Shown here one piece after another: positions 1 through 64,000 of a DNA stretch of 64,000 bases. The notes under the pieces were generated by a model. The model had not been told where the DNA came from. It ran no database searches and saw only the letters and a list, made by a program, of their open reading frames with translations. Source of the DNA: Phycisphaerales bacterium. Lineage in GTDB: Bacteria > Planctomycetota > Phycisphaerae > Phycisphaerales > UBA1924. The number at the start of each line of letters is the position of its first letter. Position 1 is the stretch's first letter. The stretch is taken from NCBI GenBank assembly GCA_026982335.1, contig JALSHH010000045.1:1-64000 (forward strand), given 5' to 3'. A program made the translations under genes and the position numbers.

Positions 1-276
1 CGATTGATCATTTCGACAATCAAACTGAGCGAACAAGAGGCATTTTCGTGCGCAGATTGTGTTTCAGAATCACTGATTCATCTGCATTTACCAACTAATC
101 CCGCGCGGCTGAGTTTTTGGACCCTACAGGGTTGGAGTTTGCAGCCTGCCTCCAATTTGAGGCGCGGATTGAGAACCAGTCTCGAAAGTGTCTCTGCGGC
201 TGCTTTTCCGAAGAGGGTTGCGGGACCACTATTGCGGCCTGCTAGGGCTCACTCCCGGCGGAACAGTTCGGGCAAA

Positions 277-1188
277 TTAAGGTTGAACAACATCTGGCTC
301 TTGGTATTGGGGGGTTATGGAATAGATGTTATCTTCGAGTGTTGAAGGGTCGCCATCGGGGCCCGCAGAGTAGAAGTATGGACGGTTTCCGATGGTGAGT
401 CCGCCATCGGAGTCTGGGAGGAGATCGAAGTCGGAAAGTTGTTGCTGGTTTACTCCTCCTTGGGTAGGGCCGCCTAGGCCATAGTCTGCGTCGATGAGTC
501 TATTTCGGCGTACAAACTTCATACGAACACGAGTTGCGGGATTGGTTGGGAGAGCACCGAGTGTAAAGAAGGGTTTGTTGGGATTGACGATATTGACAGG
601 TCTTCCCGCATCTCCCAAATTTCTTGGCTCCGCTTCAATGATGCCGTCAAATTTAGGATGGACATAGCGGATAGGGTTTCCCCATGCGTCGAATACCGTA
701 AGGAGAAAAGGCTGAACTTCTTCATCTGCAGAGTAGTTTTGAGCAAACTCAGGATCGATCCCGCTGATGATCTCCTGGGCTTCGGGGACAACAGATGCAG
801 ATTGAATGAAGAGTGCAACAGAGTTGACGAGATTAAGCTCATCAGAGGTGAGTTCTCGTGCTCTACCATCGATTGCGGGATAGAAGGCACTGAGATTTTG
901 GCCACCAAAGGATGGCATGGCGTTTTGAATGGCTGTGGGGAGATCGGCGTAGGGAATTTCGACAAGCGGAGGCGGATTATCGCCTTTGGCGTCAATGTAG
1001 GCAGCGAGTACCTGATCGAGCGATTGGATGACGCCTTTGGTGGCATGTTTTTTGCCAGTATTGACTACGGCAGTCCCAACCATGGTGGTAATTCCGACAA
1101 GGATGGCAATGATGGCAATGACAACCATAAGCTCAACGAGAGAAAATGCTGATCGGCTTGAGACTTTGGATTTTCCGGGACTGCTCAT
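277..1188 (-). CDS. type II secretion-type pseudopilin (prepilin N-terminal methylation protein)
   Basis: A 303-residue protein with a class III prepilin leader: a short basic N-terminus, then AFSLVELMVVIAIIAIL. Prepilin peptidase would cut between Ala14 and Phe15 and leave Glu19 at mature position 5, the residue that pilins use to dock into the filament. Ala rather than the usual Gly at -1 is less common. The rest is a soluble globular domain that I do not recognise beyond the pseudopilin type. The start is supported by AGGAG 9 bases upstream. It lies 127 bases downstream of secA on the same strand. Large Planctomycetes prepilin-like proteins are numerous and their exact roles are mostly unknown, so a filament or secretion role is inferred from the N-terminus alone. 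Confidence 0.85.
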   Translation of the reverse strand: MSSPGKSKVSSRSAFSLVELMVVIAIIAILVGITTMVGTAVVNTGKKHATKGVIQSLDQVLAAYIDAKGDNPPPLVEIPYADLPTAIQNAMPSFGGQNLSAFYPAIDGRARELTSDELNLVNSVALFIQSASVVPEAQEIISGIDPEFAQNYSADEEVQPFLLTVFDAWGNPIRYVHPKFDGIIEAEPRNLGDAGRPVNIVNPNKPFFTLGALPTNPATRVRMKFVRRNRLIDADYGLGGPTQGGVNQQQLSDFDLLPDSDGGLTIGNRPYFYSAGPDGDPSTLEDNIYSITPQYQEPDVVQP

Positions 1189-1315
1189 GTCTGGGTTCTC
1201 CTGTGGTGCGTTCGCCGGCTTTGAAAGCGGAGGTTCTGTCTACAATGATGATGTCCCGCATCTGTGGGAGTATACGGATGATGTTTGTGCCCGGATGCGT
1301 TTGTCTGGGCGTGAA

Positions 1316-4300
1316 TCAGTTGTCCTGATTGGGATTTACTTCCGGTTTTGTTGGTTTTTTGGACTTTGGGGCGGGCTCAGGGGTAAGGGAGAATCCTGGG
1401 CCCATGATTGATGAGCCCAAGATATTACCTAAACCTAAAGGCGGCTGTTTTGGTTTCATTTGCTGGGGTGGCGGTGCTGGTCGCGGGCGCGGTGCGGGGG
1501 CTTGTCTTGGCGGTGCTAAGCGAGCTTTGAAAATTACATCGGTAACCTTTTCGCGAATATTTCGCATCATGTTAAGGAACATGCGTTGTCCTTCGCGCTT
1601 GTATTCGATTTTGGGGTCGGTTTGCGCAATAGCACGGAAACCGATGGAATCTCGGAGTTGATCCATTTCGTAGAGGTGGTCTTTCCACGATTGATCGAGG
1701 GTTTCAATAAGAACCATTTGCTCAAACTGAACGAGTTCCGGGCGATCAAGGGTTTCAACGCGGGCTCGGATGGCGTCTTCACGGTCGTCCTTGTCGAGAT
1801 AGCGCATGCGGGGGGTGATGCCTTGATTGTAGATTGACTTGAGGTATTCATCGAGCTCATCTTCGGTTGTGGTTGCCAGTGCAGCATTGATTTTTTCTTC
1901 AAGGTCATCGATGGAAACCTTTTTGGCCATGGCATCAACTAATCGCTGGCGCATCTTCGGAGGTGGGGTCGTCATAATTTCATTCATGGTAAGATCAAGA
2001 TTGATGCGTTCTTTGGCCCATTTGACGAGACCTTCAAACGCAGCGGTTCGGTCTTGCTTGGCAATCACCATGGTTGTCTGCATGATATAATCGACGGGGA
2101 ACTCTGCTTCGCGGGTGCGGTAGAGGTCTTGTGCGCGTTCGATGACAAGGTCGCGAACGCGAAGATCTTCATCGTTACTTGCTTTGACGATTTCATCTGG
2201 TGTGATCTCGAAGGTGAACTTTTCCTTGATCCACTTGCTCAGACGAACCGGTCCGTAATTCTTATCGGCAAAGAGTGCAATTTCACCAAGGTCAGCATGG
2301 TCGATCTTTGTGAAGGCTGCCTCTTCGAGCATTTCTTGGACTTTTCTCCTGTTTGCAGCACCACTTTCGCGGAGATCACCGGTGTCGAGCTCGACACCAA
2401 AGTGGTTTTTCGCCCAATTGTGGAGTCCGGCTGAATCAAACTCCATGAGGAATTCTGAGGACTCTTCCGGAATATATTCACCAAGGGTCACGGCGATGTT
2501 GGCAGCGATATCCTGCTTGGCGAGTTTACGAATGGTGATGTCCATCTCAACAGCATCTTTGCCTTTGAGTCTTTCAGGGAGGATGGAGCAATCGAGTATT
2601 TCTCGCGCATACTCGGCTGCGCACTGGGCGGGGAAGTCTGGATCGAGGTATTCGTTGATGGCGTCATCGACCACTTCCTCGATGTATTCGAAGATGAGAG
2701 ATTTCACCTGCCGACCTTCAAGAATGCCTTGGCGGAGTCCATAAAATCGCTGGCGTTGGTGCTCCATAACCTCGTCGTATTCGAGGATGTTTTTCCGTTG
2801 CTGGAAGTTGCGTTCTTCGACTTTCTTCTGGGCTCGTTCAACATTCTTGGAGAGCCAAGGATGCTCGATGGCATCACCTTCTTTCATGCCCAGGCGTGAG
2901 AGAAGCTTCATCGTGGTTTCGCCAGCAAACATCTTCATAAGATCGTCTTCGAGCGAGACGAAGAAACGCGACGACCCCTTATCACCTTGGCGTCCGGATC
3001 GCCCTCGGAGCTGGTTATCAATTCGGCGTGATTCATGTCGTTCGGTGCCGATGACATGGAGTCCGCCGAGATCTTCGATATTGTTGAACCAGCGAAGACG
3101 GTGGAGCTTGCAGCGGCCGTTCCTGTCGAGTTCAGCACGGAGTTCTTCGGCGCTGGCGGTTTGGGCTCCTTTGCCTCCCATCCATGTGTATTCGTTGGCC
3201 CAGTGACGCAAGAGCATGAGTTCGAGTTCTTCGAATGGCATGTCCTCGGCTTGGCGTTTATTGATGCCTTCGGTTTTGAGGATGGTTGGTGCAATTTTCC
3301 GGTAGACATTTTCGCGAAGTTCTTCGTCGCTCATGCTGGACTTGAGTGATTTGGAAGCAAGAGATCTTTTGAGAAGGTGTTGGATAAAGTCTTCACGAGT
3401 AAATTGTCCGAGTTTGATGTCGGTGCCTCGCCCGGCCATGTTGGTGGCGATCATGACCGCACCGAGTTGCCCCGCACCTTCGACAACTCCTGCTTCTTGT
3501 TCGTGCTGTTTAGCGTTAAGAACGGCATGTTGGATTTGATACTTACTTTTAAGCATCTTGGCAACCATCTCAGATTTTTCGACTGAAGTCGTTCCCACGA
3601 GGATGGGCCTACCCACATCATGAAACTCTTTAATTTCATCAACAATGGCATCCCATTTGTCCTTTTCACGCAGGAACATGAGATCATCGTGGTCCTCGCG
3701 GGCGATGGGCTTGTTGGTCGGGATAGAGACAACCTCGAGGGAGTAGATGTCGTGGAACTCTTGGGCTTCGGTGTCGGCCGTGCCGGTCATGCCTGAGAGA
3801 GATTTGTACATTTTAAAGAAATTCTGAACCGTTACCGAAGCGACCGTCTGCGTCTCGGGCTTGATAGGGACGCCTTCTTTGCATTCAACGGCTTGATGAA
3901 GCCCATCAGACCATTGGCGGCCAATCATGGGACGCCCGGTATTGGTATCGACGATGACGATGGTGGGTTCAGTCCTTCCGGTCATGCGATCGGGAACATC
4001 CATAACAATGTAATCTTTGTCTCGGGTGTAGACGGCATAGGCGCGAAGAGCTTGCTCAAGGAGATGGGGAATGTCCATATTCTCATCGACATAAAAAGAG
4101 CCAACACCTGCCATTTTTTGAGCTTCAGCGATACCGTCGTGCGTAAGATGGGCAGATTTTCGATCCATCTCGAGCTCATAATATTGTATGTGGCGATCGC
4201 GCTTTGATTCGAGCTCGGGAAGAGCTGCTTGGGCATCTTTGAGTTTCTTTTGCAATGCGGGGACTTCGGATTTATCGCGAGTTTGACGAATATCGCCTTC

Positions 4301-5371
4301 GAGTCCTTTGATGGTTTCTTTACAAAGTGTAACTTGGTTTTCGATCTCCTGCCAAGGCCTTTGGAGCTCGACGAGTTTTTTGGCCAGTTCATTGGCAAGC
4401 TGATATCGGGGTTGATCATCGTGGGCTTGGCCTGAGATAATCAGTGGCGTGCGGGCTTCATCGATGAGGGTGGAGTCCACTTCATCAACCACGGCGAACT
4501 GGCGTTTGCGTTGGACCTGCTGCTCGACATTGCGTTTCATGTTGTCGCGGAGATAGTCGAATCCGAATTCAGAAGTCGTGCCATAGACGACATCGCAGCG
4601 ATACATGTCGCGTTTGACTTCTTCGGGCTGCATGTGCATGGGGTGGATCGCCCCTGCGGTCAGACCCATTTTGAGGAAAAAAGGAAAGGTCCAGTCGCGG
4701 TCACGCTGAACGAGGTAGTCGTTCACGGTGACAACATGGACTTGTTGGCGTTGGACGCAGGCCATGTAGGTGGCCAGTGGAGCAACAATGGTCTTTCCTT
4801 CACCAGTTTTCATTTCGGCGATTTTCCCTTGCCCCAGAACCATGCCGCCAATGAGCTGAACATCGAAAGGACGAGCACGGAAGGGAGGCTTGGATTCGGG
4901 GTAGAGCTCACGGACAGCATCGTAGAGTTCAACGGGGATATCGACTTGGAGAAATGGAGGAACATCGGTTGGGTGGCCGAGGTAGATGCCTTCGGCTTTG
5001 GCGGGTTCGAGGGTGTCAATTTCGGCTTGAACTTGCTTGTAGAGGAGCTGAGCAGCGTCGGGAAGGACTGATGGATCGAAATCGTGCTCGGGGTTAAAGA
5101 TGTTGCGGATGCCCACTGCCCGATCCATGCCTTCACGGGCAGCTGCGAAGACTTCAACAAGAAGGTCGTCGGGTTTCTCGCCCTGATCGAAGCGATCACG
5201 GAACTCGTCGAGCTTGGCACGAAGTTGAGCATCGGTGAGGGTACGCATCTGAGGTTCGAGTTGACCGATGGCTTCAACGCGGGTGGTGTAGCGTTTGACG
5301 ATTCGTTCGTTTCGTGAGCCGAAGACCTTGGAGAGGAGTTTGCCAACGATGGGAATTTCTGAGCTTGCCAT
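1316..5371 (-). CDS. secA: SecA preprotein translocase ATPase, greatly enlarged
   Basis: SecA drives post-translational export through SecYEG by ATP hydrolysis. Visible signatures are Walker A (MKTGEGKT, near residue 193), DEVDSTLIDEARTPLIISG, GMTGTADTEAQEF, NMAGRGTDIKLG (near 647), GTERHESRRIDNQLRGRSG (near 770) and LDQSWKDHLYEMDQLRD (near 1227). At 1351 residues it is about 450 longer than E. coli SecA. The extra length sits in three places: about 70 residues before the FDVQLIGGMVLGQ motif, about 75 between GRGTDIKLG and GGLHVIGTERHE, and about 235 in the helical scaffold/wing region after ILEYDEVMEHQRQR. The C-terminus is Pro-rich and ends in PNQDN, without the Cys-rich zinc motif that binds SecB. 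The reading frame is unbroken and all motifs are intact, so it is likely functional. The start has no strong ribosome binding site. Confidence 0.97.
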   Translation of the reverse strand: MASSEIPIVGKLLSKVFGSRNERIVKRYTTRVEAIGQLEPQMRTLTDAQLRAKLDEFRDRFDQGEKPDDLLVEVFAAAREGMDRAVGIRNIFNPEHDFDPSVLPDAAQLLYKQVQAEIDTLEPAKAEGIYLGHPTDVPPFLQVDIPVELYDAVRELYPESKPPFRARPFDVQLIGGMVLGQGKIAEMKTGEGKTIVAPLATYMACVQRQQVHVVTVNDYLVQRDRDWTFPFFLKMGLTAGAIHPMHMQPEEVKRDMYRCDVVYGTTSEFGFDYLRDNMKRNVEQQVQRKRQFAVVDEVDSTLIDEARTPLIISGQAHDDQPRYQLANELAKKLVELQRPWQEIENQVTLCKETIKGLEGDIRQTRDKSEVPALQKKLKDAQAALPELESKRDRHIQYYELEMDRKSAHLTHDGIAEAQKMAGVGSFYVDENMDIPHLLEQALRAYAVYTRDKDYIVMDVPDRMTGRTEPTIVIVDTNTGRPMIGRQWSDGLHQAVECKEGVPIKPETQTVASVTVQNFFKMYKSLSGMTGTADTEAQEFHDIYSLEVVSIPTNKPIAREDHDDLMFLREKDKWDAIVDEIKEFHDVGRPILVGTTSVEKSEMVAKMLKSKYQIQHAVLNAKQHEQEAGVVEGAGQLGAVMIATNMAGRGTDIKLGQFTREDFIQHLLKRSLASKSLKSSMSDEELRENVYRKIAPTILKTEGINKRQAEDMPFEELELMLLRHWANEYTWMGGKGAQTASAEELRAELDRNGRCKLHRLRWFNNIEDLGGLHVIGTERHESRRIDNQLRGRSGRQGDKGSSRFFVSLEDDLMKMFAGETTMKLLSRLGMKEGDAIEHPWLSKNVERAQKKVEERNFQQRKNILEYDEVMEHQRQRFYGLRQGILEGRQVKSLIFEYIEEVVDDAINEYLDPDFPAQCAAEYAREILDCSILPERLKGKDAVEMDITIRKLAKQDIAANIAVTLGEYIPEESSEFLMEFDSAGLHNWAKNHFGVELDTGDLRESGAANRRKVQEMLEEAAFTKIDHADLGEIALFADKNYGPVRLSKWIKEKFTFEITPDEIVKASNDEDLRVRDLVIERAQDLYRTREAEFPVDYIMQTTMVIAKQDRTAAFEGLVKWAKERINLDLTMNEIMTTPPPKMRQRLVDAMAKKVSIDDLEEKINAALATTTEDELDEYLKSIYNQGITPRMRYLDKDDREDAIRARVETLDRPELVQFEQMVLIETLDQSWKDHLYEMDQLRDSIGFRAIAQTDPKIEYKREGQRMFLNMMRNIREKVTDVIFKARLAPPRQAPAPRPRPAPPPQQMKPKQPPLGLGNILGSSIMGPGFSLTPEPAPKSKKPTKPEVNPNQDN

Positions 5372-5517
5372 TGGGGAGTTCTTTCGTGGTATACCGGTTC
5401 AAAGTGGAAACCGGCAATAGGCTGCACAGATTCATTGAATACGGGCAGCAAAGTATGTATTTTGATATGTTTGACGACCGAAAAGTGGGGATATCAGGAG
5501 AACAGCACGGCACTTTA

Positions 5518-5856
5518 TCAAAGGGCAGGTGGAGGCAGATTGAGAAGCCAATACCCCGGGATTTGATCCGTGAAAACGGCTTGCTCGATTCGAACAGGAC
5601 TTGAATCAGCGATGAAGTCGTCGTCAAGTAAGCTCTCCGGGACAGCAATTCGGAGTTGACACTTGGGAGCAGTGTGGCGATCAACAATGATATCACGCAA
5701 AGCATGGGCGACAGCGCCCGGAATGCGGTCGATGGTATTCGAAGCAGCAGCGCTCACCGAGCAGAGAAGGAGTTGAAAACCAATGGCAGCGACAACAATC
5801 CCAGGCATAGATCCTGAGGTACGCTTGAAATCGAAATGGCAATTTTGTGAATTCAT
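5518..5856 (-). CDS. small putative secreted protein
   Basis: A 112-residue hypothetical protein upstream of secA on the same strand. The start at 5856 is preferred to one further upstream because GGGAAAAA directly precedes it and it gives a plausible signal peptide: a basic N-terminus (about 17 residues), a hydrophobic stretch IVVAAIGFQLLLCSVSAA, and a likely cut after AAA near residue 39. The mature part of about 73 residues has no recognised domain. It could be a periplasmic protein or a spurious frame. Support comes from the signal-peptide pattern and the position between secA and the divergent TSCPD gene. I do not recognise a family. Confidence 0.45.
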   Translation of the reverse strand: MNSQNCHFDFKRTSGSMPGIVVAAIGFQLLLCSVSAAASNTIDRIPGAVAHALRDIIVDRHTAPKCQLRIAVPESLLDDDFIADSSPVRIEQAVFTDQIPGYWLLNLPPPAL

Positions 5857-6084
5857 TTTTTCCCAGTGTTCTGCTTGCACCATGTCATATATCGACCAGT
5901 TCAGTGTCCGGCACCAAATGGAGTCAGAAGCAGATCCGATTATCGGTATATTGTCTACATGAAAGAGTCGATTGTAAAGCCCACATCTCGGTTTGGTCCG
6001 ATATGATTCCGGTCGGCTCTGGCTTCCCACTGCGAGGAACACAGTTTATCATCCCCCCAAACGACATGAACAAGGACCCTCAAG

Positions 6085-6450
6085 ATGCTTGCTACTCGCC
6101 AATCGTTGACTCAAACCCGTGAATCCGTCACACATAAATTCACAATAGATCGGCACGAGGGATACTTGACCATCGGGCTCTACCCTGATGGGACACCCGG
6201 AGAACTGTTTATTAAAATCGCAAAAGAAGGCTCAGCCATTTCAGGAATGTGCCAAGCTTTCTGCCGGGCATTTTCGATTGCTTTGCAATATGGGCTGCCG
6301 GTGGATGAGGCGGTCAAGCGGTTCAAAGGGATGCGGTTTGAGCCCAATGGGACGACGAGTAACCCGGACATCCCGGAAGCGGACTCAATTATTGATTATG
6401 TGGCGAAGTATTTGGAGCTGCACTATGGGGGGGGAAAGGATGAGGGATGA
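6085..6450 (+). CDS. stand-alone TSCPD domain protein
   Basis: A 121-residue protein matching the TSCPD domain, normally found as the C-terminal part of adenosylcobalamin-dependent ribonucleotide reductase (NrdJ). Typical features are YLTIGLYPDGTPGELFIK, a central helix region with SGMCQAFCRAFSIALQYGLP, and FKGMRFEPNGTTSNPDIPEA, followed by a hydrophobic helix SIIDYVAKYLEL. No large reductase subunit lies next to it. The family context suggests a split-off partner of a B12-dependent ribonucleotide reductase, and the window also encodes a PduO-type cobalamin adenosyltransferase at 36.8-37.4 kb. The functional link is inference. A start at 6066 would be out of frame, so 6085 is kept. Confidence 0.8.
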   Translation: MLATRQSLTQTRESVTHKFTIDRHEGYLTIGLYPDGTPGELFIKIAKEGSAISGMCQAFCRAFSIALQYGLPVDEAVKRFKGMRFEPNGTTSNPDIPEADSIIDYVAKYLELHYGGGKDEG

Positions 6451-6507
6451 GCCGTTCGGGATTCGGGGAAGGCGCGATGAGGGAAAAAGAAGATGAGGGG
6501 AGGAAAC

Positions 6508-7476
6508 TTAGGCAATTCGGTTTGGCGGTTCTTGCCCTTCGAGAACCGCTTTTATGTTGGTGAGGACCATTTGGGTCATGGCCTCTCGCCAGACGATTTC
6601 GGCAGAACCGATATGTGGGGTAAGGGTGACATTATTCAAGGCGATGAGGTCGGGGTGGATAGCGGGTTCGTTTTCGTAGACATCAAGGCCAGCACCCCAG
6701 AGTTTGCCGGTGGCGAGGGCGTCGGCGAGGGCGGATTCATCGATCACTGGGCCTCGGCTTGTGTTGACGAGGATGGCAGTGGTTTTGAGGAGTTTTAAGT
6801 TGTCGCGGTTGATCAAATGCCGGGTTTGGGGGGTCAATGGGGTGTGAATGGAAACGACATCAGCTTGGGATAGCCCTTCTTCGAGGGTGACGCGGGTAGC
6901 ACCCAGTGGGGTGATCTCAAAGTCGATGTGGCGGGATCGGGCTGTGTAAAGGATAGACATGCCGAAGGCTTTGGCACGGATTGCGGTGGCGTATCCGATG
7001 CGTCCTGCACCAACGATATGAATTTTCTTGTTGCACAGGTCCATACCGAGAAACTCCGACATACCGAGGTGGCCATGTTTTGGATAAGTGGCTGAGCGGG
7101 CGTATTGATCAGCTTCGATAAGTCGGCGAGCAACTGATTGGATGAGTAGCCATGCGAGATTGGCAGTGCCTTCGGTGACGGCATCTGGAGTGTTGCAGAC
7201 AATAATCCCCCTGTTTTTACAGGCCGAAATGTTGATATTGTCGAAACCAACCGCAAAGTTGCAAATTATTTGGAGTTGATCACCTGCAGCATCAAGCAAG
7301 GCAACATCGATCGGATCGGTATACATGGTAACCAGTGCACAAAGCCCTGGAACAAAGCTCAACAGATCAGCATGTGATGCTTTGTGCTTGCCGAGCGTTT
7401 TTACGCAAACCCCTTGCATTTCAAGGTTTCCGGGTACCGTTCGTGTAAATCCGACAACAGGTTGAGTGATAGTCAT
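6508..7476 (-). CDS. D-isomer-specific 2-hydroxyacid dehydrogenase (glyoxylate/hydroxypyruvate reductase type)
   Basis: NAD(P)H-dependent reduction of a 2-oxo acid such as glyoxylate or hydroxypyruvate is the expected reaction. The protein has about 322 residues with the Rossmann motif IVGAGRIG and the family's catalytic triad: Arg in NTSRGPVIDE, Glu in DVYENEPAIHP and His in LTPHIGSAE. The substrate side carries CNFAVGFDNI, where glyoxylate reductases usually have a similar VGYDNID. The start at 7476 (MTITQPVVG) fits the N-terminus of the family better than the 17-residue upstream extension. It faces away from the HU gene and ends convergently with the TSCPD gene, with no obvious partner. 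The exact substrate cannot be read from sequence. Confidence 0.9.
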   Translation of the reverse strand: MTITQPVVGFTRTVPGNLEMQGVCVKTLGKHKASHADLLSFVPGLCALVTMYTDPIDVALLDAAGDQLQIICNFAVGFDNINISACKNRGIIVCNTPDAVTEGTANLAWLLIQSVARRLIEADQYARSATYPKHGHLGMSEFLGMDLCNKKIHIVGAGRIGYATAIRAKAFGMSILYTARSRHIDFEITPLGATRVTLEEGLSQADVVSIHTPLTPQTRHLINRDNLKLLKTTAILVNTSRGPVIDESALADALATGKLWGAGLDVYENEPAIHPDLIALNNVTLTPHIGSAEIVWREAMTQMVLTNIKAVLEGQEPPNRIA

Positions 7477-7699
7477 GATAGACAATAGGTTCTTGAAGTT
7501 TGAAAATTGATACCCCTCTAGTCTCAAGTTGACCGCACGGATTCATACCGCACACGATTTCCACGGAAGTTTTTTTCAAATTCCCGAGAAAAACAGGACA
7601 AAATGGAGTTGCTATGCCGAGAAATGTGCGGTAAAACAAGTGTGTTCGGAGCAACACACATCGCAGCATTTCCGGAAAATGCAGAATGGAGTATTAGCT

Positions 7700-8155
7700 A
7701 TGGCGAAGAGAACCACGAAGAAAAACACGACCCGTCGTCCTGCGAAAAAAACGGCTGCTCGCAAGGCACCTGCCAAGAAAAAGGCATCTGCGAAGAAGGC
7801 GGCACCGAAGGCTGCTGCAACAAAAAAACCGGCAAAAATTGTATCCGCCAAGGATAAACCGCGCACCAAATCTGAAGTGTTGACAGTTATTTCTGATCAT
7901 GTCGGCATCTCGAAGAAGGAGGTTGCTGCCGTTTTTGATGTCATGGGTGAAATGATCGAGAAGGATCTCAAGAAGAACGCTTGTGGTGCATTCAATGTTC
8001 CAGGCATGATGAAGGTTTCAGTTCAGCGCAAACCTGCCACCAAGGCACGCAAGGGCATCAATCCATTTACCAAGGAAGAAATGATCTTCAAAGCCAAGCC
8101 AGCACGCAATGTCGTGAAAGTTCGTCCACTTAAGGGTTTGAAGGATCGCGTTTGA
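7700..8155 (+). CDS. HU-family DNA-binding protein with histone H1-like N-terminal tail
   Basis: A nucleoid protein in two parts. Residues 1-55 are Lys/Ala-rich and low in complexity, with KK, AKK and PAKK repeats like eukaryotic histone H1 tails. Residues 55-151 form an HU/IHF-like domain: KSEVLTVISDHVGISKKEV, then a beta-arm region with GINPFTKEEMIFKAKPARN, which binds the DNA minor groove in this family. The start is at 7700, with GGAG 8 bases upstream; the longer frame to 7529 has no such signal. It is monocistronic, with a strong terminator 20 bases after the stop. Basic tails of this kind on HU occur in several bacteria and probably add sequence-independent DNA binding and compaction. 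Confidence 0.9.
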   Translation: MAKRTTKKNTTRRPAKKTAARKAPAKKKASAKKAAPKAAATKKPAKIVSAKDKPRTKSEVLTVISDHVGISKKEVAAVFDVMGEMIEKDLKKNACGAFNVPGMMKVSVQRKPATKARKGINPFTKEEMIFKAKPARNVVKVRPLKGLKDRV

Positions 8156-8174
8156 TTTTTGATTGAATACAGCC

Positions 8175-8211
8175 AATATGCCCCGGATTATGAATCTGGG
8201 GCATATTTTTT
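8175..8211 (+). terminator. intrinsic terminator of the HU-like gene
   Basis: A perfect inverted repeat AATATGCCCC / GGGGCATATT with a 13-base loop is followed by a run of six T. It starts 20 bases after the HU-like stop codon. The A tract on the other arm may let it also serve the convergent lipoprotein gene that ends at 8253. Confidence 0.85.
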
Positions 8212-8252
8212 GACACCTGTGTCACACGGGGCGTCCTTGGTTGGCAGTTGGC

Positions 8253-9851
8253 TCATTGATTGAGTGCGTCGAGGAAATCTTGGTAGGTGGTGGTGACGCC
8301 GTTGGTTGTGATGGAGTCTGCGTCGAGTGGTATTTCGGGGAGGTTTCGGAGTTGTGGACCTGCTCCGCGCGGGTTTTCTGCGAGCCATTGATCAACGAAT
8401 GCATCTGTGACATGGGCGTTTGGATTAAACCGCGGGCTCGGGTTCCAGAGTACAAATGTGTCGATGCCCATTGCGAGCATATGATCCATCATGATTTCCC
8501 AGATTCTGTACTCGCCTGCGAGTTCTGTTGGTCGAGCCCAAGAGTTTGCGCCATATTTTCCATAGCCTGGTGCGGATATCCATGGCGTAACGAGGCCGGT
8601 TCCTGCTGCGGATCGGGCGCGGTTGAGCACATCGATGAGTCTGTTCCAGCGTTGTATTTTCTCGGTGCGTGCGTATCGAGGCGTATTTTCGTTGCGATGG
8701 TCGAGGTATGCGATCGGGGCTGAGATTCCGCCACAAGTTGCGGCTTTGTCTGGGCGGTTTGTGTAATGGAAGGTCTGGAATGAAGGATTGAAGTCATTGT
8801 AGTTTGAGATTTTGATATAATGCCCGAATGCGGCTTCAAAGGCACCGCTGAAGACATCGTTGAGCATATTGGCGCGGAACTCGGTGGCAAACTGGTTGTA
8901 GTCGTTGAGTGCGATGGTGCCCTGTGGATCTTGGTAGTCCATGAACTGGTCTACGGTAATATTTCGCATTGAGACTGGAAGTACGGAACTGAGCGGCTGA
9001 TACGGGTTCATGAGTTGCTCAAAAAACCATTGTCGATCTGATTCGGGGATATGCCAGTATCCGATTCCTTTTTCCAAATCATGTATAAGGTAATCTGGAC
9101 GAATTCCGAGATTGGCGAGTTCCACAGCGAAGTTGTTCCAGTATTCTTTAAGGCCAATGGTGTATCCTCCGGAGTTGACAAGGTCGCGTGGGTCGGAAAG
9201 GTCGAATGTATACCTCGTTGCTGGATCGAGTTCCTTCCAGAATCGGATAGCGATTTTTTCGGGTTGCTCATCGCGGATTTCGTTGGCGATCCTTTGGGCG
9301 AGTTGGCGTGGGGTTTTGCCTCTTGGGTCGGCAATGTATGTCCTGAGGACATGCTGGAATGTTGGGCCTGAGTTTTCCCAGGCGAATAGGCGAACGGTGT
9401 AGTCGTTGTCTGGTGGGACAGGAGGAATGGTGTTGTCTTCTGATCCGCCTGTCCCAGCGGATCCACCTGTGTGGCCTGAACCTGATGAGCCGCCACGGCC
9501 TCCGCCGCCGCCGCTGGCTGATCCTGTAGTTGGTATGGCGCTGTTTGATCCGCCAGTAACGCCGGATTCAAGGGTATTGACGGTCCCGTTGTTGGCCTTG
9601 TTTGTCATAATGGCGGGGCGTTGCCCGCGCAGAATGGGGTGGTCTGGGTGGATACGGGAGGCGACTTTGGGTTCTTTGCGGACGATAATTCGTCCGTCGG
9701 GAAGCCTGATGGTGATCTCGATCATTTCATTTTCGAAGGTTTCTTGTTGGTTCTGTTGAGGCGCGTCTTCGGAAACCCGAGATGCGGTGCACGCCCCGGC
9801 GATGCACAATGCGCCGAGGAGCCCAAAGAATGTCGATCGCTTGAGGTACAT
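8253..9851 (-). CDS. large Gly-rich lipoprotein of unknown function
   Basis: A 532-residue exported protein. The start at 9851 is chosen because GAGG lies just upstream and it gives a lipoprotein-type signal: MYLKRS, a hydrophobic stretch, then a lipobox-like AGAC with Cys21 as the lipid-bearing residue. Residues of roughly 100-145 form a Gly/Ser linker (GGGGGRGGSSGSGHTGGS) that separates a short N-terminal region from a globular domain of about 370 residues rich in aromatic residues, e.g. IRFWKELDPATRY, EKGIGYWHIPESDRQWFFEQ and MGIDTFVLWNPSPRFNP. The motifs resemble a (beta/alpha)-barrel such as a glycoside hydrolase-like fold, but I cannot assign a family. Likely anchored at the cell surface or in the periplasm. 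Confidence 0.8.
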   Translation of the reverse strand: MYLKRSTFFGLLGALCIAGACTASRVSEDAPQQNQQETFENEMIEITIRLPDGRIIVRKEPKVASRIHPDHPILRGQRPAIMTNKANNGTVNTLESGVTGGSNSAIPTTGSASGGGGGRGGSSGSGHTGGSAGTGGSEDNTIPPVPPDNDYTVRLFAWENSGPTFQHVLRTYIADPRGKTPRQLAQRIANEIRDEQPEKIAIRFWKELDPATRYTFDLSDPRDLVNSGGYTIGLKEYWNNFAVELANLGIRPDYLIHDLEKGIGYWHIPESDRQWFFEQLMNPYQPLSSVLPVSMRNITVDQFMDYQDPQGTIALNDYNQFATEFRANMLNDVFSGAFEAAFGHYIKISNYNDFNPSFQTFHYTNRPDKAATCGGISAPIAYLDHRNENTPRYARTEKIQRWNRLIDVLNRARSAAGTGLVTPWISAPGYGKYGANSWARPTELAGEYRIWEIMMDHMLAMGIDTFVLWNPSPRFNPNAHVTDAFVDQWLAENPRGAGPQLRNLPEIPLDADSITTNGVTTTYQDFLDALNQ

Positions 9852-10109
9852 TATGAAAGCCTCTGTTCGAGTTCGAATAGTTGTTTTTGCTTGTCCGTAT
9901 GAAGAAATGTTCATTGCGTTTCTCCGCTCGCAAGATCGGCAGGTGGAAAACCAGTGAGCGTTTACCGATTGTAGGGAAGTGGACTCCGATAAGCGGGATA
10001 TTGGGGGAGGGGATGCTTCTCAGAGGGCAGGGTCGATTCTTGGCAAGAGCGTGCCAGAATAGGGATGGTGAATTCTTTTTGATGCGAAGACCAAGATTGG
10101 AGTAATCTC

Positions 10110-10979
10110 TTGCAGATCAACAAATATGTTTCATCGCGTGCGGTGGCGTTGGAGACGACGCTTTTGATTCATGGGGTGCCCCAAGCTTCGGCCCTTGGAC
10201 TTGCCAATGAGCTTGGCGAGATTGTGGAAGCGGAAGGATCAACGCCCGCATTGGTTGGGGTAATTGATGGGGTGGCGACGGTTGGGATGGGAATGGGACA
10301 GCTGCAGGCGATGCTTGAGCACGGGGAAGTGACCAAGGCCAATACCGCGAACCTTGGCGTGCTGATGAATCAAGGGCAGCACGCGGCAACAACGGTGAGC
10401 ACAACCATGGAAATTGCTGCCTTTGCCGGACTTCGGTTTTTTGCAACCGGGGGGATCGGGGGTGTGCATGAGGGGTATGGAACACGATTGGATATCTCGG
10501 CGGACCTGCTGGCCTTTACGAGGTTTCCGATTGCGGTGGTCACCAGCGGGGTAAAATCCATTCTTGATGTGGTTTCGACGCGCGAAGCGTTGGAGTCGTT
10601 GGGGGTGACGGTGGTTGGATGGAAAACAGATTCATTCCCGGCGTTTTATCTTCGGGAATCAGAAGCCCAAGTAGATGTGCGCTTTGATGATGCAGATGAG
10701 TTGGCAGCGTTCGTGCGTGTTGAGTTGGCGCGGAGCGGGCGGGGAATTGTAATTGCCAATCCCATTCCCGAGGGCGATGAGTTGGATGCGGGGCAGTGGA
10801 GTAAATGGCTCAAGCGAGCGAAGAAACTGGCAGGGACAAAGGGAGCGAATGGCCGCGAAGTGACGCCTGCCATTTTAGGACACCTGCATGAGGTTTCAGA
10901 AGGACAAACGCTCGGAGCGAATATTGCGTTGGTAAAATCGAATGCCCGGGTGGCAGGGATGATTGAATCTCGGCTCTGA
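10110..10979 (+). CDS. psuG: pseudouridine-5'-phosphate glycosidase
   Basis: PsuG cleaves the C-C glycosidic bond of pseudouridine 5'-phosphate to give uracil and ribose 5-phosphate, in nucleoside salvage. The 289-residue protein shows the family landmarks: ALETTLLIHGVP with the active-site Glu at about residue 15, FATGGIGGVHEG, SGVKSILD with the Schiff-base Lys at about 149, and TPAILGHLHEVSEG near the C-terminus. It starts with TTG at 10110, preceded by GGAG at suitable distance. No pseudouridine kinase (psuK) lies next to it, so the kinase would have to be elsewhere in the genome. The family is also called indigoidine synthase A-like, but the catalytic residues favour the glycosidase. Confidence 0.92.
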   Translation: MQINKYVSSRAVALETTLLIHGVPQASALGLANELGEIVEAEGSTPALVGVIDGVATVGMGMGQLQAMLEHGEVTKANTANLGVLMNQGQHAATTVSTTMEIAAFAGLRFFATGGIGGVHEGYGTRLDISADLLAFTRFPIAVVTSGVKSILDVVSTREALESLGVTVVGWKTDSFPAFYLRESEAQVDVRFDDADELAAFVRVELARSGRGIVIANPIPEGDELDAGQWSKWLKRAKKLAGTKGANGREVTPAILGHLHEVSEGQTLGANIALVKSNARVAGMIESRL

Positions 10980-11087
10980 CACGCCCCAACCCTTCCCTTT
11001 TCCGAACATGGTGTCTTTATCGGGTGTGTCTTCACGAAAGTTTGACACATGAAAGGACGATTCTTGCCCACGGAATGGGCCGATTTG

Positions 11088-11096
11088 TGCTAGAAT
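11088..11096 (+). promoter_or_regulatory. extended -10 promoter element of dockerin gene 1
   Basis: TGC-TAGAAT forms an extended -10 (TGnTAGAAT), 146 bases before the start at 11242. The same block (TGTGyTAGAATAC, y = C or T) precedes the next dockerin gene at 13481. The -35 region here is weak (TTGCCC with a spacer of 21), which is often tolerated when the -10 is extended. Confidence 0.5.
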
Positions 11097-11241
11097 ACCG
11101 ACAGAGGAGCATGAAGACCAGATGGATTTCGTTTGGTCGGGCTGTTGCTCGAAGCTCGTTTGTGAAAATTGAGAGAGAGAGAGACAGCCCGGATGGAGAA
11201 CCGAGCTGTGGATATGCAAAACAAACCAAGGAGATGAGAAG

Positions 11242-13338
11242 ATGCGTAGGCAAATCGGTACCGCGGCCCTAATCGCGACAGCAGGAATGTGTGCTTCGGC
11301 ACTCGCGCAAGACAGCGTGAGTTCTAACTTGGGTGGGTTGCCAGGGGATGCCTTGAATCCGTGGAACGACCACAGCGCTGCCTATGTCGTCGACCTGGCC
11401 CCGCTGGTAACCTCTGGTGGGCATACTTTTGGTGCAGGTATTTTGCTCAAGACGACGCAAACAGACCCGATGTTTTTCAATAACCTCGGCTCGTCGAGCA
11501 CAATCAGTACGGATATTCTCAATGATGTCCCGTTTTCTCAGACAAGCTACTCTGTATGGAATACTGCGGGCGCGGGAATCAACACGATGATGAATACGGC
11601 TCCTGGAAGTGTTTCCGCACCTGCCTTAGGGTCCCAGTTCTCGGTCGCTTGGTCAGAGTTCGGGACTTCGTCGTCTGGTAATAGTTACAACGGGATGATC
11701 GGCGCCATCGTCAACTTTGATCCGGCCGATCCCAATCGACTCTATGTTGATCGCAAGATGGTGGCGGTGAACTCGAGCTCTGAGCTTGCGGTTGATTCTT
11801 CGCAGCTCGGTGGCGTTTCGGTTGATGCCAACGGGAATGTCTACTACCGCGGCGACGACTTCAATGTCACCGGCCCCAACGCACTGATGGGCAACAATAT
11901 TTTCCGTACACGGATGGCCGACCGTGCTCCTGGCATACAGAACTTCATCTCGCTTGGCGGGACGCTTGATGCGACCGATCACATTATTCAAAATGGCGGG
12001 ACGGTGTATGTCGTCCCCAACAATCTGCCTGCCTCAATTGCTGGTGGCGATGGGCTCTACGCCGGTGTGAACTTCAACTCTGAGTATGTCTACGGCTCGG
12101 ACTTCGGTATGACCACTGCAACCTCCGCACACTTCGACACCAGCGGCGGGCAGCTCGGCAGTGGACGCGGTGCCAATGGGTTCGCGGCGGTCGATGCCCT
12201 TGGTATTGATGCGGTTGGAACATATGGGCAGTATGCCAAGGATATGAACAATGCTACCCGTACTTTCAATCTCTGGGGCGTTGATGCAACGGGTGCTGTG
12301 GTTGGTGCCAAGGCATGGGATGTCCCCTCGACCGTGGTTGACAATGATGATGGTTTTTCGCTGACCTATGGCTCCTTTGCTGAGTTCACCAACTACCTTG
12401 GATCGACTCCGTTCCGTGGCGGCGTGGGCAATGTGGCCGTTGGGACAGATAAAGATGGTCATGGTGTATTCGCAGCAACGATTGCTGAGAACGGGTTGAG
12501 CAATGACCTTTCCACGCAGATCATCGTTGGCCGCTACAACGCAGATTTGAATACAACCGAGTTTACCTTCGCAGCCTACATTGACCTGCTGAATCTTGGA
12601 ACCCAGGACGCAGGTAAACCAATCTTTGATGACATGGGTGTTGAGATTGGTCAGCTAGTGAATCTTGATGCCGTCACCGGAGGCACACCTTTGGGCCCAT
12701 CAATGTCGGCGCCAACGATTGATGCTGCCGGTAATGTGTGGTTCATCGGGGCCGTCGAGCTTTACGATCGATTTGTTGGTGGAGGATCTGATTTTGACGG
12801 GGCCTTGCTCCGTTCGGTGCTTGATCCTGTCACTTTCTCATATCGGCTTGAGCTTGTGCTTGAAAATGGTTCGAGAATTATGGGGATGAACTCGGATCGT
12901 GAGTACATGATCAACTTCTTGGGATCTGCAACGGCTGCGGGTGGTCCTAACCCCAGCTCGATGTGGTCGAACAACGCTTCGAGTTCGTCGTGGAACAATG
13001 TTGATATCTCGACGACCGAGCCCGGCGATACCCGCGCAAACGGCGGTGTGCTCGTCTCGACTTCGGTGACTTATGACATTGATGGTGATGGTGTGTTTGA
13101 TGCAGCTCTTGGCGGCGATGAGGCATACTCGGTTGCGATCTACATCGGACACTATGAAGAAGATGCAGGGTGCCGGGCCGACATCAACGGCGATGGGTCG
13201 CTGAACTTCTTTGATATCTCAGATTTCCTGACCGCCTTTAGCGCGATGGATCCGATTGCGGACTTCACCGGCGATGGCGCGTTCAACTTCTTTGACATCT
13301 CGACATTCCTCAGCGAGTTTGCTGCGGGTTGTCCATAA
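11242..13338 (+). CDS. secreted protein with C-terminal GC-type dockerin domain
   Basis: A 698-residue exported protein. AAGGAG precedes the ATG. A signal peptide (MRRQIGTAALIATAGMCASALA, shown in two parts: basic MRRQ and a hydrophobic core ending ASALA) is cut before QDSVSS. The long middle region (residues 25-640) is acidic, rich in Gly, Asn and Thr and without recognised catalytic motifs; it resembles the beta-rich extracellular proteins common in Phycisphaerae. The C-terminus has two calcium-loop-like repeats, ADINGDGSLNFFDISDFL and ADFTGDGAFNFFDISTFL, and ends GCP. This is the GC-type dockerin tail, probably a sorting or surface-anchoring signal in this group. It is followed by a second dockerin-tailed gene with a similar promoter. 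Confidence 0.85.
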   Translation: MRRQIGTAALIATAGMCASALAQDSVSSNLGGLPGDALNPWNDHSAAYVVDLAPLVTSGGHTFGAGILLKTTQTDPMFFNNLGSSSTISTDILNDVPFSQTSYSVWNTAGAGINTMMNTAPGSVSAPALGSQFSVAWSEFGTSSSGNSYNGMIGAIVNFDPADPNRLYVDRKMVAVNSSSELAVDSSQLGGVSVDANGNVYYRGDDFNVTGPNALMGNNIFRTRMADRAPGIQNFISLGGTLDATDHIIQNGGTVYVVPNNLPASIAGGDGLYAGVNFNSEYVYGSDFGMTTATSAHFDTSGGQLGSGRGANGFAAVDALGIDAVGTYGQYAKDMNNATRTFNLWGVDATGAVVGAKAWDVPSTVVDNDDGFSLTYGSFAEFTNYLGSTPFRGGVGNVAVGTDKDGHGVFAATIAENGLSNDLSTQIIVGRYNADLNTTEFTFAAYIDLLNLGTQDAGKPIFDDMGVEIGQLVNLDAVTGGTPLGPSMSAPTIDAAGNVWFIGAVELYDRFVGGGSDFDGALLRSVLDPVTFSYRLELVLENGSRIMGMNSDREYMINFLGSATAAGGPNPSSMWSNNASSSSWNNVDISTTEPGDTRANGGVLVSTSVTYDIDGDGVFDAALGGDEAYSVAIYIGHYEEDAGCRADINGDGSLNFFDISDFLTAFSAMDPIADFTGDGAFNFFDISTFLSEFAAGCP

Positions 13339-13396
13339 TCGATTTCGACTTTTATGGGCGCTCGGGCCTATGCCTGAGCACCCATTCCGAATTTCA

Positions 13397-13431
13397 GGGT
13401 GCTCGCCTCTACTGATGCGAGCCCCCTTTTT
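13397..13431 (+). terminator. intrinsic terminator between the two dockerin genes
   Basis: GGGTGCTCGC and GCGAGCCCCC form a stem with one mismatch around a 10-base loop, followed by TTTTT. A second hairpin without T-run lies just before it at 13358-13385. The gene that ends at 13338 would terminate here, so the next gene has its own promoter. Confidence 0.7.
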
Positions 13432-13462
13432 CATGTAATGTAGAGCCATTTCGAGTGCTTGA

Positions 13463-13491
13463 TTGCAGGAGGCTAAACTCTGTGTTAGAAT
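13463..13491 (+). promoter_or_regulatory. promoter of the dockerin-tailed EEP gene
   Basis: TTGCAG and TAGAAT are separated by 17 bases, and TG lies in the extended -10 position (TGTTAGAAT). The expected transcript start is about 13498, which leaves a short leader of about 23 bases before the ATG at 13521. Confidence 0.55.
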
Positions 13492-13520
13492 ACAGATGCA
13501 CCAGCAAGGAGTTCCCTGTC

Positions 13521-14876
13521 ATGACTTATGTTCGATTGGTCCCGGCCCTTCTTCTCGCATGTTTCGTTTCGGTTTCATCAGGACAGTGGGACCCGAACAA
13601 TGGGCTTTGGGGAAAAGAGGACCCGCGGGATATCCGGGTGATGACCTGGAATGTACAAGATGGAATTTGCTCGTCGAATAACAAGGACGATGCCTTCAAT
13701 AGCTGGAACGGACTTGTACGGATTGTGGCCTCGCTGCAGCCGGATGTTCTGATCCTGCAAGAGTGTGCCGACAACTCGGGCAATGGAACCGGCTCAGGTG
13801 CCGATTCGGCAGCCGTTCTCGATCATGTAGCCAATATGTTTGTCAATGGTGGAGCCGATATCTATAACGGCGGCACGGTCGGCTCGTACATCAAAAAATT
13901 CGTAAGCGGATACGATCTGCCCTATGTCTATTCATCGACCAACTCCGACGGATGGAATCGCAATCTGATCATGTCCAGGTTTCCCTTCGAAGATATCAAC
14001 AACGGCGGCGGAGCGACAATCTCAAACTTTGTGCTGCTTCCTGACGAATATCAGTCGGGAGGCACGGGCGGGATTCGTGGATATCAGTTTGTGGAGATCA
14101 ATCTTCCTGATGCAGACTATGCGGGGGATCTGGTCATCGGCAATGCACATCTCAAGGCTGGAGGCGATTCAAGTGACTATGACCAGCGTGAAACGGCTGC
14201 ACGCAATACCGCCTATTACATTGACTACTACTACAATGGCGCTGGGATTGGCATAAGTGATCCTAACAACAAAGTGGTCGTCCCCAGCACAGGGGATGTC
14301 CTCGATGAGTTCACGCCTGTAATCTGGGGCGGCGATCTCAATCAGAATCCAAGCTCAACGAGCCCAAGCGCATGGATGACTCGAGCCGAAAACTTTGGCG
14401 GGACAGATGGGACCGATCGTGACCGGAGTGATGCCGTTTTTTCGAATGCTTCGCATCCAATTTCCGGTGAAACAAGCACGCAAGGAAGCTCAAACCGGTT
14501 GGACTACCTCTGCTGGCAAGACTCGATTGTCCAAGTGCGTCGACAATTTTTGTTCCGCTCGACTGGGTCTGGAATGAGCACAAGCCGAATCCCCGAACCT
14601 GCGCGTTCGTATCCGGTAAGTCCCAGTGCAATCTCTGGGATTGCATCCGATCACCGTCCGGTGATTGTGGACTTTATCATGCCTGCCCCAGCCAATGATC
14701 CTTGCCCATCGCCTCCGGATTATGTGGATGATGATCTGCTCAACTTCTTTGATGTGTCAGCCTTCTTGACACTGTTCTCAGATGGTGATCTTGAAGCCGA
14801 CATCAATGATGACGGGCAGCTCAACTTCTTCGATGTGTCGGATTTCCTGAGCATGTTTGGCGCAGGTTGCCCATGA
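13521..14876 (+). CDS. secreted endonuclease/exonuclease/phosphatase-family protein with GC-type dockerin
   Basis: A 451-residue exported enzyme. The start is at 13521, preceded by AAGGAG; a hydrophobic signal peptide (TYVRLVPALLLACFVSVSSG) ends near residue 23. The catalytic domain has the EEP-fold motifs VMTWNVQDG (Asn), ILQECAD (the metal-binding Glu), IWGGDLNQNP (Asp/Asn) and SDHRPVIVDF (Asp-His pair) near the C-terminal end, so it is probably a metal-dependent phosphodiesterase acting outside the cytoplasm on nucleic acid, phospholipid or another phosphoester. The last 55 residues are a dockerin tail: DYVDDDLLNFFDVSAFL, whose first loop is degenerate, then ADINDDGQLNFFDVSDFL and final GCP. 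The substrate is not predictable from sequence. Confidence 0.88.
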   Translation: MTYVRLVPALLLACFVSVSSGQWDPNNGLWGKEDPRDIRVMTWNVQDGICSSNNKDDAFNSWNGLVRIVASLQPDVLILQECADNSGNGTGSGADSAAVLDHVANMFVNGGADIYNGGTVGSYIKKFVSGYDLPYVYSSTNSDGWNRNLIMSRFPFEDINNGGGATISNFVLLPDEYQSGGTGGIRGYQFVEINLPDADYAGDLVIGNAHLKAGGDSSDYDQRETAARNTAYYIDYYYNGAGIGISDPNNKVVVPSTGDVLDEFTPVIWGGDLNQNPSSTSPSAWMTRAENFGGTDGTDRDRSDAVFSNASHPISGETSTQGSSNRLDYLCWQDSIVQVRRQFLFRSTGSGMSTSRIPEPARSYPVSPSAISGIASDHRPVIVDFIMPAPANDPCPSPPDYVDDDLLNFFDVSAFLTLFSDGDLEADINDDGQLNFFDVSDFLSMFGAGCP

Positions 14877-14898
14877 GTCGGCCGCAAAGGACTCGGGG

Positions 14899-15390
14899 TT
14901 AGTCACCTGCCTGATCGCGCATGGTGCGGATTTCTGTAACCGCTTGTTCAAGCTGGCGTTTGAGTTGGCGCACACGAAGCAGCGAACGAACACGGGTAAG
15001 GAGTTCGAGTTTGTTGACGGGTTTCGTAAGAAAATCATCGGCCCCCGAATCAATGGCGCGTTCAACATCACCAACCTCGTTGAGCGCGGTGACCATGATG
15101 ATTGGGATATCACGGGTCGCGGGATCTTTTTTGAGTTTTTCACAGACTTGGAAGCCACTCATTTTGGGCATCATGATATCAAGAAGGATGATATCTGGTG
15201 CGTTGTCAGCCACAGAGTCAATTGCTTCGAGTCCATCGTGTGCGACGCGTACCTCGCCTCCGAGTTCATCGAGATATGCATGGAGGAGCTCGAGATTCTG
15301 CTCATTGTCATCGACAATAAGAACACCACTGTGTTTGATGGGGGGGTGATCGATCGGTGAGGAATCGGTGTGTGTATCTGTCTTGGTCAT
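14899..15390 (-). CDS. single-domain response regulator (receiver) protein
   Basis: A 163-residue CheY-like receiver with a 20-residue disordered N-terminus (Thr, Asp, His and Pro). The phosphorylation site is Asp71 in IILLDIMMPKMSG; the acidic pair is Asp27/Asp28 in LIVDDNE; Thr101 and Lys123 (FLTKPVNK) complete the switch. The last 30 residues form a helix, RVRQLKRQLEQAVTEIR, with no DNA-binding domain, so it likely acts by protein contact, as in PleD-type or phosphorelay carriers. No histidine kinase lies nearby. It ends convergently with the EEP gene, 22 bases away. Confidence 0.9.
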   Translation of the reverse strand: MTKTDTHTDSSPIDHPPIKHSGVLIVDDNEQNLELLHAYLDELGGEVRVAHDGLEAIDSVADNAPDIILLDIMMPKMSGFQVCEKLKKDPATRDIPIIMVTALNEVGDVERAIDSGADDFLTKPVNKLELLTRVRSLLRVRQLKRQLEQAVTEIRTMRDQAGD

Positions 15391-15538
15391 ATTGTTGCGC
15401 TCGATTCCGTATTTGGCGTGCAGATCGCCGGGGCGATCTGGCGCTCTTGGTGAGGTTGATGCCTAATCTTTGGGTGCTCGGAGTCAAGAAACCACCTTCC
15501 CGACAGGAATCCATAGGCTCATTTTGAGGAATCATTGC

Positions 15539-16000
15539 GTGCAAGCATGGCAGTGTGAGTTTGAAAAACCAACGGTCAAGGATTTGATCGGTGCCTTGTC
15601 CCCTGAAGCCGGGGCTCTTTATACAGAACTTCGCCGAGCAGTGCTCAAGCAAATCAAGAAGAAGCCCAAACTTGAGTGGACCGGACTCACTTGGTGTTGG
15701 TGCGAATGTACGCACATTGAGAATGGAGGAATGCTCAGCACAATATATCTTGTGAGCGATCCGGAAAACCCTCGTGTAGCTTTGGCTCTTTCGACCACCT
15801 TTTTTGATTCACACCCTCCTCAGACGCTCCCGAAAGTGCTTCACTGCGGATTTGAACGGGCAACTTGCGTTGGGCATTTGACTTGGTGTGAATGGACAAT
15901 CAATTCAGAGGATCTTGTCATGGGAGTTTTGGAGTTGATTGCACTGGCATATGGACCTTCCCAAGAGAAATCCGCTGGCAGGAAATATGGCCGATCTTGA
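15539..16000 (+). CDS. hypothetical protein of about 153 residues
   Basis: I do not recognise the family. The start is placed at the GTG at 15539, where TGAGGA lies 6-10 bases upstream; the frame also opens from 15470 without such support. The sequence VKDLIGALSPEAGALYTELRR is followed by a strand-rich region with several Trp and Cys (LTWCWCECTHIENGG, LTWCEWTINSED). Length and Trp/Cys content suggest a small soluble domain, perhaps metal-binding or thiol-containing, but no cysteine motif is diagnostic. It precedes the D-Ala-D-Ala carboxypeptidase gene on the same strand with a gap of about 30 bases and may be co-transcribed with it. Confidence 0.6.
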   Translation: MQAWQCEFEKPTVKDLIGALSPEAGALYTELRRAVLKQIKKKPKLEWTGLTWCWCECTHIENGGMLSTIYLVSDPENPRVALALSTTFFDSHPPQTLPKVLHCGFERATCVGHLTWCEWTINSEDLVMGVLELIALAYGPSQEKSAGRKYGRS

Positions 16001-16030
16001 AGCGGATCAGGCCATTGGGTCGATTGGACT

Positions 16031-17575
16031 TTGGCAAGTTGCCTATTCTCTGAGGAGCCTCCTTTGCAGCACATTTTTTCACACGGCCCCATCCGTATTT
16101 TTTCTTTACTTATTCTCTGCGCATGCTCCACAGTGGCACTGAGTGGGCCTTTGGACAAACTTACTCAACAGCGCATATCCCGGACAAATCTTGGAGGTGG
16201 AATAGCATCGATCTATATCACCGATCTTGATACCGGCGAAAAGCTTGCCGACATTGATGGATCACGACCAATGGTCCCGGCATCGAACATGAAGCTGTTA
16301 ACGAGCGGTGCAGCGCTGTTTGTGCTTGGTGATGCCTTTACCTTCCGAACCAAGTTGATTATTGATGAAACAGTCACCCCCCCAACACTCATTATCAAAG
16401 GCGACGGTGATCCTGCTCTTGGTGATCCTGCAATTTTTGTCGGCGAAGAACCCGGGGTAACACTTGGCACGCTCTTCGACCAGATCAGCGACGCGCTCAA
16501 GAAAGCGGGGGTTGATGAGATCGGGCAGATCTTGGTTGATGATCGTGTGCTGGACCGAAACTACACGCATCCCTGCTGGCCAGTCGAGCAGCTGAATCGT
16601 TGGTACTGCGCTCAGGTGGGCGGATTGAACTTTCATACGAATGTGATCAGTGTGTATACGATGCCTTCTTCAGGTGGGACCCCGATCGTGGATCTTCAGC
16701 CTGATGCAAGGTGGGTTGATTTCCGAGTCAAGGCCAAGTCCAATACAAAAAAGCGTGATACAGCTTGGGTCTCACGCCCGACGAAATCGAACTCGTTTAC
16801 GCTTCATGGGAATGTAGGAAGCAAGTCTGAGATTCCTGTGGCCATTGATACGCCCCCACTTTTTGCAGGTCGTCTCTTGGCAACAGAGCTTGAGAAACGC
16901 GGAATTCAGATCGGGGGCGACGATGCCTATCCGGAAGATATGGTCTCTCTTGTCGATCCTTCGGATTGGTATACGAGTTCGCGAACGATTGCGGTAATTA
17001 CGACGCCTTTGTCGGATGTGCTGAGCCGAACAAATGTGGATTCACATAATCTGTATGCCGAGGCGTTGCTCAAGCGAATCGGGCACGAGATCACTTCTGA
17101 TCCTGGGTCTTGGGAGAATGGTGCGACGGTGATCCGGATGTTATTGACAGAGAAAATCGGAGCTGGGGCTGCGGAATCGACGGTAATTTCGGATGGGTCT
17201 GGGATGTGCCGGGAGAATCGGATCGCGCCCAAGACGATGACTGCTTGGATTCGTAAGTTGTCTCGGTCGGATCATTGGGAGATGTTCCGCGATTCACTCG
17301 CGACGCCTGGGCAGGGGACGCTTCGGAGTCGGTTCCTTAATGACTCGCTCGAATCTGCGTTCTATGGCAAAAGCGGGTACCTCAAGGGGATGTATTCGTT
17401 GTCAGGGGTGTTGGTGCATCCGCGGTCTGGGCAACGGGTGGTGTTTTCGATCATGCTCAACAATGTGAAACCCGGGGCGACGGGTTTAAATGCCAAGCCC
17501 TTGATTGATTCGATTGTTGAGGAGATTGATGAGTGGATGAGCGTGCAGGCAGGAGTCTCGCGGGTTGGGGAGTAG
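16031..17575 (+). CDS. dacB: D-alanyl-D-alanine carboxypeptidase/endopeptidase, PBP4 type
   Basis: A peptidase S13 family protein that trims or cross-link-cleaves peptidoglycan peptides in the periplasm. With a TTG start at 16031 there are 514 residues. A hydrophobic export stretch, IRIFSLLILCACSTVALSG, lies at residues 21-39. The penicillin-binding motifs are SNMK (Ser85 and Lys88 in MVPASNMKLL), an SxN-type motif in NVDSHNLYAEALLKRIG, and KSG in FYGKSGYLKGM. The start is uncertain because no clear ribosome binding site is seen. This matters for the long-running question of peptidoglycan in planctomycetes: the gene argues for a wall, since all three motifs are intact. Confidence 0.9.
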   Translation: MASCLFSEEPPLQHIFSHGPIRIFSLLILCACSTVALSGPLDKLTQQRISRTNLGGGIASIYITDLDTGEKLADIDGSRPMVPASNMKLLTSGAALFVLGDAFTFRTKLIIDETVTPPTLIIKGDGDPALGDPAIFVGEEPGVTLGTLFDQISDALKKAGVDEIGQILVDDRVLDRNYTHPCWPVEQLNRWYCAQVGGLNFHTNVISVYTMPSSGGTPIVDLQPDARWVDFRVKAKSNTKKRDTAWVSRPTKSNSFTLHGNVGSKSEIPVAIDTPPLFAGRLLATELEKRGIQIGGDDAYPEDMVSLVDPSDWYTSSRTIAVITTPLSDVLSRTNVDSHNLYAEALLKRIGHEITSDPGSWENGATVIRMLLTEKIGAGAAESTVISDGSGMCRENRIAPKTMTAWIRKLSRSDHWEMFRDSLATPGQGTLRSRFLNDSLESAFYGKSGYLKGMYSLSGVLVHPRSGQRVVFSIMLNNVKPGATGLNAKPLIDSIVEEIDEWMSVQAGVSRVGE

Positions 17576-17606
17576 GAAGAGACGCTAGGGGAGGCGTACG
17601 AGGGAA

Positions 17607-19676
17607 TCAGGGGATGGGATTATTTTTACATTTGGTGATGACTGATCTGTCCATCGTGAGCACTGGGGGCCAAGGGCGGACGGATTGGTTGTTTCGTGTA
17701 TCACCCGTCGATTTGGGCGTTGCATCAAAGCCTACGCGGTCGCAGCCATTGGATTGATCCCATTGGGCATCTCGGCTTGCATCGAAGTTAGCAGCCCAGT
17801 GGAAGAGGGCTTGGTTGGCATCGGAAATATCCACCGATCGACCCAGTATTACGATGAAGCGATGAACGGATGGTTCTTTGAAGAAGGCTTCAAGAATTTT
17901 GGTGCCGAGTGTGGTGTTGCAGGGTTCATTCTGGTCTTTATCGGCGCGGATGAAGAGCCAGGCGGGGGTTTCGGTGGGCGAAGATGCGTCGAGGACGCCT
18001 GAGATGGCTTTGGCGAAGGTGACTGCCTCGTCGCGTTGGTCGTCGGATGGGATTGGGTAGGGGGCTTCGAGGGGGCAGCCGTCGGTGTTTTCGTCGGAGA
18101 TTTTTTTGGTGGCATCGAAGCCGAGTTTGATGCCGGTGCCTAAACGCGGGGCGGCGTGATCGAGGATGTCGAGGGCGCCATCAACGCGGGTGATATCGCG
18201 TGAAGGTTTGCAGTGCTGGCAGACGGCACTGAACACCGCAGTGAGGTCGTGGACATCGACTGTCTCATCGACAACAAAGATATTTTTAGTCCACGCCATT
18301 TGCCCGGCACCCCAGATACCGTGCATGACGGTGCGGGCATGGAGGGGGTAGTTTTTGGCGATCTGGATGTTGGCGACATTGTGGAAGGCGCCGTACATCG
18401 GCAGGTTGCAATCTTCGATATCGGGGAGGATGGTCTTTAACAACGGCCGCATGATGCGTTCGGTCGCCTTGCCCAGAAAATAGTCTTCTTGAGGAGGAAG
18501 CCCCACCACAGTGGTTGGGTAGATTGCATTGGTGCGATGGGTAAAGGCGGTGACTTCCACAATTGGGTAACGATCGGGCATGGAATAGAACCCGGTATGG
18601 TCACCGAAGGGGCCTTCAAAGACAGCACCTTCGCCGAGTTTTCCTGCATTTTTTTCGCGTGGATTCCACCCTGGGAATCCTGCATCTGTGCGGACAAAGC
18701 CTTCGATGACCATTTCGGCATCGGCAGGGACCCAAAGTGGAACCGTTTTGGCTCGAGAGAGTTTGATGCCCTTGCCATTGAGGAATCCAGCCATGAGGAG
18801 TTCGGAAATGCCTGGCGGCAGCGGGCAGGTGGCCGCGTAAGGGAGGACGGATGGGCCACCCAGCGCGATCGCAACGGGCATGGGTTGCCCAAGTTTCTTC
18901 CACGATCGCCAGTGGGCAGCTCCGTCGTGGTGCATGTGCCAATGCATGGCCAGACGGTTCTTGCCGAGGAGTTGCAGACGGTACATGCCGATGTTATGGG
19001 ACTTCGGCTTGGGTTCGTTGCGATCGTCGGCGTGGATGGTGTGGATGCCTGCGAGGGTGATGAATCGGCCTCGAAAGTTGGCCTTCCAAGTCTCGTCGTC
19101 GATCTTGGGATGCCCCAAATGAGGCACCGCATCGTTGATGCCCGATGGGTACCCCACTGCTTCGTAGTCACCATCAAGGGGCCAGCATCGAAGGATGGGT
19201 AATGTCGTCAGGTCGATGTTGCCCTCGGTGTGGATGACCTCTTGGCATGAGCCGGGCTTGCTTGATCGCTTTGGTCCGATCTTGAGGAGAGGGAAGAACT
19301 GCCTGGCTTTGGCAATCGCTTCGGCAATGGATCGTGGCGGTTCGGGCTTGACCAACTCGGCGATGGTGTCGGCAATGTCATCGAAGGCCCGATTGCCCAA
19401 GGCCATTTCCATTCGGTTGTATGAGCCGAAGGCGTTGATGAGCAGGGGATACGCTGAGCCAACAGGGTGCTCGAAGAGCAAAGCACGCCCGCCGAGATGA
19501 GCAAAAGCAGGGTCGTTGCGTTGCGAAGATGACGAACCAAGGCCAGGGGCGGAAGATTTCGACTCGATGTCGGCGTACTGGGCGATCTCAAGTACGGGAT
19601 CGATCGGAGAATTGATGCGAATCAACTCATCCGAATGTTCAAGGGCAGCGACAAAGCTTTGAAGGTCAGCATACAT
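17607..19676 (-). CDS. UbiD-family decarboxylase
   Basis: UbiD enzymes use prenylated FMN to decarboxylate unsaturated or aromatic acids, for example in ubiquinone or menaquinone synthesis. The 689-residue protein has the family landmarks: LLINAFGSYNRMEMALG, a central block with ITLAGIHTIH and YRLQLLGKNRLAMHWHMH, and VPADAEMVIEGFV, which contains the catalytic acid region. The last 150 residues (from about 540) exceed the usual 490-residue E. coli form; the Asp/Ala-rich tail recalls the longer menaquinone-type decarboxylases. The start at 19676 lies only 12 bases from the divergent methyltransferase start. No UbiX flavin prenyltransferase is visible in the window. Confidence 0.88.
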   Translation of the reverse strand: MYADLQSFVAALEHSDELIRINSPIDPVLEIAQYADIESKSSAPGLGSSSSQRNDPAFAHLGGRALLFEHPVGSAYPLLINAFGSYNRMEMALGNRAFDDIADTIAELVKPEPPRSIAEAIAKARQFFPLLKIGPKRSSKPGSCQEVIHTEGNIDLTTLPILRCWPLDGDYEAVGYPSGINDAVPHLGHPKIDDETWKANFRGRFITLAGIHTIHADDRNEPKPKSHNIGMYRLQLLGKNRLAMHWHMHHDGAAHWRSWKKLGQPMPVAIALGGPSVLPYAATCPLPPGISELLMAGFLNGKGIKLSRAKTVPLWVPADAEMVIEGFVRTDAGFPGWNPREKNAGKLGEGAVFEGPFGDHTGFYSMPDRYPIVEVTAFTHRTNAIYPTTVVGLPPQEDYFLGKATERIMRPLLKTILPDIEDCNLPMYGAFHNVANIQIAKNYPLHARTVMHGIWGAGQMAWTKNIFVVDETVDVHDLTAVFSAVCQHCKPSRDITRVDGALDILDHAAPRLGTGIKLGFDATKKISDENTDGCPLEAPYPIPSDDQRDEAVTFAKAISGVLDASSPTETPAWLFIRADKDQNEPCNTTLGTKILEAFFKEPSVHRFIVILGRSVDISDANQALFHWAANFDASRDAQWDQSNGCDRVGFDATPKSTGDTRNNQSVRPWPPVLTMDRSVITKCKNNPIP

Positions 19677-19688
19677 TATACTTACAAT

Positions 19689-20372
19689 ATGACACCACCC
19701 ACCGAGAAACACGACACGACAGACATCGATCTCAAGCCTGCGTTTGTCTATGCGACGACGCGAGATTGGGTCGGGTATTTTCAGGCAATCGATGGACGCG
19801 AGCCCCGCGAAACACTCGTCGAAGCGATCAATCGCTTCGATGCCGAACTGATTGAAGCCACACGGTTTGCAGTTGACCTAGGGTGCGGCGAGGGACGCGA
19901 TAGTGCAGCTTTGCTCCGGGCGGGGTGGAAAGTCCATGCGATTGATGGGCACCCTGATGGAATTCGCAGGCTGATCTCACGCGATGATTTATATGATCCG
20001 TCACGGTTGACGATGCAACTGGCGCCATTTGAGTCGGTTGAACTCCCAACATGCGATCTGCTCAATGCAAGCTTTTCGCTGCCCTTCTGTCGCCCGGAGT
20101 GCTTTGAGGCGCTTTGGGCGAAGATTGTTGATGCGATTCAACCCGGCGGGCGATTCTCAGGGCAACTATTTGGAGACCGGGACTCTTGGGCGAAGATTCC
20201 GGATCGTTCGCACCAGACGCGAGAAGAGGTTGAGCGGCTTTTGGCCCCCTTTGATATTGAACTGATGAAAGAAGATGAGCGAGAAGGCGAAGACAGTCAT
20301 GGGACATCCAAACATTGGCATGTGTTTCATGTCGTAGCCAAGAAAAAACAAAATGCAAGGGCAGGTGGTTGA
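19689..20372 (+). CDS. SAM-dependent methyltransferase (class I)
   Basis: A 227-residue soluble class I methyltransferase. Motif I is VDLGCGEGRDSAALLRAGW, followed by VHAIDGHPDG (motif II) and FEALWAKIVDAIQPGG, a post-motif region typical of TehB-like/tellurite-resistance-type methyltransferases. The N-terminus (WVGYFQAIDGREPRETL) is also typical of that group. The start at 19689 is 12 bases from the divergent UbiD gene. The stop overlaps the ABC ATPase ATG (TGATG), so it is translationally coupled to the transporter. The substrate is unknown. Confidence 0.8.
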   Translation: MTPPTEKHDTTDIDLKPAFVYATTRDWVGYFQAIDGREPRETLVEAINRFDAELIEATRFAVDLGCGEGRDSAALLRAGWKVHAIDGHPDGIRRLISRDDLYDPSRLTMQLAPFESVELPTCDLLNASFSLPFCRPECFEALWAKIVDAIQPGGRFSGQLFGDRDSWAKIPDRSHQTREEVERLLAPFDIELMKEDEREGEDSHGTSKHWHVFHVVAKKKQNARAGG

Positions 20373-21355
20373 TGGATGCAACAGATGCGGTCATTGATGT
20401 TCAAGGTGTCGAGAAAATATATCGACGAAAGGTCCATGCACTGCGGGGGATCGATCTGCAAGTGGGTGCAGGAGAGATATTCGGACTGCTAGGTCCAAAT
20501 GGCGCAGGCAAATCCACGCTGGTGAAAGTGTTGATGACGGTGATCTCGCCTACGAAATGCGAGGGGACGATGCTGGGGAAGAAGATTGGGGACAAATCGA
20601 CCCTGACCCAGGTTGGGTATCTGCCTGAGCATCACAACTTTCCCAAGTACCTCACCAGCCGACAGGTGCTTCATCACTTTGGAGCATTGGCTGGGGTAGA
20701 TCGCAAGACACGCAACAAGCGAGCAGATGAACTGCTCGAAATCGTGAATATGACGGATTCAGCATCGCATAAATTGGGGACTTACTCCAAAGGGATGCGC
20801 CAACGGATCGGGATCGCGCAGGCACTGATGAATGATCCCAAGTTGGTGGTGCTTGATGAGCCAACCGATGGGGTGGATCCAATCGGGCGACGGGATATCC
20901 GCGAAATTCTGATTCGACTCAAGAGCGAAGGACGAACGGTGTTCCTCAACTCGCATTTGTTGTCCGAACTTGAGATGGTGTGCGATCGGGTCGCAATTAT
21001 GGTCCATGGGTTGATGCGTCAGCAAGGAACGATTGACGAACTCACGCAAGGATGGAGCGGATTTAGAATCAAGGCACACACTGCGATCAGTGAACTGGCC
21101 TTTGATGCATCACAGTCTGCGGTCCACGGAGTCGAGTGTACAGGCAAGCCAGGTGAAAGCGAGCTGGTATTCAAGACAAACAATGCTCATGCGGTTCAGC
21201 CTGCGATTGATGCACTACGCCAACACGGTGTCGTGATCGAATCGCTCGGGTTCCATCGCCCCTCATTGGAAGATTTATTTATTCAAGCGGTTAGTAAAGA
21301 GCCCGATGGGGCTCGCCCGGGTGCTCAGAAGGCGAAGAAGGGGGCACGATCATGA
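20372..21355 (+). CDS. ABC transporter ATP-binding protein
   Basis: The nucleotide-binding subunit of an ABC-2-type exporter. Residues 41-49 contain Walker A (GPNGAGKST), the Q-loop follows in VGYLPEHHN, the signature is YSKGMRQRIGIAQAL, Walker B is LVVLDEPTDGVDP and the switch His is in NSHLLSE. The C-terminal 90 residues are the accessory domain of this exporter class. The start overlaps the upstream methyltransferase stop by one base, and the stop overlaps the permease ATG by four bases (ATGA), so all three genes form one operon. What it moves is not visible in sequence. Confidence 0.94.
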   Translation: MDATDAVIDVQGVEKIYRRKVHALRGIDLQVGAGEIFGLLGPNGAGKSTLVKVLMTVISPTKCEGTMLGKKIGDKSTLTQVGYLPEHHNFPKYLTSRQVLHHFGALAGVDRKTRNKRADELLEIVNMTDSASHKLGTYSKGMRQRIGIAQALMNDPKLVVLDEPTDGVDPIGRRDIREILIRLKSEGRTVFLNSHLLSELEMVCDRVAIMVHGLMRQQGTIDELTQGWSGFRIKAHTAISELAFDASQSAVHGVECTGKPGESELVFKTNNAHAVQPAIDALRQHGVVIESLGFHRPSLEDLFIQAVSKEPDGARPGAQKAKKGARS

Positions 21356-22494
21356 TTTTGATGCAGACGCAAGCAATTTTTATTGACGCATATCGGGAAC
21401 TCAATGCGAAGAAGTTGTTTTGGATCACCATGCTGCTCTCGCTTCTGATTGTGGTCGTGATTGCAAGCCTTGGAATCAATGAACATGGATACACTTTTCT
21501 CTGGTTTGATCTTGACTTTTTCCCCGGCCCGATGGGTGATATCGACCCAGGCGAATACTACATCAGCCTCTTCTCCACGCTTGGTATTTCGCTCTGGCTG
21601 ACTTGGATCGCAACGATCCTGGCGTTGATTTCAACTGCCAGTATTATTCCAGATCTGATTGCAGGCGGAGTCATCGAGACAACTTTGTCAAAACCGATTG
21701 CTCGATCGCGGTTGTTTCTGACAAAATATGCAACGGGGCTCCTCTTTGTCGCGCTCCAGGTCGGTGTGTTTTCGGCGGCCTCGTTCATCGTCATTGGAAT
21801 CCGAGGGGACTACTGGGAGCCTCGGCTGTTTCTTGCGATCCCGATCGTGCTCGCGTTCTTTAGCTACCTCTATGCGGTGTCGGCCCTTGTTGGGATGATG
21901 ACCAAAGCAGCGATGCCCGCAATTCTGTTGACCTGCTTGTTTTGGGCGTTTCTGTTTCTCCTCAACATGGCCGACGGCGGATTGACCGTTTTCAAAACCC
22001 AAACTGAGATCATGATGGAACAACGGATGAACCGAATCGAGCAGATCGAACACAACACGATTCGACTCATCCGCTCCGAGATGAATCAAGAAGAAGCAGG
22101 TTCTGGAGAGGGATACCTTCCAAGTGAGGCTGAAATCGAAGAACGAAACCCATTTTTACCTCAGATCAAGCGTGATCTGGCAGAGAATCAGGCCGCACTG
22201 AAATCCCTCACACTCTGGTATCGCATCGTATATGGAATCAAAACGGTATTACCCAAAACTGGTGAGACAGCATCACTTCTCAGGCGGTATCTGATTGCAC
22301 CCGAGTTTTCCGACGAAACGAAGGTGGACAGTGCCGACCCAAATGTTTTTCTTGTCAACGAAGAACAGCTGAATCAGCGAGTAGATGAAGTATACCGCTC
22401 GCGTCCTCTCTGGTGGGTGCTCGGAACTTCACTCGTCTTTGAGGGAATTTTACTGGCATTTTGCACTTGGCGATTCACTCGGCGGGATTTTTAG
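21352..22494 (+). CDS. ABC-2 type transporter permease
   Basis: A 380-residue membrane protein of the NosY/ABC-2 permease type. It has an N-terminal transmembrane helix (LFWITMLLSLLIVVVIASLG), a cluster of helices around residues 75-210 (ISLWLTWIATILALIS, ATGLLFVALQVGVFSAASF, AIPIVLAFFSYLYAVSALVG, AILLTCLFWAFLFLLNMA), then a polar stretch of about 130 residues and a final helix (LVFEGILLAFCTW). The polar stretch, rich in Glu, Arg and Gln, is likely an external or cytoplasmic insertion. It partners the overlapping ATPase. It ends convergently with proC, overlapping by four bases. Confidence 0.88.
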   Translation: MILMQTQAIFIDAYRELNAKKLFWITMLLSLLIVVVIASLGINEHGYTFLWFDLDFFPGPMGDIDPGEYYISLFSTLGISLWLTWIATILALISTASIIPDLIAGGVIETTLSKPIARSRLFLTKYATGLLFVALQVGVFSAASFIVIGIRGDYWEPRLFLAIPIVLAFFSYLYAVSALVGMMTKAAMPAILLTCLFWAFLFLLNMADGGLTVFKTQTEIMMEQRMNRIEQIEHNTIRLIRSEMNQEEAGSGEGYLPSEAEIEERNPFLPQIKRDLAENQAALKSLTLWYRIVYGIKTVLPKTGETASLLRRYLIAPEFSDETKVDSADPNVFLVNEEQLNQRVDEVYRSRPLWWVLGTSLVFEGILLAFCTWRFTRRDF

Positions 22495-23339
22495 GGCTTT
22501 GATTGCCCCAGCTCAACACCTCTCGCTTGGGCTGCACGAATGGCGCGAATGATGGTATCCATGACACCTGACTTGTCGAGGATGTCGGTGGCTGCCTCGG
22601 TGGTGCCGGCTTTACTGGTCACCCTTCGGCGTAAGGCGCTTGGAGATTCAGTCGATTGGGCAAGCAGGGTTGCTGAGCCCAGCAGTGTTTGGCGGACAAT
22701 GAGCTGAGCCTGATCGGGATTGAATCCCAGCTCTTCAGCAGCGTGAACCATTGACTCGGCAAGATAGAACAGATACGCCGGCCCCGAACCGGCCAAGGCG
22801 GTATAGGCATCAATCAAAGATTCGGCAATGGTGATCGTTTGGCCGACGCTTGAGAAGAGTTGGGTTGTCAAGGCAAGGTCGGATTCGGTCGCCGATGCAC
22901 TCACAGCGATGGCACTCATGCCCAGCCCAATCTGAGCGGGGGTATTGGGCATGACACGGATGACACGGGCTTGGTTCTTAAAGGCCTGCTCAATTTGGGC
23001 GATGCGGGAGCCGGCGAGGATGGAAATAACCAAGGGCTTGGCGGGGAGGGTGCTCAGCAAGGGGCGGAGTGGGGCAATGGCGGGTTCAAGCATCTGAGGC
23101 TTGACGGCGAGGACGATGGTGCTGACAGGCTCAGCCCAGGTCGTCTGGGACACGAGCCAAGCAAAGGCTTGGGCCGGGTCGGTGAAGGGGTGATTGAAGA
23201 AATGATGGCGAGATGGATCAGGATCGAGCACCGCAACGGCGTCTGGGTCGAGGACTTGGGCAGATGAGGCACCCGAGATGATGGCCTGGGCCATGTTGCC
23301 TGCGCCGATGAAGAGGGTGGGATGGGGGATTGTGGCCAT
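22491..23339 (-). CDS. proC: pyrroline-5-carboxylate reductase
   Basis: ProC performs the last step of proline biosynthesis, reducing 1-pyrroline-5-carboxylate with NADPH. The 282-residue protein opens with a dinucleotide-binding motif, LFIGAGNMAQAIISG. It carries VRVMPNTPAQIGLGMSA and the C-terminal family signature, ALAGSGPAYLFYLAESM, with the usual RRRVTSKAGTTEAAT segment. Length matches the family. It lies between two plus-strand operons. Its start is about 70 bases from that of accA, so the two genes are divergent. Confidence 0.95.
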   Translation of the reverse strand: MATIPHPTLFIGAGNMAQAIISGASSAQVLDPDAVAVLDPDPSRHHFFNHPFTDPAQAFAWLVSQTTWAEPVSTIVLAVKPQMLEPAIAPLRPLLSTLPAKPLVISILAGSRIAQIEQAFKNQARVIRVMPNTPAQIGLGMSAIAVSASATESDLALTTQLFSSVGQTITIAESLIDAYTALAGSGPAYLFYLAESMVHAAEELGFNPDQAQLIVRQTLLGSATLLAQSTESPSALRRRVTSKAGTTEAATDILDKSGVMDTIIRAIRAAQARGVELGQSKP

Positions 23340-23412
23340 GGTGGACTGTACGGGAGGGTTGGGTGTGGTACAATTGGATGATGGAAGTTTGTCTGGTATG
23401 GAAGGATTTTTG

Positions 23413-24447
23413 ATGTCAACATTTTATCAGCTTGAGTTTGAGAAGGAAGTTATCGAACTCGATCAACGGATCGAGCAGGGGCAGTGCGGAGCGGTAGGTT
23501 CGGGCGCGGAGATTCCTGCGCTGCCTGGGATCAGCGAGCAGGTGGTGGATTCGTCGCCTCGCGAAGATGTGGGCAAGCTCATCAAAAAGCGGACGCGGGT
23601 GCTCAAGCGGATTTACAAGGACTTGTCCCCTTGGAACACGGTGCGGGTGGCGAGGCATCCGGATCGGCCTCAGACTCGGGACTACATTAAGCACATGTGT
23701 CGAGATTTTTGCGAATTGTCAGGGGATCGTCGGTTTGGTGATGATCCTGCATTGGTGACAGGATTCGGACGCATTGGAGGACGCAAGTGCCTGATCGTCG
23801 GGCACCAAAAGGGTAAGGACACGCACGAGAAACTGGCGTGCCATTTTGGATGCGTGCATCCTGAGGGGTATCGCAAGGCCTTGGCGAAAATGAAACTGGC
23901 GGAGAAGTTTGGATTACCGATCGTAACGCTGGTCGATACACCGGGCGCATACCCTGGGCTTGGCGCTGAGGAGCGTGGGCAGGCCGAAGCGATCGCAGTG
24001 AACCTGCTGGAGATGTCCCGGCTCAAGGTGCCAATCGTCAGCATTGTGATCGGCGAAGGAGGCTCCGGTGGCGCGCTTGGAATTGCTGTTGCGGATCGGG
24101 TGGCAATGCTGGCCTATTCGTGGTATTCAGTGATTTCCCCTGAAGGATGCGCGGCGATTTTGTGGAAACAAGCCAACGAGCAAACAAATACTGCTGCTGC
24201 CGAAGCACTCAAGTTGACCGCTGCCAACAACCTAAAACTCGGGATTATTGACTCGGTAATCGATGAACCGCTTGGCGGTGCACACCGGAATCATGAACAA
24301 GCTTCCGCAAATCTTGGCGAGTGGGTTTCACGCCAACTCGATGAGCTCATCGAGTTGCCCGTAGACGAGTTGGTGAATCAGCGATATGAACGATTCCGCA
24401 AATTAGGTGAATTTGATGTGTGCGTGGAACCCTCGCCTGCAGACTGA
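23413..24447 (+). CDS. accA: acetyl-CoA carboxylase carboxyltransferase subunit alpha
   Basis: This subunit transfers the carboxyl group from biotin to acetyl-CoA, giving malonyl-CoA for fatty acid synthesis. The start at 23413 (MSTFYQLEFEKEVIELD) has GGAAGG upstream and fits the family N-terminus; the frame upstream is not conserved in character. Landmarks are RPQTRDYIKHMC, GRKCLIVGHQKGKDTHEKL, LVDTPGAYPGLGAEERGQAEAI (shown here as LVDTPGAYPG and AEERGQAEAI) and GEGGSGGALGIAVADRV. The protein has 344 residues, slightly longer than the usual 319. Residues 30-50 form a less conserved stretch near the N-terminus. Confidence 0.95.
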   Translation: MSTFYQLEFEKEVIELDQRIEQGQCGAVGSGAEIPALPGISEQVVDSSPREDVGKLIKKRTRVLKRIYKDLSPWNTVRVARHPDRPQTRDYIKHMCRDFCELSGDRRFGDDPALVTGFGRIGGRKCLIVGHQKGKDTHEKLACHFGCVHPEGYRKALAKMKLAEKFGLPIVTLVDTPGAYPGLGAEERGQAEAIAVNLLEMSRLKVPIVSIVIGEGGSGGALGIAVADRVAMLAYSWYSVISPEGCAAILWKQANEQTNTAAAEALKLTAANNLKLGIIDSVIDEPLGGAHRNHEQASANLGEWVSRQLDELIELPVDELVNQRYERFRKLGEFDVCVEPSPAD

Positions 24448-24599
24448 AGAGGGATAATTGGAAAATGATCCTGTCTACATGGCAAATTATGGGTCTTATA
24501 CGGGTATTGCTTTGACCTTGAGGCATGGTGCGCCTACTCTAGTGCCCAATGCTGCCAACCAATTGGGGCGGCAGAGGTTCCAGAGAGAGGCGGACTGGA

Positions 24600-25670
24600 T
24601 TGGCCAAAAAGAAAGCCGCAAAGAAGAAAGTAACCAAGAAACCTACCCGAAAAACTTCGGAGGCAGATGGGGTATCTTCGCGATCTTCGCGAAAGAATAC
24701 AAAGAAGACTTCTCCAAGGGCCGCGAAAAAGTCCACTGCAAAAAAGACCACAAAAAAGGCAAAGAAAACAGCAAAGAAAACAGCAAAGAAGACGACGAAA
24801 AAGGCAACTACAAAAAAACCAATCAAGAAAGCTTCAAAAAAAGTCATAAAGAAGAAGGTTGCAAAAAAGAAGGCCACAAAGAAAGCCATCACGAAGAAGA
24901 AGGTTGCAAAGAGCACAACCCAAAAAACAGGTAAAAAATCGACCCAAACTACTCCGGCAACCACAAAGAAATCAGCCAAGCAGAAAGCCTCGCCAAAAAA
25001 GAAAACGCCTCAAGCACCCGCTGCAATAACTGCAACGCAAACTGCTGCTTCGAATTCCGACACTGCACTGACAAGTGCTGATGTCGAAGTCGAAAGTATA
25101 GCTGTCGATACGAACACCAAGCCTCCTCTGCGTAAGCGCCGCCCGGGCAAAACCAAGAAACCTTTGGTTCTACCAGATCGCCCACTACTCCTCGGCCCGG
25201 ACGGCCCGGCGCTCAAGCCCTTGATCCCATCAGGCGCCAAAGTCAAGAAAAAGAAAAAATCCGTACTTGACAATGTAACCTCGCGCCGAACCAAGACTCC
25301 TTTAACCAAGAGTCAGCTCGAACACTATCGACATATACTCCTTGTCAAACGGGCTGAGTTACTCGGTGACATGCGTCATCTTGAGAAGGAAGCGATGCGT
25401 AGCGAAGCCGGGGAAGCCAATGCTTCCGTTCATCTCGATGAGCAAGGCTCCGAAAGCTATGAACAGTCCCTGAACCTAAATCTTGCTGCCTCGGATCGTG
25501 AGTTGATCCATGAGATTGATGATGCGCTTAAACGAATCACAAATCGTACCTATGGGCTCTGCGAACTCACCCATGAGCCAATCAAAAAGATTCGGCTCGA
25601 TGAACTGCCTTGGGCCCGGTATACGATCCATGCGGCCCGTGAGCTTGATCGGCGTGGCGGAAAGCTCTGA
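24600..25670 (+). CDS. Lys-rich histone-like tail fused to a degenerate DksA/TraR domain
   Basis: A 356-residue protein in two parts. Residues 1-140 are almost entirely Lys, Ala, Thr and Ser (KKAAKKKV, KKTTKKAKKT repeats), the composition of H1-like DNA- or RNA-binding tails; residues 140-220 are lower in Lys and probably disordered. The last 110 residues match the DksA/TraR family: LTKSQLEHYRHILLVKRAEL, a helix hairpin, then NRTYGLCELTHEPIKKIRL. The zinc-finger Cys are mostly lost: only one Cys remains where the family has four. A TTG start at 24600 is preferred; AGAGAGG lies upstream. DksA-type proteins bind the RNA polymerase secondary channel, but lack of the zinc site makes that role uncertain. 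It lies between accA and lspA. Confidence 0.8.
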   Translation: MAKKKAAKKKVTKKPTRKTSEADGVSSRSSRKNTKKTSPRAAKKSTAKKTTKKAKKTAKKTAKKTTKKATTKKPIKKASKKVIKKKVAKKKATKKAITKKKVAKSTTQKTGKKSTQTTPATTKKSAKQKASPKKKTPQAPAAITATQTAASNSDTALTSADVEVESIAVDTNTKPPLRKRRPGKTKKPLVLPDRPLLLGPDGPALKPLIPSGAKVKKKKKSVLDNVTSRRTKTPLTKSQLEHYRHILLVKRAELLGDMRHLEKEAMRSEAGEANASVHLDEQGSESYEQSLNLNLAASDRELIHEIDDALKRITNRTYGLCELTHEPIKKIRLDELPWARYTIHAARELDRRGGKL

Positions 25671-25710
25671 TTCTGCGTTATAAGAGTGAAAGAGTGAGTT
25701 GCGATTCCCC

Positions 25711-26421
25711 ATGAGCACCCAAAGCCGACCCCAATGCCCTCCAACGAAATCCACCCAAAGTGTGCGCGCCTGGACGATTCTGTTTGGGACCGCCCTTTTG
25801 GGGCTGATCGCTGATCTCTGGTCAAAGGGATATGCCTTCACGCATGTCGTTGGGCACCCGGTGATCATCACGCGTGAGGATGTACTCAGCGCTCACGATC
25901 TTTGGCGTTTGATTCCGCCTCATGAGCCAGTCACTGTAATTGATGGACTTCTCGAATTTACGCTCGTACTCAATCCGGGTGCCGTCTTTGGGATTGGGGC
26001 CGGCCAGCGATGGTTCTTTGTCTTCTTTACTGTGATCGCAGTGGTGATTGCACTGATACTTTTTGTCCGTTGGACGCATGCCAAGGACTGGGTCGCCCAT
26101 GCAGGGTTTGGGTTGATTATCGCAGGCGGAGTCGGAAACCTGTATGACCGATTGGTCTTTGCATGTGTGCGTGATTTTATTCATCCGCTTCCTGGGGTAC
26201 AGCTTCCTTTTGGACTCACATGGCCTGGCGGCAACACAGAACTTTGGCCCTATGTTTCCAATGTTGCCGATGCGTTTTTGATCTTTGGGATTGTGCTGTT
26301 GATGATTCATGCGTGGAAAATGCCCGATGGGACTCGGCAGAAAGATGGGCAGAAAAACGAAGTCTCGGAAAGCGGCGAAGAGAAACATATAAGCAAGACG
26401 CCTGTGTCATCGGATTCATAG
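25711..26421 (+). CDS. lspA: signal peptidase II (lipoprotein signal peptidase)
   Basis: LspA cleaves the signal peptide of prolipoproteins after the Cys is lipidated. The 236-residue membrane protein has four hydrophobic segments. The catalytic Asp residues lie in GGVGNLYDRLVF and SNVADAFLIFG; the family motif LNPGAVFGIGAG precedes the second helix. The last 35 residues are a charged cytoplasmic tail. The start at 25711 is the ATG after GATTCCCC. The many lipoproteins in the window (at 8.3, 39.3 and 54.1 kb) are probable substrates. It lies 40 bases after the DksA-like gene, in the same orientation. Confidence 0.95.
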   Translation: MSTQSRPQCPPTKSTQSVRAWTILFGTALLGLIADLWSKGYAFTHVVGHPVIITREDVLSAHDLWRLIPPHEPVTVIDGLLEFTLVLNPGAVFGIGAGQRWFFVFFTVIAVVIALILFVRWTHAKDWVAHAGFGLIIAGGVGNLYDRLVFACVRDFIHPLPGVQLPFGLTWPGGNTELWPYVSNVADAFLIFGIVLLMIHAWKMPDGTRQKDGQKNEVSESGEEKHISKTPVSSDS

Positions 26422-26454
26422 TGGGACCATCATTGCCCACAAATCAGCACAGAT

Positions 26455-27420
26455 TCAGCGAGTGATGGCTTCGGCGCGTTTGCGGATCGAATCGATTATG
26501 GTGCGGATTTCAGATGCCATGCGGGAGTTGGGGAACTCTTCGATAATTCGTTGCCCGACATCGGCTGCCCGATCCCACGCTTTGTCATTGACGGCAAGCT
26601 TGAACTGCACACCAAGGTTGTCCCGGGCTTTACCGATAACGCCTCGTGCAACTTCTTGGAACTGCTCGGCCTCGTGCTCGGTGAGGTAGTGATCCATTTC
26701 TTTGAGCAGCTCCATGGCTTGGTCGATACGGTCTTCTTGGGCAGCATGGAGAAACTTGCGTTCAATTTCATACTTGTAGCGTTCTTTGGCGATCTCGACG
26801 CGATGTCGCAACCCATCGACGAGTGGTGAATCGTGATAAACCCGAGAAATGCGGGCAGCTTCGGTCATGGCCTGCTCCCATTTGTGCTCAACAATCATCG
26901 TATCAAGCCCAGCGATGGCCTGCTTGACACTCCGGTGCATGGTTTGAGATCGGGCAGCTTCAATCTTGGCGCGGAACTCCTCAGCGTCGGTGCGATACCC
27001 AAACCGCTCAGCAAGCTCGCGCACGAGCACTAACCCGGCGTCCCAGTCTTCGCTCTGGATATCCTCTTCGATGGCTTTGCAGAGCAGGTCGCGCTCTTTA
27101 CGCCGATTGATGACTCGACGGGCATCGTCTGAAAGAATCATGTTCTCATTGAGCGAGTCGACCGCATTGTTGAGATTTTTGAGTTGAGTCCGGATGCGAT
27201 CGGATTCGATGCCTTGCTCGGTGCTTGAAGACGAGCGGGATCGGAGCCCAATGCAGATCGGGAGGGTGGTGATGGTCAGGAGCATCGTGAGGATGCCAAA
27301 GAGGATCCACTGATCATTTTCGGTAAGGAGTCCGCGCATGGCGACGGCGGCCGAGAGTGCGGCGGCAGAGCCATAGATTGCTGCGATCCAACCCGGTGAA
27401 AGAATGCCGTCCTGATCCAT
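26455..27420 (-). CDS. membrane protein with TPR-like helical domain
   Basis: A 321-residue protein that I cannot name. The start at 27420 has GAGGAG upstream. The first 65 residues hold two hydrophobic helices (PGWIAAIYGSAAALSAAVAM and WILFGILTMLLTITTLPICIG). The rest is a helical cytoplasmic or periplasmic domain of repeated units, such as DWDAGLVLVRELAERFG, KWEQAMTEAARISR, RIDQAMELLKEMDHYL and AWDRAADVGQRIIEEFP, each about 40 residues apart. These look like tetratricopeptide-type or similar repeats that bind other proteins. It follows the cupin gene with a gap of 21 bases on the same strand. The function is unknown. Confidence 0.75.
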   Translation of the reverse strand: MDQDGILSPGWIAAIYGSAAALSAAVAMRGLLTENDQWILFGILTMLLTITTLPICIGLRSRSSSSTEQGIESDRIRTQLKNLNNAVDSLNENMILSDDARRVINRRKERDLLCKAIEEDIQSEDWDAGLVLVRELAERFGYRTDAEEFRAKIEAARSQTMHRSVKQAIAGLDTMIVEHKWEQAMTEAARISRVYHDSPLVDGLRHRVEIAKERYKYEIERKFLHAAQEDRIDQAMELLKEMDHYLTEHEAEQFQEVARGVIGKARDNLGVQFKLAVNDKAWDRAADVGQRIIEEFPNSRMASEIRTIIDSIRKRAEAITR

Positions 27421-27441
27421 GAAATTTCTCCTCAACTGGTT

Positions 27442-27819
27442 TCAACTTCCGGGGACATCGCCCCCACAGTTTTGTTCGACAGGGACAAGGCACAGGAATC
27501 GAAATGGCTCGGTCGCCTCATCGGGAACTGTGAACTGGTGAAGCTTGTTGGCGGGTACAAAGACGGTATCACCCGCTTTGATTGAGTGGTAATTGTCCTC
27601 GAGCAGAACGGAGCCAGTACCTGAGACGACGAAGACTTCGTGCTCGTAATCGTGCTGGTGCTTGGGGGTATGCCCACCGGGCTCGACGACGATGGATCGG
27701 AGGGCAAAATGCGGGGCGTTGTGCTCGCGTCCAATCATGACCGCCATCGAGGCACCCTTCGTGCCGTCGAACTCGACAGGGTTCATCTGGGTATCGTAAA
27801 TATTTCGGATTTGGGGCAT
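27442..27819 (-). CDS. small cupin-domain protein
   Basis: A 125-residue single-domain cupin. The start at 27819 (MPQIRNIYD) has GGAG upstream. The two conserved cupin strands are visible: PGGHTPKHQHDYEHEVFVV, with the metal-binding His residues, and IKAGDTVFVPANKLHQF, with the second His. Such proteins bind a metal ion and may act as small isomerases, dioxygenases or sugar/oxalate-binding proteins. The substrate is not predictable. Its neighbour on the same strand, 21 bases away, is the TPR-like membrane protein; its start faces a divergent metallo-beta-lactamase-fold gene. Confidence 0.88.
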   Translation of the reverse strand: MPQIRNIYDTQMNPVEFDGTKGASMAVMIGREHNAPHFALRSIVVEPGGHTPKHQHDYEHEVFVVSGTGSVLLEDNYHSIKAGDTVFVPANKLHQFTVPDEATEPFRFLCLVPVEQNCGGDVPGS

Positions 27820-27880
27820 GATTTTCTCCATAGACAACTATCGGGAGTGGACGAAGTATTCCAATAGATTACCATAGACC

Positions 27881-28555
27881 ATGACCATTGATCCAGCAAA
27901 ACAAATCGGAAAGCCGTGTATCCAGGTGTTCGCACTGGGAGATTTCCAGACCAACTGCATGATTCTCACCCAAGGCGACCCAGAACCCGGAAAATTGTGC
28001 TGGATCGTCGATTGTGGGTATGAACCCGAATCGATGCTCGATGCGATTGCAGAGCAAAGGTTGGTGCCTGAGAAGATCATCCTGACCCATGCCCATGCGG
28101 ATCATATCGCAGGCTTGCTCGAAGCCAGATCGCGGTTTCCCGGGGTACCGATCTTGATGCACAAAGCAGAGGAATCGTGGATGAATGATACGATGCTCAA
28201 TCTGTCCGCAACCCTTGGACTGAGTGTGACAGCACCGGCTCCCGAGTCGTTCCTTGATGATGGCGATACGGTTTCGTTGGAGGATTTGGAGTTTCGGGTG
28301 GTGCATACACCGGGGCATTCGCCGGGGAGCATTTCGTTGATTCATGAGCCGAGCAAACTGGCGTTTGTGGGTGATACGCTCTTTGCGGGGTCGATCGGGC
28401 GGACGGATTTTCCGGGGTCGAGCTTTGAGACGCTTGAGAAGTCGATCAAGGAGAAGTTGTATGTGCTTGATCCTGAGACGGTGTGTTTTCCGGGGCATGG
28501 GCCTGCGACGACCGTTGGGCGGGAGATGAGTTCCAACCCGTTTGTGCATGGGTGA
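27881..28555 (+). CDS. MBL-fold metallo-hydrolase (glyoxalase II-like)
   Basis: A 224-residue protein with the metallo-beta-lactamase motif THAHADHIAG (His70, His72, Asp74 and His75), the second His in RVVHTPGHSPGS, the bridging Asp in AFVGDTLFAGSIGRTDF and the last His in FPGHGPATTVG. These are the metal ligands of the glyoxalase II-like group, which hydrolyse thioesters such as S-D-lactoylglutathione. The small size and the absence of the long C-terminal substrate-binding domain suggest a general hydrolase instead. It ends near a GC-rich hairpin that also serves the convergent DinB-like gene. Confidence 0.9.
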   Translation: MTIDPAKQIGKPCIQVFALGDFQTNCMILTQGDPEPGKLCWIVDCGYEPESMLDAIAEQRLVPEKIILTHAHADHIAGLLEARSRFPGVPILMHKAEESWMNDTMLNLSATLGLSVTAPAPESFLDDGDTVSLEDLEFRVVHTPGHSPGSISLIHEPSKLAFVGDTLFAGSIGRTDFPGSSFETLEKSIKEKLYVLDPETVCFPGHGPATTVGREMSSNPFVHG

Positions 28556-28601
28556 GATGGCTAAAGAAGAGTAGGAGAAGACCCCCTCCGCCCTTCGGGC
28601 A

Positions 28602-28625
28602 CCTCCCCCGGAAGCCCGGGGGAGG
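28602..28625. repeat. GC-rich palindromic hairpin (repeat-like) between two convergent genes
   Basis: A 10-base-pair perfect stem, CCTCCCCCGG / CCGGGGGAGG, with an AAGC loop. A second small hairpin, GCCC-TTC-GGGC, lies just before it at 28590-28600. The pair sits between the ends of two convergent genes (28555 and 28637). It has no T-run, so it may be a bidirectional terminator or a member of an interspersed palindrome family; the surrounding bases (CCCTCCGCCCTTCGGGC) look like repeated non-coding DNA known from other bacteria. That last point is from memory, not computed. Confidence 0.55.
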
Positions 28626-28636
28626 AGAGTTGCCGT

Positions 28637-29179
28637 TTACATTGCGCTGCCCAGGCCGATGGCTCTGCGCCAGGTGGAGACTTGGCCGAGGTGGAACATG
28701 GGGTGGTTATGGAGGAGGAACATGAGCATGACGCCATTGGTTCCGAAAGCGTCTTTGAAACCTTCGCTGCCTTGGATCTCTTGGGCGAGGAAGTCGTCGT
28801 CGAGGGTCTTGGCGAACTCCACAAGGGCGGCGTAGGCCTTCTTGTAGTTCGTGACGACTTCGTCGAGGGAAGGATAGATGGTGTTGTCTGGATCGTTCTG
28901 GCAATCGACGCCGTGCATGAAGAGGCCGTTGTAGGATTCGGGGACTGCTGCGGTTGACGGATCGCCTTTGAGTATCCCAATGACCATTTGCGGATAGATT
29001 GAGAGATGCCCGTAGACGAATACGGGGTGGTTGCAGTTAATCGGTTGGCCGTCTTTGACGGGGAACTGCCCGGCAGTCTTGGGGTCGATGTCTTTGAGGA
29101 GCCCTTCGCCGAGGAACTCGACGCGTGCTCGGCCGGTGACGATGAGGGTGCTGATCTGATTGGTGCTGGTCTGTGTCAT
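28637..29179 (-). CDS. DinB-superfamily protein
   Basis: About 180 residues of mixed helices with the character of the DinB/YfiT superfamily: a first helix with FLGEGLLKDIDPKTAG, a conserved INCNHPVFVYGHLSIYP block with His, and MFLLHNHPMFHLGQVSTWRR at the C-terminus, which would supply three His metal ligands. Such proteins are metal-dependent enzymes or thiol transferases of mostly unknown function. The start at 29179 (MTQTSTNQ) lies 9 bases after GGAAAC. It lies 42 bases downstream of a ThiF-like gene on the same strand and could share its operon. Confidence 0.8.
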   Translation of the reverse strand: MTQTSTNQISTLIVTGRARVEFLGEGLLKDIDPKTAGQFPVKDGQPINCNHPVFVYGHLSIYPQMVIGILKGDPSTAAVPESYNGLFMHGVDCQNDPDNTIYPSLDEVVTNYKKAYAALVEFAKTLDDDFLAQEIQGSEGFKDAFGTNGVMLMFLLHNHPMFHLGQVSTWRRAIGLGSAM

Positions 29180-29221
29180 TGTTTGTTTCCTTTTTTCTTG
29201 CACTTGTTTCCAACTGATTGG

Positions 29222-30277
29222 TTAGCAACCAATATAGCGGGCGTAGAGCGTTCGGGCAAGGGCGGGGTCGTCGATTCCGTCGAAAATGGCTCGCCCGTCG
29301 TGGAATACGGTCAAACCGATGTCGGACTCGGATAATCGTCCCTTCACCATGAACCCGGTGGTCTCGAAGGTGCCTTGCGTGCTCAGAGACTCGGCGAGTT
29401 GGGACAGGGCGATGGGTGTGCGGGTGTGTGGGTTGATCTGGATGGCGGCTCGGCCACAGATTGAGAGGGTTTCTTCGTCCTCGCGGTCGAGGAACTCGAA
29501 ATCTCGCTTCGCACAGCATGGGCATTGTGGGTCTTTGAGCTCGGCGAGGTCGATCCGGCGACGCTGACCTTCCCAGAGATCGAACTCGAGCATCGACCCC
29601 ATCACACGGTCCTTGGCCCCGATGAGGAGTTTGAGGGCTTCGCTGGCTTGGTAGGAGGCGATGATGGCGCTGACGGGTGCGAAGACGCCTGCGGTTTCGC
29701 AGGTGGGTTGCGACCCCGGCGGGGGCGGCGAGTTGAAGAGGCATCGCAGGCATGGGGTTTGCCCGGGCATAAACACCGCAGCCATGCCGGTGGTTCCGAT
29801 GGCGCCGCCATAGATGTAGGGGATGGCGTGCATCACTGAGAGGTCATTGATGAGAAAGCGGGTCTCGAAGTTGTCGGTGCCGTCGAGGAGGATGTCGGGT
29901 TTGCGGAACTTGCCGTGGAGGACGATGTGCTCAGCGTCGTAGGCCCCGAAGTCGGCGACGACTGCTTCGATCTCGATCTCTGGATTGACCGCGTTGAGTC
30001 GTTGCTTGGCCGCTTGAGCTTTGGGGAGTTGGTTCTTCGCGTCGGCATCGCAGAACAGGGTTTGGCGGTGGAGGTTGGAGTATTCGACAAGATCGCGGTC
30101 GATGAGGGTGAGTTTGCCAACACCTGCGCGGGCGAGGAGATCGGCGCTCGGACAGCCTAGGGCACCGCATCCGACGATCATGGCGTGGGAGTTGGCCAAT
30201 CGGTCTTGGGCGGATTGATCCCAGAAGGGGAGCTTGAGTTGGCGGATATATCTTGGGTTTGGGGTTGGGTCTGGCAC
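29222..30277 (-). CDS. ThiF/MoeB-type E1-like adenylyltransferase
   Basis: An E1-like enzyme that adenylates the C-terminal Gly of a ubiquitin-like sulfur-carrier protein such as ThiS or MoaD. The 351-residue protein has the nucleotide motif MIVGCGALGCPSADLLARAG (shown here as VGCGALG), then IDRDLVEYSNLHRQTLF, which is the ATP-binding site, and YGGAIGTTGMAAVFMPG, typical of MoeB. Two CxxC pairs, CLRC and CPCC, likely bind zinc. The last 70 residues form an additional domain I do not recognise; it is not rhodanese-like by eye. The sulfur carrier protein is not in the window. An acetyltransferase gene starts 34 bases beyond its start, in the opposite direction. Confidence 0.9.
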   Translation of the reverse strand: MPDPTPNPRYIRQLKLPFWDQSAQDRLANSHAMIVGCGALGCPSADLLARAGVGKLTLIDRDLVEYSNLHRQTLFCDADAKNQLPKAQAAKQRLNAVNPEIEIEAVVADFGAYDAEHIVLHGKFRKPDILLDGTDNFETRFLINDLSVMHAIPYIYGGAIGTTGMAAVFMPGQTPCLRCLFNSPPPPGSQPTCETAGVFAPVSAIIASYQASEALKLLIGAKDRVMGSMLEFDLWEGQRRRIDLAELKDPQCPCCAKRDFEFLDREDEETLSICGRAAIQINPHTRTPIALSQLAESLSTQGTFETTGFMVKGRLSESDIGLTVFHDGRAIFDGIDDPALARTLYARYIGC

Positions 30278-30310
30278 GCGGGATTGTATTCAGTGTGCTA
30301 TGGTGTGCCC

Positions 30311-31009
30311 ATGACCCACTGCGCTTCTGAGAACTTATTCCCCGCTGAGGGGGTTGGCTGGTCGGCTCCTGAGCCGTTGCCCTTGTCGTTTGAATCGGAG
30401 CGATTGGTGATCCGGGCGTATACGGCGGATGATGTGGTCGAGATGCAGCGGGTGATTGCCGAATCGCGTGAGCATCTGATTCCGTGGCTGCCTTGGTGCA
30501 AGACGGGGCATCTGGATGTGGAGTCGTCGCTGGCCGAGGTGATGGGGTGGCGGATGGAGTTTCGCAAGCCGATGGTACTCAATCGAATGGTCTTGGGTGT
30601 GTATCTCAAAGAAACTGGCGAGTTGGTTGGCGGGTCGGGCATCCATGACATCCGGCGTGATACGGCTTCGTGCGAAACCGGGTATTGGATATCGCCCAAC
30701 CATACCCGCCGGGGGTACGCCCTTGAAGCGTGCTGTCGAACGATCAGTTGGGCGCTGGGATCGCAGGCATCGGGTGGGATGGGGCTGCGCCGGGTTCGGG
30801 TGTATACCTCGGATCAGAACGAGGCATCGGCGAAGCTTTGCGAGAAACTCGGGATCACGGCCGAGGTGCATCAGCGCGATGACTACTTTGTCGAAAGCGT
30901 TGGATTGACGACTCGGCTTGGGTGGGGTGTGCTTGCCCGCGAGTGGGATTGCGAAAGACACTGTGCCCGGGTAAGGATCAAAGGTAGGATCAGGCGCGGA
31001 TTAGGGTGA
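30311..31009 (+). CDS. GNAT-family N-acetyltransferase (RimJ/RimL-like)
   Basis: A 232-residue acetyl-CoA-dependent acetyltransferase. The start at 30311 (MTHCASENLF) is the first ATG that keeps the N-terminus of the fold. Motifs are SERLVIRAYTADDVVEMQRV (the first strand and helix), TGELVGGSGIHDI and WISPNHTRRGYALEACCRTI, which contains the Q/RxxGxA-type acetyl-CoA loop. RimJ/RimL enzymes acetylate ribosomal proteins, but many others in this group act on small amines, so the substrate is open. Its end overlaps the convergent phosphoesterase gene by 20 bases. Confidence 0.88.
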   Translation: MTHCASENLFPAEGVGWSAPEPLPLSFESERLVIRAYTADDVVEMQRVIAESREHLIPWLPWCKTGHLDVESSLAEVMGWRMEFRKPMVLNRMVLGVYLKETGELVGGSGIHDIRRDTASCETGYWISPNHTRRGYALEACCRTISWALGSQASGGMGLRRVRVYTSDQNEASAKLCEKLGITAEVHQRDDYFVESVGLTTRLGWGVLAREWDCERHCARVRIKGRIRRGLG

Positions 31010-32234
31010 TGACTGAAATCTCAGGCGGCACCCCGACACGGACAGGGAGCAGGGACATGCCGACACCTCGGGAGATATGAACGGGGAAGGCGGGGCCTTG
31101 AACCAATCCTCCTGCGTACTTTGATCCGAATCGACTTGGGACAATCGGGGTGCCGAGGAATGGGATACGGACTTGCCCGCCGTGGGTGTGTCCTGAGCAC
31201 ATCAGGTCGATCTTTGGCGCGTTTGGCTCGGTGAGCGCTTTGAGCTCTGCGCAATCCGGGTTGTGAGCGAGAACAATGGTTGCCGAGTGGTTGATGACCT
31301 CACGGAAGGCGTTGGCGGGGTCTACATAGTCGTCGGTCAGATCGCCGAGCCCGACGAGGGCCAGTGATCCTGCTCCGGGATCATGGAAGGTGATCTTGCG
31401 TGTTTTGGGATCGATCCAGAGACGATTGTTATCGATCATGTGGACGCCTTGGGCGCGCAGGGCATGGGACATATCGTTTCCATCACCCCACCAATCATGA
31501 TTGCCCAGCACCCCCACCGCTGCGATGGTGACATGTTCGACGAGTGGATTGCAGAGCTCGGCGGCGCGTTGGTTGTCTTTGGTGCCATCGTGGACATGAT
31601 CACCAGTGAGGAAGACGAGATCGGGTTGCTCGGCGATGGCGAGGGCATAGGCCTGCTCGATGAATGAGGTTGGGATGCGCGGGCCCAAATGAGTGTCAGC
31701 GACCTGGACGATCTTGAGTCCATCGAACAATGGATCAAGCCTTTTGATAGGGATGCTGTATCGACGGATCTTGATCGACCATGGCTCGATCAAGGTGGCA
31801 TATCCCGGAGCTGCAGCGGCACCAATGGTGATAGCACCAATCGCGGCATTGCACATGAAGGCGCGTCGGGATGGGGCAGGGACTTGGGATTGAATCGGAG
31901 ATGGCGTTCTCTGATGTTGGCGATGAACCCACTTTGTGCGCAGGCGCAAGACGATGAGAAAACATCCGATCCAGATGAACCAGGCAAGTGCGTTGGCAGC
32001 AATGATCCCGAGGGGATGATCGCGGATTCCAGAGAGTCCAAAGGTGTAAAGCGTGACCCAGCCGGGGAGGGCTGCGATATAGCCTGTGTTGGCGATGATG
32101 CGGACGAAGCCGTCAATATGATAAGTCCACGAAGCAATGCCTGATGTGCTTCCGATAACGGTGGCAATGAACCAAACCACTGCTCCGCAAAACGGGGCTT
32201 TTGTCAACACATCGGAGGTCTCTGGCATGGTCAT
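30990..32234 (-). CDS. membrane-anchored metallophosphoesterase
   Basis: About 414 residues. The start is placed at 32234 because the rpsG terminator lies at 32278-32313 and the frame upstream crosses it. Four hydrophobic helices (residues 10-115, e.g. FCGAVVWFIATVIGS and GYIAALPGWVTLYTFGL) precede a twin-Arg-like RRAFMCNAAIGAITIG stretch. The catalytic domain has VADTHLG, TGDHVHD, GNHDWWGD and SGHTHGGQVRIP, all metal-binding motifs of the calcineurin-like phosphoesterase family (YkuE/PA2982 type). It probably hydrolyses phosphodiesters at the membrane; lipid A or UDP-diacylglucosamine-like substrates are possible but not shown. Confidence 0.9.
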   Translation of the reverse strand: MTMPETSDVLTKAPFCGAVVWFIATVIGSTSGIASWTYHIDGFVRIIANTGYIAALPGWVTLYTFGLSGIRDHPLGIIAANALAWFIWIGCFLIVLRLRTKWVHRQHQRTPSPIQSQVPAPSRRAFMCNAAIGAITIGAAAAPGYATLIEPWSIKIRRYSIPIKRLDPLFDGLKIVQVADTHLGPRIPTSFIEQAYALAIAEQPDLVFLTGDHVHDGTKDNQRAAELCNPLVEHVTIAAVGVLGNHDWWGDGNDMSHALRAQGVHMIDNNRLWIDPKTRKITFHDPGAGSLALVGLGDLTDDYVDPANAFREVINHSATIVLAHNPDCAELKALTEPNAPKIDLMCSGHTHGGQVRIPFLGTPIVPSRFGSKYAGGLVQGPAFPVHISRGVGMSLLPVRVGVPPEISVITLIRA

Positions 32235-32277
32235 TGGATCCGTACTGATTCCGGGCAATCTTGGATCATGCGAATCC

Positions 32278-32313
32278 AGAAAAAAGCCCAGAACGGGTGA
32301 TGCTCTGGGCTTT
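32278..32313 (-). terminator. intrinsic terminator after rpsG
   Basis: A 10-base-pair perfect stem, AAAGCCCAGA / TCTGGGCTTT, with an 11-base loop, followed on the minus strand by a T-run (T6). It lies 36 bases after the rpsG stop, before the phosphoesterase gene, so fusA or tuf does not follow rpsG in one transcript here. Confidence 0.9.
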
Positions 32314-32348
32314 ATATCGGTTGTTTTCGCAGGTGATTTGAGGGGCAA

Positions 32349-32849
32349 TCAGCGTGCGAAGTGAGCGAACGCCTTGTTTGCCTCGGCCATTCTATGGGTT
32401 TGATCGCGGGTATTCATGGCTTTGCCTTCATTGCGTGATGCAGCCCAAAGTTCGTCGGCGAGTTTCAGATGGGTTGGTCGCCCTTTTTCACTACGAACGG
32501 CTGTGATAATCCACCGAAAGGCCAGTGCTTGCTGGCGATTTGCCGGAACCTGCATTGGAACCTGGTAGTTTGCACCACCGATGCGCTTCGAGCGAACTTC
32601 GAGGAATGGCTTCACATTGGCAATGGCACGAAGAAAAATATCGCGTCCATCTTTGATCCCTTCGGCTTCAGCCTCCTTATTGCCAACAAGCCGTTTGTCG
32701 ATTTCTTCAAGTGCGCTATAAACAACACGCTGGGCAGAGGTCTTACGCCCATCAAGCATCATGCAGTTGATGAACTTGGCAATGACTTTGTCGCCGTACT
32801 TTGGATCAGGACGAAGCTGTGCTTCTGAGTTTGTGATTCGACCAGCCAT
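32349..32849 (-). CDS. rpsG: 30S ribosomal protein S7
   Basis: S7 is the primary binding protein of the 3' major domain of 16S rRNA. The 166-residue protein has the conserved DPKYGDKVIAKFINCMMLDG start and ALAFRWIITAVRSEKGRP; the C-terminal helix contains RDQTHRMAEANKAFAHFAR. It is about 10 residues longer than usual. It follows rpsL on the minus strand with a 125-base gap that holds a strong terminator. In most bacteria fusA and tuf follow; here a terminator and a phosphoesterase gene follow instead. Confidence 0.97.
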   Translation of the reverse strand: MAGRITNSEAQLRPDPKYGDKVIAKFINCMMLDGRKTSAQRVVYSALEEIDKRLVGNKEAEAEGIKDGRDIFLRAIANVKPFLEVRSKRIGGANYQVPMQVPANRQQALAFRWIITAVRSEKGRPTHLKLADELWAASRNEGKAMNTRDQTHRMAEANKAFAHFAR

Positions 32850-32925
32850 GGTATCTCCTTGAGGCTCATCTGCTCTTGCGAGCGCTGTTCACCCTGCTCG
32901 TTTGCTCTGCAGGATTACTTGCCAG

Positions 32926-32952
32926 AAAAAACGCATCGCAACACGCGATGCG
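32926..32952 (-). terminator. intrinsic terminator between rpsL and rpsG
   Basis: A perfect 8-base-pair stem, CGCATCGC / GCGATGCG, with a 5-base loop (ACACA on the plus strand), followed on the minus strand by six T. It starts 22 bases after the rpsL stop. It looks like a full terminator rather than a weak hairpin. Confidence 0.9.
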
Positions 32953-32974
32953 CCAATATGAAAACTTGATTCGA

Positions 32975-33349
32975 TCAGGATTTGCCCTTTTTAGCACCAT
33001 ATTTGGATCGTCCCTGCTTGCGATCATCAACACCAAGGCAATCAAGTGCGCCGCGAACGACATGATAGCGGACACCGGGAAGGTCACGGACTCGTCCGCC
33101 GCGGACGAGAACAATGGAGTGCTCCTGAAGGTTGTGTCCTTCGCCCCCGATGTATGCCGTGACTTCCTTGCCATTGGAGAGACGGACACGAGCAATTTTC
33201 CGGAGTGCAGAGTTCGGCTTCTTGGGTGTTGTTGTCTTGACGGTAAGGCATACACCCCGACGCTGAGGACAGTTCTCCATATCACGAGAATACGATTTCA
33301 CGGCTGGAGTCTTGCGTGGTTTGCGGATGAGCTGATTGATCGTCGGCAT
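32975..33349 (-). CDS. rpsL: 30S ribosomal protein S12
   Basis: S12 lies at the decoding centre and controls accuracy; mutations in it give streptomycin resistance. The 124-residue protein begins [12 protein letters not shown], which is typical. Conserved blocks are [39 protein letters not shown] and [27 protein letters not shown] carries Lys at the position of the usual streptomycin-sensitive Lys43. A 70-base leader with two hairpins precedes it. It comes before rpsG in the same orientation. Confidence 0.97.
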
Positions 33350-33379
33350 GCGTCTATATCCCGTTTCGTACCTTAGAGC

Positions 33380-33419
33380 GTCCACACCGCGTGGACAGAC
33401 CACGACCGTTCTTCGGTCG
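33380..33419 (-). promoter_or_regulatory. rpsL leader with two hairpins
   Basis: On the minus strand the rpsL leader contains CGACCG-5 bases-CGGTCG (33403-33419), then GTCCAC-5 bases-GTGGAC (33380-33396). Both are perfect 6-base-pair stems within about 70 bases of the ATG. Leader structures that bind a ribosomal protein for feedback control are known for this operon in other bacteria, but the match here is only by position. Confidence 0.4.
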
Positions 33420-33426
33420 GGCAGGA

Positions 33427-33454
33427 AGTGTAGCGCACCAAATCAGGGAAGCAA
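33427..33454 (-). promoter_or_regulatory. candidate promoter of rpsL
   Basis: On the minus strand TTGCTT (33454-33449) and TACACT (33432-33427) are separated by 16 bases. The expected transcript start is about 33420, which leaves a leader of about 70 bases to the ATG at 33349. Confidence 0.5.
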
Positions 33455-33525
33455 GGGCAAAAACGCGAGAAAGGGGGAGGCAAAAACGAAAGTTTTCAGG
33501 TGATGACAGGGGCTAGGATCATCGC

Positions 33526-33870
33526 ATGACTCAGCCCCCCTTGGCCAAAAAACATGAACTTCCCGCGGATATGACCGTTCGCCAGTTTCAGGAACTGATC
33601 CGTAAACGATATTTTGCCTCGGACAAGGCTCGGGGAACAGCGGGAACTTTTTTGTACCTGACCGAAGAGTTCGGGGAGTTGGCAACGGCGTTGGCAAACA
33701 ATAACCGCCCAAACCGCCCGCCTAGTGAAGCCGAGAAGGCAAATCTGGAAGAGGAGTTCGCCGATGTGCTCGCTTGGCTGGCGACGCTGGCGAATATCAA
33801 TGGGGTAGACTTGGCCGCGACGCTGGTGAAATACACGGATCCGAATCGAGTGCAAGGAATCAAAGATTGA
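33526..33870 (+). CDS. MazG-like nucleotide pyrophosphohydrolase
   Basis: A 114-residue all-alpha NTP pyrophosphatase-type protein. The family motif is EEFGELATALAN followed by EEEFADVLAWLATLAN, with the acidic residues that bind magnesium. Such single-domain proteins remove pyrophosphate from damaged or unwanted nucleoside triphosphates. It is preceded by the divergent rpsL promoter region and followed by the convergent SpoIIE phosphatase, with a 54-base gap. Which nucleotide it prefers is unknown. Confidence 0.9.
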   Translation: MTQPPLAKKHELPADMTVRQFQELIRKRYFASDKARGTAGTFLYLTEEFGELATALANNNRPNRPPSEAEKANLEEEFADVLAWLATLANINGVDLAATLVKYTDPNRVQGIKD

Positions 33871-33924
33871 GTGGTACAGACTCCGAAACGAAGCTCAGAT
33901 CTGGCGAATTTCAGGTTAAATGCA

Positions 33925-35346
33925 TTAGGACGAAGCACCTGTATTCACCGGACGATAAATTTCAATGATCAGTGTATCGTCTTCGGGAGGGAGCCCGCTG
34001 CGGTAGGCTGCAACTTCAGTGAGAATGCGTTCTGCCCACTGCCCTTGTCCAGCATTTTCAATGCCAGGCATCGCGGGAACTGCGAGAAGCCTACGAAGAC
34101 CGTCAATGTGAAGCATTTTGCCATCAATGCTTCGTGCTTCGATGGCACCGTCAGTGTAGACGATGAGTGAATCTCCAGGCATGAACTCCGTTTGAATCTG
34201 CCCGGCCTGAAAATCTTCTGCAGCACAAGCCCCTAGGACAAAGGCCGTCGGGTCGAGATCACGAAGCGAACCATCAACGCCTCGAATGAAGGCCGGTGGG
34301 TGTCCTCCCGATGCATATTCAATAATCCCACGATCGTGATCGACCCTCAAACACACCGCTGTGGCATAAATGGAGTGTTTGGCGAGCGTGAGGTGAACAT
34401 ATTTATTAAGTCTTTCGAGAAGCTCACCGGGTGAGATATCTGGATTTTCTGCGAAACAAATATCGATCTCGCCGTGAAGCCGGTTAACAGTAAGGGCAGC
34501 AGGAATGCCATGCCCGGTAACATCGATGATGATGACAGAAATATTTTCACCTTTACCATCAATTGGTTCAGCGACTTTGGTGTAGAGGTAATCCCCCCCG
34601 ATTTGTCGCATAGGTTCGTATTGATAGGCATATCGGATATTCCCGGTGACCCGCGGTGCTGGATAAAGCGCTTCGTGAACTTGTCGGGCATAGGCAAGCT
34701 CTTGGCGGAGCATCCCATAACGCTGAGAAAGAAACTTGTTGGTGGATTTCTGGATGCGTTGGGAATGCTTGATACCCGCAATAGCAATCGCAGGCAAGGA
34801 AAAGAGCATCAGAGCAATAGTGAGTAGAACCGAAACGATTGACCAGTGCCCTTCGACAACAGTATGAGCGAGAATACTTGCGCTGGCAATGACAAGAATA
34901 GGAATGAGGGCTTGACGAATTGTCCATGGGAAAAGGCAGCAGGCAATGAAGTGGGCAATGAGAAAAGAAATCATTGCGGAGGGGCCAATATCCATGACCC
35001 GAATGCCGATGCCCATGAGCCCGTCGAGGATGATGAGCCCCATCGAAATGTGAATGATCGATTTTGTGGAAACTCCCTTTCCAATGGCAACAAGCAAGGC
35101 GCCAAGGTAGATACCAAACCAGAGAAGCGAAGTGAGGATGAAGAATGCCCGCTGCCTTCCGTCGCTCAGTATGCTGAAGACATCAATGCCTTGGATGAGC
35201 ATGACGCCGGTAACGGCCAAGTTGATGGCCCCCAACGCCACCCAAATAGAAATAAACCAAATTAGGCGTTTACGCAAAAGATCGTTTGTTTCCTTGGTAA
35301 AGGAGCGCCGAAACTCGGTGGTTTCAAATGATGCGGTCGTCGTCAA
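33925..35346 (-). CDS. membrane SpoIIE-type (PP2C) phosphatase, copy 1
   Basis: A 473-residue protein. The start is placed at TTG 35346 because GGAG lies 8 bases upstream; a longer frame to 35412 would overlap the upstream gene's stop by 23 bases. About 200 residues form six transmembrane helices in pairs (e.g. FFILTSLLWFGIYLGALLVAIG). The C-terminal phosphatase domain has GGDYLYT, IIDVTGHGIPAALT, YASGGHPPAFI and IVYTDGAIEAR, which are the metal and catalytic motifs of SpoIIE/RsbU. It is probably a membrane-bound Ser/Thr phosphatase that acts on an anti-sigma factor antagonist or a similar partner. It follows a second copy directly, with a gap of about 44 bases. Confidence 0.88.
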   Translation of the reverse strand: MTTTASFETTEFRRSFTKETNDLLRKRLIWFISIWVALGAINLAVTGVMLIQGIDVFSILSDGRQRAFFILTSLLWFGIYLGALLVAIGKGVSTKSIIHISMGLIILDGLMGIGIRVMDIGPSAMISFLIAHFIACCLFPWTIRQALIPILVIASASILAHTVVEGHWSIVSVLLTIALMLFSLPAIAIAGIKHSQRIQKSTNKFLSQRYGMLRQELAYARQVHEALYPAPRVTGNIRYAYQYEPMRQIGGDYLYTKVAEPIDGKGENISVIIIDVTGHGIPAALTVNRLHGEIDICFAENPDISPGELLERLNKYVHLTLAKHSIYATAVCLRVDHDRGIIEYASGGHPPAFIRGVDGSLRDLDPTAFVLGACAAEDFQAGQIQTEFMPGDSLIVYTDGAIEARSIDGKMLHIDGLRRLLAVPAMPGIENAGQGQWAERILTEVAAYRSGLPPEDDTLIIEIYRPVNTGASS

Positions 35347-35389
35347 TTCATATACTCCAAAATTGCGTAATAAGGCGTCCAGCCAATAT

Positions 35390-36760
35390 TTATGCTCGGT
35401 AGAGTTCCACAATCAAGATATCATCTGATGCCAATCCGGCTCGTTTTTTTTGGACATCTGCCAAAATCTTCTCCGGCCAGCGTTGTGCATGATCTGCCCA
35501 ATCCCCTTCGAGCACATTGACAGCACCTGCGGTTGCGTAGAGCTCGCCCTGTTGCGTAACGGCCTCGGAAACCCCATCGGTATAGGCAATAAGAGCATCA
35601 CCAGGGTTGAATGGATGCTCTTCGATACCCGGTTTGAACGCCTCACCCATGCCAATGCCCAAAACAGGAGCAGTGGACTCAAAGCATTGGATTGATCCTC
35701 GGGCGCTACGGAGAATGGCAGCCGGATGCCCCGCATTGGCGATACGAATGACGCTATTGGCCGGATCGGCATTCATTGCAACAGCAGTAACAAGAACTGC
35801 TGAATCGGCAAGGGTTAAACAAACATATCGATCAAGCTTCGTAAGCAGCTTGGCAGGGTCAATGGTTGGGACTTCGCCTACGATGCGCATAAGCTCACCC
35901 TGAAGCCGATTAGCAGTCAGAGCGGCGGAAAGTCCATGCCCGGTGACATCGAAGAGCACAAGGGTCACGGGCGATTGGGCATCTCCTGGGCGTTCGATCG
36001 AAGCGAAGATCGAGTCGCCTCCAATTTGGCTCATGGGACGATAGATGTAAGTAAAGCGGATATCCCCTGAGGATTTGGGTTTGGGAAATCCACGCTCATG
36101 GATATTTTTGGCAGCCTGAACTTCTTCACGGACTTCATTGTACTTTGCTTGGAGAAAATGAAGTTTGAACTGATCTTGCAAGCGTGAGGATCGAAAGAAG
36201 GAAATCATGATCCCAGGAACAGTCACCGCCACATAGGCAAAGATGGAAGCGGGAACCGAAAACTCTTTGGCGTGATCTGTAAAGAACAAGCTTAAGACTG
36301 CACCGGCTATCCAGATAACGCTGAGCCCGATGGTTTGCCGTGGAGTCCATGGCAGAAGCAATGCTCCCAAGGTCAATCCAATGAGAACACCAATGATGGT
36401 GTCACCATCAGGGCTTGGGTCTTGATAGATGACCCATCGAACAATTGCAACAAGCCCTTCTGCCACGATGATGAGTAAGGAAATGCGAATGCAGCAGACC
36501 TTCGATGGGCTGCCGAGGTAAACCACCGCAGCCGCCACGAGATAGAATCCGGCCCAGAGGATGCCGACGACAAGAAAAGCGATGTCGAGCGAACCCACCC
36601 TCATCGACTGCATGACGATGACAACAACACCTAGGAGTGCGAGGAGCCCAAGAAACTGCGCGGTATTTCGACGGACCTCGGCTTCGTCAAGGCTTTTGAC
36701 AAGGTGGCTTGTATCAAGATCAAGCACAGCACCGATGAGTTGGCGGGTTTGTTTGTGCAC
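35390..36760 (-). CDS. membrane SpoIIE-type (PP2C) phosphatase, copy 2
   Basis: A 456-residue protein with the same plan as the copy downstream: about six transmembrane helices in residues 35-200 (e.g. IAFLVVGILWAGFYLVAAAV, LLIIVAEGLVAIVRWVIY, IFAYVAVTVPGIMISFF), a linker (KYNEVREEVQAAKNIHERGFP), then the phosphatase motifs GGDSIFA, LFDVTGHGLSAALTANRLQG, ANAGHPAAIL and IAYTDGVSEAV. The two copies differ in the N-terminal sequence, so they may sense different signals through their membrane parts. They likely form one operon. The partner anti-sigma or STAS protein is not in the window. Confidence 0.9.
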   Translation of the reverse strand: MHKQTRQLIGAVLDLDTSHLVKSLDEAEVRRNTAQFLGLLALLGVVVIVMQSMRVGSLDIAFLVVGILWAGFYLVAAAVVYLGSPSKVCCIRISLLIIVAEGLVAIVRWVIYQDPSPDGDTIIGVLIGLTLGALLLPWTPRQTIGLSVIWIAGAVLSLFFTDHAKEFSVPASIFAYVAVTVPGIMISFFRSSRLQDQFKLHFLQAKYNEVREEVQAAKNIHERGFPKPKSSGDIRFTYIYRPMSQIGGDSIFASIERPGDAQSPVTLVLFDVTGHGLSAALTANRLQGELMRIVGEVPTIDPAKLLTKLDRYVCLTLADSAVLVTAVAMNADPANSVIRIANAGHPAAILRSARGSIQCFESTAPVLGIGMGEAFKPGIEEHPFNPGDALIAYTDGVSEAVTQQGELYATAGAVNVLEGDWADHAQRWPEKILADVQKKRAGLASDDILIVELYRA

Positions 36761-36798
36761 GCGAACGAGTATACGCGAGTTGCATGGTTCGGGTTGGA

Positions 36799-37386
36799 CT
36801 AGGGTGTGCGATTCTTGCCGGGAACCCAGAGGATGTCGTCCTTGCCGCTCTCATTGGCAACGCGGGCGAAAACGAAGAAGAGGTCGGAAAGGCGGTTGAG
36901 GTAGTGCAGGGTCAGGATCGAGGTTTCATCGGGTTCGAGTTCGATCAGGTGGGCCAAGGCACGCTCGGCACGCCGGGAAACCGTGCGAACAATGTGGAGG
37001 TCAGTGGCGAGTTTTGAGCCACCGGGAAGGATAAAGCTGGCCAAGGGTTCGAGCTCGGCATTATGGCGGTCGATGAGCGCTTCAAGATGTTTGATTTGAG
37101 GTTCAGTGATACGCAAGGCAGCGCTGGGTGCTTCGTCTTTGGTGATCGGTGTGCATAAGTCGGCACCGAGATCGAAGAGATCATGCTGGAGGTGCTGGAG
37201 GGGCTCGGCGAGGGGAGATTTGGATTCTTTGGCGCTGAGGATCGCCTGGCCGAGGAAAGCGTTGGCTTCGTCGACGAGGCCGTAGGCTTCGACGCGGGGG
37301 TGAGACTTGGGGACGCGGACACCAGTGCCAAGTCCGGTGGTACCTGAATCGCCCGAACGGGTATATATTTTGGTAAGTTTGACCAT
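36799..37386 (-). CDS. cob(I)alamin adenosyltransferase, PduO type
   Basis: The enzyme transfers the adenosyl group of ATP to cob(I)alamin, making coenzyme B12. The start at 37386 (MVKLTKIYTRSGD) matches the family, and the longer frame is not preserved in character. Conserved blocks are YTRSGDSGTTGLG, PRVEAYGLVDEANAFLG, RTVSRRAERALAHL and LNRLSDLFFVFARVAN. The 195-residue length fits. The window also has a TSCPD protein of the B12-dependent ribonucleotide reductase type. The gene lies 38 bases downstream of the SpoIIE pair on the same strand but is probably independent. Confidence 0.93.
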   Translation of the reverse strand: MVKLTKIYTRSGDSGTTGLGTGVRVPKSHPRVEAYGLVDEANAFLGQAILSAKESKSPLAEPLQHLQHDLFDLGADLCTPITKDEAPSAALRITEPQIKHLEALIDRHNAELEPLASFILPGGSKLATDLHIVRTVSRRAERALAHLIELEPDETSILTLHYLNRLSDLFFVFARVANESGKDDILWVPGKNRTP

Positions 37387-37461
37387 GACCAGCGATTGTA
37401 TCGGAACCAATGCCACTTGGTGGGAATAGGATTGGGATTGATTGCGGATTGAGGGAGATGA

Positions 37462-39264
37462 GTGAGCCTGATGTTTGATTCAACCAGTGCCAAGGGTGAT
37501 CATGTCGTGGAGATCAAGATTCCTGAGGGAGTCGATCGGGGGATCGCACGGGTGTGGAAAGCACGCTCGGAGGAGCAAATTTCGGGCGAGTTGATCGACC
37601 GGGTGCTGATGGCGCGGGGGATCAAGCCCGATGAACAGGGGCAGACATTTTTAAATCCGTCACTCAATACAATGCACGATCCATCGGGGATTCCTGATCT
37701 AGACAAAGCTGCGATGCGAATGCTCGAAGCGGTCGAAAATGATGAACCGATCGTGACCTTTGGTGATTACGATGTCGATGGCGTGACGGCTTCGGCGATT
37801 CTGATCCACATGGTTCGAGCGATCAAACCCGATGCGAAGATTCGGTCCTACATCCCCCACCGTTTGGATGAAGGGTATGGGATCAACTCGGATGCGATTC
37901 GTAAGCTGATTGATGAAGGGGCGAAGCTGATCGTTTCGGTGGATTGTGGAATCACGGCGATCGAGCCTGCGATTGTTGCAAAGAAACTCGGTGTTGATTT
38001 GATTATTACGGATCATCACAATCCGCCTGAGTCGATGGATGACCTGCCTGATGCGTTTGCAGTGGTGCATCCGCGTCGCCCGGACTCGGAGTATCCGTTT
38101 GGGGAGTTGTGCGGCGCGGGGGTGGCGTACAAACTCGCGTGGCGGATGGCGACACTCGATGCGGGGGGTGAGAAGGTCTCGCCCGCGATGCGGATGGTGC
38201 TGGTGGATTTGCTGGGATTTGCAGCCTTGGGTTCGATCGCGGACATTGTGCCTTTGATTGATGAGAACCGGGTGATTGTGAAACATGGGCTCTCGCGAAT
38301 ACCGACGCTTCCCAACGAAGGATTGCAGGCATTGATTGTTGCGTCGGGGTTGGATTCGGAGAAAATTGATACCGAAGCGATCGGGTTTCGGCTTACCCCT
38401 CGGCTCAATGCGATCGGACGGCTCGGACATGCAGCTGATGCGTTGGAACTGATGACCGATGCGAAAGGGCCGCGAGCGGTGGAGCTTGCCGAGTCGTTGT
38501 CGCGGGTAAACGATGAGCGGAAGAAGCAGGAGTTGGCGATCGTGACGCAGGCGTGCGAGATGGCGATCGAAGCGGGGATGACAGGGGATGAATCGCGGGC
38601 GATTGTCTTGGCGCATGAGGATTGGCATCCGGGGATTGTGGGGATTGTGTGCTCGCGATTGGTGGATCGGTTTGCACGCCCGACGATTTTGATGCAGCGG
38701 ACTGACGAGGCGTGCAAGGGGTCTGGGCGGAGTATTGAGGGATTCAATCTCCATGCTGGGCTTGATGCGTGCGAACACCTGCTTGGGTCATATGGCGGGC
38801 ACGATATGGCTGCGGGGATGAAGTGCGATCCTGAGCAGTTCGATGCGTTTGCTCAGGCGTTTATTGGGTATGCCAATGCGAATCTGTCAGCAGATGATCT
38901 GGTGCATCGTGCCAAGTACGATTGTGTGGCGGATTTTTCAGAGTTGACCGTGCAAGCGATTCATCAACTCGATCGGATCGCACCCTTTGGGGCGGGCAAC
39001 GGGCGGGTTCGGTTGCGGATCAATGGGCTCAAGCTCAATGGGTTGCCAACGGTGATGGGCAAGACGGGGAACCATCTTTCGATGCGGGTTGGGCCACGGG
39101 ATCACAATGGGCCGATGTTGCGGATCGTGGCATGGAACTGGGCGGGGTATCTGGATCAGATCCCTGCAGGTGCACCCGTTGAGGTGATCGTTGAGCCAAA
39201 GGTTTCAAATTGGAATGGAAACACCCGCGTCGAGCCAGTGCTGGTCGATTTGCGGGTGGTGTAG
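37462..39264 (+). CDS. recJ: single-stranded-DNA-specific exonuclease RecJ
   Basis: RecJ degrades single-stranded DNA from the 5' end in recombination and mismatch repair. The 600-residue protein has the DHH-family motifs FGDYDVDGVTA, ADHH-type LIITDHHNPPES, GGHDMAAGMKCD (DHHA1 domain) and RLNAIGRLGHA. The C-terminal part forms an OB-fold-like domain. The start is GTG at 37462, with GAGGGAG upstream. The end is 25 bases from the convergent TPR lipoprotein gene. All the metal-binding residues I can place are present. Confidence 0.95.
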   Translation: MSLMFDSTSAKGDHVVEIKIPEGVDRGIARVWKARSEEQISGELIDRVLMARGIKPDEQGQTFLNPSLNTMHDPSGIPDLDKAAMRMLEAVENDEPIVTFGDYDVDGVTASAILIHMVRAIKPDAKIRSYIPHRLDEGYGINSDAIRKLIDEGAKLIVSVDCGITAIEPAIVAKKLGVDLIITDHHNPPESMDDLPDAFAVVHPRRPDSEYPFGELCGAGVAYKLAWRMATLDAGGEKVSPAMRMVLVDLLGFAALGSIADIVPLIDENRVIVKHGLSRIPTLPNEGLQALIVASGLDSEKIDTEAIGFRLTPRLNAIGRLGHAADALELMTDAKGPRAVELAESLSRVNDERKKQELAIVTQACEMAIEAGMTGDESRAIVLAHEDWHPGIVGIVCSRLVDRFARPTILMQRTDEACKGSGRSIEGFNLHAGLDACEHLLGSYGGHDMAAGMKCDPEQFDAFAQAFIGYANANLSADDLVHRAKYDCVADFSELTVQAIHQLDRIAPFGAGNGRVRLRINGLKLNGLPTVMGKTGNHLSMRVGPRDHNGPMLRIVAWNWAGYLDQIPAGAPVEVIVEPKVSNWNGNTRVEPVLVDLRVV

Positions 39265-39289
39265 TTGAGCCAAGATGTCTGAGCTCGGG

Positions 39290-40525
39290 CTATTCGGTCT
39301 CCACGGATGCGAATGTGCCCGCGTTAATCTGCTCAAGCATCTGGACATAGCGTGGATTGCCTGGCTCAAGCTTGACGGCATGTGCGACACTTGCAAAAGC
39401 TTCTTGGCGTCTGTCGAGATCGGAGAGGATCATGGCGCGGTAGGCGTATATGCCCGCATCGAGCGGGTTTCGTTCGATGGCTTTGTTGATTGAAGCAAGG
39501 GAAGAATCCAAGTCATCGGTTTGGCGGTGATACATTGCGTAGAGGAGGAAGCCGTCATGGGAGTCTGGAGAGAGGGAAATGACCCGCGAAGCGGCTTTGC
39601 GAACAGTGCGCATGTCGTTGATGACGAACGAGGCATTGGCCAACCCGATCCATGAATCCACATCGCTCTTACCTTCAGTCGTAGAAAGAAGCTTATGATA
39701 AATTGACCGAGCTTCAACGGGGCGTCCGGTATTGAGCAGGGCTTTGGCATGAAGAATCTGGAGATCTCGGCGATCGGTATTTTCCGATTTTTTGAGCAAG
39801 AGTGAGATGTTCTGCTCTGCTTTGGCAAATAGTCCTGCAAGCATCTGAGCATTGATCAGATCTTCAGCAATGCCTCCATCGTCTGGAGCAAGCAAACGAG
39901 CCTCATTAAAAAGTTTGACCGCTGTCTTAAAATCATGCTCAAGCAAAGCGATGTGTCCGAGCGATTGACGGATGCCGGCGTTGTTCTGAGACATCGGAAT
40001 CGAGTTGAGGAAGGCTTTGGCTTCATCAATTCGATCGAGATCGATGAGCATCTCGGCAGCCGCGACGGTGTAGGATGGGTTGTAGTCGTCGAACTCACTG
40101 GCCATCACGAAGTGGGTATAGGCATCTTCTGGGCGATTGAGGCGTTCGTAGACAATGGCGAGATAGTAATGGGCGTCTGGATCTTCAGGATCGAGTGTCG
40201 ATGCGGTTTGCAAGGATTTGAGTGCGTTGCCGATATCACCGAGCTCGATCTGGATTCGGCCCTTGAGAACATGAGATTTGACGACGGTATCGTTGATTGA
40301 CAACGAATAGTCAACTTTCTCCATTGCCTTTTCAAGATCCCCTGCAAGGAATGCCTGTCGAGCGAGTTCCCATTCTGTGCCGCTCTTGAGGAAGCTCATC
40401 CGTTCCTTGGCCAGCGACACACCTTGCCGGGTGTAGTTGCCTTGCCCTGAGCATCCGGAAAGAGCCGTCAGCAGGATGGTGGAAGTAATGAAAACAGACT
40501 TGGGCTTGGTGATGTGCATGTGCAT
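39290..40525 (-). CDS. TPR-repeat lipoprotein
   Basis: A 411-residue exported protein with lipobox ALSGC: a basic start MHMHITKPKS, hydrophobic VFITSTILLT, and Cys25 as the lipid site. The mature part is built of about nine tetratricopeptide-like repeats (e.g. DIGNALKSLQTASTLDPEDPD shown in parts, DIGNALKSLQ and TASTLDPEDPD). Such repeat lipoproteins often assemble outer-membrane complexes: PilF/PilW, for example, helps a secretin to multimerise. Its position directly downstream of the secretin gene (gap 91 bases) supports a pilotin-like role in that cluster, but this is inference. Confidence 0.88.
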   Translation of the reverse strand: MHMHITKPKSVFITSTILLTALSGCSGQGNYTRQGVSLAKERMSFLKSGTEWELARQAFLAGDLEKAMEKVDYSLSINDTVVKSHVLKGRIQIELGDIGNALKSLQTASTLDPEDPDAHYYLAIVYERLNRPEDAYTHFVMASEFDDYNPSYTVAAAEMLIDLDRIDEAKAFLNSIPMSQNNAGIRQSLGHIALLEHDFKTAVKLFNEARLLAPDDGGIAEDLINAQMLAGLFAKAEQNISLLLKKSENTDRRDLQILHAKALLNTGRPVEARSIYHKLLSTTEGKSDVDSWIGLANASFVINDMRTVRKAASRVISLSPDSHDGFLLYAMYHRQTDDLDSSLASINKAIERNPLDAGIYAYRAMILSDLDRRQEAFASVAHAVKLEPGNPRYVQMLEQINAGTFASVETE

Positions 40526-40616
40526 GCTCCTGAACCTTGGTGGAATCAGGTTTCACTTCGGCCCGATAGCCTTGCTTGGTCAGTGAAATCTAGAATCGCC
40601 GGTCAAAATCACTTAC

Positions 40617-43295
40617 TTATTCGGTATCGGTGGGCATCTCGGTGAAGGTGGCGACCGAGTCGTCCACAGGTTTGGTGCCTGCAACATAATCAAAGCTCAA
40701 AGGCCAATCCAAGCGAAGCGCCCCTCCCCTAGGAAGCGGGATGATGAGCTGCCCTGAGAATTTCTCTGCAGCGATCGAAGATGTCCCCGTCCGAGAATCA
40801 ATCGATTCAAATGCCGAGTCCGATTCGGTCAAGCTTTGGAGATCGTCGGCATCTGCAGATTGGTAACCCCAATCCGGATCAACTTCCGTAAAGTCAACGG
40901 CCGTTTCTTTGCCAGTAACGATTGATTTCATCTGATCAAATTCGGCCAATGGGTCTTGGTCTGCAAAGATATCTTCAACAGCCTGATCTTCAACAGCAAT
41001 TTCAACAAACTCGACGGGCTCGTCCAATTTCGCTGGTAAGGATGCCTCCTGAGCCATTACTGGGCTGGAGAGATCAACGGAATCCGCGTTGAATGGATCA
41101 AATGAATCCGGAGATTCGACTATTGAAAACTCATCTTCCTGAAGTGACGCATCAATTTCAAATGATGCATCAGAGAGCGAATCTGTCGGAACTTCAACAA
41201 AAGGCACAACATCAAGGGATGGGTCAGGCTGATAATCCTCGTCGGAGCTTGGATCAAACTCGTCGGGTTCATTCATTTGCGTCTCGGTGGCAAAAGTTGA
41301 GTCTTCTTCTTGTGGATTAACGAATGGGTTGACTGTATTTGGAGCCACGACGGAAGATGTTTTTCCGCCAAAGTGAAGCTGATTGTGAAGCATACCCTCG
41401 ATCAGACTTCGGCTTGGAAGTGTGCGGAACTCACCGGTAAGCTCGGTGCGCAATGCCCGAGCATCTGGTGACATTGGCATCAAGCGCAATGCACGGTCGA
41501 CCTTGGAGAATGCTTTCTCAATTTCACCCACATCGGCAAGCTGACGGGCATCGATAAGCAACTGACCAACGCGGCGTTCACGCGACCATGGAAGAAGTCC
41601 CTTACGCGCACCGTAACGGGCATGTTCGAGATACTGATTGCCCATATCTCCAATTTCGCCAAGAACGGTATCATTGACGATCGAAGGAGTGATAAGGAAA
41701 ATAATCTCGGACCGGCGAGTTTCGTCGTCATATCCCTTAAATGCATTTCCGACCAACGGCACATCACCCAGGACCGGAACTTGGCGTCTCGTGGAAGAGG
41801 TCGTCTCAGTAAAAAGGCCCCCAAGTACCACAGTTTGCCCGTCACGAACCATGACATTGGTGTTCATCTCAGTGGTGTCTTCATCAGGAATGGTCACGGT
41901 CGCCCCAGCATTATCAGATACTTGGCGAAGTGTAAAGCTCGATACCTGCGGACGAAGCTCAAGACGGATAAGCCCGTTCTTGGAAACGAATGGGCGGACT
42001 GAAAGCTGAGTACCAACATCTAGGAATTCCACAGACTGGGTTGTTGAAGTGTTGGTGGTTGTGGAGTTCAGGTACCCAACTCGTGTCCCCACAAGCACGC
42101 GTGCAGGCTGCCGGTTGAGTGTGAGGAGTTTGGGATTTGAGACGACAGTCACATCAGTGACTTCATCAAGGACTCTGAGGAAGACCCCGACATCGCCGTT
42201 GACAAAACCAGCTTTGAGTGACGCAGGACCAGAAGTATTACCGACAGTTGAACTCAGTCCTGCACCGTGTCCATTGGGTATGTCAACTGCTGTTCCATCA
42301 ACGGTTTCACCTTGGCCGTTAATAAGACCATCAACAACACTTAGTGGACCTCCCGTGCCAACAAAGTCTGTAAAGTCAAGGTTTTGAATGAGCGCAAAGT
42401 CCATCCCGAAGGCATTCGCCTCATTGAGTGTAGTCTGAAGGATGGTTGCCTCGACAAGGATTTGGGCAGGTTTGGTATCAAGTTCGGCAATGAGTGCTTC
42501 AATCTCATCAACATTTTCTTCAAAATCGTACACAACGATTGTTGCAGAGTTCGCATAATTATCCGCCCCTGCGGGTATACCATCGGTGATAGAGAATGCT
42601 TCGGTTTGTGCATTTGTGGTCAATGTTCCCGTTTCAGAAAGGAGCATCTTGGCAAATTCGGCCGCATCGGTGGCATTAAGGTAGTCAAGTGTGATGATGC
42701 GTGTAATAGGGTGGCGTGAGAGCGCTTCAAACTCCATGAGCTCTTCCGCAGTATAAACATAAATGAAATTTCCCTTTTCGATATATCCATACCCATTCAC
42801 ATGAAGGATGGCATCGAGTGCTTCGTAGAATGTTACGCCGTAAAGATCAGCAGTAACAGATGCCGAGACATTGTTGGAACTGATGATGTTGCGTTGTGAC
42901 TGAATCGAAAGAAGTTGAAGAATATTTCCGAGATCCTCATTGTTGACATGAAGATCAACAAGATCGTATTCAGAGACATCAACAGCACCGGTAAAATCAG
43001 AAAAATCATCCTCATCTTGTGGTGCTTGCTCTGGTTCCTGATCCTGATAAAATCCCGGATCGAATTCCGGATTGAACTCGTCTTCTAGGAATCCATCTTC
43101 GAACGCATCCCCCTGATCTTGGGCGTTTGCTTTTGCTTGGTTTTTGAGTGCTGCAAGGAGCCCAAATCCACCTGAATCCTGCGCACTGGCCGATCCGGCA
43201 ACCATGGAAAGCGCCAAGGCCGGCATAATTCCATGGCGGAGGCTTCGCGCGAGGAGATTGGATGTAAAGGTACGACTGGTGTCCTGATTGCTCAT
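40617..43295 (-). CDS. secretin (GspD/PilQ-like) with long acidic C-terminal extension
   Basis: An outer-membrane channel protein of type II secretion or type IV pili. The start at 43295 (MSNQDTSRTF) has GAGG upstream; a signal peptide with a hydrophobic stretch and ASA-QDSG cut lies near residue 40. An STN-type domain follows (LVDLHVNNEDLGNILQLL), then NolW-type repeats and the secretin domain with VVLGGLFTETTSSTRRQVP, ending around residue 552 with IFLITPSIVNDTV. The remaining 340 residues are not part of normal secretins: a TPR-like helix pair (GEIEKAFSKVDRALRLMP), then a long Asp/Glu/Ser-rich tail, and a final hydrophobic strand. Neighbours are pseudopilins and a TPR lipoprotein. Confidence 0.93.
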   Translation of the reverse strand: MSNQDTSRTFTSNLLARSLRHGIMPALALSMVAGSASAQDSGGFGLLAALKNQAKANAQDQGDAFEDGFLEDEFNPEFDPGFYQDQEPEQAPQDEDDFSDFTGAVDVSEYDLVDLHVNNEDLGNILQLLSIQSQRNIISSNNVSASVTADLYGVTFYEALDAILHVNGYGYIEKGNFIYVYTAEELMEFEALSRHPITRIITLDYLNATDAAEFAKMLLSETGTLTTNAQTEAFSITDGIPAGADNYANSATIVVYDFEENVDEIEALIAELDTKPAQILVEATILQTTLNEANAFGMDFALIQNLDFTDFVGTGGPLSVVDGLINGQGETVDGTAVDIPNGHGAGLSSTVGNTSGPASLKAGFVNGDVGVFLRVLDEVTDVTVVSNPKLLTLNRQPARVLVGTRVGYLNSTTTNTSTTQSVEFLDVGTQLSVRPFVSKNGLIRLELRPQVSSFTLRQVSDNAGATVTIPDEDTTEMNTNVMVRDGQTVVLGGLFTETTSSTRRQVPVLGDVPLVGNAFKGYDDETRRSEIIFLITPSIVNDTVLGEIGDMGNQYLEHARYGARKGLLPWSRERRVGQLLIDARQLADVGEIEKAFSKVDRALRLMPMSPDARALRTELTGEFRTLPSRSLIEGMLHNQLHFGGKTSSVVAPNTVNPFVNPQEEDSTFATETQMNEPDEFDPSSDEDYQPDPSLDVVPFVEVPTDSLSDASFEIDASLQEDEFSIVESPDSFDPFNADSVDLSSPVMAQEASLPAKLDEPVEFVEIAVEDQAVEDIFADQDPLAEFDQMKSIVTGKETAVDFTEVDPDWGYQSADADDLQSLTESDSAFESIDSRTGTSSIAAEKFSGQLIIPLPRGGALRLDWPLSFDYVAGTKPVDDSVATFTEMPTDTE

Positions 43296-43485
43296 CGGAT
43301 GTATCCTCAGCATTGCGGCCCAAAGCCTGCACATTGATTTGATCCCGGTTGTCCGGGGGTATTTCTGCAATTCGATCGTCATTTCTTACATGTGACTTTG
43401 CGTAGACCTTGTGCTTTCGGCAATCGTCTATCGTTATAGACCCACCCAGGGGGTCCGATAGCCAATTCTTATCAATGAAACCAAA

Positions 43486-43773
43486 CTATGGAACCGGCAA
43501 TTCATCACGCACAAAGTCTGATAACGCAGAGTCTTCTGGCCCAACATCATCATCCGCAATGGACTTCTGATCCTGTCCAGTCGACTGCCCCTCCAGCGTT
43601 TCTGTCTCGCGTGGATCGGCATAGGCACTTCTTGGTATATCGGTAACTAGGCGAAGTTTGGCCCAGATGAGCACCCCTGCAAGCATCCCAAGGCTTAGTA
43701 CAACCAAAATCCCCCGCGAACGATGGATGAAGAAAGATTTTTTTTGAGATTCTGGTACTGGATCGTATGACAT
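43486..43773 (-). CDS. small single-pass membrane protein of the secretion cluster
   Basis: A 95-residue protein with one transmembrane helix (ILVVLSLGMLAGVLIWAKL, residues 21-39) after a short charged N-terminus, and an acidic tail of about 50 residues. The start at 43773 has AAAGGATG upstream. It lies between the secretin and the GspH-like gene on the same strand. The size and topology resemble GspC- or PilP-like parts that join the inner membrane to the secretin, but no PDZ, HR or other domain is visible, so this is inference. Confidence 0.7.
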   Translation of the reverse strand: MSYDPVPESQKKSFFIHRSRGILVVLSLGMLAGVLIWAKLRLVTDIPRSAYADPRETETLEGQSTGQDQKSIADDDVGPEDSALSDFVRDELPVP

Positions 43774-43871
43774 GGCCCATCCTTTGCATCTGCATCGGGC
43801 GGGTGTCAGTTCCACTTGCATCAGTTTATTATGACCGCCAAACGAATGGGTATGCAAATGCTACAACCGCG

Positions 43872-44429
43872 CTAATCCAACCGGGTAACCGTAACCCGGC
43901 CGGTGAAGGCTGCAACATTAACTCTCCACCTACTCATCGGCCCTGCGAGAACAATTGCCCCCCCATCACTCAGGTTGCTCGTCCCCGGCGCGGAGACAGG
44001 CCCACCCATTTCATCAAATATGAGGGTGCCGTCTCCATCGAAGTTCGCAGACTCAATCACGGTCCCCCCATACCGCTCATCATTGAGGTCGATCCGATAT
44101 CGCTGATCAGGCCCCTTGATGTCATAGAGTGCATCGTCATCGGGATCAATGGAATTGCCGTTGACTTGGATAAGGGTATATTGATTGTTGTCAATATCAA
44201 AAACAATCGCCCGTTGCTCCTGGTATCCTAAAGCATCCATTTGAGCAAAGGTAATATCCGAAACAACCATGCGCACCGCAGACTGAATCCGCAGCACCCC
44301 TGCTTGGCTCAGCGATGGTGCGACCATTGCACCGGCAATGCCCAGAATCACAACCACAACCAACACCTCAACAAGGGTGTACCCACGAAGTATGGCCCAA
44401 GGGGTGATTCGATGATGTCTACTTCGCAT
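43872..44429 (-). CDS. GspH-like pseudopilin
   Basis: A 185-residue pseudopilin. The start at 44429 (MRSRHHRITP) is supported by GGAAGGAACGAG upstream. The prepilin leader is WAILRGYTLVEVLVVVVI: cleavage after Gly16 leaves Tyr17 at +1 and Glu21 at +5. The mature domain is strand-rich (RIQSAVRMVVSDITFAQMDA, YTLIQVNGNSIDPDDD), as expected for the minor pseudopilin GspH of type II secretion. Its own start is 48 bases downstream of a GspG-like gene. It is part of the same-strand run that ends in the secretin. Confidence 0.85.
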   Translation of the reverse strand: MRSRHHRITPWAILRGYTLVEVLVVVVILGIAGAMVAPSLSQAGVLRIQSAVRMVVSDITFAQMDALGYQEQRAIVFDIDNNQYTLIQVNGNSIDPDDDALYDIKGPDQRYRIDLNDERYGGTVIESANFDGDGTLIFDEMGGPVSAPGTSNLSDGGAIVLAGPMSRWRVNVAAFTGRVTVTRLD

Positions 44430-44477
44430 TGACTCGTTCCTTCCAACCCCCCACTGTACCTTCAAAATCATTCACTT

Positions 44478-44909
44478 TTATGGTCTTGGAAGTGGCTCAT
44501 CGTTCATATCGAATCCGCCTGCCCAAATTTCCCCAGTAATATCGTTATAAATCCATCCGTGAGTCGTCTGATATGCAGCGTCGGGTGTGGATGCGATAAT
44601 AATCTGCTGGTTGTTTGCTCCGCCAACATACGGATTGGTCGGTGCTTCTTTGAGGTACTCACCGGTATTGGCAATTAGGTCTCCCCAAGTACCGTTACCT
44701 GCAGTAACAGCAGGAAGTGCGTTTTCATTGCGTACTTGGAAGACTTCGACTGCTCGGCGAAGTTTTTGAAGCTCTGATTGAGTTGTCCCAATAGTTGCCT
44801 CTTCAACCGCCCCTATAAAGCTCGAGACGACGATTGCTGCGAGAATACCAAGAATAACCACAACGATGAGAATCTCAACAAGTGTGAATCCACTCCTTGC
44901 ATGCCGCAT
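44478..44909 (-). CDS. GspG-like pseudopilin, copy 1
   Basis: A 143-residue major pseudopilin-type protein. The start at 44909 (MRHARSGFTLVEIL) has AAGGAAA upstream. Prepilin peptidase would cut after Gly7, leaving Phe8 at +1 and Glu12 at +5. The C-terminal half has LKEAPTNPYVGG and HGWIYNDITGEIWAGG, which match GspG's ordered C-terminal region (EAP-NPY and GWxYN-TGEIW). It shares this plan with the next gene, suggesting a tandem duplication. The order along the transcript is GspG-like, GspG-like, GspH-like, small membrane protein, secretin, TPR lipoprotein. Confidence 0.88.
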   Translation of the reverse strand: MRHARSGFTLVEILIVVVILGILAAIVVSSFIGAVEEATIGTTQSELQKLRRAVEVFQVRNENALPAVTAGNGTWGDLIANTGEYLKEAPTNPYVGGANNQQIIIASTPDAAYQTTHGWIYNDITGEIWAGGFDMNDEPLPRP

Positions 44910-45014
44910 GACTGTATTTCCTTGCGCTTGGACTTGAAAATTTGCCACTATCCAAATTGCGCTGAGGGCTCCTTTCGAAGCCCACACGCGATATTCTCTT
45001 AATGTCGGATGAGA

Positions 45015-45476
45015 TTAGTACGATCCACCACTTGCACGAATTCTGCCCGTGTTGGGGTTGTAGAACCACCCTTCCGAACCATCACCAGCGTTGGCTTCTG
45101 CATCTGCAGCTGTCGCGTTTGCCGCTGCACTTGCAGTCACGGTGAATGCGTTGGCCGCAGGTGCGTATGGGTTCCGTGGTGCCTCTTTGATGTAATCCCC
45201 ATCAATCATGACGCTCCACCCGTTTGTCGAACCATCTGCCGGGTCTGCGTTAAGTTGCGCAACCGACGGATAAGACCCATTATTCTGAGCAGCATAGAGT
45301 TCGAGCTGATTCTCGAGTGTCGAAGTTTGGGTTTCCACATTCCCTTGGCGTGCCTCGTTGGCAGCATTGGTAAACTGTGGGACGACGATCGCAGCGAGAA
45401 TCCCGAGGATCACGACCACGATCAAAATTTCGACAAGGGTGAAGCCCTTTGCCATTGTGTTTCGCATTGAATGCAT
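45015..45476 (-). CDS. GspG-like pseudopilin, copy 2
   Basis: A 153-residue protein. The start at 45476 (MHSMRNTMAKGFTLVEIL) has AAGGAG upstream. Cleavage after Gly11 gives Phe12 at +1 and Glu16 at +5. It carries YIKEAPRNPYAPAAN and GWFYNPNTGRIRASGG, the same C-terminal plan as the downstream copy. The middle is Ala/Asn-rich (TASAAANATAADAEANAG), likely a flexible loop. This is the first gene of the cluster; it has its own gap of about 390 bases upstream, where its promoter should lie. Confidence 0.88.
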   Translation of the reverse strand: MHSMRNTMAKGFTLVEILIVVVILGILAAIVVPQFTNAANEARQGNVETQTSTLENQLELYAAQNNGSYPSVAQLNADPADGSTNGWSVMIDGDYIKEAPRNPYAPAANAFTVTASAAANATAADAEANAGDGSEGWFYNPNTGRIRASGGSY

Positions 45477-45868
45477 TTGTTTGTCTCCTTGAATACGACT
45501 CATGAGTGACACGCCCTTGCCAGGCGGCATTTACCTGTCATCCCTCGAAACAGGCCGTTCCTCCGTAGCCCGTTCACTTGAAACTTCCCACAGGCGGTAA
45601 CGCACCGCACTTGGCAACCCTAAGCATGACAAATGGATCATCGTCATGCCCATCGAATCGAATCAGTCTTCATGCCTTTGGGGCTGCCAAACCAAACCCA
45701 ATGGATCAGTGTGCCCGATTCATGCCGGTTGTGCAGGCAAACCACAGCATCATCGAACACTCTCGGACGCACAAAGCAATGAATCTTCGCCCGATAGTTC
45801 CAAAAAAACGAACCGAGAAAAGGTTCGTTTTGAGCAAATAGGAAAGAATTGCTGCGATTATCAGTGGG
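45477..45868. other. intergenic gap before the pseudopilin cluster
   Basis: About 390 bases without a supported gene, between the start of the first GspG-like gene and the stop of the HEAT-repeat gene (both minus strand). It contains the terminator at 45802-45832 and must hold the cluster's promoter. An 87-residue plus-strand frame (45578-45841) has no ribosome binding site or family features. Confidence 0.6.
45802..45832 (-). terminator. intrinsic terminator after the HEAT-repeat gene
   Basis: AAACGAACC / GGTTCGTTT stem (9 base pairs) with a 7-base loop, followed on the minus strand by seven T. It lies 36 bases after the stop at 45869, so the HEAT gene and the pilin cluster are separate transcripts. 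Confidence 0.85.
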
Positions 45869-48100
45869 TTATCGTCCGGAAACTGCTGTTCCGATTTTAC
45901 CTTCACGATGAAGAATCAAAGGAACCAATGTCGAGTTTGTTACTTCCAAAGCACCCATTGTTGCGACAGCAACTGTTGCCAACTCATCATGAGGATCTTG
46001 AGCAAGCTCAATCAAACGACGGATTTGCCGATTATTGATCTGATTACCAAAGCGCTTTCCAGAATCGGCAACCATTGCCAAGAGCTCCATCTGAATTTCA
46101 CCGGAAGATTCGAGCGCCCTGTCCATAATGGCTTGTTGCGCTTTTGGCTGAGGCATGTAAGAAATAATCTCGGCAACATCAAGCAAAGTAAATCCCTCAA
46201 CCTGATCGAGCACATCAATCAGAATCGAGGAGGCGTCAGAAACATTAAGAACCTGATTGTTCGAAATCGCAAGGTTGCGAAGTACCTCGATCGAACGATA
46301 CGAGTATTCATCTGCTTCGTCATCGCTGATAGGCCCGCCCGAAGCAACTTCAAGCAGGGTCGAAACCGATTCGTCGAACGCACTACTCGAGATTGCACTT
46401 CGGCGCACCGAAACGCTCTGGTCACGGTGATACTGACGCGTCATGGGGATGAAATCATCAGGCCCCATAAGTGAAAGAACTGGAGCGACTGCAAGTTTAT
46501 TGTCAGCCCGGGCAGATTCAATCGACCGCAAGGTCTCGTCAAATCCCAACGAGGTCACGATAAGATCAATCGTTGGCGTTTCAGCAATCGCTGCATTGAG
46601 ATCGGACAATCCATTCTCTGCTGGTGGAAGTACTGCGAAACCAAGTTGCTCAAGCAAAGCACGGTACTGGTCATAAGCTTCACGATCACGCCCGGTTAGA
46701 ATGATGGCATGAATCGACGAGGCGTCCATCACAGCACTGGCAAGCAGTGGGATGACCCGCTCGGCCCCACGAAAAGGTTCACTGGGTTGAGCTTTGCCCA
46801 AAGCCAGAGCAGCTTCAAACTGCACCCGGCGATTCTGATAGGTCAACGACTCAAGAAGGGGATAACGATCCCCAATTGGCTCACCCCAAAGGGCACGCGG
46901 CCCCGCAGTTTGAGCCAAAGCGTCGATTGCCAAGCGAACAAGTGGTGTATCGCGCGTATCGAGCCCTCGGCGAAGCACAAGTTGATCAATCTCAGGTCCC
47001 ACCGCAATGCCGTAATACTCGGCATCTCTGCGATCCGATGAATACACCGGGTTTTCGTAGTTCTCCGGAGTATCGAGCTCCCGTGAATAGTTCGCAGCGA
47101 CCCACAGAGCAAGCGTTTCATTTTCGGTCGGGTCCAGAGCCAACGCCCTTTCAGCCATCCGCATGGACATCGCCTCATGAAACACAGAAGTTCGGATCGG
47201 AACCATAACAAGCCCAAGCCCAGGATCGAAGTTCCAGACAAGCTGATAGTCTTCGTTGGGAAAACTGGTTAGCTCAGCAGGTTGAGCATAATAGGAATCG
47301 GCAAGCAGGGCATACATATCGGCAACGACTTTGCCCGGATCCCCGCCCAAGCGAGAAATCGCCCGCCCACAAGCCTGACGAACCGCATCATTGTCGGTGG
47401 ACTGATACATATCAATCAAAACAGGCAAACTGGTGCGATAGGGAATCAGCCCGAGAACCTCGGCAATGGCTTCTTGGCGAGCAGCGTCAAGCCCAGGCAT
47501 TGCAGTCGTAAGGGGAATGATTGCTTGGCGTCCCATATCGACAAGCAACCGCTGCACCTGCGCTTTGAGCGCCAAGTCGGACTGCTGGAGGTAGGCATCG
47601 AGCAGCTGAGGCATCGCATATTCGCCTGCAACGATCAAACGCTCACGGGCCAACGAACGAGCTCGCAATCCTTGAGTGAGCAACTCGATATTACGGGAAA
47701 TCTCATCGGGATTACGAGCACGAGCGAGCTTACCATCACGAAAGGCACCGTCAAGTGCTGCTGCAATGGGTTCGAGCACAGGCACACGCATCCCGGCAGC
47801 AATGGCCTCTTCAAAACGCTGCTGTTCGCGAGATCGTTCCACGAGATCAACAAAATCTTCTGGCGCCATGCCCACATCAAGAATCTGGGTACCCAAATCT
47901 GCTGCAATATCAAAGCGTGCAATCTTGACAAAATGGATGAAATCCCGGAGGAGTTCGAGTTCTTCTTCGTGATCAGTACTTGGCTGGGCTACGGAGGCGT
48001 AGGCCTGCGGGATGGGGATCAGCACGGACGCTGAGCCTGCAATAAGCATGATCGAGAAGGACAGATTGGCGATGTTGCGGGTCACTCTGCGCACATTCAT
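45869..48100 (-). CDS. secreted HEAT-repeat protein
   Basis: A 743-residue exported protein with a signal peptide (basic MNVRRVTRN, hydrophobic stretch, cut after YAS near residue 36). GGAG precedes the ATG. The mature part is almost all helical with HEAT-like repeats, such as ALKAQVQRLLVDMGRQAIIP, AVRQACGRAISRLGGDPGK and VEGFTLLDVAEIISYMP. The middle has a GRD-type block (ILTGRDREAYDQYRALLEQL) that could be a Rossmann-like fold, but no catalytic motif is clear. HEAT proteins serve as scaffolds. Its location upstream of the pilin/secretin cluster suggests an envelope role. Confidence 0.8.
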   Translation of the reverse strand: MNVRRVTRNIANLSFSIMLIAGSASVLIPIPQAYASVAQPSTDHEEELELLRDFIHFVKIARFDIAADLGTQILDVGMAPEDFVDLVERSREQQRFEEAIAAGMRVPVLEPIAAALDGAFRDGKLARARNPDEISRNIELLTQGLRARSLARERLIVAGEYAMPQLLDAYLQQSDLALKAQVQRLLVDMGRQAIIPLTTAMPGLDAARQEAIAEVLGLIPYRTSLPVLIDMYQSTDNDAVRQACGRAISRLGGDPGKVVADMYALLADSYYAQPAELTSFPNEDYQLVWNFDPGLGLVMVPIRTSVFHEAMSMRMAERALALDPTENETLALWVAANYSRELDTPENYENPVYSSDRRDAEYYGIAVGPEIDQLVLRRGLDTRDTPLVRLAIDALAQTAGPRALWGEPIGDRYPLLESLTYQNRRVQFEAALALGKAQPSEPFRGAERVIPLLASAVMDASSIHAIILTGRDREAYDQYRALLEQLGFAVLPPAENGLSDLNAAIAETPTIDLIVTSLGFDETLRSIESARADNKLAVAPVLSLMGPDDFIPMTRQYHRDQSVSVRRSAISSSAFDESVSTLLEVASGGPISDDEADEYSYRSIEVLRNLAISNNQVLNVSDASSILIDVLDQVEGFTLLDVAEIISYMPQPKAQQAIMDRALESSGEIQMELLAMVADSGKRFGNQINNRQIRRLIELAQDPHDELATVAVATMGALEVTNSTLVPLILHREGKIGTAVSGR

Positions 48101-48459
48101 CTCCTGCGTGCAAATATTGATGGACGAAGCGTCGAAGAGACCAAATCCTCGTCCCGGGGGATCATCATATACGACCGCCGGGGCGATGTGTTGCCCTTGG
48201 CGTACGAAAGAATGACAACTGTATCGGACTCAAGGCATAGGTGTCAATCGGACAAAGGCGATAGCTCCAATAACCATGAGATAATTGCCCTATCTTGCCA
48301 GATCGAGGACCCAATCGGGTCCGGATATGGCAAAGTACCCGAAAGTACCACCAATTGGGCCCAAGCGTCAAGCCAAGAGGACAAGGCGACGATGAGAAGA
48401 AAGACACGGCGCATGACGGCTGCGACGGTCCGCTTCAAAGATGTACCCGAGGTGAGATG
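48101..48459. other. divergent regulatory gap
   Basis: About 360 bases between the divergent HEAT gene and the HTH-receiver gene. No gene is supported; promoters of both must lie here. A minus-strand frame at 48244-48438 looks signal-peptide-like but has weak start signals and overlaps the leader of the HTH gene. Confidence 0.5.
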
Positions 48460-49038
48460 ATGCCCATTGAAAAAGATGTATTGACGACCGGCGAAGTCGC
48501 CAAAATTTGTAATGTCGCTCCCAGAACCGTCTCCAAATGGTTCGATTCAGGACAGCTCAAGGGATATCGCATCCCAGGATCCAAAGATCGGCGAATCCCG
48601 GTGACCGAACTCTATCGGTTCATGAAAGCCCACCATATCCCCATGGACGGGATCGCCAGCGGCAATACCCGCGTACTCATCATCGACAGTGACCAGGAAG
48701 TCTCCGATGTCCTCGAACGGGTACTCGCTGAGCAGACCAACTACGAGGTTTCAGCTGCCAACTCGGCATTCGCTGCCGGACTCGAATGTGAACGATTCCG
48801 TCCACATGTCGTGCTCATTGATGTCCATATCACTGAGAGCGAGCCGCACAAGATCGCCCAACTGGTCCGTTCAAGCGAAGCGATGCAGATGACCAAGCTC
48901 ATTGCGATGTCCGGCAAACTGACCGATGGGCAGGCTCAGGGATTGCGAAGCGCGGGATTTGACTCGTTCCTCAAGAAGCCCTTCCAAGTGCGGATGGTTG
49001 TTGAAGCCATCGAGCAGGCGACGAATATCGCGGCCTGA
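48460..49038 (+). CDS. regulator with N-terminal excisionase/MerR-like HTH and C-terminal receiver
   Basis: A 192-residue protein. GAGGTGAG precedes the start; the ATG at 48457 also lies in frame. Residues 7-52 form a helix-turn-helix of the BldC/excisionase type (LTTGEVAKICNVAPRTVSKW, then KGYRIPGSKDRRIPV with the wing). Residues 70-185 form a receiver: Asp76/Asp78 acidic pocket, Asp121 in VVLIDVHIT as phosphoacceptor, Ser151 in AMSGK, Lys173 in FLKKPF. The order, DNA-binding domain first, is the reverse of most response regulators. It is monocistronic, with a strong terminator 40 bases after the stop. The target genes are unknown. Confidence 0.88.
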   Translation: MPIEKDVLTTGEVAKICNVAPRTVSKWFDSGQLKGYRIPGSKDRRIPVTELYRFMKAHHIPMDGIASGNTRVLIIDSDQEVSDVLERVLAEQTNYEVSAANSAFAAGLECERFRPHVVLIDVHITESEPHKIAQLVRSSEAMQMTKLIAMSGKLTDGQAQGLRSAGFDSFLKKPFQVRMVVEAIEQATNIAA

Positions 49039-49078
49039 GCCGGGATTCAGACCAAGATTTCCAAAGAAGTCCACCACA

Positions 49079-49117
49079 AACCCGAACCTGCAAGGACGCA
49101 GGTTCGGGTTTTCTTTT
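49079..49117 (+). terminator. intrinsic terminator of the HTH-receiver gene
   Basis: A 12-base-pair perfect stem, ACCCGAACCTGC / GCAGGTTCGGGT, with a 6-base loop, followed by TTTTCTTTT. Confidence 0.92.
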
Positions 49118-49407
49118 GTCTTGACCTGTCGTGTGACCATGCTCTATCAACTTTATAGCCATCTCGCTCATTACTCTCATCGGTCATCCCACAGCCGTCG
49201 AGCTCCTGGCCGGTGGTGAGCCATTTGAGCGATCAGGCGGCGAATTTGTTGCTTGGTCTTGAGAATGCCCTGTGTGAATGATGAGTATTCATGTCCCATA
49301 ACAATTTGAAGCATTGGCCACAAAAATACTTGGATAGAAAAAGCCCCAGCGAACGGGGGGCGAATTCAACGCAAACTGTTTATAGAATGGACTTTATAGA
49401 CGGGCGC
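49118..49407. other. intergenic gap between two terminators
   Basis: Almost 300 bases without a supported gene, between the terminator of the HTH-receiver gene and the end of the M42 peptidase gene. It includes the M42 terminator at 49338-49361 and a possible 40-residue minus-strand frame (49177-49299) that I could not support. Confidence 0.5.
49338..49361 (-). terminator. intrinsic terminator after the M42 peptidase
   Basis: On the minus strand, GCCCC and GGGGC pair around a 9-base loop and are followed by five T. It lies about 46 bases after the stop at 49408. Confidence 0.7.
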
Positions 49408-50472
49408 CTACTTCAATTCGGCCATCGACGCGGTCAAAATGTCACAGGCGGCTTTGAGGTCCTTCTTGTCGAGCATCTCGGTGACGGTGTGGATATATCG
49501 TGTCCCAACGGTGATCCCAACAGCCTTGGCACCGGCAGCGGCTTGTTGGGCAGCGGCCCCGTCTTGTCCGCCGGCAGCGAGAATCGACCGCTGATACGGG
49601 ATGCGATTCTTCTTGGCGATCTTTTCGACCATTTTGACCATGTCATAGTCGGAGATGAAGCTTCCATCTTTGATATGCAGCGCAAACCCCTTGCCATGAT
49701 CGGTGACAGTCTCGGCTGCGGGGACACCGGGGGTATCGCAAGCGAGGGTGACATCAATGCCAAAGCCATAGTCTGGTTGGACGGCGTAGGAGGCCGTTCT
49801 TGCGCCGCGAAGTCCGACTTCCTCTTGAGTGGTGAAGGCGACAACGATCTCGCAACTATGCCCGATTTTCTTCCTAGCGAGCTGGCGGACCGATTCAATC
49901 CCGAGCCAGCACGCAACACGGTTGTCGAGGGCTTTCGAAACGCACTTGGTGCCCATTTCAAGGAAGGGCTCGTCCATAACGATGTAATCACCAACCTGGA
50001 AATTTTTGCTGACTTGGGCAGCTGTCATGCCGGTGTCGACGAAGAATTCCTTGACCTCCGGGATTTTTTTCCGATCTTCTTGACTTGAGATATGCAACGG
50101 TCGCCCGCCTGGGTTCATAATGGCTTTGAAGTCGCCGTGCTCTGAGCAGACCAGGACTCGTCGAGAGAAAAGATTGCGCGGATCAAACCCGCCAGCAGGG
50201 TTGACCCAAAGAAACCCTTTCTCGTCAATGCTCGACACATAAAACCCGATCTCGTCCATATGGCACAAGAGCATGATGGTCTTTGCGTCCCCCTTGCGGA
50301 TCGCCCCTTTGGCCGTGCGAGGCCTGCGCCGACAGATCAGCGAACCCATCGCATCAGTCTCGACGGAATCGAAAAGATCACTGATTTCGGATTCGATGAG
50401 TTCGCGAACGCGCTCTTCGCGTCCGGGAATACCTGGCATTTCGCAGAGGCGTTTGAGTAGATCAATATTCAC
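49408..50472 (-). CDS. M42-family aminopeptidase
   Basis: A cytoplasmic, metal-dependent tetrahedral aminopeptidase of the M42 (FrvX/CelM) family. The start is GTG at 50472, with AAGGAG upstream; the frame upstream is not family-like. Motifs are MLLCHMDEIGFYVSSI (His and Asp metal ligands), MGTKCVSKALDNRVACWLG, AFTTQEEVGLRGARTA (catalytic Glu-Glu) and GIDVTLACDTPGV. The 354-residue length matches the family. Members cleave N-terminal residues from peptides; exact specificity is not visible. Its start is about 130 bases from the divergent YgfZ-like gene. Confidence 0.92.
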   Translation of the reverse strand: MNIDLLKRLCEMPGIPGREERVRELIESEISDLFDSVETDAMGSLICRRRPRTAKGAIRKGDAKTIMLLCHMDEIGFYVSSIDEKGFLWVNPAGGFDPRNLFSRRVLVCSEHGDFKAIMNPGGRPLHISSQEDRKKIPEVKEFFVDTGMTAAQVSKNFQVGDYIVMDEPFLEMGTKCVSKALDNRVACWLGIESVRQLARKKIGHSCEIVVAFTTQEEVGLRGARTASYAVQPDYGFGIDVTLACDTPGVPAAETVTDHGKGFALHIKDGSFISDYDMVKMVEKIAKKNRIPYQRSILAAGGQDGAAAQQAAAGAKAVGITVGTRYIHTVTEMLDKKDLKAACDILTASMAELK

Positions 50473-50603
50473 GAGCAACTCCTTGTGATGTGACTGGGGG
50501 AAGGGGAGAAAACATCTGTTCAGTTTTTGCGGTATGGCTGAACAGATTCTAGGTGGCGTGAACTCCAAACAGGCGAATCATACCGACCTATTGTTCTGAT
50601 CCT

Positions 50604-51776
50604 ATGCCTGTGCCCCCCCACCAATCGCCTTTGCATGCCCATCACACCGGTTCCGAAGCCTTCTTTTTGCCCTATGGTTCGGGTGAGGAGGTTTGTGAGG
50701 TTGTCGAAACCTTTGGGGATCTCGATCTGGAGTATGCTTCGATCCGCAAAGGGTGCGTGATCTTTGACCAAGCTCATGTGGGAACCATCAAGGTTCTGGG
50801 TGAAGATCGCGGGGCATTTCTTAATAACATGCTCACCGCGAAGATCGATGACCTCAGGCAAGGGATGAGTCGGCGTGCATTCTGGTTGAATCGCAAGGGC
50901 CGGATTGATGCCGATATCCGAATCGCCCAGCGTGAAAACAACATGCTCTTTGCACTCGATCGGCATCTGTGCAAGACAACTGCCCAAACACTGGAATCAT
51001 TTATATTTACGGAAGATGTTGAGCTCGTTGATGTCGCCGATTCATACCATCGGCTGAGCCTTCACGGACCGATGGCGACCAAGCTCATCGCGCTGGCAAG
51101 TGATGCCGATCTCCAACTCGACCAATACCAGTGCGTGGATGTGGAGATCGCCGGGGCGCGGGTGCTTGTTGAACGCGAAGATTTGACCGGCGAAGTCGGG
51201 CTTGGATTGTGTATCCATATCGATGAGACGGTGGCGGTGTATGATCGGCTGCTGGCGGTCGCTGAGAAAAATCCAGAACTCAAAGCCCGCCCGACGGGGT
51301 GGCTGGCGCTCAATGCAGCGCGGATCGAAGCAGGACATCCGATGTTCAATATTGACTTTGGTGAAACGAACCTGCCGGTGGAATCAGGAATTATTGAGGA
51401 TCGTGTAAGTTTCACCAAGGGATGCTACCTTGGGCAGGAAGTCGTCGCCCGGATGCACGCCCGCAAGGCGTGCAACAAGAAGGTGGTGGCGATCAAGATC
51501 GAAGGCGAGCGAATCACGGTTGAGCAACCTGAAATTCACCAACCTACCGGCGGATCGCAAATCTTCGAACCCGGAAAGGAAGGCGAGCCCCCCGTCGGAA
51601 GCGTGACAAGCTCGACGATTTCGCCGATGCTCGGGGCGGTGCCGATCTGCTTTGCGATGGTCAAGAGTGGATTCTTTGAGTCCGGCACAAAGCTGACAGT
51701 CAGCGCCGAGGGCAAACTTGTGCCTTGCACGGTGCAGGAGTCACTCGCGTTTTGGAACAAACCCAATTCAAACTAA
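50604..51776 (+). CDS. YgfZ/GcvT-like folate-binding protein
   Basis: A 390-residue protein related to the aminomethyltransferase (GcvT) fold. It has LEYASIRKGCVIFDQAHVG near the N-terminus and KGCYLGQEVVARMHARKA near residue 275. The latter is the YgfZ signature (KGCYxGQE), including the Cys required in iron-sulfur cluster repair and maintenance. A true glycine-cleavage T protein would usually lack it. The N-terminal 35 residues differ from standard. It likely uses tetrahydrofolate and helps iron-sulfur enzymes; a partner cannot be named. Confidence 0.85.
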   Translation: MPVPPHQSPLHAHHTGSEAFFLPYGSGEEVCEVVETFGDLDLEYASIRKGCVIFDQAHVGTIKVLGEDRGAFLNNMLTAKIDDLRQGMSRRAFWLNRKGRIDADIRIAQRENNMLFALDRHLCKTTAQTLESFIFTEDVELVDVADSYHRLSLHGPMATKLIALASDADLQLDQYQCVDVEIAGARVLVEREDLTGEVGLGLCIHIDETVAVYDRLLAVAEKNPELKARPTGWLALNAARIEAGHPMFNIDFGETNLPVESGIIEDRVSFTKGCYLGQEVVARMHARKACNKKVVAIKIEGERITVEQPEIHQPTGGSQIFEPGKEGEPPVGSVTSSTISPMLGAVPICFAMVKSGFFESGTKLTVSAEGKLVPCTVQESLAFWNKPNSN

Positions 51777-51793
51777 CCTGCTCGAAACCCCTT

Positions 51794-52900
51794 CTACTGG
51801 GGCACGCTGTTTCGGTAGTGCAGCTCGATATCGTGGTCGATTTGCTTGGTGCGAATGAGCTCAAATCGGCGCATGTCAATAAGCCTTGGCGCATCACGCC
51901 CGACTGCGACAGCCTGCGCTCGCTTGTCGCCCATGATCCCTGGCGCCAGGTGAACAATCGCTTCGTTGATAAGATTGTGCTCGACCAATGATCCCAGCAC
52001 GCGCGGCCCCGCTTCGACCAACACCGTGGTCATGTTGTGGTTGCCGGCGAGTTGGGTAAGGGCGAAGGCGATATCAAGTCGGCCATCTTGAATTGGGGTT
52101 TCGATGATCGAACACGGAAACTGAGCAAATTTTGTTGGATCCGCGGTACAAATGATCGTTGGCACTTGACCGGCTGACTGCATCAGTTTGGATTCGGGAT
52201 CGAGTTGGGCGTGGGTATCGAGAAGAACGCGCTTGGCGACTTTGCGAATACTTGGGCAATCGCGAGCGGTGAGCATCGGATCGTCCGCGATCGCGGTGCC
52301 GATACCGATCATAATGGCATCGACCTTGCCCCGCAAGCGATGGACCCGCTCCCGACAACGAGCGTTGGATATCCACCGACTCTCACCCATACTCGTTGCG
52401 ATACGCCCATCGAGGGTCTGCGCCCATTTGGCGATAATCCACGGTCGATTGGTCTTGAGCCGATGGATAAATGGATCGCTCAGATGTGTCGCATTGGAAC
52501 TGGCATCACTCACGATAACCTCGATGCCCGCTGCTTGGAGGATTTCAATACCGCCTTTGGATACTTCAGCCGGGTCTTTACGAGCGATAACAACTTTGGC
52601 AATCCCCGCTTCGATCACCGCATCGGTGCAAGGTGGCTGCTTGCCGATATGCGAACAAGGTTCAAGGGTGCAATAGAGCGTCGCGCCACGGGGATCATGC
52701 CCATTATGCGCACAGTTGGCAAGCGCTTCGCGCTCGGCATGGAGACTTCCGAAACGGGTATGGTGCCCAATGCCGAGGATTTGGTGATCCTTCACAATGA
52801 CCGCCCCCACCATTGGGTTGGGCTCAACTCGCCCAAATCCACGCATGGCAACACGGGCAGCGAGATCGAGATAATGCTTCGTGCTCTGGTGCTGGTTCAT
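51794..52900 (-). CDS. ribD: riboflavin biosynthesis bifunctional deaminase/reductase
   Basis: RibD catalyses the second and third steps of riboflavin synthesis: deamination of the pyrimidine ring, then reduction of the ribosyl side chain with NADPH. The 368-residue protein has the deaminase zinc motifs SLHAEREALANCA and LEPCSHIGKQPPC, followed by the reductase domain with ARPWII-type KTNRPWIIAKWAQTLDGRIA and RVHRLRGKVDAIMIGIGT. The C-terminal end includes VLVEAGPRVLGSLVEH. Its start overlaps the end of the RNase HII-like gene by 4 bases, so they are co-transcribed. Confidence 0.95.
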   Translation of the reverse strand: MNQHQSTKHYLDLAARVAMRGFGRVEPNPMVGAVIVKDHQILGIGHHTRFGSLHAEREALANCAHNGHDPRGATLYCTLEPCSHIGKQPPCTDAVIEAGIAKVVIARKDPAEVSKGGIEILQAAGIEVIVSDASSNATHLSDPFIHRLKTNRPWIIAKWAQTLDGRIATSMGESRWISNARCRERVHRLRGKVDAIMIGIGTAIADDPMLTARDCPSIRKVAKRVLLDTHAQLDPESKLMQSAGQVPTIICTADPTKFAQFPCSIIETPIQDGRLDIAFALTQLAGNHNMTTVLVEAGPRVLGSLVEHNLINEAIVHLAPGIMGDKRAQAVAVGRDAPRLIDMRRFELIRTKQIDHDIELHYRNSVPQ

Positions 52901-53859
52901 GCGTGTCGGACCATGGCTTGGCGCTCTTCGGCGGTGATCTGGTCGTGCATTTCAGCCAGCCACCGGCGGGCATCTTGAACATAACCTGCTGTAGGTTTGA
53001 GTTCAGGATTGCGTGATGCCCAGTATCGGTTGAATCGCATCATGGCCAGTTCCCGGACAAATTTGGCAGCCATCGACGCGAGGGCGACGGGGAAATAGGC
53101 ATTGTCGGCTTTGGGTGTGAGCAGGATACCGAGTTCATCCCCATGAGTGTATCGGCTGACGCGCGGAGATTCCTCCTGCGTTTCGAGATGCTCAAAGACC
53201 TGCAAGAGCATTGATTGATACCGCATTCGTCCACCCTGACGATCGCAAACGATACGGGTGTAGTTTTGTCGGCGCTGGTGGGCGTGAATTGTCTGAAGAT
53301 GGTCAAGCAATCCACGCTCGAGAGCAGCAGATTTGGACCGTCGAGCATGATAAATCTCATTATACTCCGTGACATCCACCACGCGCACATGCAAGTCAAG
53401 CAAACCGATCCCGGTTTTGTGCATCACCGTGCGCAGATGCGAAGCGTCGATTGCCAGCAAGTCGTGGGCACGACCAAGCGGGAGTTCGATTGGCTCACCA
53501 GCATACCAAGGGCGATCTTCAAACCTCACGCCGAGGGATTCAAAGAGTTGGATATCGGTCGTTGGAAATGAACCATCACGGGCAGCGAGAAAAGTAAGCA
53601 CCGCCCGTTCGAGATGAACCAGCGGATGCTGTATCTTTGAGGAGTTCGCCAGTTTGAGTTGTTTGGAATCGGCAATGGGGATTTTGATCTTGGCATCGCG
53701 CTTGGTTCTTGAAACGATAGCCCCCAAAATACACCATAAATCAGGCGCCTTGTCTCCAAGTTCCCAATTCCCGAGGACAAAGCTTGACTGAGCTACGCAC
53801 AAAGGGCCAAGCATCGGCCCATATCCCGCCTCATCAATCCCTGCGTATAACAATGCCAT
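52897..53859 (-). CDS. divergent RNase HII-like protein
   Basis: A 320-residue protein that resembles RNase HII. It begins MALLYAGIDEAGYGPMLGPL: Asp9 and Glu10 match the first two acidic catalytic residues, but the usual Arg in DEAGRG is Tyr here. A third Asp is in RIVCDRQGGR, and ASMAAKFVRELAMMRF matches the family's ASxxAKxxRD-like helix near residue 265. It is about 100 residues longer than normal RNase HII. The reaction, cleavage at a ribonucleotide in DNA, is possible but the Tyr change makes it uncertain. It overlaps ribD by 4 bases on the minus strand. Confidence 0.78.
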   Translation of the reverse strand: MALLYAGIDEAGYGPMLGPLCVAQSSFVLGNWELGDKAPDLWCILGAIVSRTKRDAKIKIPIADSKQLKLANSSKIQHPLVHLERAVLTFLAARDGSFPTTDIQLFESLGVRFEDRPWYAGEPIELPLGRAHDLLAIDASHLRTVMHKTGIGLLDLHVRVVDVTEYNEIYHARRSKSAALERGLLDHLQTIHAHQRRQNYTRIVCDRQGGRMRYQSMLLQVFEHLETQEESPRVSRYTHGDELGILLTPKADNAYFPVALASMAAKFVRELAMMRFNRYWASRNPELKPTAGYVQDARRWLAEMHDQITAEERQAMVRHA

Positions 53860-54078
53860 ATTCTACCTGCCCTTCCGTTGCATTGTGTGCAGCGCACCCA
53901 CCACAATAAGTATAGAAGCCAGAATCGGCTGACCCGAGTATTCGTTGCAAGCCCAACTAGTGAACCGAAAGATGGTGAGGGAAACTCCATTTTCCTTCCT
54001 ATGAAGCCGATCAGATCGCCGAGGGCCGTATTGTTGAAAGCCCGATATCGATCACCACGATTCGTGAAGGAAAACCAA

Positions 54079-56844
54079 GTGCACACCAATATCAACCATA
54101 CCAAAACGCATCGTATCGGACGCTCGTCGCTGTTCGTTTCACCACTGGCGCTTGTGATCGCTGCTGGAATGATCGGCTGCGAAAGCAGCTCATCGTTCAC
54201 ACGCACCAGCGACCACTTTACAACCCAAGGAAAAGCCAAGCTTGCTTCGGTAGAGCTTGATCCATCATTTGTTGAGGGTGAGTTCACAACCAAAGAGTAC
54301 ATCGAAGAAGGTGACACATTCGAACTGCCTCAGCAATGGATTTCAGAAGCCAGGTCCAGCACTGCCGATATTCAAGCTCAGCGTGCCAATGCCCAAGCAT
54401 TCGAAGTTTATGCCGAATCAGCATTTACCGAATCCATGGCCGGTGCGGATGCCGACCTGCAAGATGCGTTTGTCCTTCGGAACACAGGATATGCCGACGC
54501 ACAACGGACACAGGCAATCCATAACGCCCGACTCGCCCAAATGGATAGCCAAATCCAAGCTCGTGGGATTGAATCAGATTCAAAATTTGAACGCCAAGAA
54601 GCATTCCTTATCGCATCAGTCAAAGAATGGCAAGCAGAAATCGAGCGAATGCGATCAGCAACTGAAAAAGACTGGTCCGAAGCCCTTGCCGAGCATGATC
54701 GAATGATGGCAACATACAAAGCCGTCAATGACCGCGGACAAGCCGAGATCGCGAAAATGGTTCAGATCGCCGACTTGACCGAAGAACGCACAATTAAGAA
54801 AGTTCAGAGTTTGCGAACGCAAGCCCAGTCGGTTGCAGACCAAACTGCAGCAGAAATTACAAAACTCAATGGATTGATTCACACCACCGCCGAGCAAAGC
54901 GCTGCAAACTATGCCGAACTAACTCAGCGTGCTCATTCACTCGATAGCGAACTGGCGAGTGAAATCTCGCTGCTCAACGCCAAAGCGAATCAGTTTGAAG
55001 CCTCCGATGCGAATGAAAACTACAAACTTGCTGTGGAAGCATCGCAAGTCGCCTATGAAACTGCTCTGGCCGATGCTGAAAACATTCGCCTACAAGCCGA
55101 CGAACGAGCAATGCAGGACCGTGCAGAAATCGCTCGTTTGAGCGCAGATACCCACGCCAAGCTCGATTCGGCGAGAACAACATTTGAGGAAGCTCAGCAA
55201 TGGGTTGCAAGTCAGTATGCCAAATCTATGGCCGACATCCAGAACACACTCGCCCAAGCACAGCGTGAAGAAGAAATCGCTCGCAGTGCCTTTGTCAAAG
55301 CCGAAATTGACGCCAGGGTCGCTGCCATGCACAAAGAAGCCGACCATGACCGCGCATTGGCCCAAAGCGAACTCGAAAAAATCCAAGCCGAATCACTCGC
55401 TCAGGCCAGTGCCCTGCAAGCGAAGTTTGCCAAAGAATTCGCTGACCAGGCACGCAAGGGAAGCTTTGTGATTCCAAGTAACACCAAAGAGCACAATTCA
55501 TCCGTAAACTCGAATGATGATGCACCAAAACTTGCCAAGGCGGAATCAAAACCAGCCAATATCGAAGCCGATCGAATTGCTGCTTTCAAGATTGGACTCG
55601 CCAAAGCATCAAAGCTTCGCCAAGATGCAGAAGCAAGCAGACTCGATGCCGTCGCACATCGTGATTCGGAAATGGGCAAGTTTAACGATTGGTGGAATGC
55701 GAAGCAGGCAGACTTTCATGCGACGATCGCCTCGATTGATGCCTTCGAGCTCAAATCCAACGCGGATGTCTCCCGAATGCTCACCAAGGCAGACTCCATG
55801 ATCGCCACAGCAGAAACCGAACGCACACGCGCATTGGTCGATGCAGAAAGCAGCCGAACCGAAATACTCGCAACGATCGAAACACTTCGTGGAAATTCGG
55901 CCACACTCAGCAAAAAGAAGGCGGCTCAAGTCAAACAATTGCTCGCCCAGGCCGATGCAACCAAACGAATTGGCGAATCCAAAGTCGCCTCTTTGAGTGT
56001 TCAGCGTGATGCAGCCGGGCGTCGTGGAGAAGCCAAAAGCGCGCAGTTGCTCGCCGAAGCATCATCACTCGAACAAACCCAGCGTGCCGTCGTCGCTCAA
56101 ATGCGTAGCGAAATCGATGCTGCCCGCCAAATCCTTGACGCCGAGCTCGCCCGACTCGATCAAGCAACCGAAAGCTTCCTCGCTGTTGCCCAAGCAAACT
56201 ACAACGAGGGAATTGCCATGGCCGATGCCTTCGAACGAATCGCGGTCGCCAACACAACTGAACTGACGGCACGCCATATCGCATCACGCAAACAATCCGA
56301 CGCCGATATCGAATACATGCAATACCTTGCATCGGCAGGCGAGTTAATGCGTGACGCAGAGGTCACTCGTATGTTTGCTCAAGCCGACGAGGCATTGGGA
56401 CTTCAAAAAGCACAGGATATCGCATTACGAGGTGAAATTGAAGCCCAGCAGCAGATCGCCCTTGCCTCCGCTACACGGGAATACACTGTGGCCGATGCAC
56501 GCGAAACTGGCGTTCGCGCTCGGTTCGATCATCGCGTCGCAATGACCGCTGCCGATCGTAACCGAGCCTATGCCGACATGTATGCCCAATCGCAAGAACA
56601 GCTGGCCCGCACCGAAATGGCAGCTGCCCAGGCAGCAACCTACTCCGAACTCTCAATGGCCGCCCTCTCACGACTGAGCACAAGCGCCCAAGCCTTCGAG
56701 CTCACCGCTCAGCGGAACTGGGACAGTCGCTTGGCGATGCCCTCGCAGTTACCTCAGCCAGAAGGTGTCGAGGCGCTGTATGACTCATCAAAGGCAACCT
56801 TTGATTTCAGCGAGTTCGCAACGGTTCCAACCGACAGCGAATAA
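54079..56844 (+). CDS. Ala-rich coiled-coil lipoprotein
   Basis: A 921-residue exported protein. The start is GTG at 54079, with GAAGGA upstream. A signal peptide with hydrophobic LALVIAAG and a lipobox-like MIGC puts Cys34 at the lipid site. Nearly all the rest is alpha-helical with a high Ala, Gln and Glu content (e.g. AELTQRAHSLDSELASEISL and ALAQSELEKIQAESLAQASA), in long coiled-coil stretches broken by short Pro- or Gly-poor linkers. No enzyme motif is visible. It could be an envelope spacer, a surface rod or a structural protein. A strong terminator follows; it faces divergently from the RNase HII-like gene. Confidence 0.82.
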   Translation: MHTNINHTKTHRIGRSSLFVSPLALVIAAGMIGCESSSSFTRTSDHFTTQGKAKLASVELDPSFVEGEFTTKEYIEEGDTFELPQQWISEARSSTADIQAQRANAQAFEVYAESAFTESMAGADADLQDAFVLRNTGYADAQRTQAIHNARLAQMDSQIQARGIESDSKFERQEAFLIASVKEWQAEIERMRSATEKDWSEALAEHDRMMATYKAVNDRGQAEIAKMVQIADLTEERTIKKVQSLRTQAQSVADQTAAEITKLNGLIHTTAEQSAANYAELTQRAHSLDSELASEISLLNAKANQFEASDANENYKLAVEASQVAYETALADAENIRLQADERAMQDRAEIARLSADTHAKLDSARTTFEEAQQWVASQYAKSMADIQNTLAQAQREEEIARSAFVKAEIDARVAAMHKEADHDRALAQSELEKIQAESLAQASALQAKFAKEFADQARKGSFVIPSNTKEHNSSVNSNDDAPKLAKAESKPANIEADRIAAFKIGLAKASKLRQDAEASRLDAVAHRDSEMGKFNDWWNAKQADFHATIASIDAFELKSNADVSRMLTKADSMIATAETERTRALVDAESSRTEILATIETLRGNSATLSKKKAAQVKQLLAQADATKRIGESKVASLSVQRDAAGRRGEAKSAQLLAEASSLEQTQRAVVAQMRSEIDAARQILDAELARLDQATESFLAVAQANYNEGIAMADAFERIAVANTTELTARHIASRKQSDADIEYMQYLASAGELMRDAEVTRMFAQADEALGLQKAQDIALRGEIEAQQQIALASATREYTVADARETGVRARFDHRVAMTAADRNRAYADMYAQSQEQLARTEMAAAQAATYSELSMAALSRLSTSAQAFELTAQRNWDSRLAMPSQLPQPEGVEALYDSSKATFDFSEFATVPTDSE

Positions 56845-56870
56845 GCATCTCCGATCTTGGTGATCATCCA

Positions 56871-56902
56871 AACTGTCCGGTCGCACGCCGGGCGGTTTTT
56901 TT
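56871..56902 (+). terminator. intrinsic terminator of the coiled-coil lipoprotein gene
   Basis: A 10-base-pair stem, AACTGTCCGG / CCGGGCGGTT, including two G-T pairs, with a 7-base loop and followed by TTTTTTT. Confidence 0.85.
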
Positions 56903-57061
56903 ATACGCGAACCGGAGCAGCCCGTATGGGCTTCACCACAGACCCTAACACACCCCGAACACACATTGCGCCCGCCTCATTCGATCAACTGGGCGATGCC
57001 GATAAGGAAAACCAACCCGCCATCAATGATGGATGGTGCCCGAAACTGGCGAATCATTGGA

Positions 57062-57575
57062 TTACCGACGGATCGCTCTACCCTTTGTCTTGTCGCCCAT
57101 CACCACATCGGTTTGCGATACTTTGGACGCACGGCAGTTATCGCCCCAGGTCACGAAGTGGATCTTACTGCCCCATCCCTCGCGTGAATAACCCAAAGCA
57201 TGGCCGACGGACTCGCTGGGTCTATTTTTTCGAGACTTCTGACGCATCCGCCGTCGCGACATGCCCACGGACATTGCTGTCATCGACACACCAGACATCC
57301 CAATCGATAGGGCCTTTTGAGTTTGAGCGCAGCCGGTTGAGAACCTTATCGATCATACCGTCGTCGGCTCAGCGTCCGAATCGGTCATACACAGATTTCC
57401 ACGAGCCGTAGCATTCAGAGAGATCACACCAAGGCGATTTTGATTGGAGAATCCACATCATGCCGGTGAGGGTATAGTGCGATGGTCGTTCCGTTGCCCG
57501 CCGGGCCTCTTGGGTGGCATGATCGGTTCGACGAGTTTCCATTGTTCGTCGGTGAGTTCGTATCGGCGTGGTGGT
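57062..57575 (-). pseudogene. decayed IS5-type transposase
   Basis: Minus-strand remains of an IS5-family transposase in several frames. A first frame gives PPPRRYELTDEQWKLVEPIM, typical of the N-terminus. After a frame change comes LTGMMWILQSKSPWCDLSE and YGSWKSVYDRFGR, then a stop. The same frame continues as VWCVDDSNVRGHV, which carries the first catalytic Asp, and after a second stop a third frame gives SVGHALGYSREGWGSKIHF. At least one frameshift and two stops break the gene, so it is dead. The C-terminal third appears deleted. I did not find terminal inverted repeats. It lies just upstream of the multi-domain glycosyltransferase gene. Confidence 0.85.
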
Positions 57576-57599
57576 GGCGTCCATGATCTCCTGATCCAA

Positions 57600-57876
57600 A
57601 CCAATTCCGTGGCTTGGATGCAGATCAGTATCTCAGATCAAACACAAATGCACAACCCCGCCCATGCACCAAACAAATGGGCCGACAGGCACGGCCTCGT
57701 ACATATCCTGAGCTCCACTCTTCATCGGTATGCTCGGTCTGACGGAGCTTTTCAGAGCCGGGATGGAGATTTCGTTGACACTCCCACCGCCAAAGCGAAT
57801 AATCACCCCGAGACCTGTGGCTTTGATCGTCACTCCACAGCGAGGGAATAACAAAGCACATGCGGGGAAGTGATTT
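57600..57876. other. degraded gap between the IS remnant and the glycosyltransferase gene
   Basis: About 280 bases without a clear gene. The frame of the downstream gene is closed by a TGA at 57871-57873, just before its ATG. Further upstream the same frame reads MLGLTELFRAGMEIS without any stop for about 50 codons, ending HAGK and then the TGA. This may be a remnant of an older, longer N-terminus. It could also be chance. Confidence 0.4.
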
Positions 57877-60800
57877 ATGATCCAGGGCAAGTCTCGGGCA
57901 AAGAATAGTCTGCCCACTCGGGTGATCGCGGCGGATATGCCAATCCTGACCAAGCGATACCCCATCGAGCAGTTGCTCGAATCCTTCCGAAAACTGACCC
58001 GAACACACGATGATGTCCGACTTGTCCTGAGCGGGCGGCGATGCCCGGAAGAAATCTACTGTGCATGGAACTTCATCGACCAACACGGATTGACCGATCG
58101 GGTCGATTTTTTCCCCTACTACCAACGGTGCGATCGGTTCCCGATCAAGAAGCCTGAGTGTGATGTGTGGATCTCGCGCAACACCCCTGCGTCGCTCATC
58201 ACCCCCGAGTATCTCCAGCATCGACTCGACGGCACACTGCCTGGAGAGCGGAAATATGCGATGTTCTTTACTTCGTTCCATCCCAATAAACAGGAGGGCA
58301 ACTCCACGCTGATGCGGCTTTGGCTCGATCATATGAAACGAGCAGGATACATCACGCACCTGGTCTACTACATGTATGACCACCGAAGCGTGAGCGCTGA
58401 TATGCGCCGCGAGGCACTCCATCAGTTTGATCTCTATAAAGAGATTCCGGTGAGATCGAAGCTCACGGGCGCCAACTACAACGGGCTCAATGTGCATGTC
58501 GATGATTGGTGTGGGGTCGAAGCAATGGATGCGGTTGAAAAACTCGCCGGCGAATATGAGTATGACATCGCGGTGACGAACTATCCATTCATGAGTGCGA
58601 TCTTCGATCGGATCAGCGCCTACACACGCAAGATTCTGTTGACCCATGACCGTTTTGTCGATCGAAATCGGCGGATGCTCGAACAAGGATACCCTGAATC
58701 CGGATGGATCAGTATCGACCAGCGGGGTGAAAAACTCGCGTGCGATCGTTCGGATGTGGTCGTCGCGATGCAGGAGCATGAAGCGAATGGATTCCGCAAA
58801 ATTTGTGATCCTGATCGGGTATGTGTGGTATCCCCGATCTTTGAAAAAATTGAGATCGAACATCCCCCCAAGGGCGAAAAGCTCCGGATCGGGTACTTCG
58901 GTTCGAGCAACTCAGTCAACGAGCAGAACCTCGGCGAGTATCTCAAGTACTGGGCCAAGGACGAAGAACTCCGAGCGCATACACAAATACTGATCGCGGG
59001 CGGAATCTGCGACACGCTCAGCGACTTTGTGACCAACTCATTGCTCGAGCGCGTTAACCCGACGATGCTCGGTCGGGTGGATCAACCTGGGGATTTTTTC
59101 GCCCAATGCGACATCATCATCAATCCCGAACGAGGCGGCACAGGGATCAAGATCAAAACCCTCGAAGCCCTCGCCCACAACATGCCAGTCCTGACCACCC
59201 AAGGTGGGTCGGTTGGGATCGGGTCTGAGAACCCATATCATCAGGGTAAAGATTTCCAAGACTTGACTCAGCTCACCAAACAGCTCATTGGTCATCCTAA
59301 TGCGATTGAACAGCTGCGCGAAGAATGCTCGGCGATCTATGACACCTATCTTGATCTTCAGCGCCAACGAATGAATGAGTTGCTCGGCAAACCGATCGAA
59401 ATCAAACCCGAAGCCTGTCTTGCAGATGAGTCGGTCGCGGTGGTGACTGAGCCCAAACCTGCCCGTGCGCGAAAAATGAAACTCACTATTCCTGAGTATG
59501 TCCAGCAGACTGCTTCGAAGTATCACTTTGAAGAATTCGAGCGTTTTGTCGATCGGGTAGATATCCGCGGCAAGCGGGTACTCGAGATTGGAAGTGACTT
59601 CCACCTCGCCTCGGCTCGGTTGTTCATGGCCAACGGTGCCGATTCGGTGGTCACAACCAACATCGGCGATTGGAAGAGCGACGAGCCGATCCCCGAAGGA
59701 ATTGAATTTAAGGTCTGCGACGCATCAGACGCTGAGTTTGAAGAGGGTTGCTTCGATATCATCTATGGCATCGCGATCATCGAACATGTGCCTGACTTTG
59801 AAAAGCTCTGCGCTTCACTCAAAAAAATCCTCAAACCCGGCGGCATAATTTATCTCCAGGGATGCCCGCTCTGGGCCGGTACGCTGGGGCATCATGTCTG
59901 GTATACTTCTCAGGCCGATGATAACACGCCAGCGGTGCAATACAGCTTCACCGAGCATAATCCGATCCCAGACTGGGCTCACTTGGCAATGTCCCCCGAC
60001 GAGCTCACGACGCTTTTGATTGATGATGGCATCCCGCTCGATGATGCCAAGGGGATCGTCAAGTATGTTTACAACCTCGACGGCACCATGATCGGGTCGT
60101 GCTCGAACTTTTGCTCAGCAAGTCAGATGCTCGAGGTGATGCAAAACACTTTCGATATCGAAGTTGATCGCATCATGAGCACGATCAAACCCAACAAATA
60201 CTTTGAGATCGCCCGCCAAAAATATTCGGAGGAAGATCTTCGCACACTGGGACTTCGGGTTTGGATGACGCACCAAGGAGCTGCCAAAAAGATCGCCGAG
60301 AGGAAACGCAACCCGATGGTCTCGATCATTATTCCGTTTTATAATGTCGAATCCTTCATCGAGGAGTGCATCAAGAGCGTCCTCGCCCAGGATTATCCAA
60401 ATCTGGAAGTGATCTTTGTCGATGATTGTTCCCCTGATGATTCGGTAAAGATTGTCGAGCGATATCGTGCCAAGAATGATCGGATCAAGCTCATCACCCA
60501 TGAACATAACCAAGGGCTCGGGCCAGCACGCAACACCGGGGTCGAACATGCTTGTGGTGCTTACCTGCTCTTCCTCGATTCGGATGATTATTTCAGCTCA
60601 CCCAAGGCAGTCTCCACACTTGTTCGTGAGGCCCAATCCACCGGATGCCAAGTGGTAATCGGAAGTTGTGATCGGGTGATGTCCGATGGACAAAAGCTCA
60701 ACTTCGATCGCGACTTTGACCAATCCCACGACGGGCAACCTGACACGATCGTCTCGGGCGAAGAGGCCTACCTTGGCGCTTCCTTTATCCCAGGCGGGCA

Positions 60801-62430
60801 GTATGTGCCGATGCGTGCATGGGGAACGCTGCTTGATCGGTTCCTGTATCTTGATTCGGGGCTGGTCTATCCGCCTGGTGAACATGAAGACTTACCTCAT
60901 ACACCTTTCCTCTATTACTTTGCTGGGCGGGTATTGTATATCTCAGATGTGGTGATTACCTATCGCGACCGCAGCGATAGCCTCTCAAACACCGAGTGGG
61001 ATCTGAATAAAATCCGAAGGCAAGGGCTGATCTGGGCAAAAATCCGTGAGAACATTTTTAAATTTGGACTTGAAGATCGACTTGGTGATACCGCGGTAAA
61101 AACTGCGGAGCATCTGGTGATGAAGTTGCGCCAAAATGGGATTCAGGCTGGCGCAGAAACCGAAGCATTCGATGTGCTCGAGGACATACTCAAGGATGCC
61201 AAAGGCGACCTCAACGAGGAGTTACTCTTCTATACGCTCGATAGCCTGCGTGGAATTCTCGACTTCCAGAAATACGATTACAATTTGTATCACAAACTCA
61301 CCGGGCATATCCCGACGGCGAGCATGATCAAATATTACCGACACCGCATTGGGACTGGACTCATCAATCATGGACCGGTGCCCGTCAGCGAATCACCCAC
61401 ACCCGCTCAAAAAATCCCGGCATCAGTCGAGCCCGCTGACGAACAAATCAGCGAGATCAAGGCACTCACTGCTGATGCCAAGAGTGTCAAAAACGATGCC
61501 CGCGCCAATGCGGTGATCGAGCGATTCAAAAATGATGCACCCAAGGTACTCCACAAGCATCCCTCGATGCTCACCGAGGGGGACAAAGCACTCTACTTTG
61601 ATGCAGCACGAAACTATCAATTCAAAGGTTCCATCGTAGATGCAGGGTGCTTTGTCGGAGGGACGACGATGAGCCTGGTACAAGGCCTGCTCGCCAACCC
61701 TTTGCTTAGAGATCATCAGGAAAAAATCGACAAACTGATCCGAGTCTATGACCTCTTTGTGATTGACGACGACTACATCCTCGAACATCTCGAGCGGAAC
61801 TATCCCAAACTTGATTTCTCAGGCAAAAAAAGTTTTCTAGGTGTATTCAACGAGAACATGCGCCAATATGCCCACATGCTCGATGTGCGTCCCGGCGATG
61901 TGATGGCTTGGGGGTATCCTGATGAAGAGCCGATCGAGATTCTCGGGATTGACCTGTGCAAGGCGTTGCCGGTGACCGACTTTGTGATTCGCGAGTTTTT
62001 CCCAAAACTGATCGAAGGCGCTTTGGTGATCCATCAGGATTTCATTCATCAGTATCACCCGCATATCCACCTCTCGATGCTGTTGCTTGAGGACTACTTT
62101 GACCTTGATGTCGAAATCAAATGGGGCGGGAGCGTTTCCTACCGGCTCAAGCAACCGATCACATCCGCGGTGGTCGAATCTCGATTTGGGTTGGACTCCC
62201 TGTGGTACAACAATGTCCCGCGCAATGTCATGCTTTTGCGGAAGCAAATCCGCGATATGCATTATGACCAGAACCGGTGGGTGCTGCTGCAGGTTTTGGG
62301 GATGTATTATTGGGCGATGGGCGAACAGGATCAGGGTGAGGCGGTTTACCGAGAGGCTGTGGAGCTATGCCCGCAGTTTGACCCCCCCGATGAAATCCGA
62401 CGATTGATCGGTGGAGAAGTTGTCCGATGA
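57877..62430 (+). CDS. multi-domain glycosyltransferase and methyltransferase
   Basis: A 1517-residue protein for surface polysaccharide synthesis, with domains in this order. Residues 1-115 look like the C-terminal part of a GT4-type glycosyltransferase (DDVRLVLSGRRCPEE, YYQRCDRFP). Residues 125-520 form a second GT-B glycosyltransferase (INPERGGTGIKIKTLEALA, with the Glu-rich sugar-nucleotide site). Residues 545-720 form a SAM methyltransferase (GKRVLEIGSDFHLASARLF). Residues 811-1080 form a GT2 domain (VSIIIPFYNVESFIEECI, FVDDCSPDD, LFLDSDDYF). Residues 1250-1490 form a TylF-like methyltransferase (IVDAGCFVGGTTMSL), then a short TPR-like pair. GGGGAAG lies upstream of the ATG. It overlaps the next gene by four bases. 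Confidence 0.88.
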   Translation: MIQGKSRAKNSLPTRVIAADMPILTKRYPIEQLLESFRKLTRTHDDVRLVLSGRRCPEEIYCAWNFIDQHGLTDRVDFFPYYQRCDRFPIKKPECDVWISRNTPASLITPEYLQHRLDGTLPGERKYAMFFTSFHPNKQEGNSTLMRLWLDHMKRAGYITHLVYYMYDHRSVSADMRREALHQFDLYKEIPVRSKLTGANYNGLNVHVDDWCGVEAMDAVEKLAGEYEYDIAVTNYPFMSAIFDRISAYTRKILLTHDRFVDRNRRMLEQGYPESGWISIDQRGEKLACDRSDVVVAMQEHEANGFRKICDPDRVCVVSPIFEKIEIEHPPKGEKLRIGYFGSSNSVNEQNLGEYLKYWAKDEELRAHTQILIAGGICDTLSDFVTNSLLERVNPTMLGRVDQPGDFFAQCDIIINPERGGTGIKIKTLEALAHNMPVLTTQGGSVGIGSENPYHQGKDFQDLTQLTKQLIGHPNAIEQLREECSAIYDTYLDLQRQRMNELLGKPIEIKPEACLADESVAVVTEPKPARARKMKLTIPEYVQQTASKYHFEEFERFVDRVDIRGKRVLEIGSDFHLASARLFMANGADSVVTTNIGDWKSDEPIPEGIEFKVCDASDAEFEEGCFDIIYGIAIIEHVPDFEKLCASLKKILKPGGIIYLQGCPLWAGTLGHHVWYTSQADDNTPAVQYSFTEHNPIPDWAHLAMSPDELTTLLIDDGIPLDDAKGIVKYVYNLDGTMIGSCSNFCSASQMLEVMQNTFDIEVDRIMSTIKPNKYFEIARQKYSEEDLRTLGLRVWMTHQGAAKKIAERKRNPMVSIIIPFYNVESFIEECIKSVLAQDYPNLEVIFVDDCSPDDSVKIVERYRAKNDRIKLITHEHNQGLGPARNTGVEHACGAYLLFLDSDDYFSSPKAVSTLVREAQSTGCQVVIGSCDRVMSDGQKLNFDRDFDQSHDGQPDTIVSGEEAYLGASFIPGGQYVPMRAWGTLLDRFLYLDSGLVYPPGEHEDLPHTPFLYYFAGRVLYISDVVITYRDRSDSLSNTEWDLNKIRRQGLIWAKIRENIFKFGLEDRLGDTAVKTAEHLVMKLRQNGIQAGAETEAFDVLEDILKDAKGDLNEELLFYTLDSLRGILDFQKYDYNLYHKLTGHIPTASMIKYYRHRIGTGLINHGPVPVSESPTPAQKIPASVEPADEQISEIKALTADAKSVKNDARANAVIERFKNDAPKVLHKHPSMLTEGDKALYFDAARNYQFKGSIVDAGCFVGGTTMSLVQGLLANPLLRDHQEKIDKLIRVYDLFVIDDDYILEHLERNYPKLDFSGKKSFLGVFNENMRQYAHMLDVRPGDVMAWGYPDEEPIEILGIDLCKALPVTDFVIREFFPKLIEGALVIHQDFIHQYHPHIHLSMLLLEDYFDLDVEIKWGGSVSYRLKQPITSAVVESRFGLDSLWYNNVPRNVMLLRKQIRDMHYDQNRWVLLQVLGMYYWAMGEQDQGEAVYREAVELCPQFDPPDEIRRLIGGEVVR

Positions 62431-63989
62431 ATCAAGAATGGCTCATTCAAAATGTGCTCAAACATCTCGACGCCGTTCCTGATACGCCTGCGGATGATCG
62501 TGCATATCTCTCTCTCGATGAATCCCAACGGATCGTCGATGAGGCGGTTGATTATCTCGGCAAACAAGGCGACGAGACTGAATACATCTATATTCGTGGA
62601 CATCGCAAGCGACTGGCGCATTCGCTCTCGATGATCCCAATCGCACGCCAATCGGGCGAATCATGCCTCGATGTGGGATCGTATGGATATATGGCACTGT
62701 GGGCGAAGAAGTATCTGGGCTACTCCAATGTTACAGGAATCGAATGGCACCCTAATATTGATGACGAGATCATCCATCGCACACTCACGCTCAATGGTGA
62801 ATCGTTCGAGCTCCGCTCGTACAACTTTGATATTTCCAAGCCAGAGTGGATGATTGAGGATTCGTTCGACACAGTGCTCTTCTTCGAGGTGCTTGAACAC
62901 ATCAACGAAGACCCGATGGGCGTGATGGAGCGTATCCATGAGCGGCTCACGCCCGAGGGTACGCTGGTGATGTCGGTGCCCAATGCGATTTCATACAAGG
63001 CGTTTAAAGAGTTTTTGGTTGGGATGCCGCCTTGGACTTATTGGTTCTACGAGCCTGATCTGTCGCACGAGCCTCGGCATTGTTTTGAATACACGCCAAT
63101 CATTTTCAAAACGCTGATCCAGGCTTCGGGAATGCGAGAGAATGCATTCCGAACGATTTATGCCTACACCGATCCGGAACATGAGCAAGAAACCCTTGAG
63201 ATTTCCCGATCGCTTGGCATCAAAGACGAATCCTTCGGCGAGACCATGATTATCAACGCGACCAAGACCACAAAATCGATCAGTCTTCGACACCCCGATG
63301 TGCTTTATAGCCCCGATGGGTATTACAAGAATGTATATCCCCATTTGCGCGATCGGTTTGTCCGAGCCATAACGCATTTCAAAGAGTCGAATCCGCAGCA
63401 AAGAAGAGTAGATACCGACCACGATGATCAAATCAACCAACTGCTCTTCACCGGTGACACTCAGCTTCATAAATACGAAAAATTGCACTCACAAATACAG
63501 CAGCTCGAAGCAACCAACACTCAACTTACAAGCAAACTCCAACAGACACAGAACTGGGCCCATAATCTCGAGCGAGAAAAACACGATCTCGAATCCAAAG
63601 TCAATGAGTTGCTCTTTACTTGCGATTGTTGTCTTCGCAAGGAAGCAGAACAAAAGTCTGCTCTGCAACAGGCGATCGAGGCAAAATTGGCGGCAAGTGA
63701 TGCCGCGCACGCTGCCGAGCAGGAATCCCAGCATACACGCACATGGGCAGAAGATTTGGCGAAAGAGAATGCGGATTTGCGTGGGCAAGTAAACGAGCTC
63801 CTCTTTGCCTGCGATTGCTATCTCCAACAGGCCAATGATCCCCACAAGTGCGTGCAGGTGATCCGTGAACGCCGATTCCGCAGTGTGCTCCGGATTTCGA
63901 AGTCATTCGTCCGCAAAACACCTGTTCTTCGCACCGCGCTTCGGCCGGTATATCGTGAGACAAAGAAATTTATCAAAAAACGGATGTAG
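62427..63989 (+). CDS. SAM-dependent methyltransferase with repeated coiled-coil tail
   Basis: A 520-residue protein starting within the ATGA overlap with the preceding gene, so the two are translationally coupled. Residues 60-250 form a class I methyltransferase (SCLDVGSYGYMALWAKKYLG, FDTVLFFEVLEHINEDP). The last 190 residues form coiled coils with a repeated unit: INQLLFTGDTQL, VNELLFTCDCCL and VNELLFACDCYL, about 45-60 residues apart. Such a tail could bind a polysaccharide-synthesis complex or measure chain length, as in WbdD-type chain terminators; this is inference. The gene ends 11 bases before the window does. Confidence 0.85.
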   Translation: MNQEWLIQNVLKHLDAVPDTPADDRAYLSLDESQRIVDEAVDYLGKQGDETEYIYIRGHRKRLAHSLSMIPIARQSGESCLDVGSYGYMALWAKKYLGYSNVTGIEWHPNIDDEIIHRTLTLNGESFELRSYNFDISKPEWMIEDSFDTVLFFEVLEHINEDPMGVMERIHERLTPEGTLVMSVPNAISYKAFKEFLVGMPPWTYWFYEPDLSHEPRHCFEYTPIIFKTLIQASGMRENAFRTIYAYTDPEHEQETLEISRSLGIKDESFGETMIINATKTTKSISLRHPDVLYSPDGYYKNVYPHLRDRFVRAITHFKESNPQQRRVDTDHDDQINQLLFTGDTQLHKYEKLHSQIQQLEATNTQLTSKLQQTQNWAHNLEREKHDLESKVNELLFTCDCCLRKEAEQKSALQQAIEAKLAASDAAHAAEQESQHTRTWAEDLAKENADLRGQVNELLFACDCYLQQANDPHKCVQVIRERRFRSVLRISKSFVRKTPVLRTALRPVYRETKKFIKKRM

Positions 63990-64000
63990 CAACTGAATGG

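Follow-up and report, generated by a model that had tools for sequence, protein, structure and literature searches.

A secretin and pseudopilin cluster of a Phycisphaerales bacterium as the probable outer-membrane half of a former type IV pilus-like machine

Related systems and the layout of the cluster

It is customary to regard a type IV filament machine as a unit in which a single motor goes with a single connector and a single secretin. XphA/XqhA of Pseudomonas aeruginosa is an orphan GspC-GspD pair whose secretin is encoded away from the motor used, with the connector kept. A passage of PMC6668835 describes it as very common, across type IV filaments, the T3SS and filamentous phages, that one system uses the secretin of another. 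In the type IVa pilus the pilotin is the TPR protein PilF (extract of PMC10499894). The HR-type domain of PilP and GspC binds the N0 domain of the secretin in the systems studied (extracts of PMC3169554 and PMC4471445). No paper was found on Phycisphaer with secretin and pilus, on the combination of type IV filament, secretin, Planctomycetes and type II secretion, or on 'orphan secretin' with type II secretion. The parts described here and the principle of secretin co-option are already known. In contrast to co-option elsewhere, here the secretin's own motor and the HR-type domain of the connector have disappeared together, repeatedly, and this combined loss of motor and secretin clasp appears to be new.

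The window is a stretch of 64,000 nucleotides (C45:1-64000) from a Phycisphaerales genome of 2.56 Mb, 56 contigs and 91.9% completeness. Contigs of this genome are numbered with C, compared genomes with G, loci with L and families with f. A preliminary description had listed two GspG-like and one GspH-like pseudopilins, a one-helix membrane protein, a secretin and a TPR lipoprotein, all in one direction. All six ORFs were found in place on the minus strand, with N_methyl matches in all three pilins and with Secretin and TPR matches in Pfam. The gaps from the first pilin (G1) to the TPR gene are 27, 6, 14, 103 and 91 bases, giving an operon-like run.

G1 (45015-45530) is a GspG-like major pseudopilin with the class III signal KGFTLVEI. 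N_methyl and T2SSG were over the Pfam cut-off, T2SSG at 22.5 bits (cut-off 21) and in G1 only of the three window pilins, and the NCBIfam GspG model gave 65.7 (cut-off 88.85). Among 19 pilin sequences the G1 profile matched the GspG pseudopilus 5wda. The second pilin with a class III signal, pil2 (44478-44987), was over the cut-off for N_methyl and below it for the GspG model. The GspH-like minor pilin (43872-44471) also carries a class III signal, was over the cut-off for N_methyl, below it for the GspH model, and has relatives in intact clusters. Because the NCBIfam GspG and GspH scores were below cut-off, 'GspG/GspH-like' is a fair name and 'GspG/GspH' is not established.

The secretin (40617-43382) is PilQ/GspD-like, with 149 bits for Pfam Secretin. 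It was below the cut-offs of both NCBIfam models, PilQ at 216 bits (cut-off 284) and GspD at 214 (cut-off 351). The best solved-structure relatives of its profile were PilQ proteins. Residues ~570-921 form a C-terminal extension that contains a TPR-like stretch and an acidic region of low complexity and has a conserved end, and secretin length varied widely among relatives. An AlphaFold model of the secretin was discarded (pLDDT 39.9). The nearest named relative, 85% identical, was L066 (Phycisphaerales bacterium WFPK01000010.1).

The TPR lipoprotein (39290-40525) is a candidate pilotin with a TPR match in Pfam and the lipobox LSGC, whose Cys25 was invariant in 13/13 aligned sequences. It scored 61.6 bits with the PilW model (cut-off 154). 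Its AlphaFold model had a pLDDT of 87.7, and in a fold look-up with this model PilF 2ho1 was one among many TPR matches and so not diagnostic.

On one side the run ends at recJ (37462-39264, plus strand), a convergent gene outside the machine that gene-order comparison gave as the boundary of split clusters. The first gene of the conserved run encodes a HEAT-repeat protein (45869-48100, minus strand; HEAT_2 2.3e-11). In split clusters, and in some of the intact clusters (L083, L085 and L087 among them), it precedes the pilin genes. Divergent from it is a gene with HTH_17 and response-regulator domains (48295-49038, plus strand; Pfam and gene order). This gene was conserved upstream in the window's lineage, in most named loci and several stretches of family f1.

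The absence of GspE and GspF from the cluster was borne out. PF00437 and PF00482 had no match in C45:1-64000, and the nearest E and F genes are at C45:97.5 and 96.2 kb. Intact relatives share with the type IVa pilus PilM, PilN, PilO, a connector of HR/PilP type, a PilQ-like secretin, a TPR lipoprotein and PilB- and PilC-type proteins. In contrast, the window cluster is without PilM, N, O, B, C and T, and its connector is without the HR-type domain. There is no room and no ORF for PilM, PilN or PilO between the GspH-like gene and the secretin. With the type II secretion system the window shares GspG- and GspH-like pseudopilins and a GspD-like secretin, with model scores below cut-offs except T2SSG for G1. 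GspE, GspF and any GspL/M-like gene are missing from the cluster, and the GspC-like anchor has no HR-type domain. The cluster has no complete GspI-J-K tip, with only three pilins whose best T2SS models are GspG and GspH. As in XphA/XqhA the secretin is encoded away from a motor; in the window, however, the secretin has beside it pilins, the TPR lipoprotein and only an amputated connector.

Intact and split clusters in relatives

The secretin was searched in 150 class genomes, and 132 matched at E 1e-20. Surroundings were examined in 40 genome stretches and 13 named loci with homology-weighted gene calling. The intact order starts with pilins, a GspH-like gene, PilM, PilN, PilO, a connector of ~170-235 aa, the secretin and the TPR gene. 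After these come a PAS-HisKA kinase, a response regulator, an HD-domain protein, a STAS gene, PilB/GspE and PilC/GspF. An ATPase gene followed the secretin in 24/40 stretches, with 3/8 in f1 (G092, G109 and G086), 10/14 elsewhere in the order and 11/18 elsewhere in the class. The intact form is present in the same family, order and class as the window. In intact order-level stretches a GspF-type gene lay directly after the ATPase. A PilT-type gene was seen after the ATPase in the class-level intact clusters L113, L116, L106 and L111, and the ancestral form may therefore have been a pilus that retracts.

In the split form PilMNO and everything from the kinase on are missing. This form was found in the window, in 12/13 named loci and, among the 40 stretches, in L079-L081, L084, L086 and L090 (genomes G003, G013, G030, G044, G115 and G139). 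The remaining stretches were at contig edges or otherwise incomplete. Losses were not uniform: L220 and L228 (f4) keep PilM- or PilO-like genes, and L218 (f3) keeps the kinase, response-regulator and HD genes. Gene order points strongly to the window cluster being the outer-membrane and filament half of a formerly complete machine, like a type IV pilus or T2SS, that has very probably lost PilMNO and the genes after TPR. Intact and reduced forms stand side by side in one family, and such clusters should not be called incomplete systems from a single genome.

The draft state of the genome gives another way to account for the missing genes, as an assembly gap or binning loss. A genome in 56 contigs at 91.9% completeness leaves some room for this, but recJ directly follows the split order in the window, in 12/13 named loci and in G030. 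The last is a one-contig genome of 99% completeness, in which none of ten ATPases belonged to the lost clade described below. A gap of this kind is very improbable.

The amputated connector

In intact clusters the secretin gene is immediately preceded by the connector gene. Its product combines a membrane helix with a linker and a domain at the C-terminus, whose sequence roughly follows INGxxxxxGxxxxGFxLxEI...V.LE..GV.V.L. This domain had no Pfam match over cut-off. A profile was built from 26 full-length connectors. It matched the connector of motor module C in the window's own genome (E 1.1e-6), 17/25 C loci at E 0.05 or better, missing the other 8, and the PilP-position protein in 8/8 loci of module D. 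By position and profile the domain is of HR/PilP type. Nothing was matched in 27 split loci, the window included (window ORFs of at least 40 aa, E 0.05). The helix and the segment after it were nearly invariant among relatives (LIWAKLRLVTDIPRSAYA). The 'one-helix protein' (43486-43773) is identified from its sequence as a remnant of a PilP/GspC-like connector, in which the HR-type domain was lost and the membrane block kept. Its ORF opens at 43857 (43486-43857), and 43773 is the likely start by comparison with L066. The conserved block after the helix (window 43486-43857) had an A-x-A-like end in many full and amputated connectors, resembling a putative signal peptidase site.

For 31 genomes of the order the connector was classed as full or amputated, by inspection and by profile. 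The scoring left out G037, G080 and G242, where the contig starts at the secretin, G224, where no connector ORF was found, a second copy in G023, and L076 of the 13 named loci. The cluster ATPase was scored as present at E 1e-150 and at least 48% identity. Genomes with an amputated connector were without the cluster ATPase in 15/15 cases. A full connector was accompanied by the ATPase in 13/16, and the other three (G131, G187, G201) were at contig edges, G201 with an ATPase fragment there. On the secretin tree (quick search, SH-aLRT only) amputation required six changes, and well-supported branches make four of these unavoidable. Amputation and ATPase loss agreed in 4/4 independent pairs, too few for significance. 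Joint loss of motor and clasp occurred more than once, and what persisted were the secretin, the candidate pilotin, the pilins and the membrane anchor of the connector. Two questions that can be tested are whether several motors can share a single secretin and what role a PilP/GspC anchor has without its HR-type domain.

Compared to L066, pN/pS was 0.08 for the TPR lipoprotein, 0.12 for the secretin, 0.25 for the connector, 0.13 for the GspH-like pilin, 0.17 for pil2, 0.08 for G1 and 0.08 for the HEAT-repeat protein, with 0.20 for the recJ control. By this ratio the remaining cluster genes are under purifying selection between close relatives. Against nine more distant loci the connector gave 0.44-0.63, with synonymous differences near saturation, and therefore appears loosely constrained outside the membrane block. 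The class III signal of G1 was invariant.

Motors elsewhere in the genome and the possible lenders

In the window's own genome PF00437 gave 12 matches, 11 over cut-off. PF00482 gave 10 half-matches, equal to 5 GspF proteins. Four secretins were found, the window's included, with others on C35, C40 and C47. There was one prepilin peptidase match, on C40 (A24_N_bact 108 bits), and 39 prepilin-signal matches, 38 over cut-off. Module A (C45:91-100 kb), on the same contig and strand as the window cluster, has E, F, four pilins and PilMNO-position proteins. Module B (C39) has E-T-E-F and pilins. Module C (C40:42.5-53.0 kb) has a kinase, STAS, a PilB/GspE-like ATPase, GspF, PilM, N, O, an HR-type connector at C40:50.0-50.7 kb and pilins, and no secretin. 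Module D (C56) comprises PilM, N, O, a P-position protein at C56:97.1-97.8 kb and E (PilB), and is paired with module H (C21), which holds PilT, F (PilC) and pilins. Further motor parts were single genes outside the modules. No secretin was found in the stretches around 25 C, 8 D, 5 A and 10 B loci. The only linked secretin-ATPase pair is on C35, a separate system with its secretin in another clade. The second C40 secretin is ORF L027:7430-10192, and near it L027:12477-15437 encodes a subtilase with a P-domain and a weak dockerin match. The preliminary description had named a complete conventional T2SS operon with its own secretin as the refuting case; none was found, the A-D stretches being without a secretin and the C35 secretin belonging to another clade.

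An ATPase tree was made from 98 PilB/GspE-type rows (quick search, SH-aLRT only). The 24 intact-cluster ATPases formed one clade (SH-aLRT 100). This clade held 0/7 rows from the own genome, 0/10 from G030, 0/9 from G044, 0/8 from G115 and 0/4 from G139. All ten ATPase matches of G030 were in the tree, as were 4/6 from G139; a PilT-like ninth from G115 was left out. G003 and G013 had no rows, and the absence of the cluster ATPase in G003, G013, G115 and G139 rests on the co-occurrence search. ATPases of module C (6 rows) and module D (8 rows) formed separate clades, with D sister to the lost clade. As no own ATPase fell in the intact-cluster clade, relocation of the original motor was rejected and the motor was probably lost rather than moved. 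The preliminary description had offered two options, parts elsewhere in the genome or a reduced system drawing on another machine's motor. Motor parts and a prepilin peptidase are indeed present elsewhere, but the cluster's own motor was lost and not moved, which makes borrowing from a candidate lender the better-supported option.

With the secretin's clasp lost from the connector, the outer-membrane gate is probably served by a motor from another part of the genome, and it is likely that an unlinked motor drives the window cluster. Module C is the likeliest lender, with about an even chance. Its gene set resembles the lost half, with kinase, STAS, ATPase, GspF, PilM and PilN by Pfam/NCBIfam, the connector by HR profile, and PilO in the own C by position only. 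Response-regulator and HD genes were not found by BLAST in the own C stretch; they were nearby in several relatives. The C ATPase and the lost cluster ATPase are in separate clades and not orthologous. Under the full explanation, in which a complete machine lost motor and clasp and now uses an unlinked motor, most likely C, the TPR lipoprotein would act as pilotin, bringing the secretin to its place in the outer membrane. The prepilin peptidase on C40 would mature the window pilins, the unlinked motor would power assembly, and the HR-type domain of the C connector would clasp the window secretin in place of the amputated connector. This explanation as a whole is about as likely to be true as not.

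Module C was present in 70/151 order genomes, all 70 with the window's secretin type, a weak co-occurrence since 146/151 order genomes have that type. The 146 comprised 27 genomes with both C and the cluster ATPase, 65 with the cluster ATPase only, 43 with C only and 11 with neither. The cluster ATPase was next to the secretin in 22 of the 27 with both. Three of the 11 with neither were contig-edge cases, and G172, also of the 11, is on one contig. In f1, C was found in 0/10 genomes with the cluster ATPase and 38/40 without it (Fisher 6.4e-9), which may reflect few events. When phylogeny was counted, five pairs gave means of 0.6 the same way, 1.7 the opposite way and 2.7 with no difference. 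The association was strong in raw f1 counts and gone over independent pairs. These pairs, four for amputation and five for C, lie on supported branches and are too few for significance either way. No C ortholog was found in 5/15 amputated genomes (G172, G199, G165, G246, G180), a re-search at a lax cut-off included, so C is not the lender everywhere. All 7 genomes of f21 have C and the window's secretin type, within 10 kb of each other in G085, G097 and G102 and on different contigs in the other four. The f21 secretins nest inside the family of the window's secretin on the secretin tree. The second C40 secretin was disfavored as the partner of C, being found in 16/70 C-bearing genomes. Module A was disfavored as lender, since G030, a genome in one contig, has ten ATPases and none of them is in the A clade.

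Modules D and H, a T4aP-like set, could be the lender in place of C, with the window secretin and TPR lipoprotein as their PilQ-pilotin pair. The stretches around D had an HR-type connector and no secretin in 8/8 cases, D was present in all five split genomes whose ATPases were examined (own, G030, G044, G115, G139), D and H form one cluster in G103, and a secretin profile closest to PilQ among solved structures fits such a pairing. However, D also occurs beside intact clusters (G092, G103, G121), its ATPase clade is only sister to the lost clade, and no stretch examined links D to the window's secretin type. A D/H motor is possible though unlikely. A broader reading takes the secretin, TPR lipoprotein and few pilins as a shared outer-membrane port in Phycisphaerales into which several secretin-less motor modules plug. 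These modules would be C, D/H and perhaps A and B, with C and D each docking by the HR-type connector that it encodes. A port served in this way would no longer need its original motor and connector clasp, so that both were lost repeatedly, and the membrane block of the amputated connector may be kept for a new task, for example marking a docking site. Such a port is rather doubtful.

The cluster could also have no filament motor, the secretin and pilins having another envelope role or forming a decaying set. G172, G180, G199 and G246 keep the secretin, TPR lipoprotein and pilins with neither the cluster ATPase nor C, but each has five or six other PilB/GspE-type ATPase matches. Low pN/pS for seven genes compared to the closest relative, an invariant class III signal in G1 and a nearly invariant membrane block also speak against it, and this reading is quite unlikely. 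An unlinked motor, with C as the likeliest candidate, is preferred.

Other features were seen in the window. A lone pilin-signal protein of 303 aa, which belongs to the 39 prepilin-signal matches of the genome, is encoded at 277-1188, with no machine genes seen beside it. Nine window ORFs scanned had no match to dockerin families. Two tandem membrane proteins are encoded at 33925-36760 on the minus strand, the first with a SpoIIE phosphatase domain (114 bits) and the second resembling it by eye. In known systems SpoIIE phosphatases have STAS proteins as substrates, and a STAS gene is present in module C.
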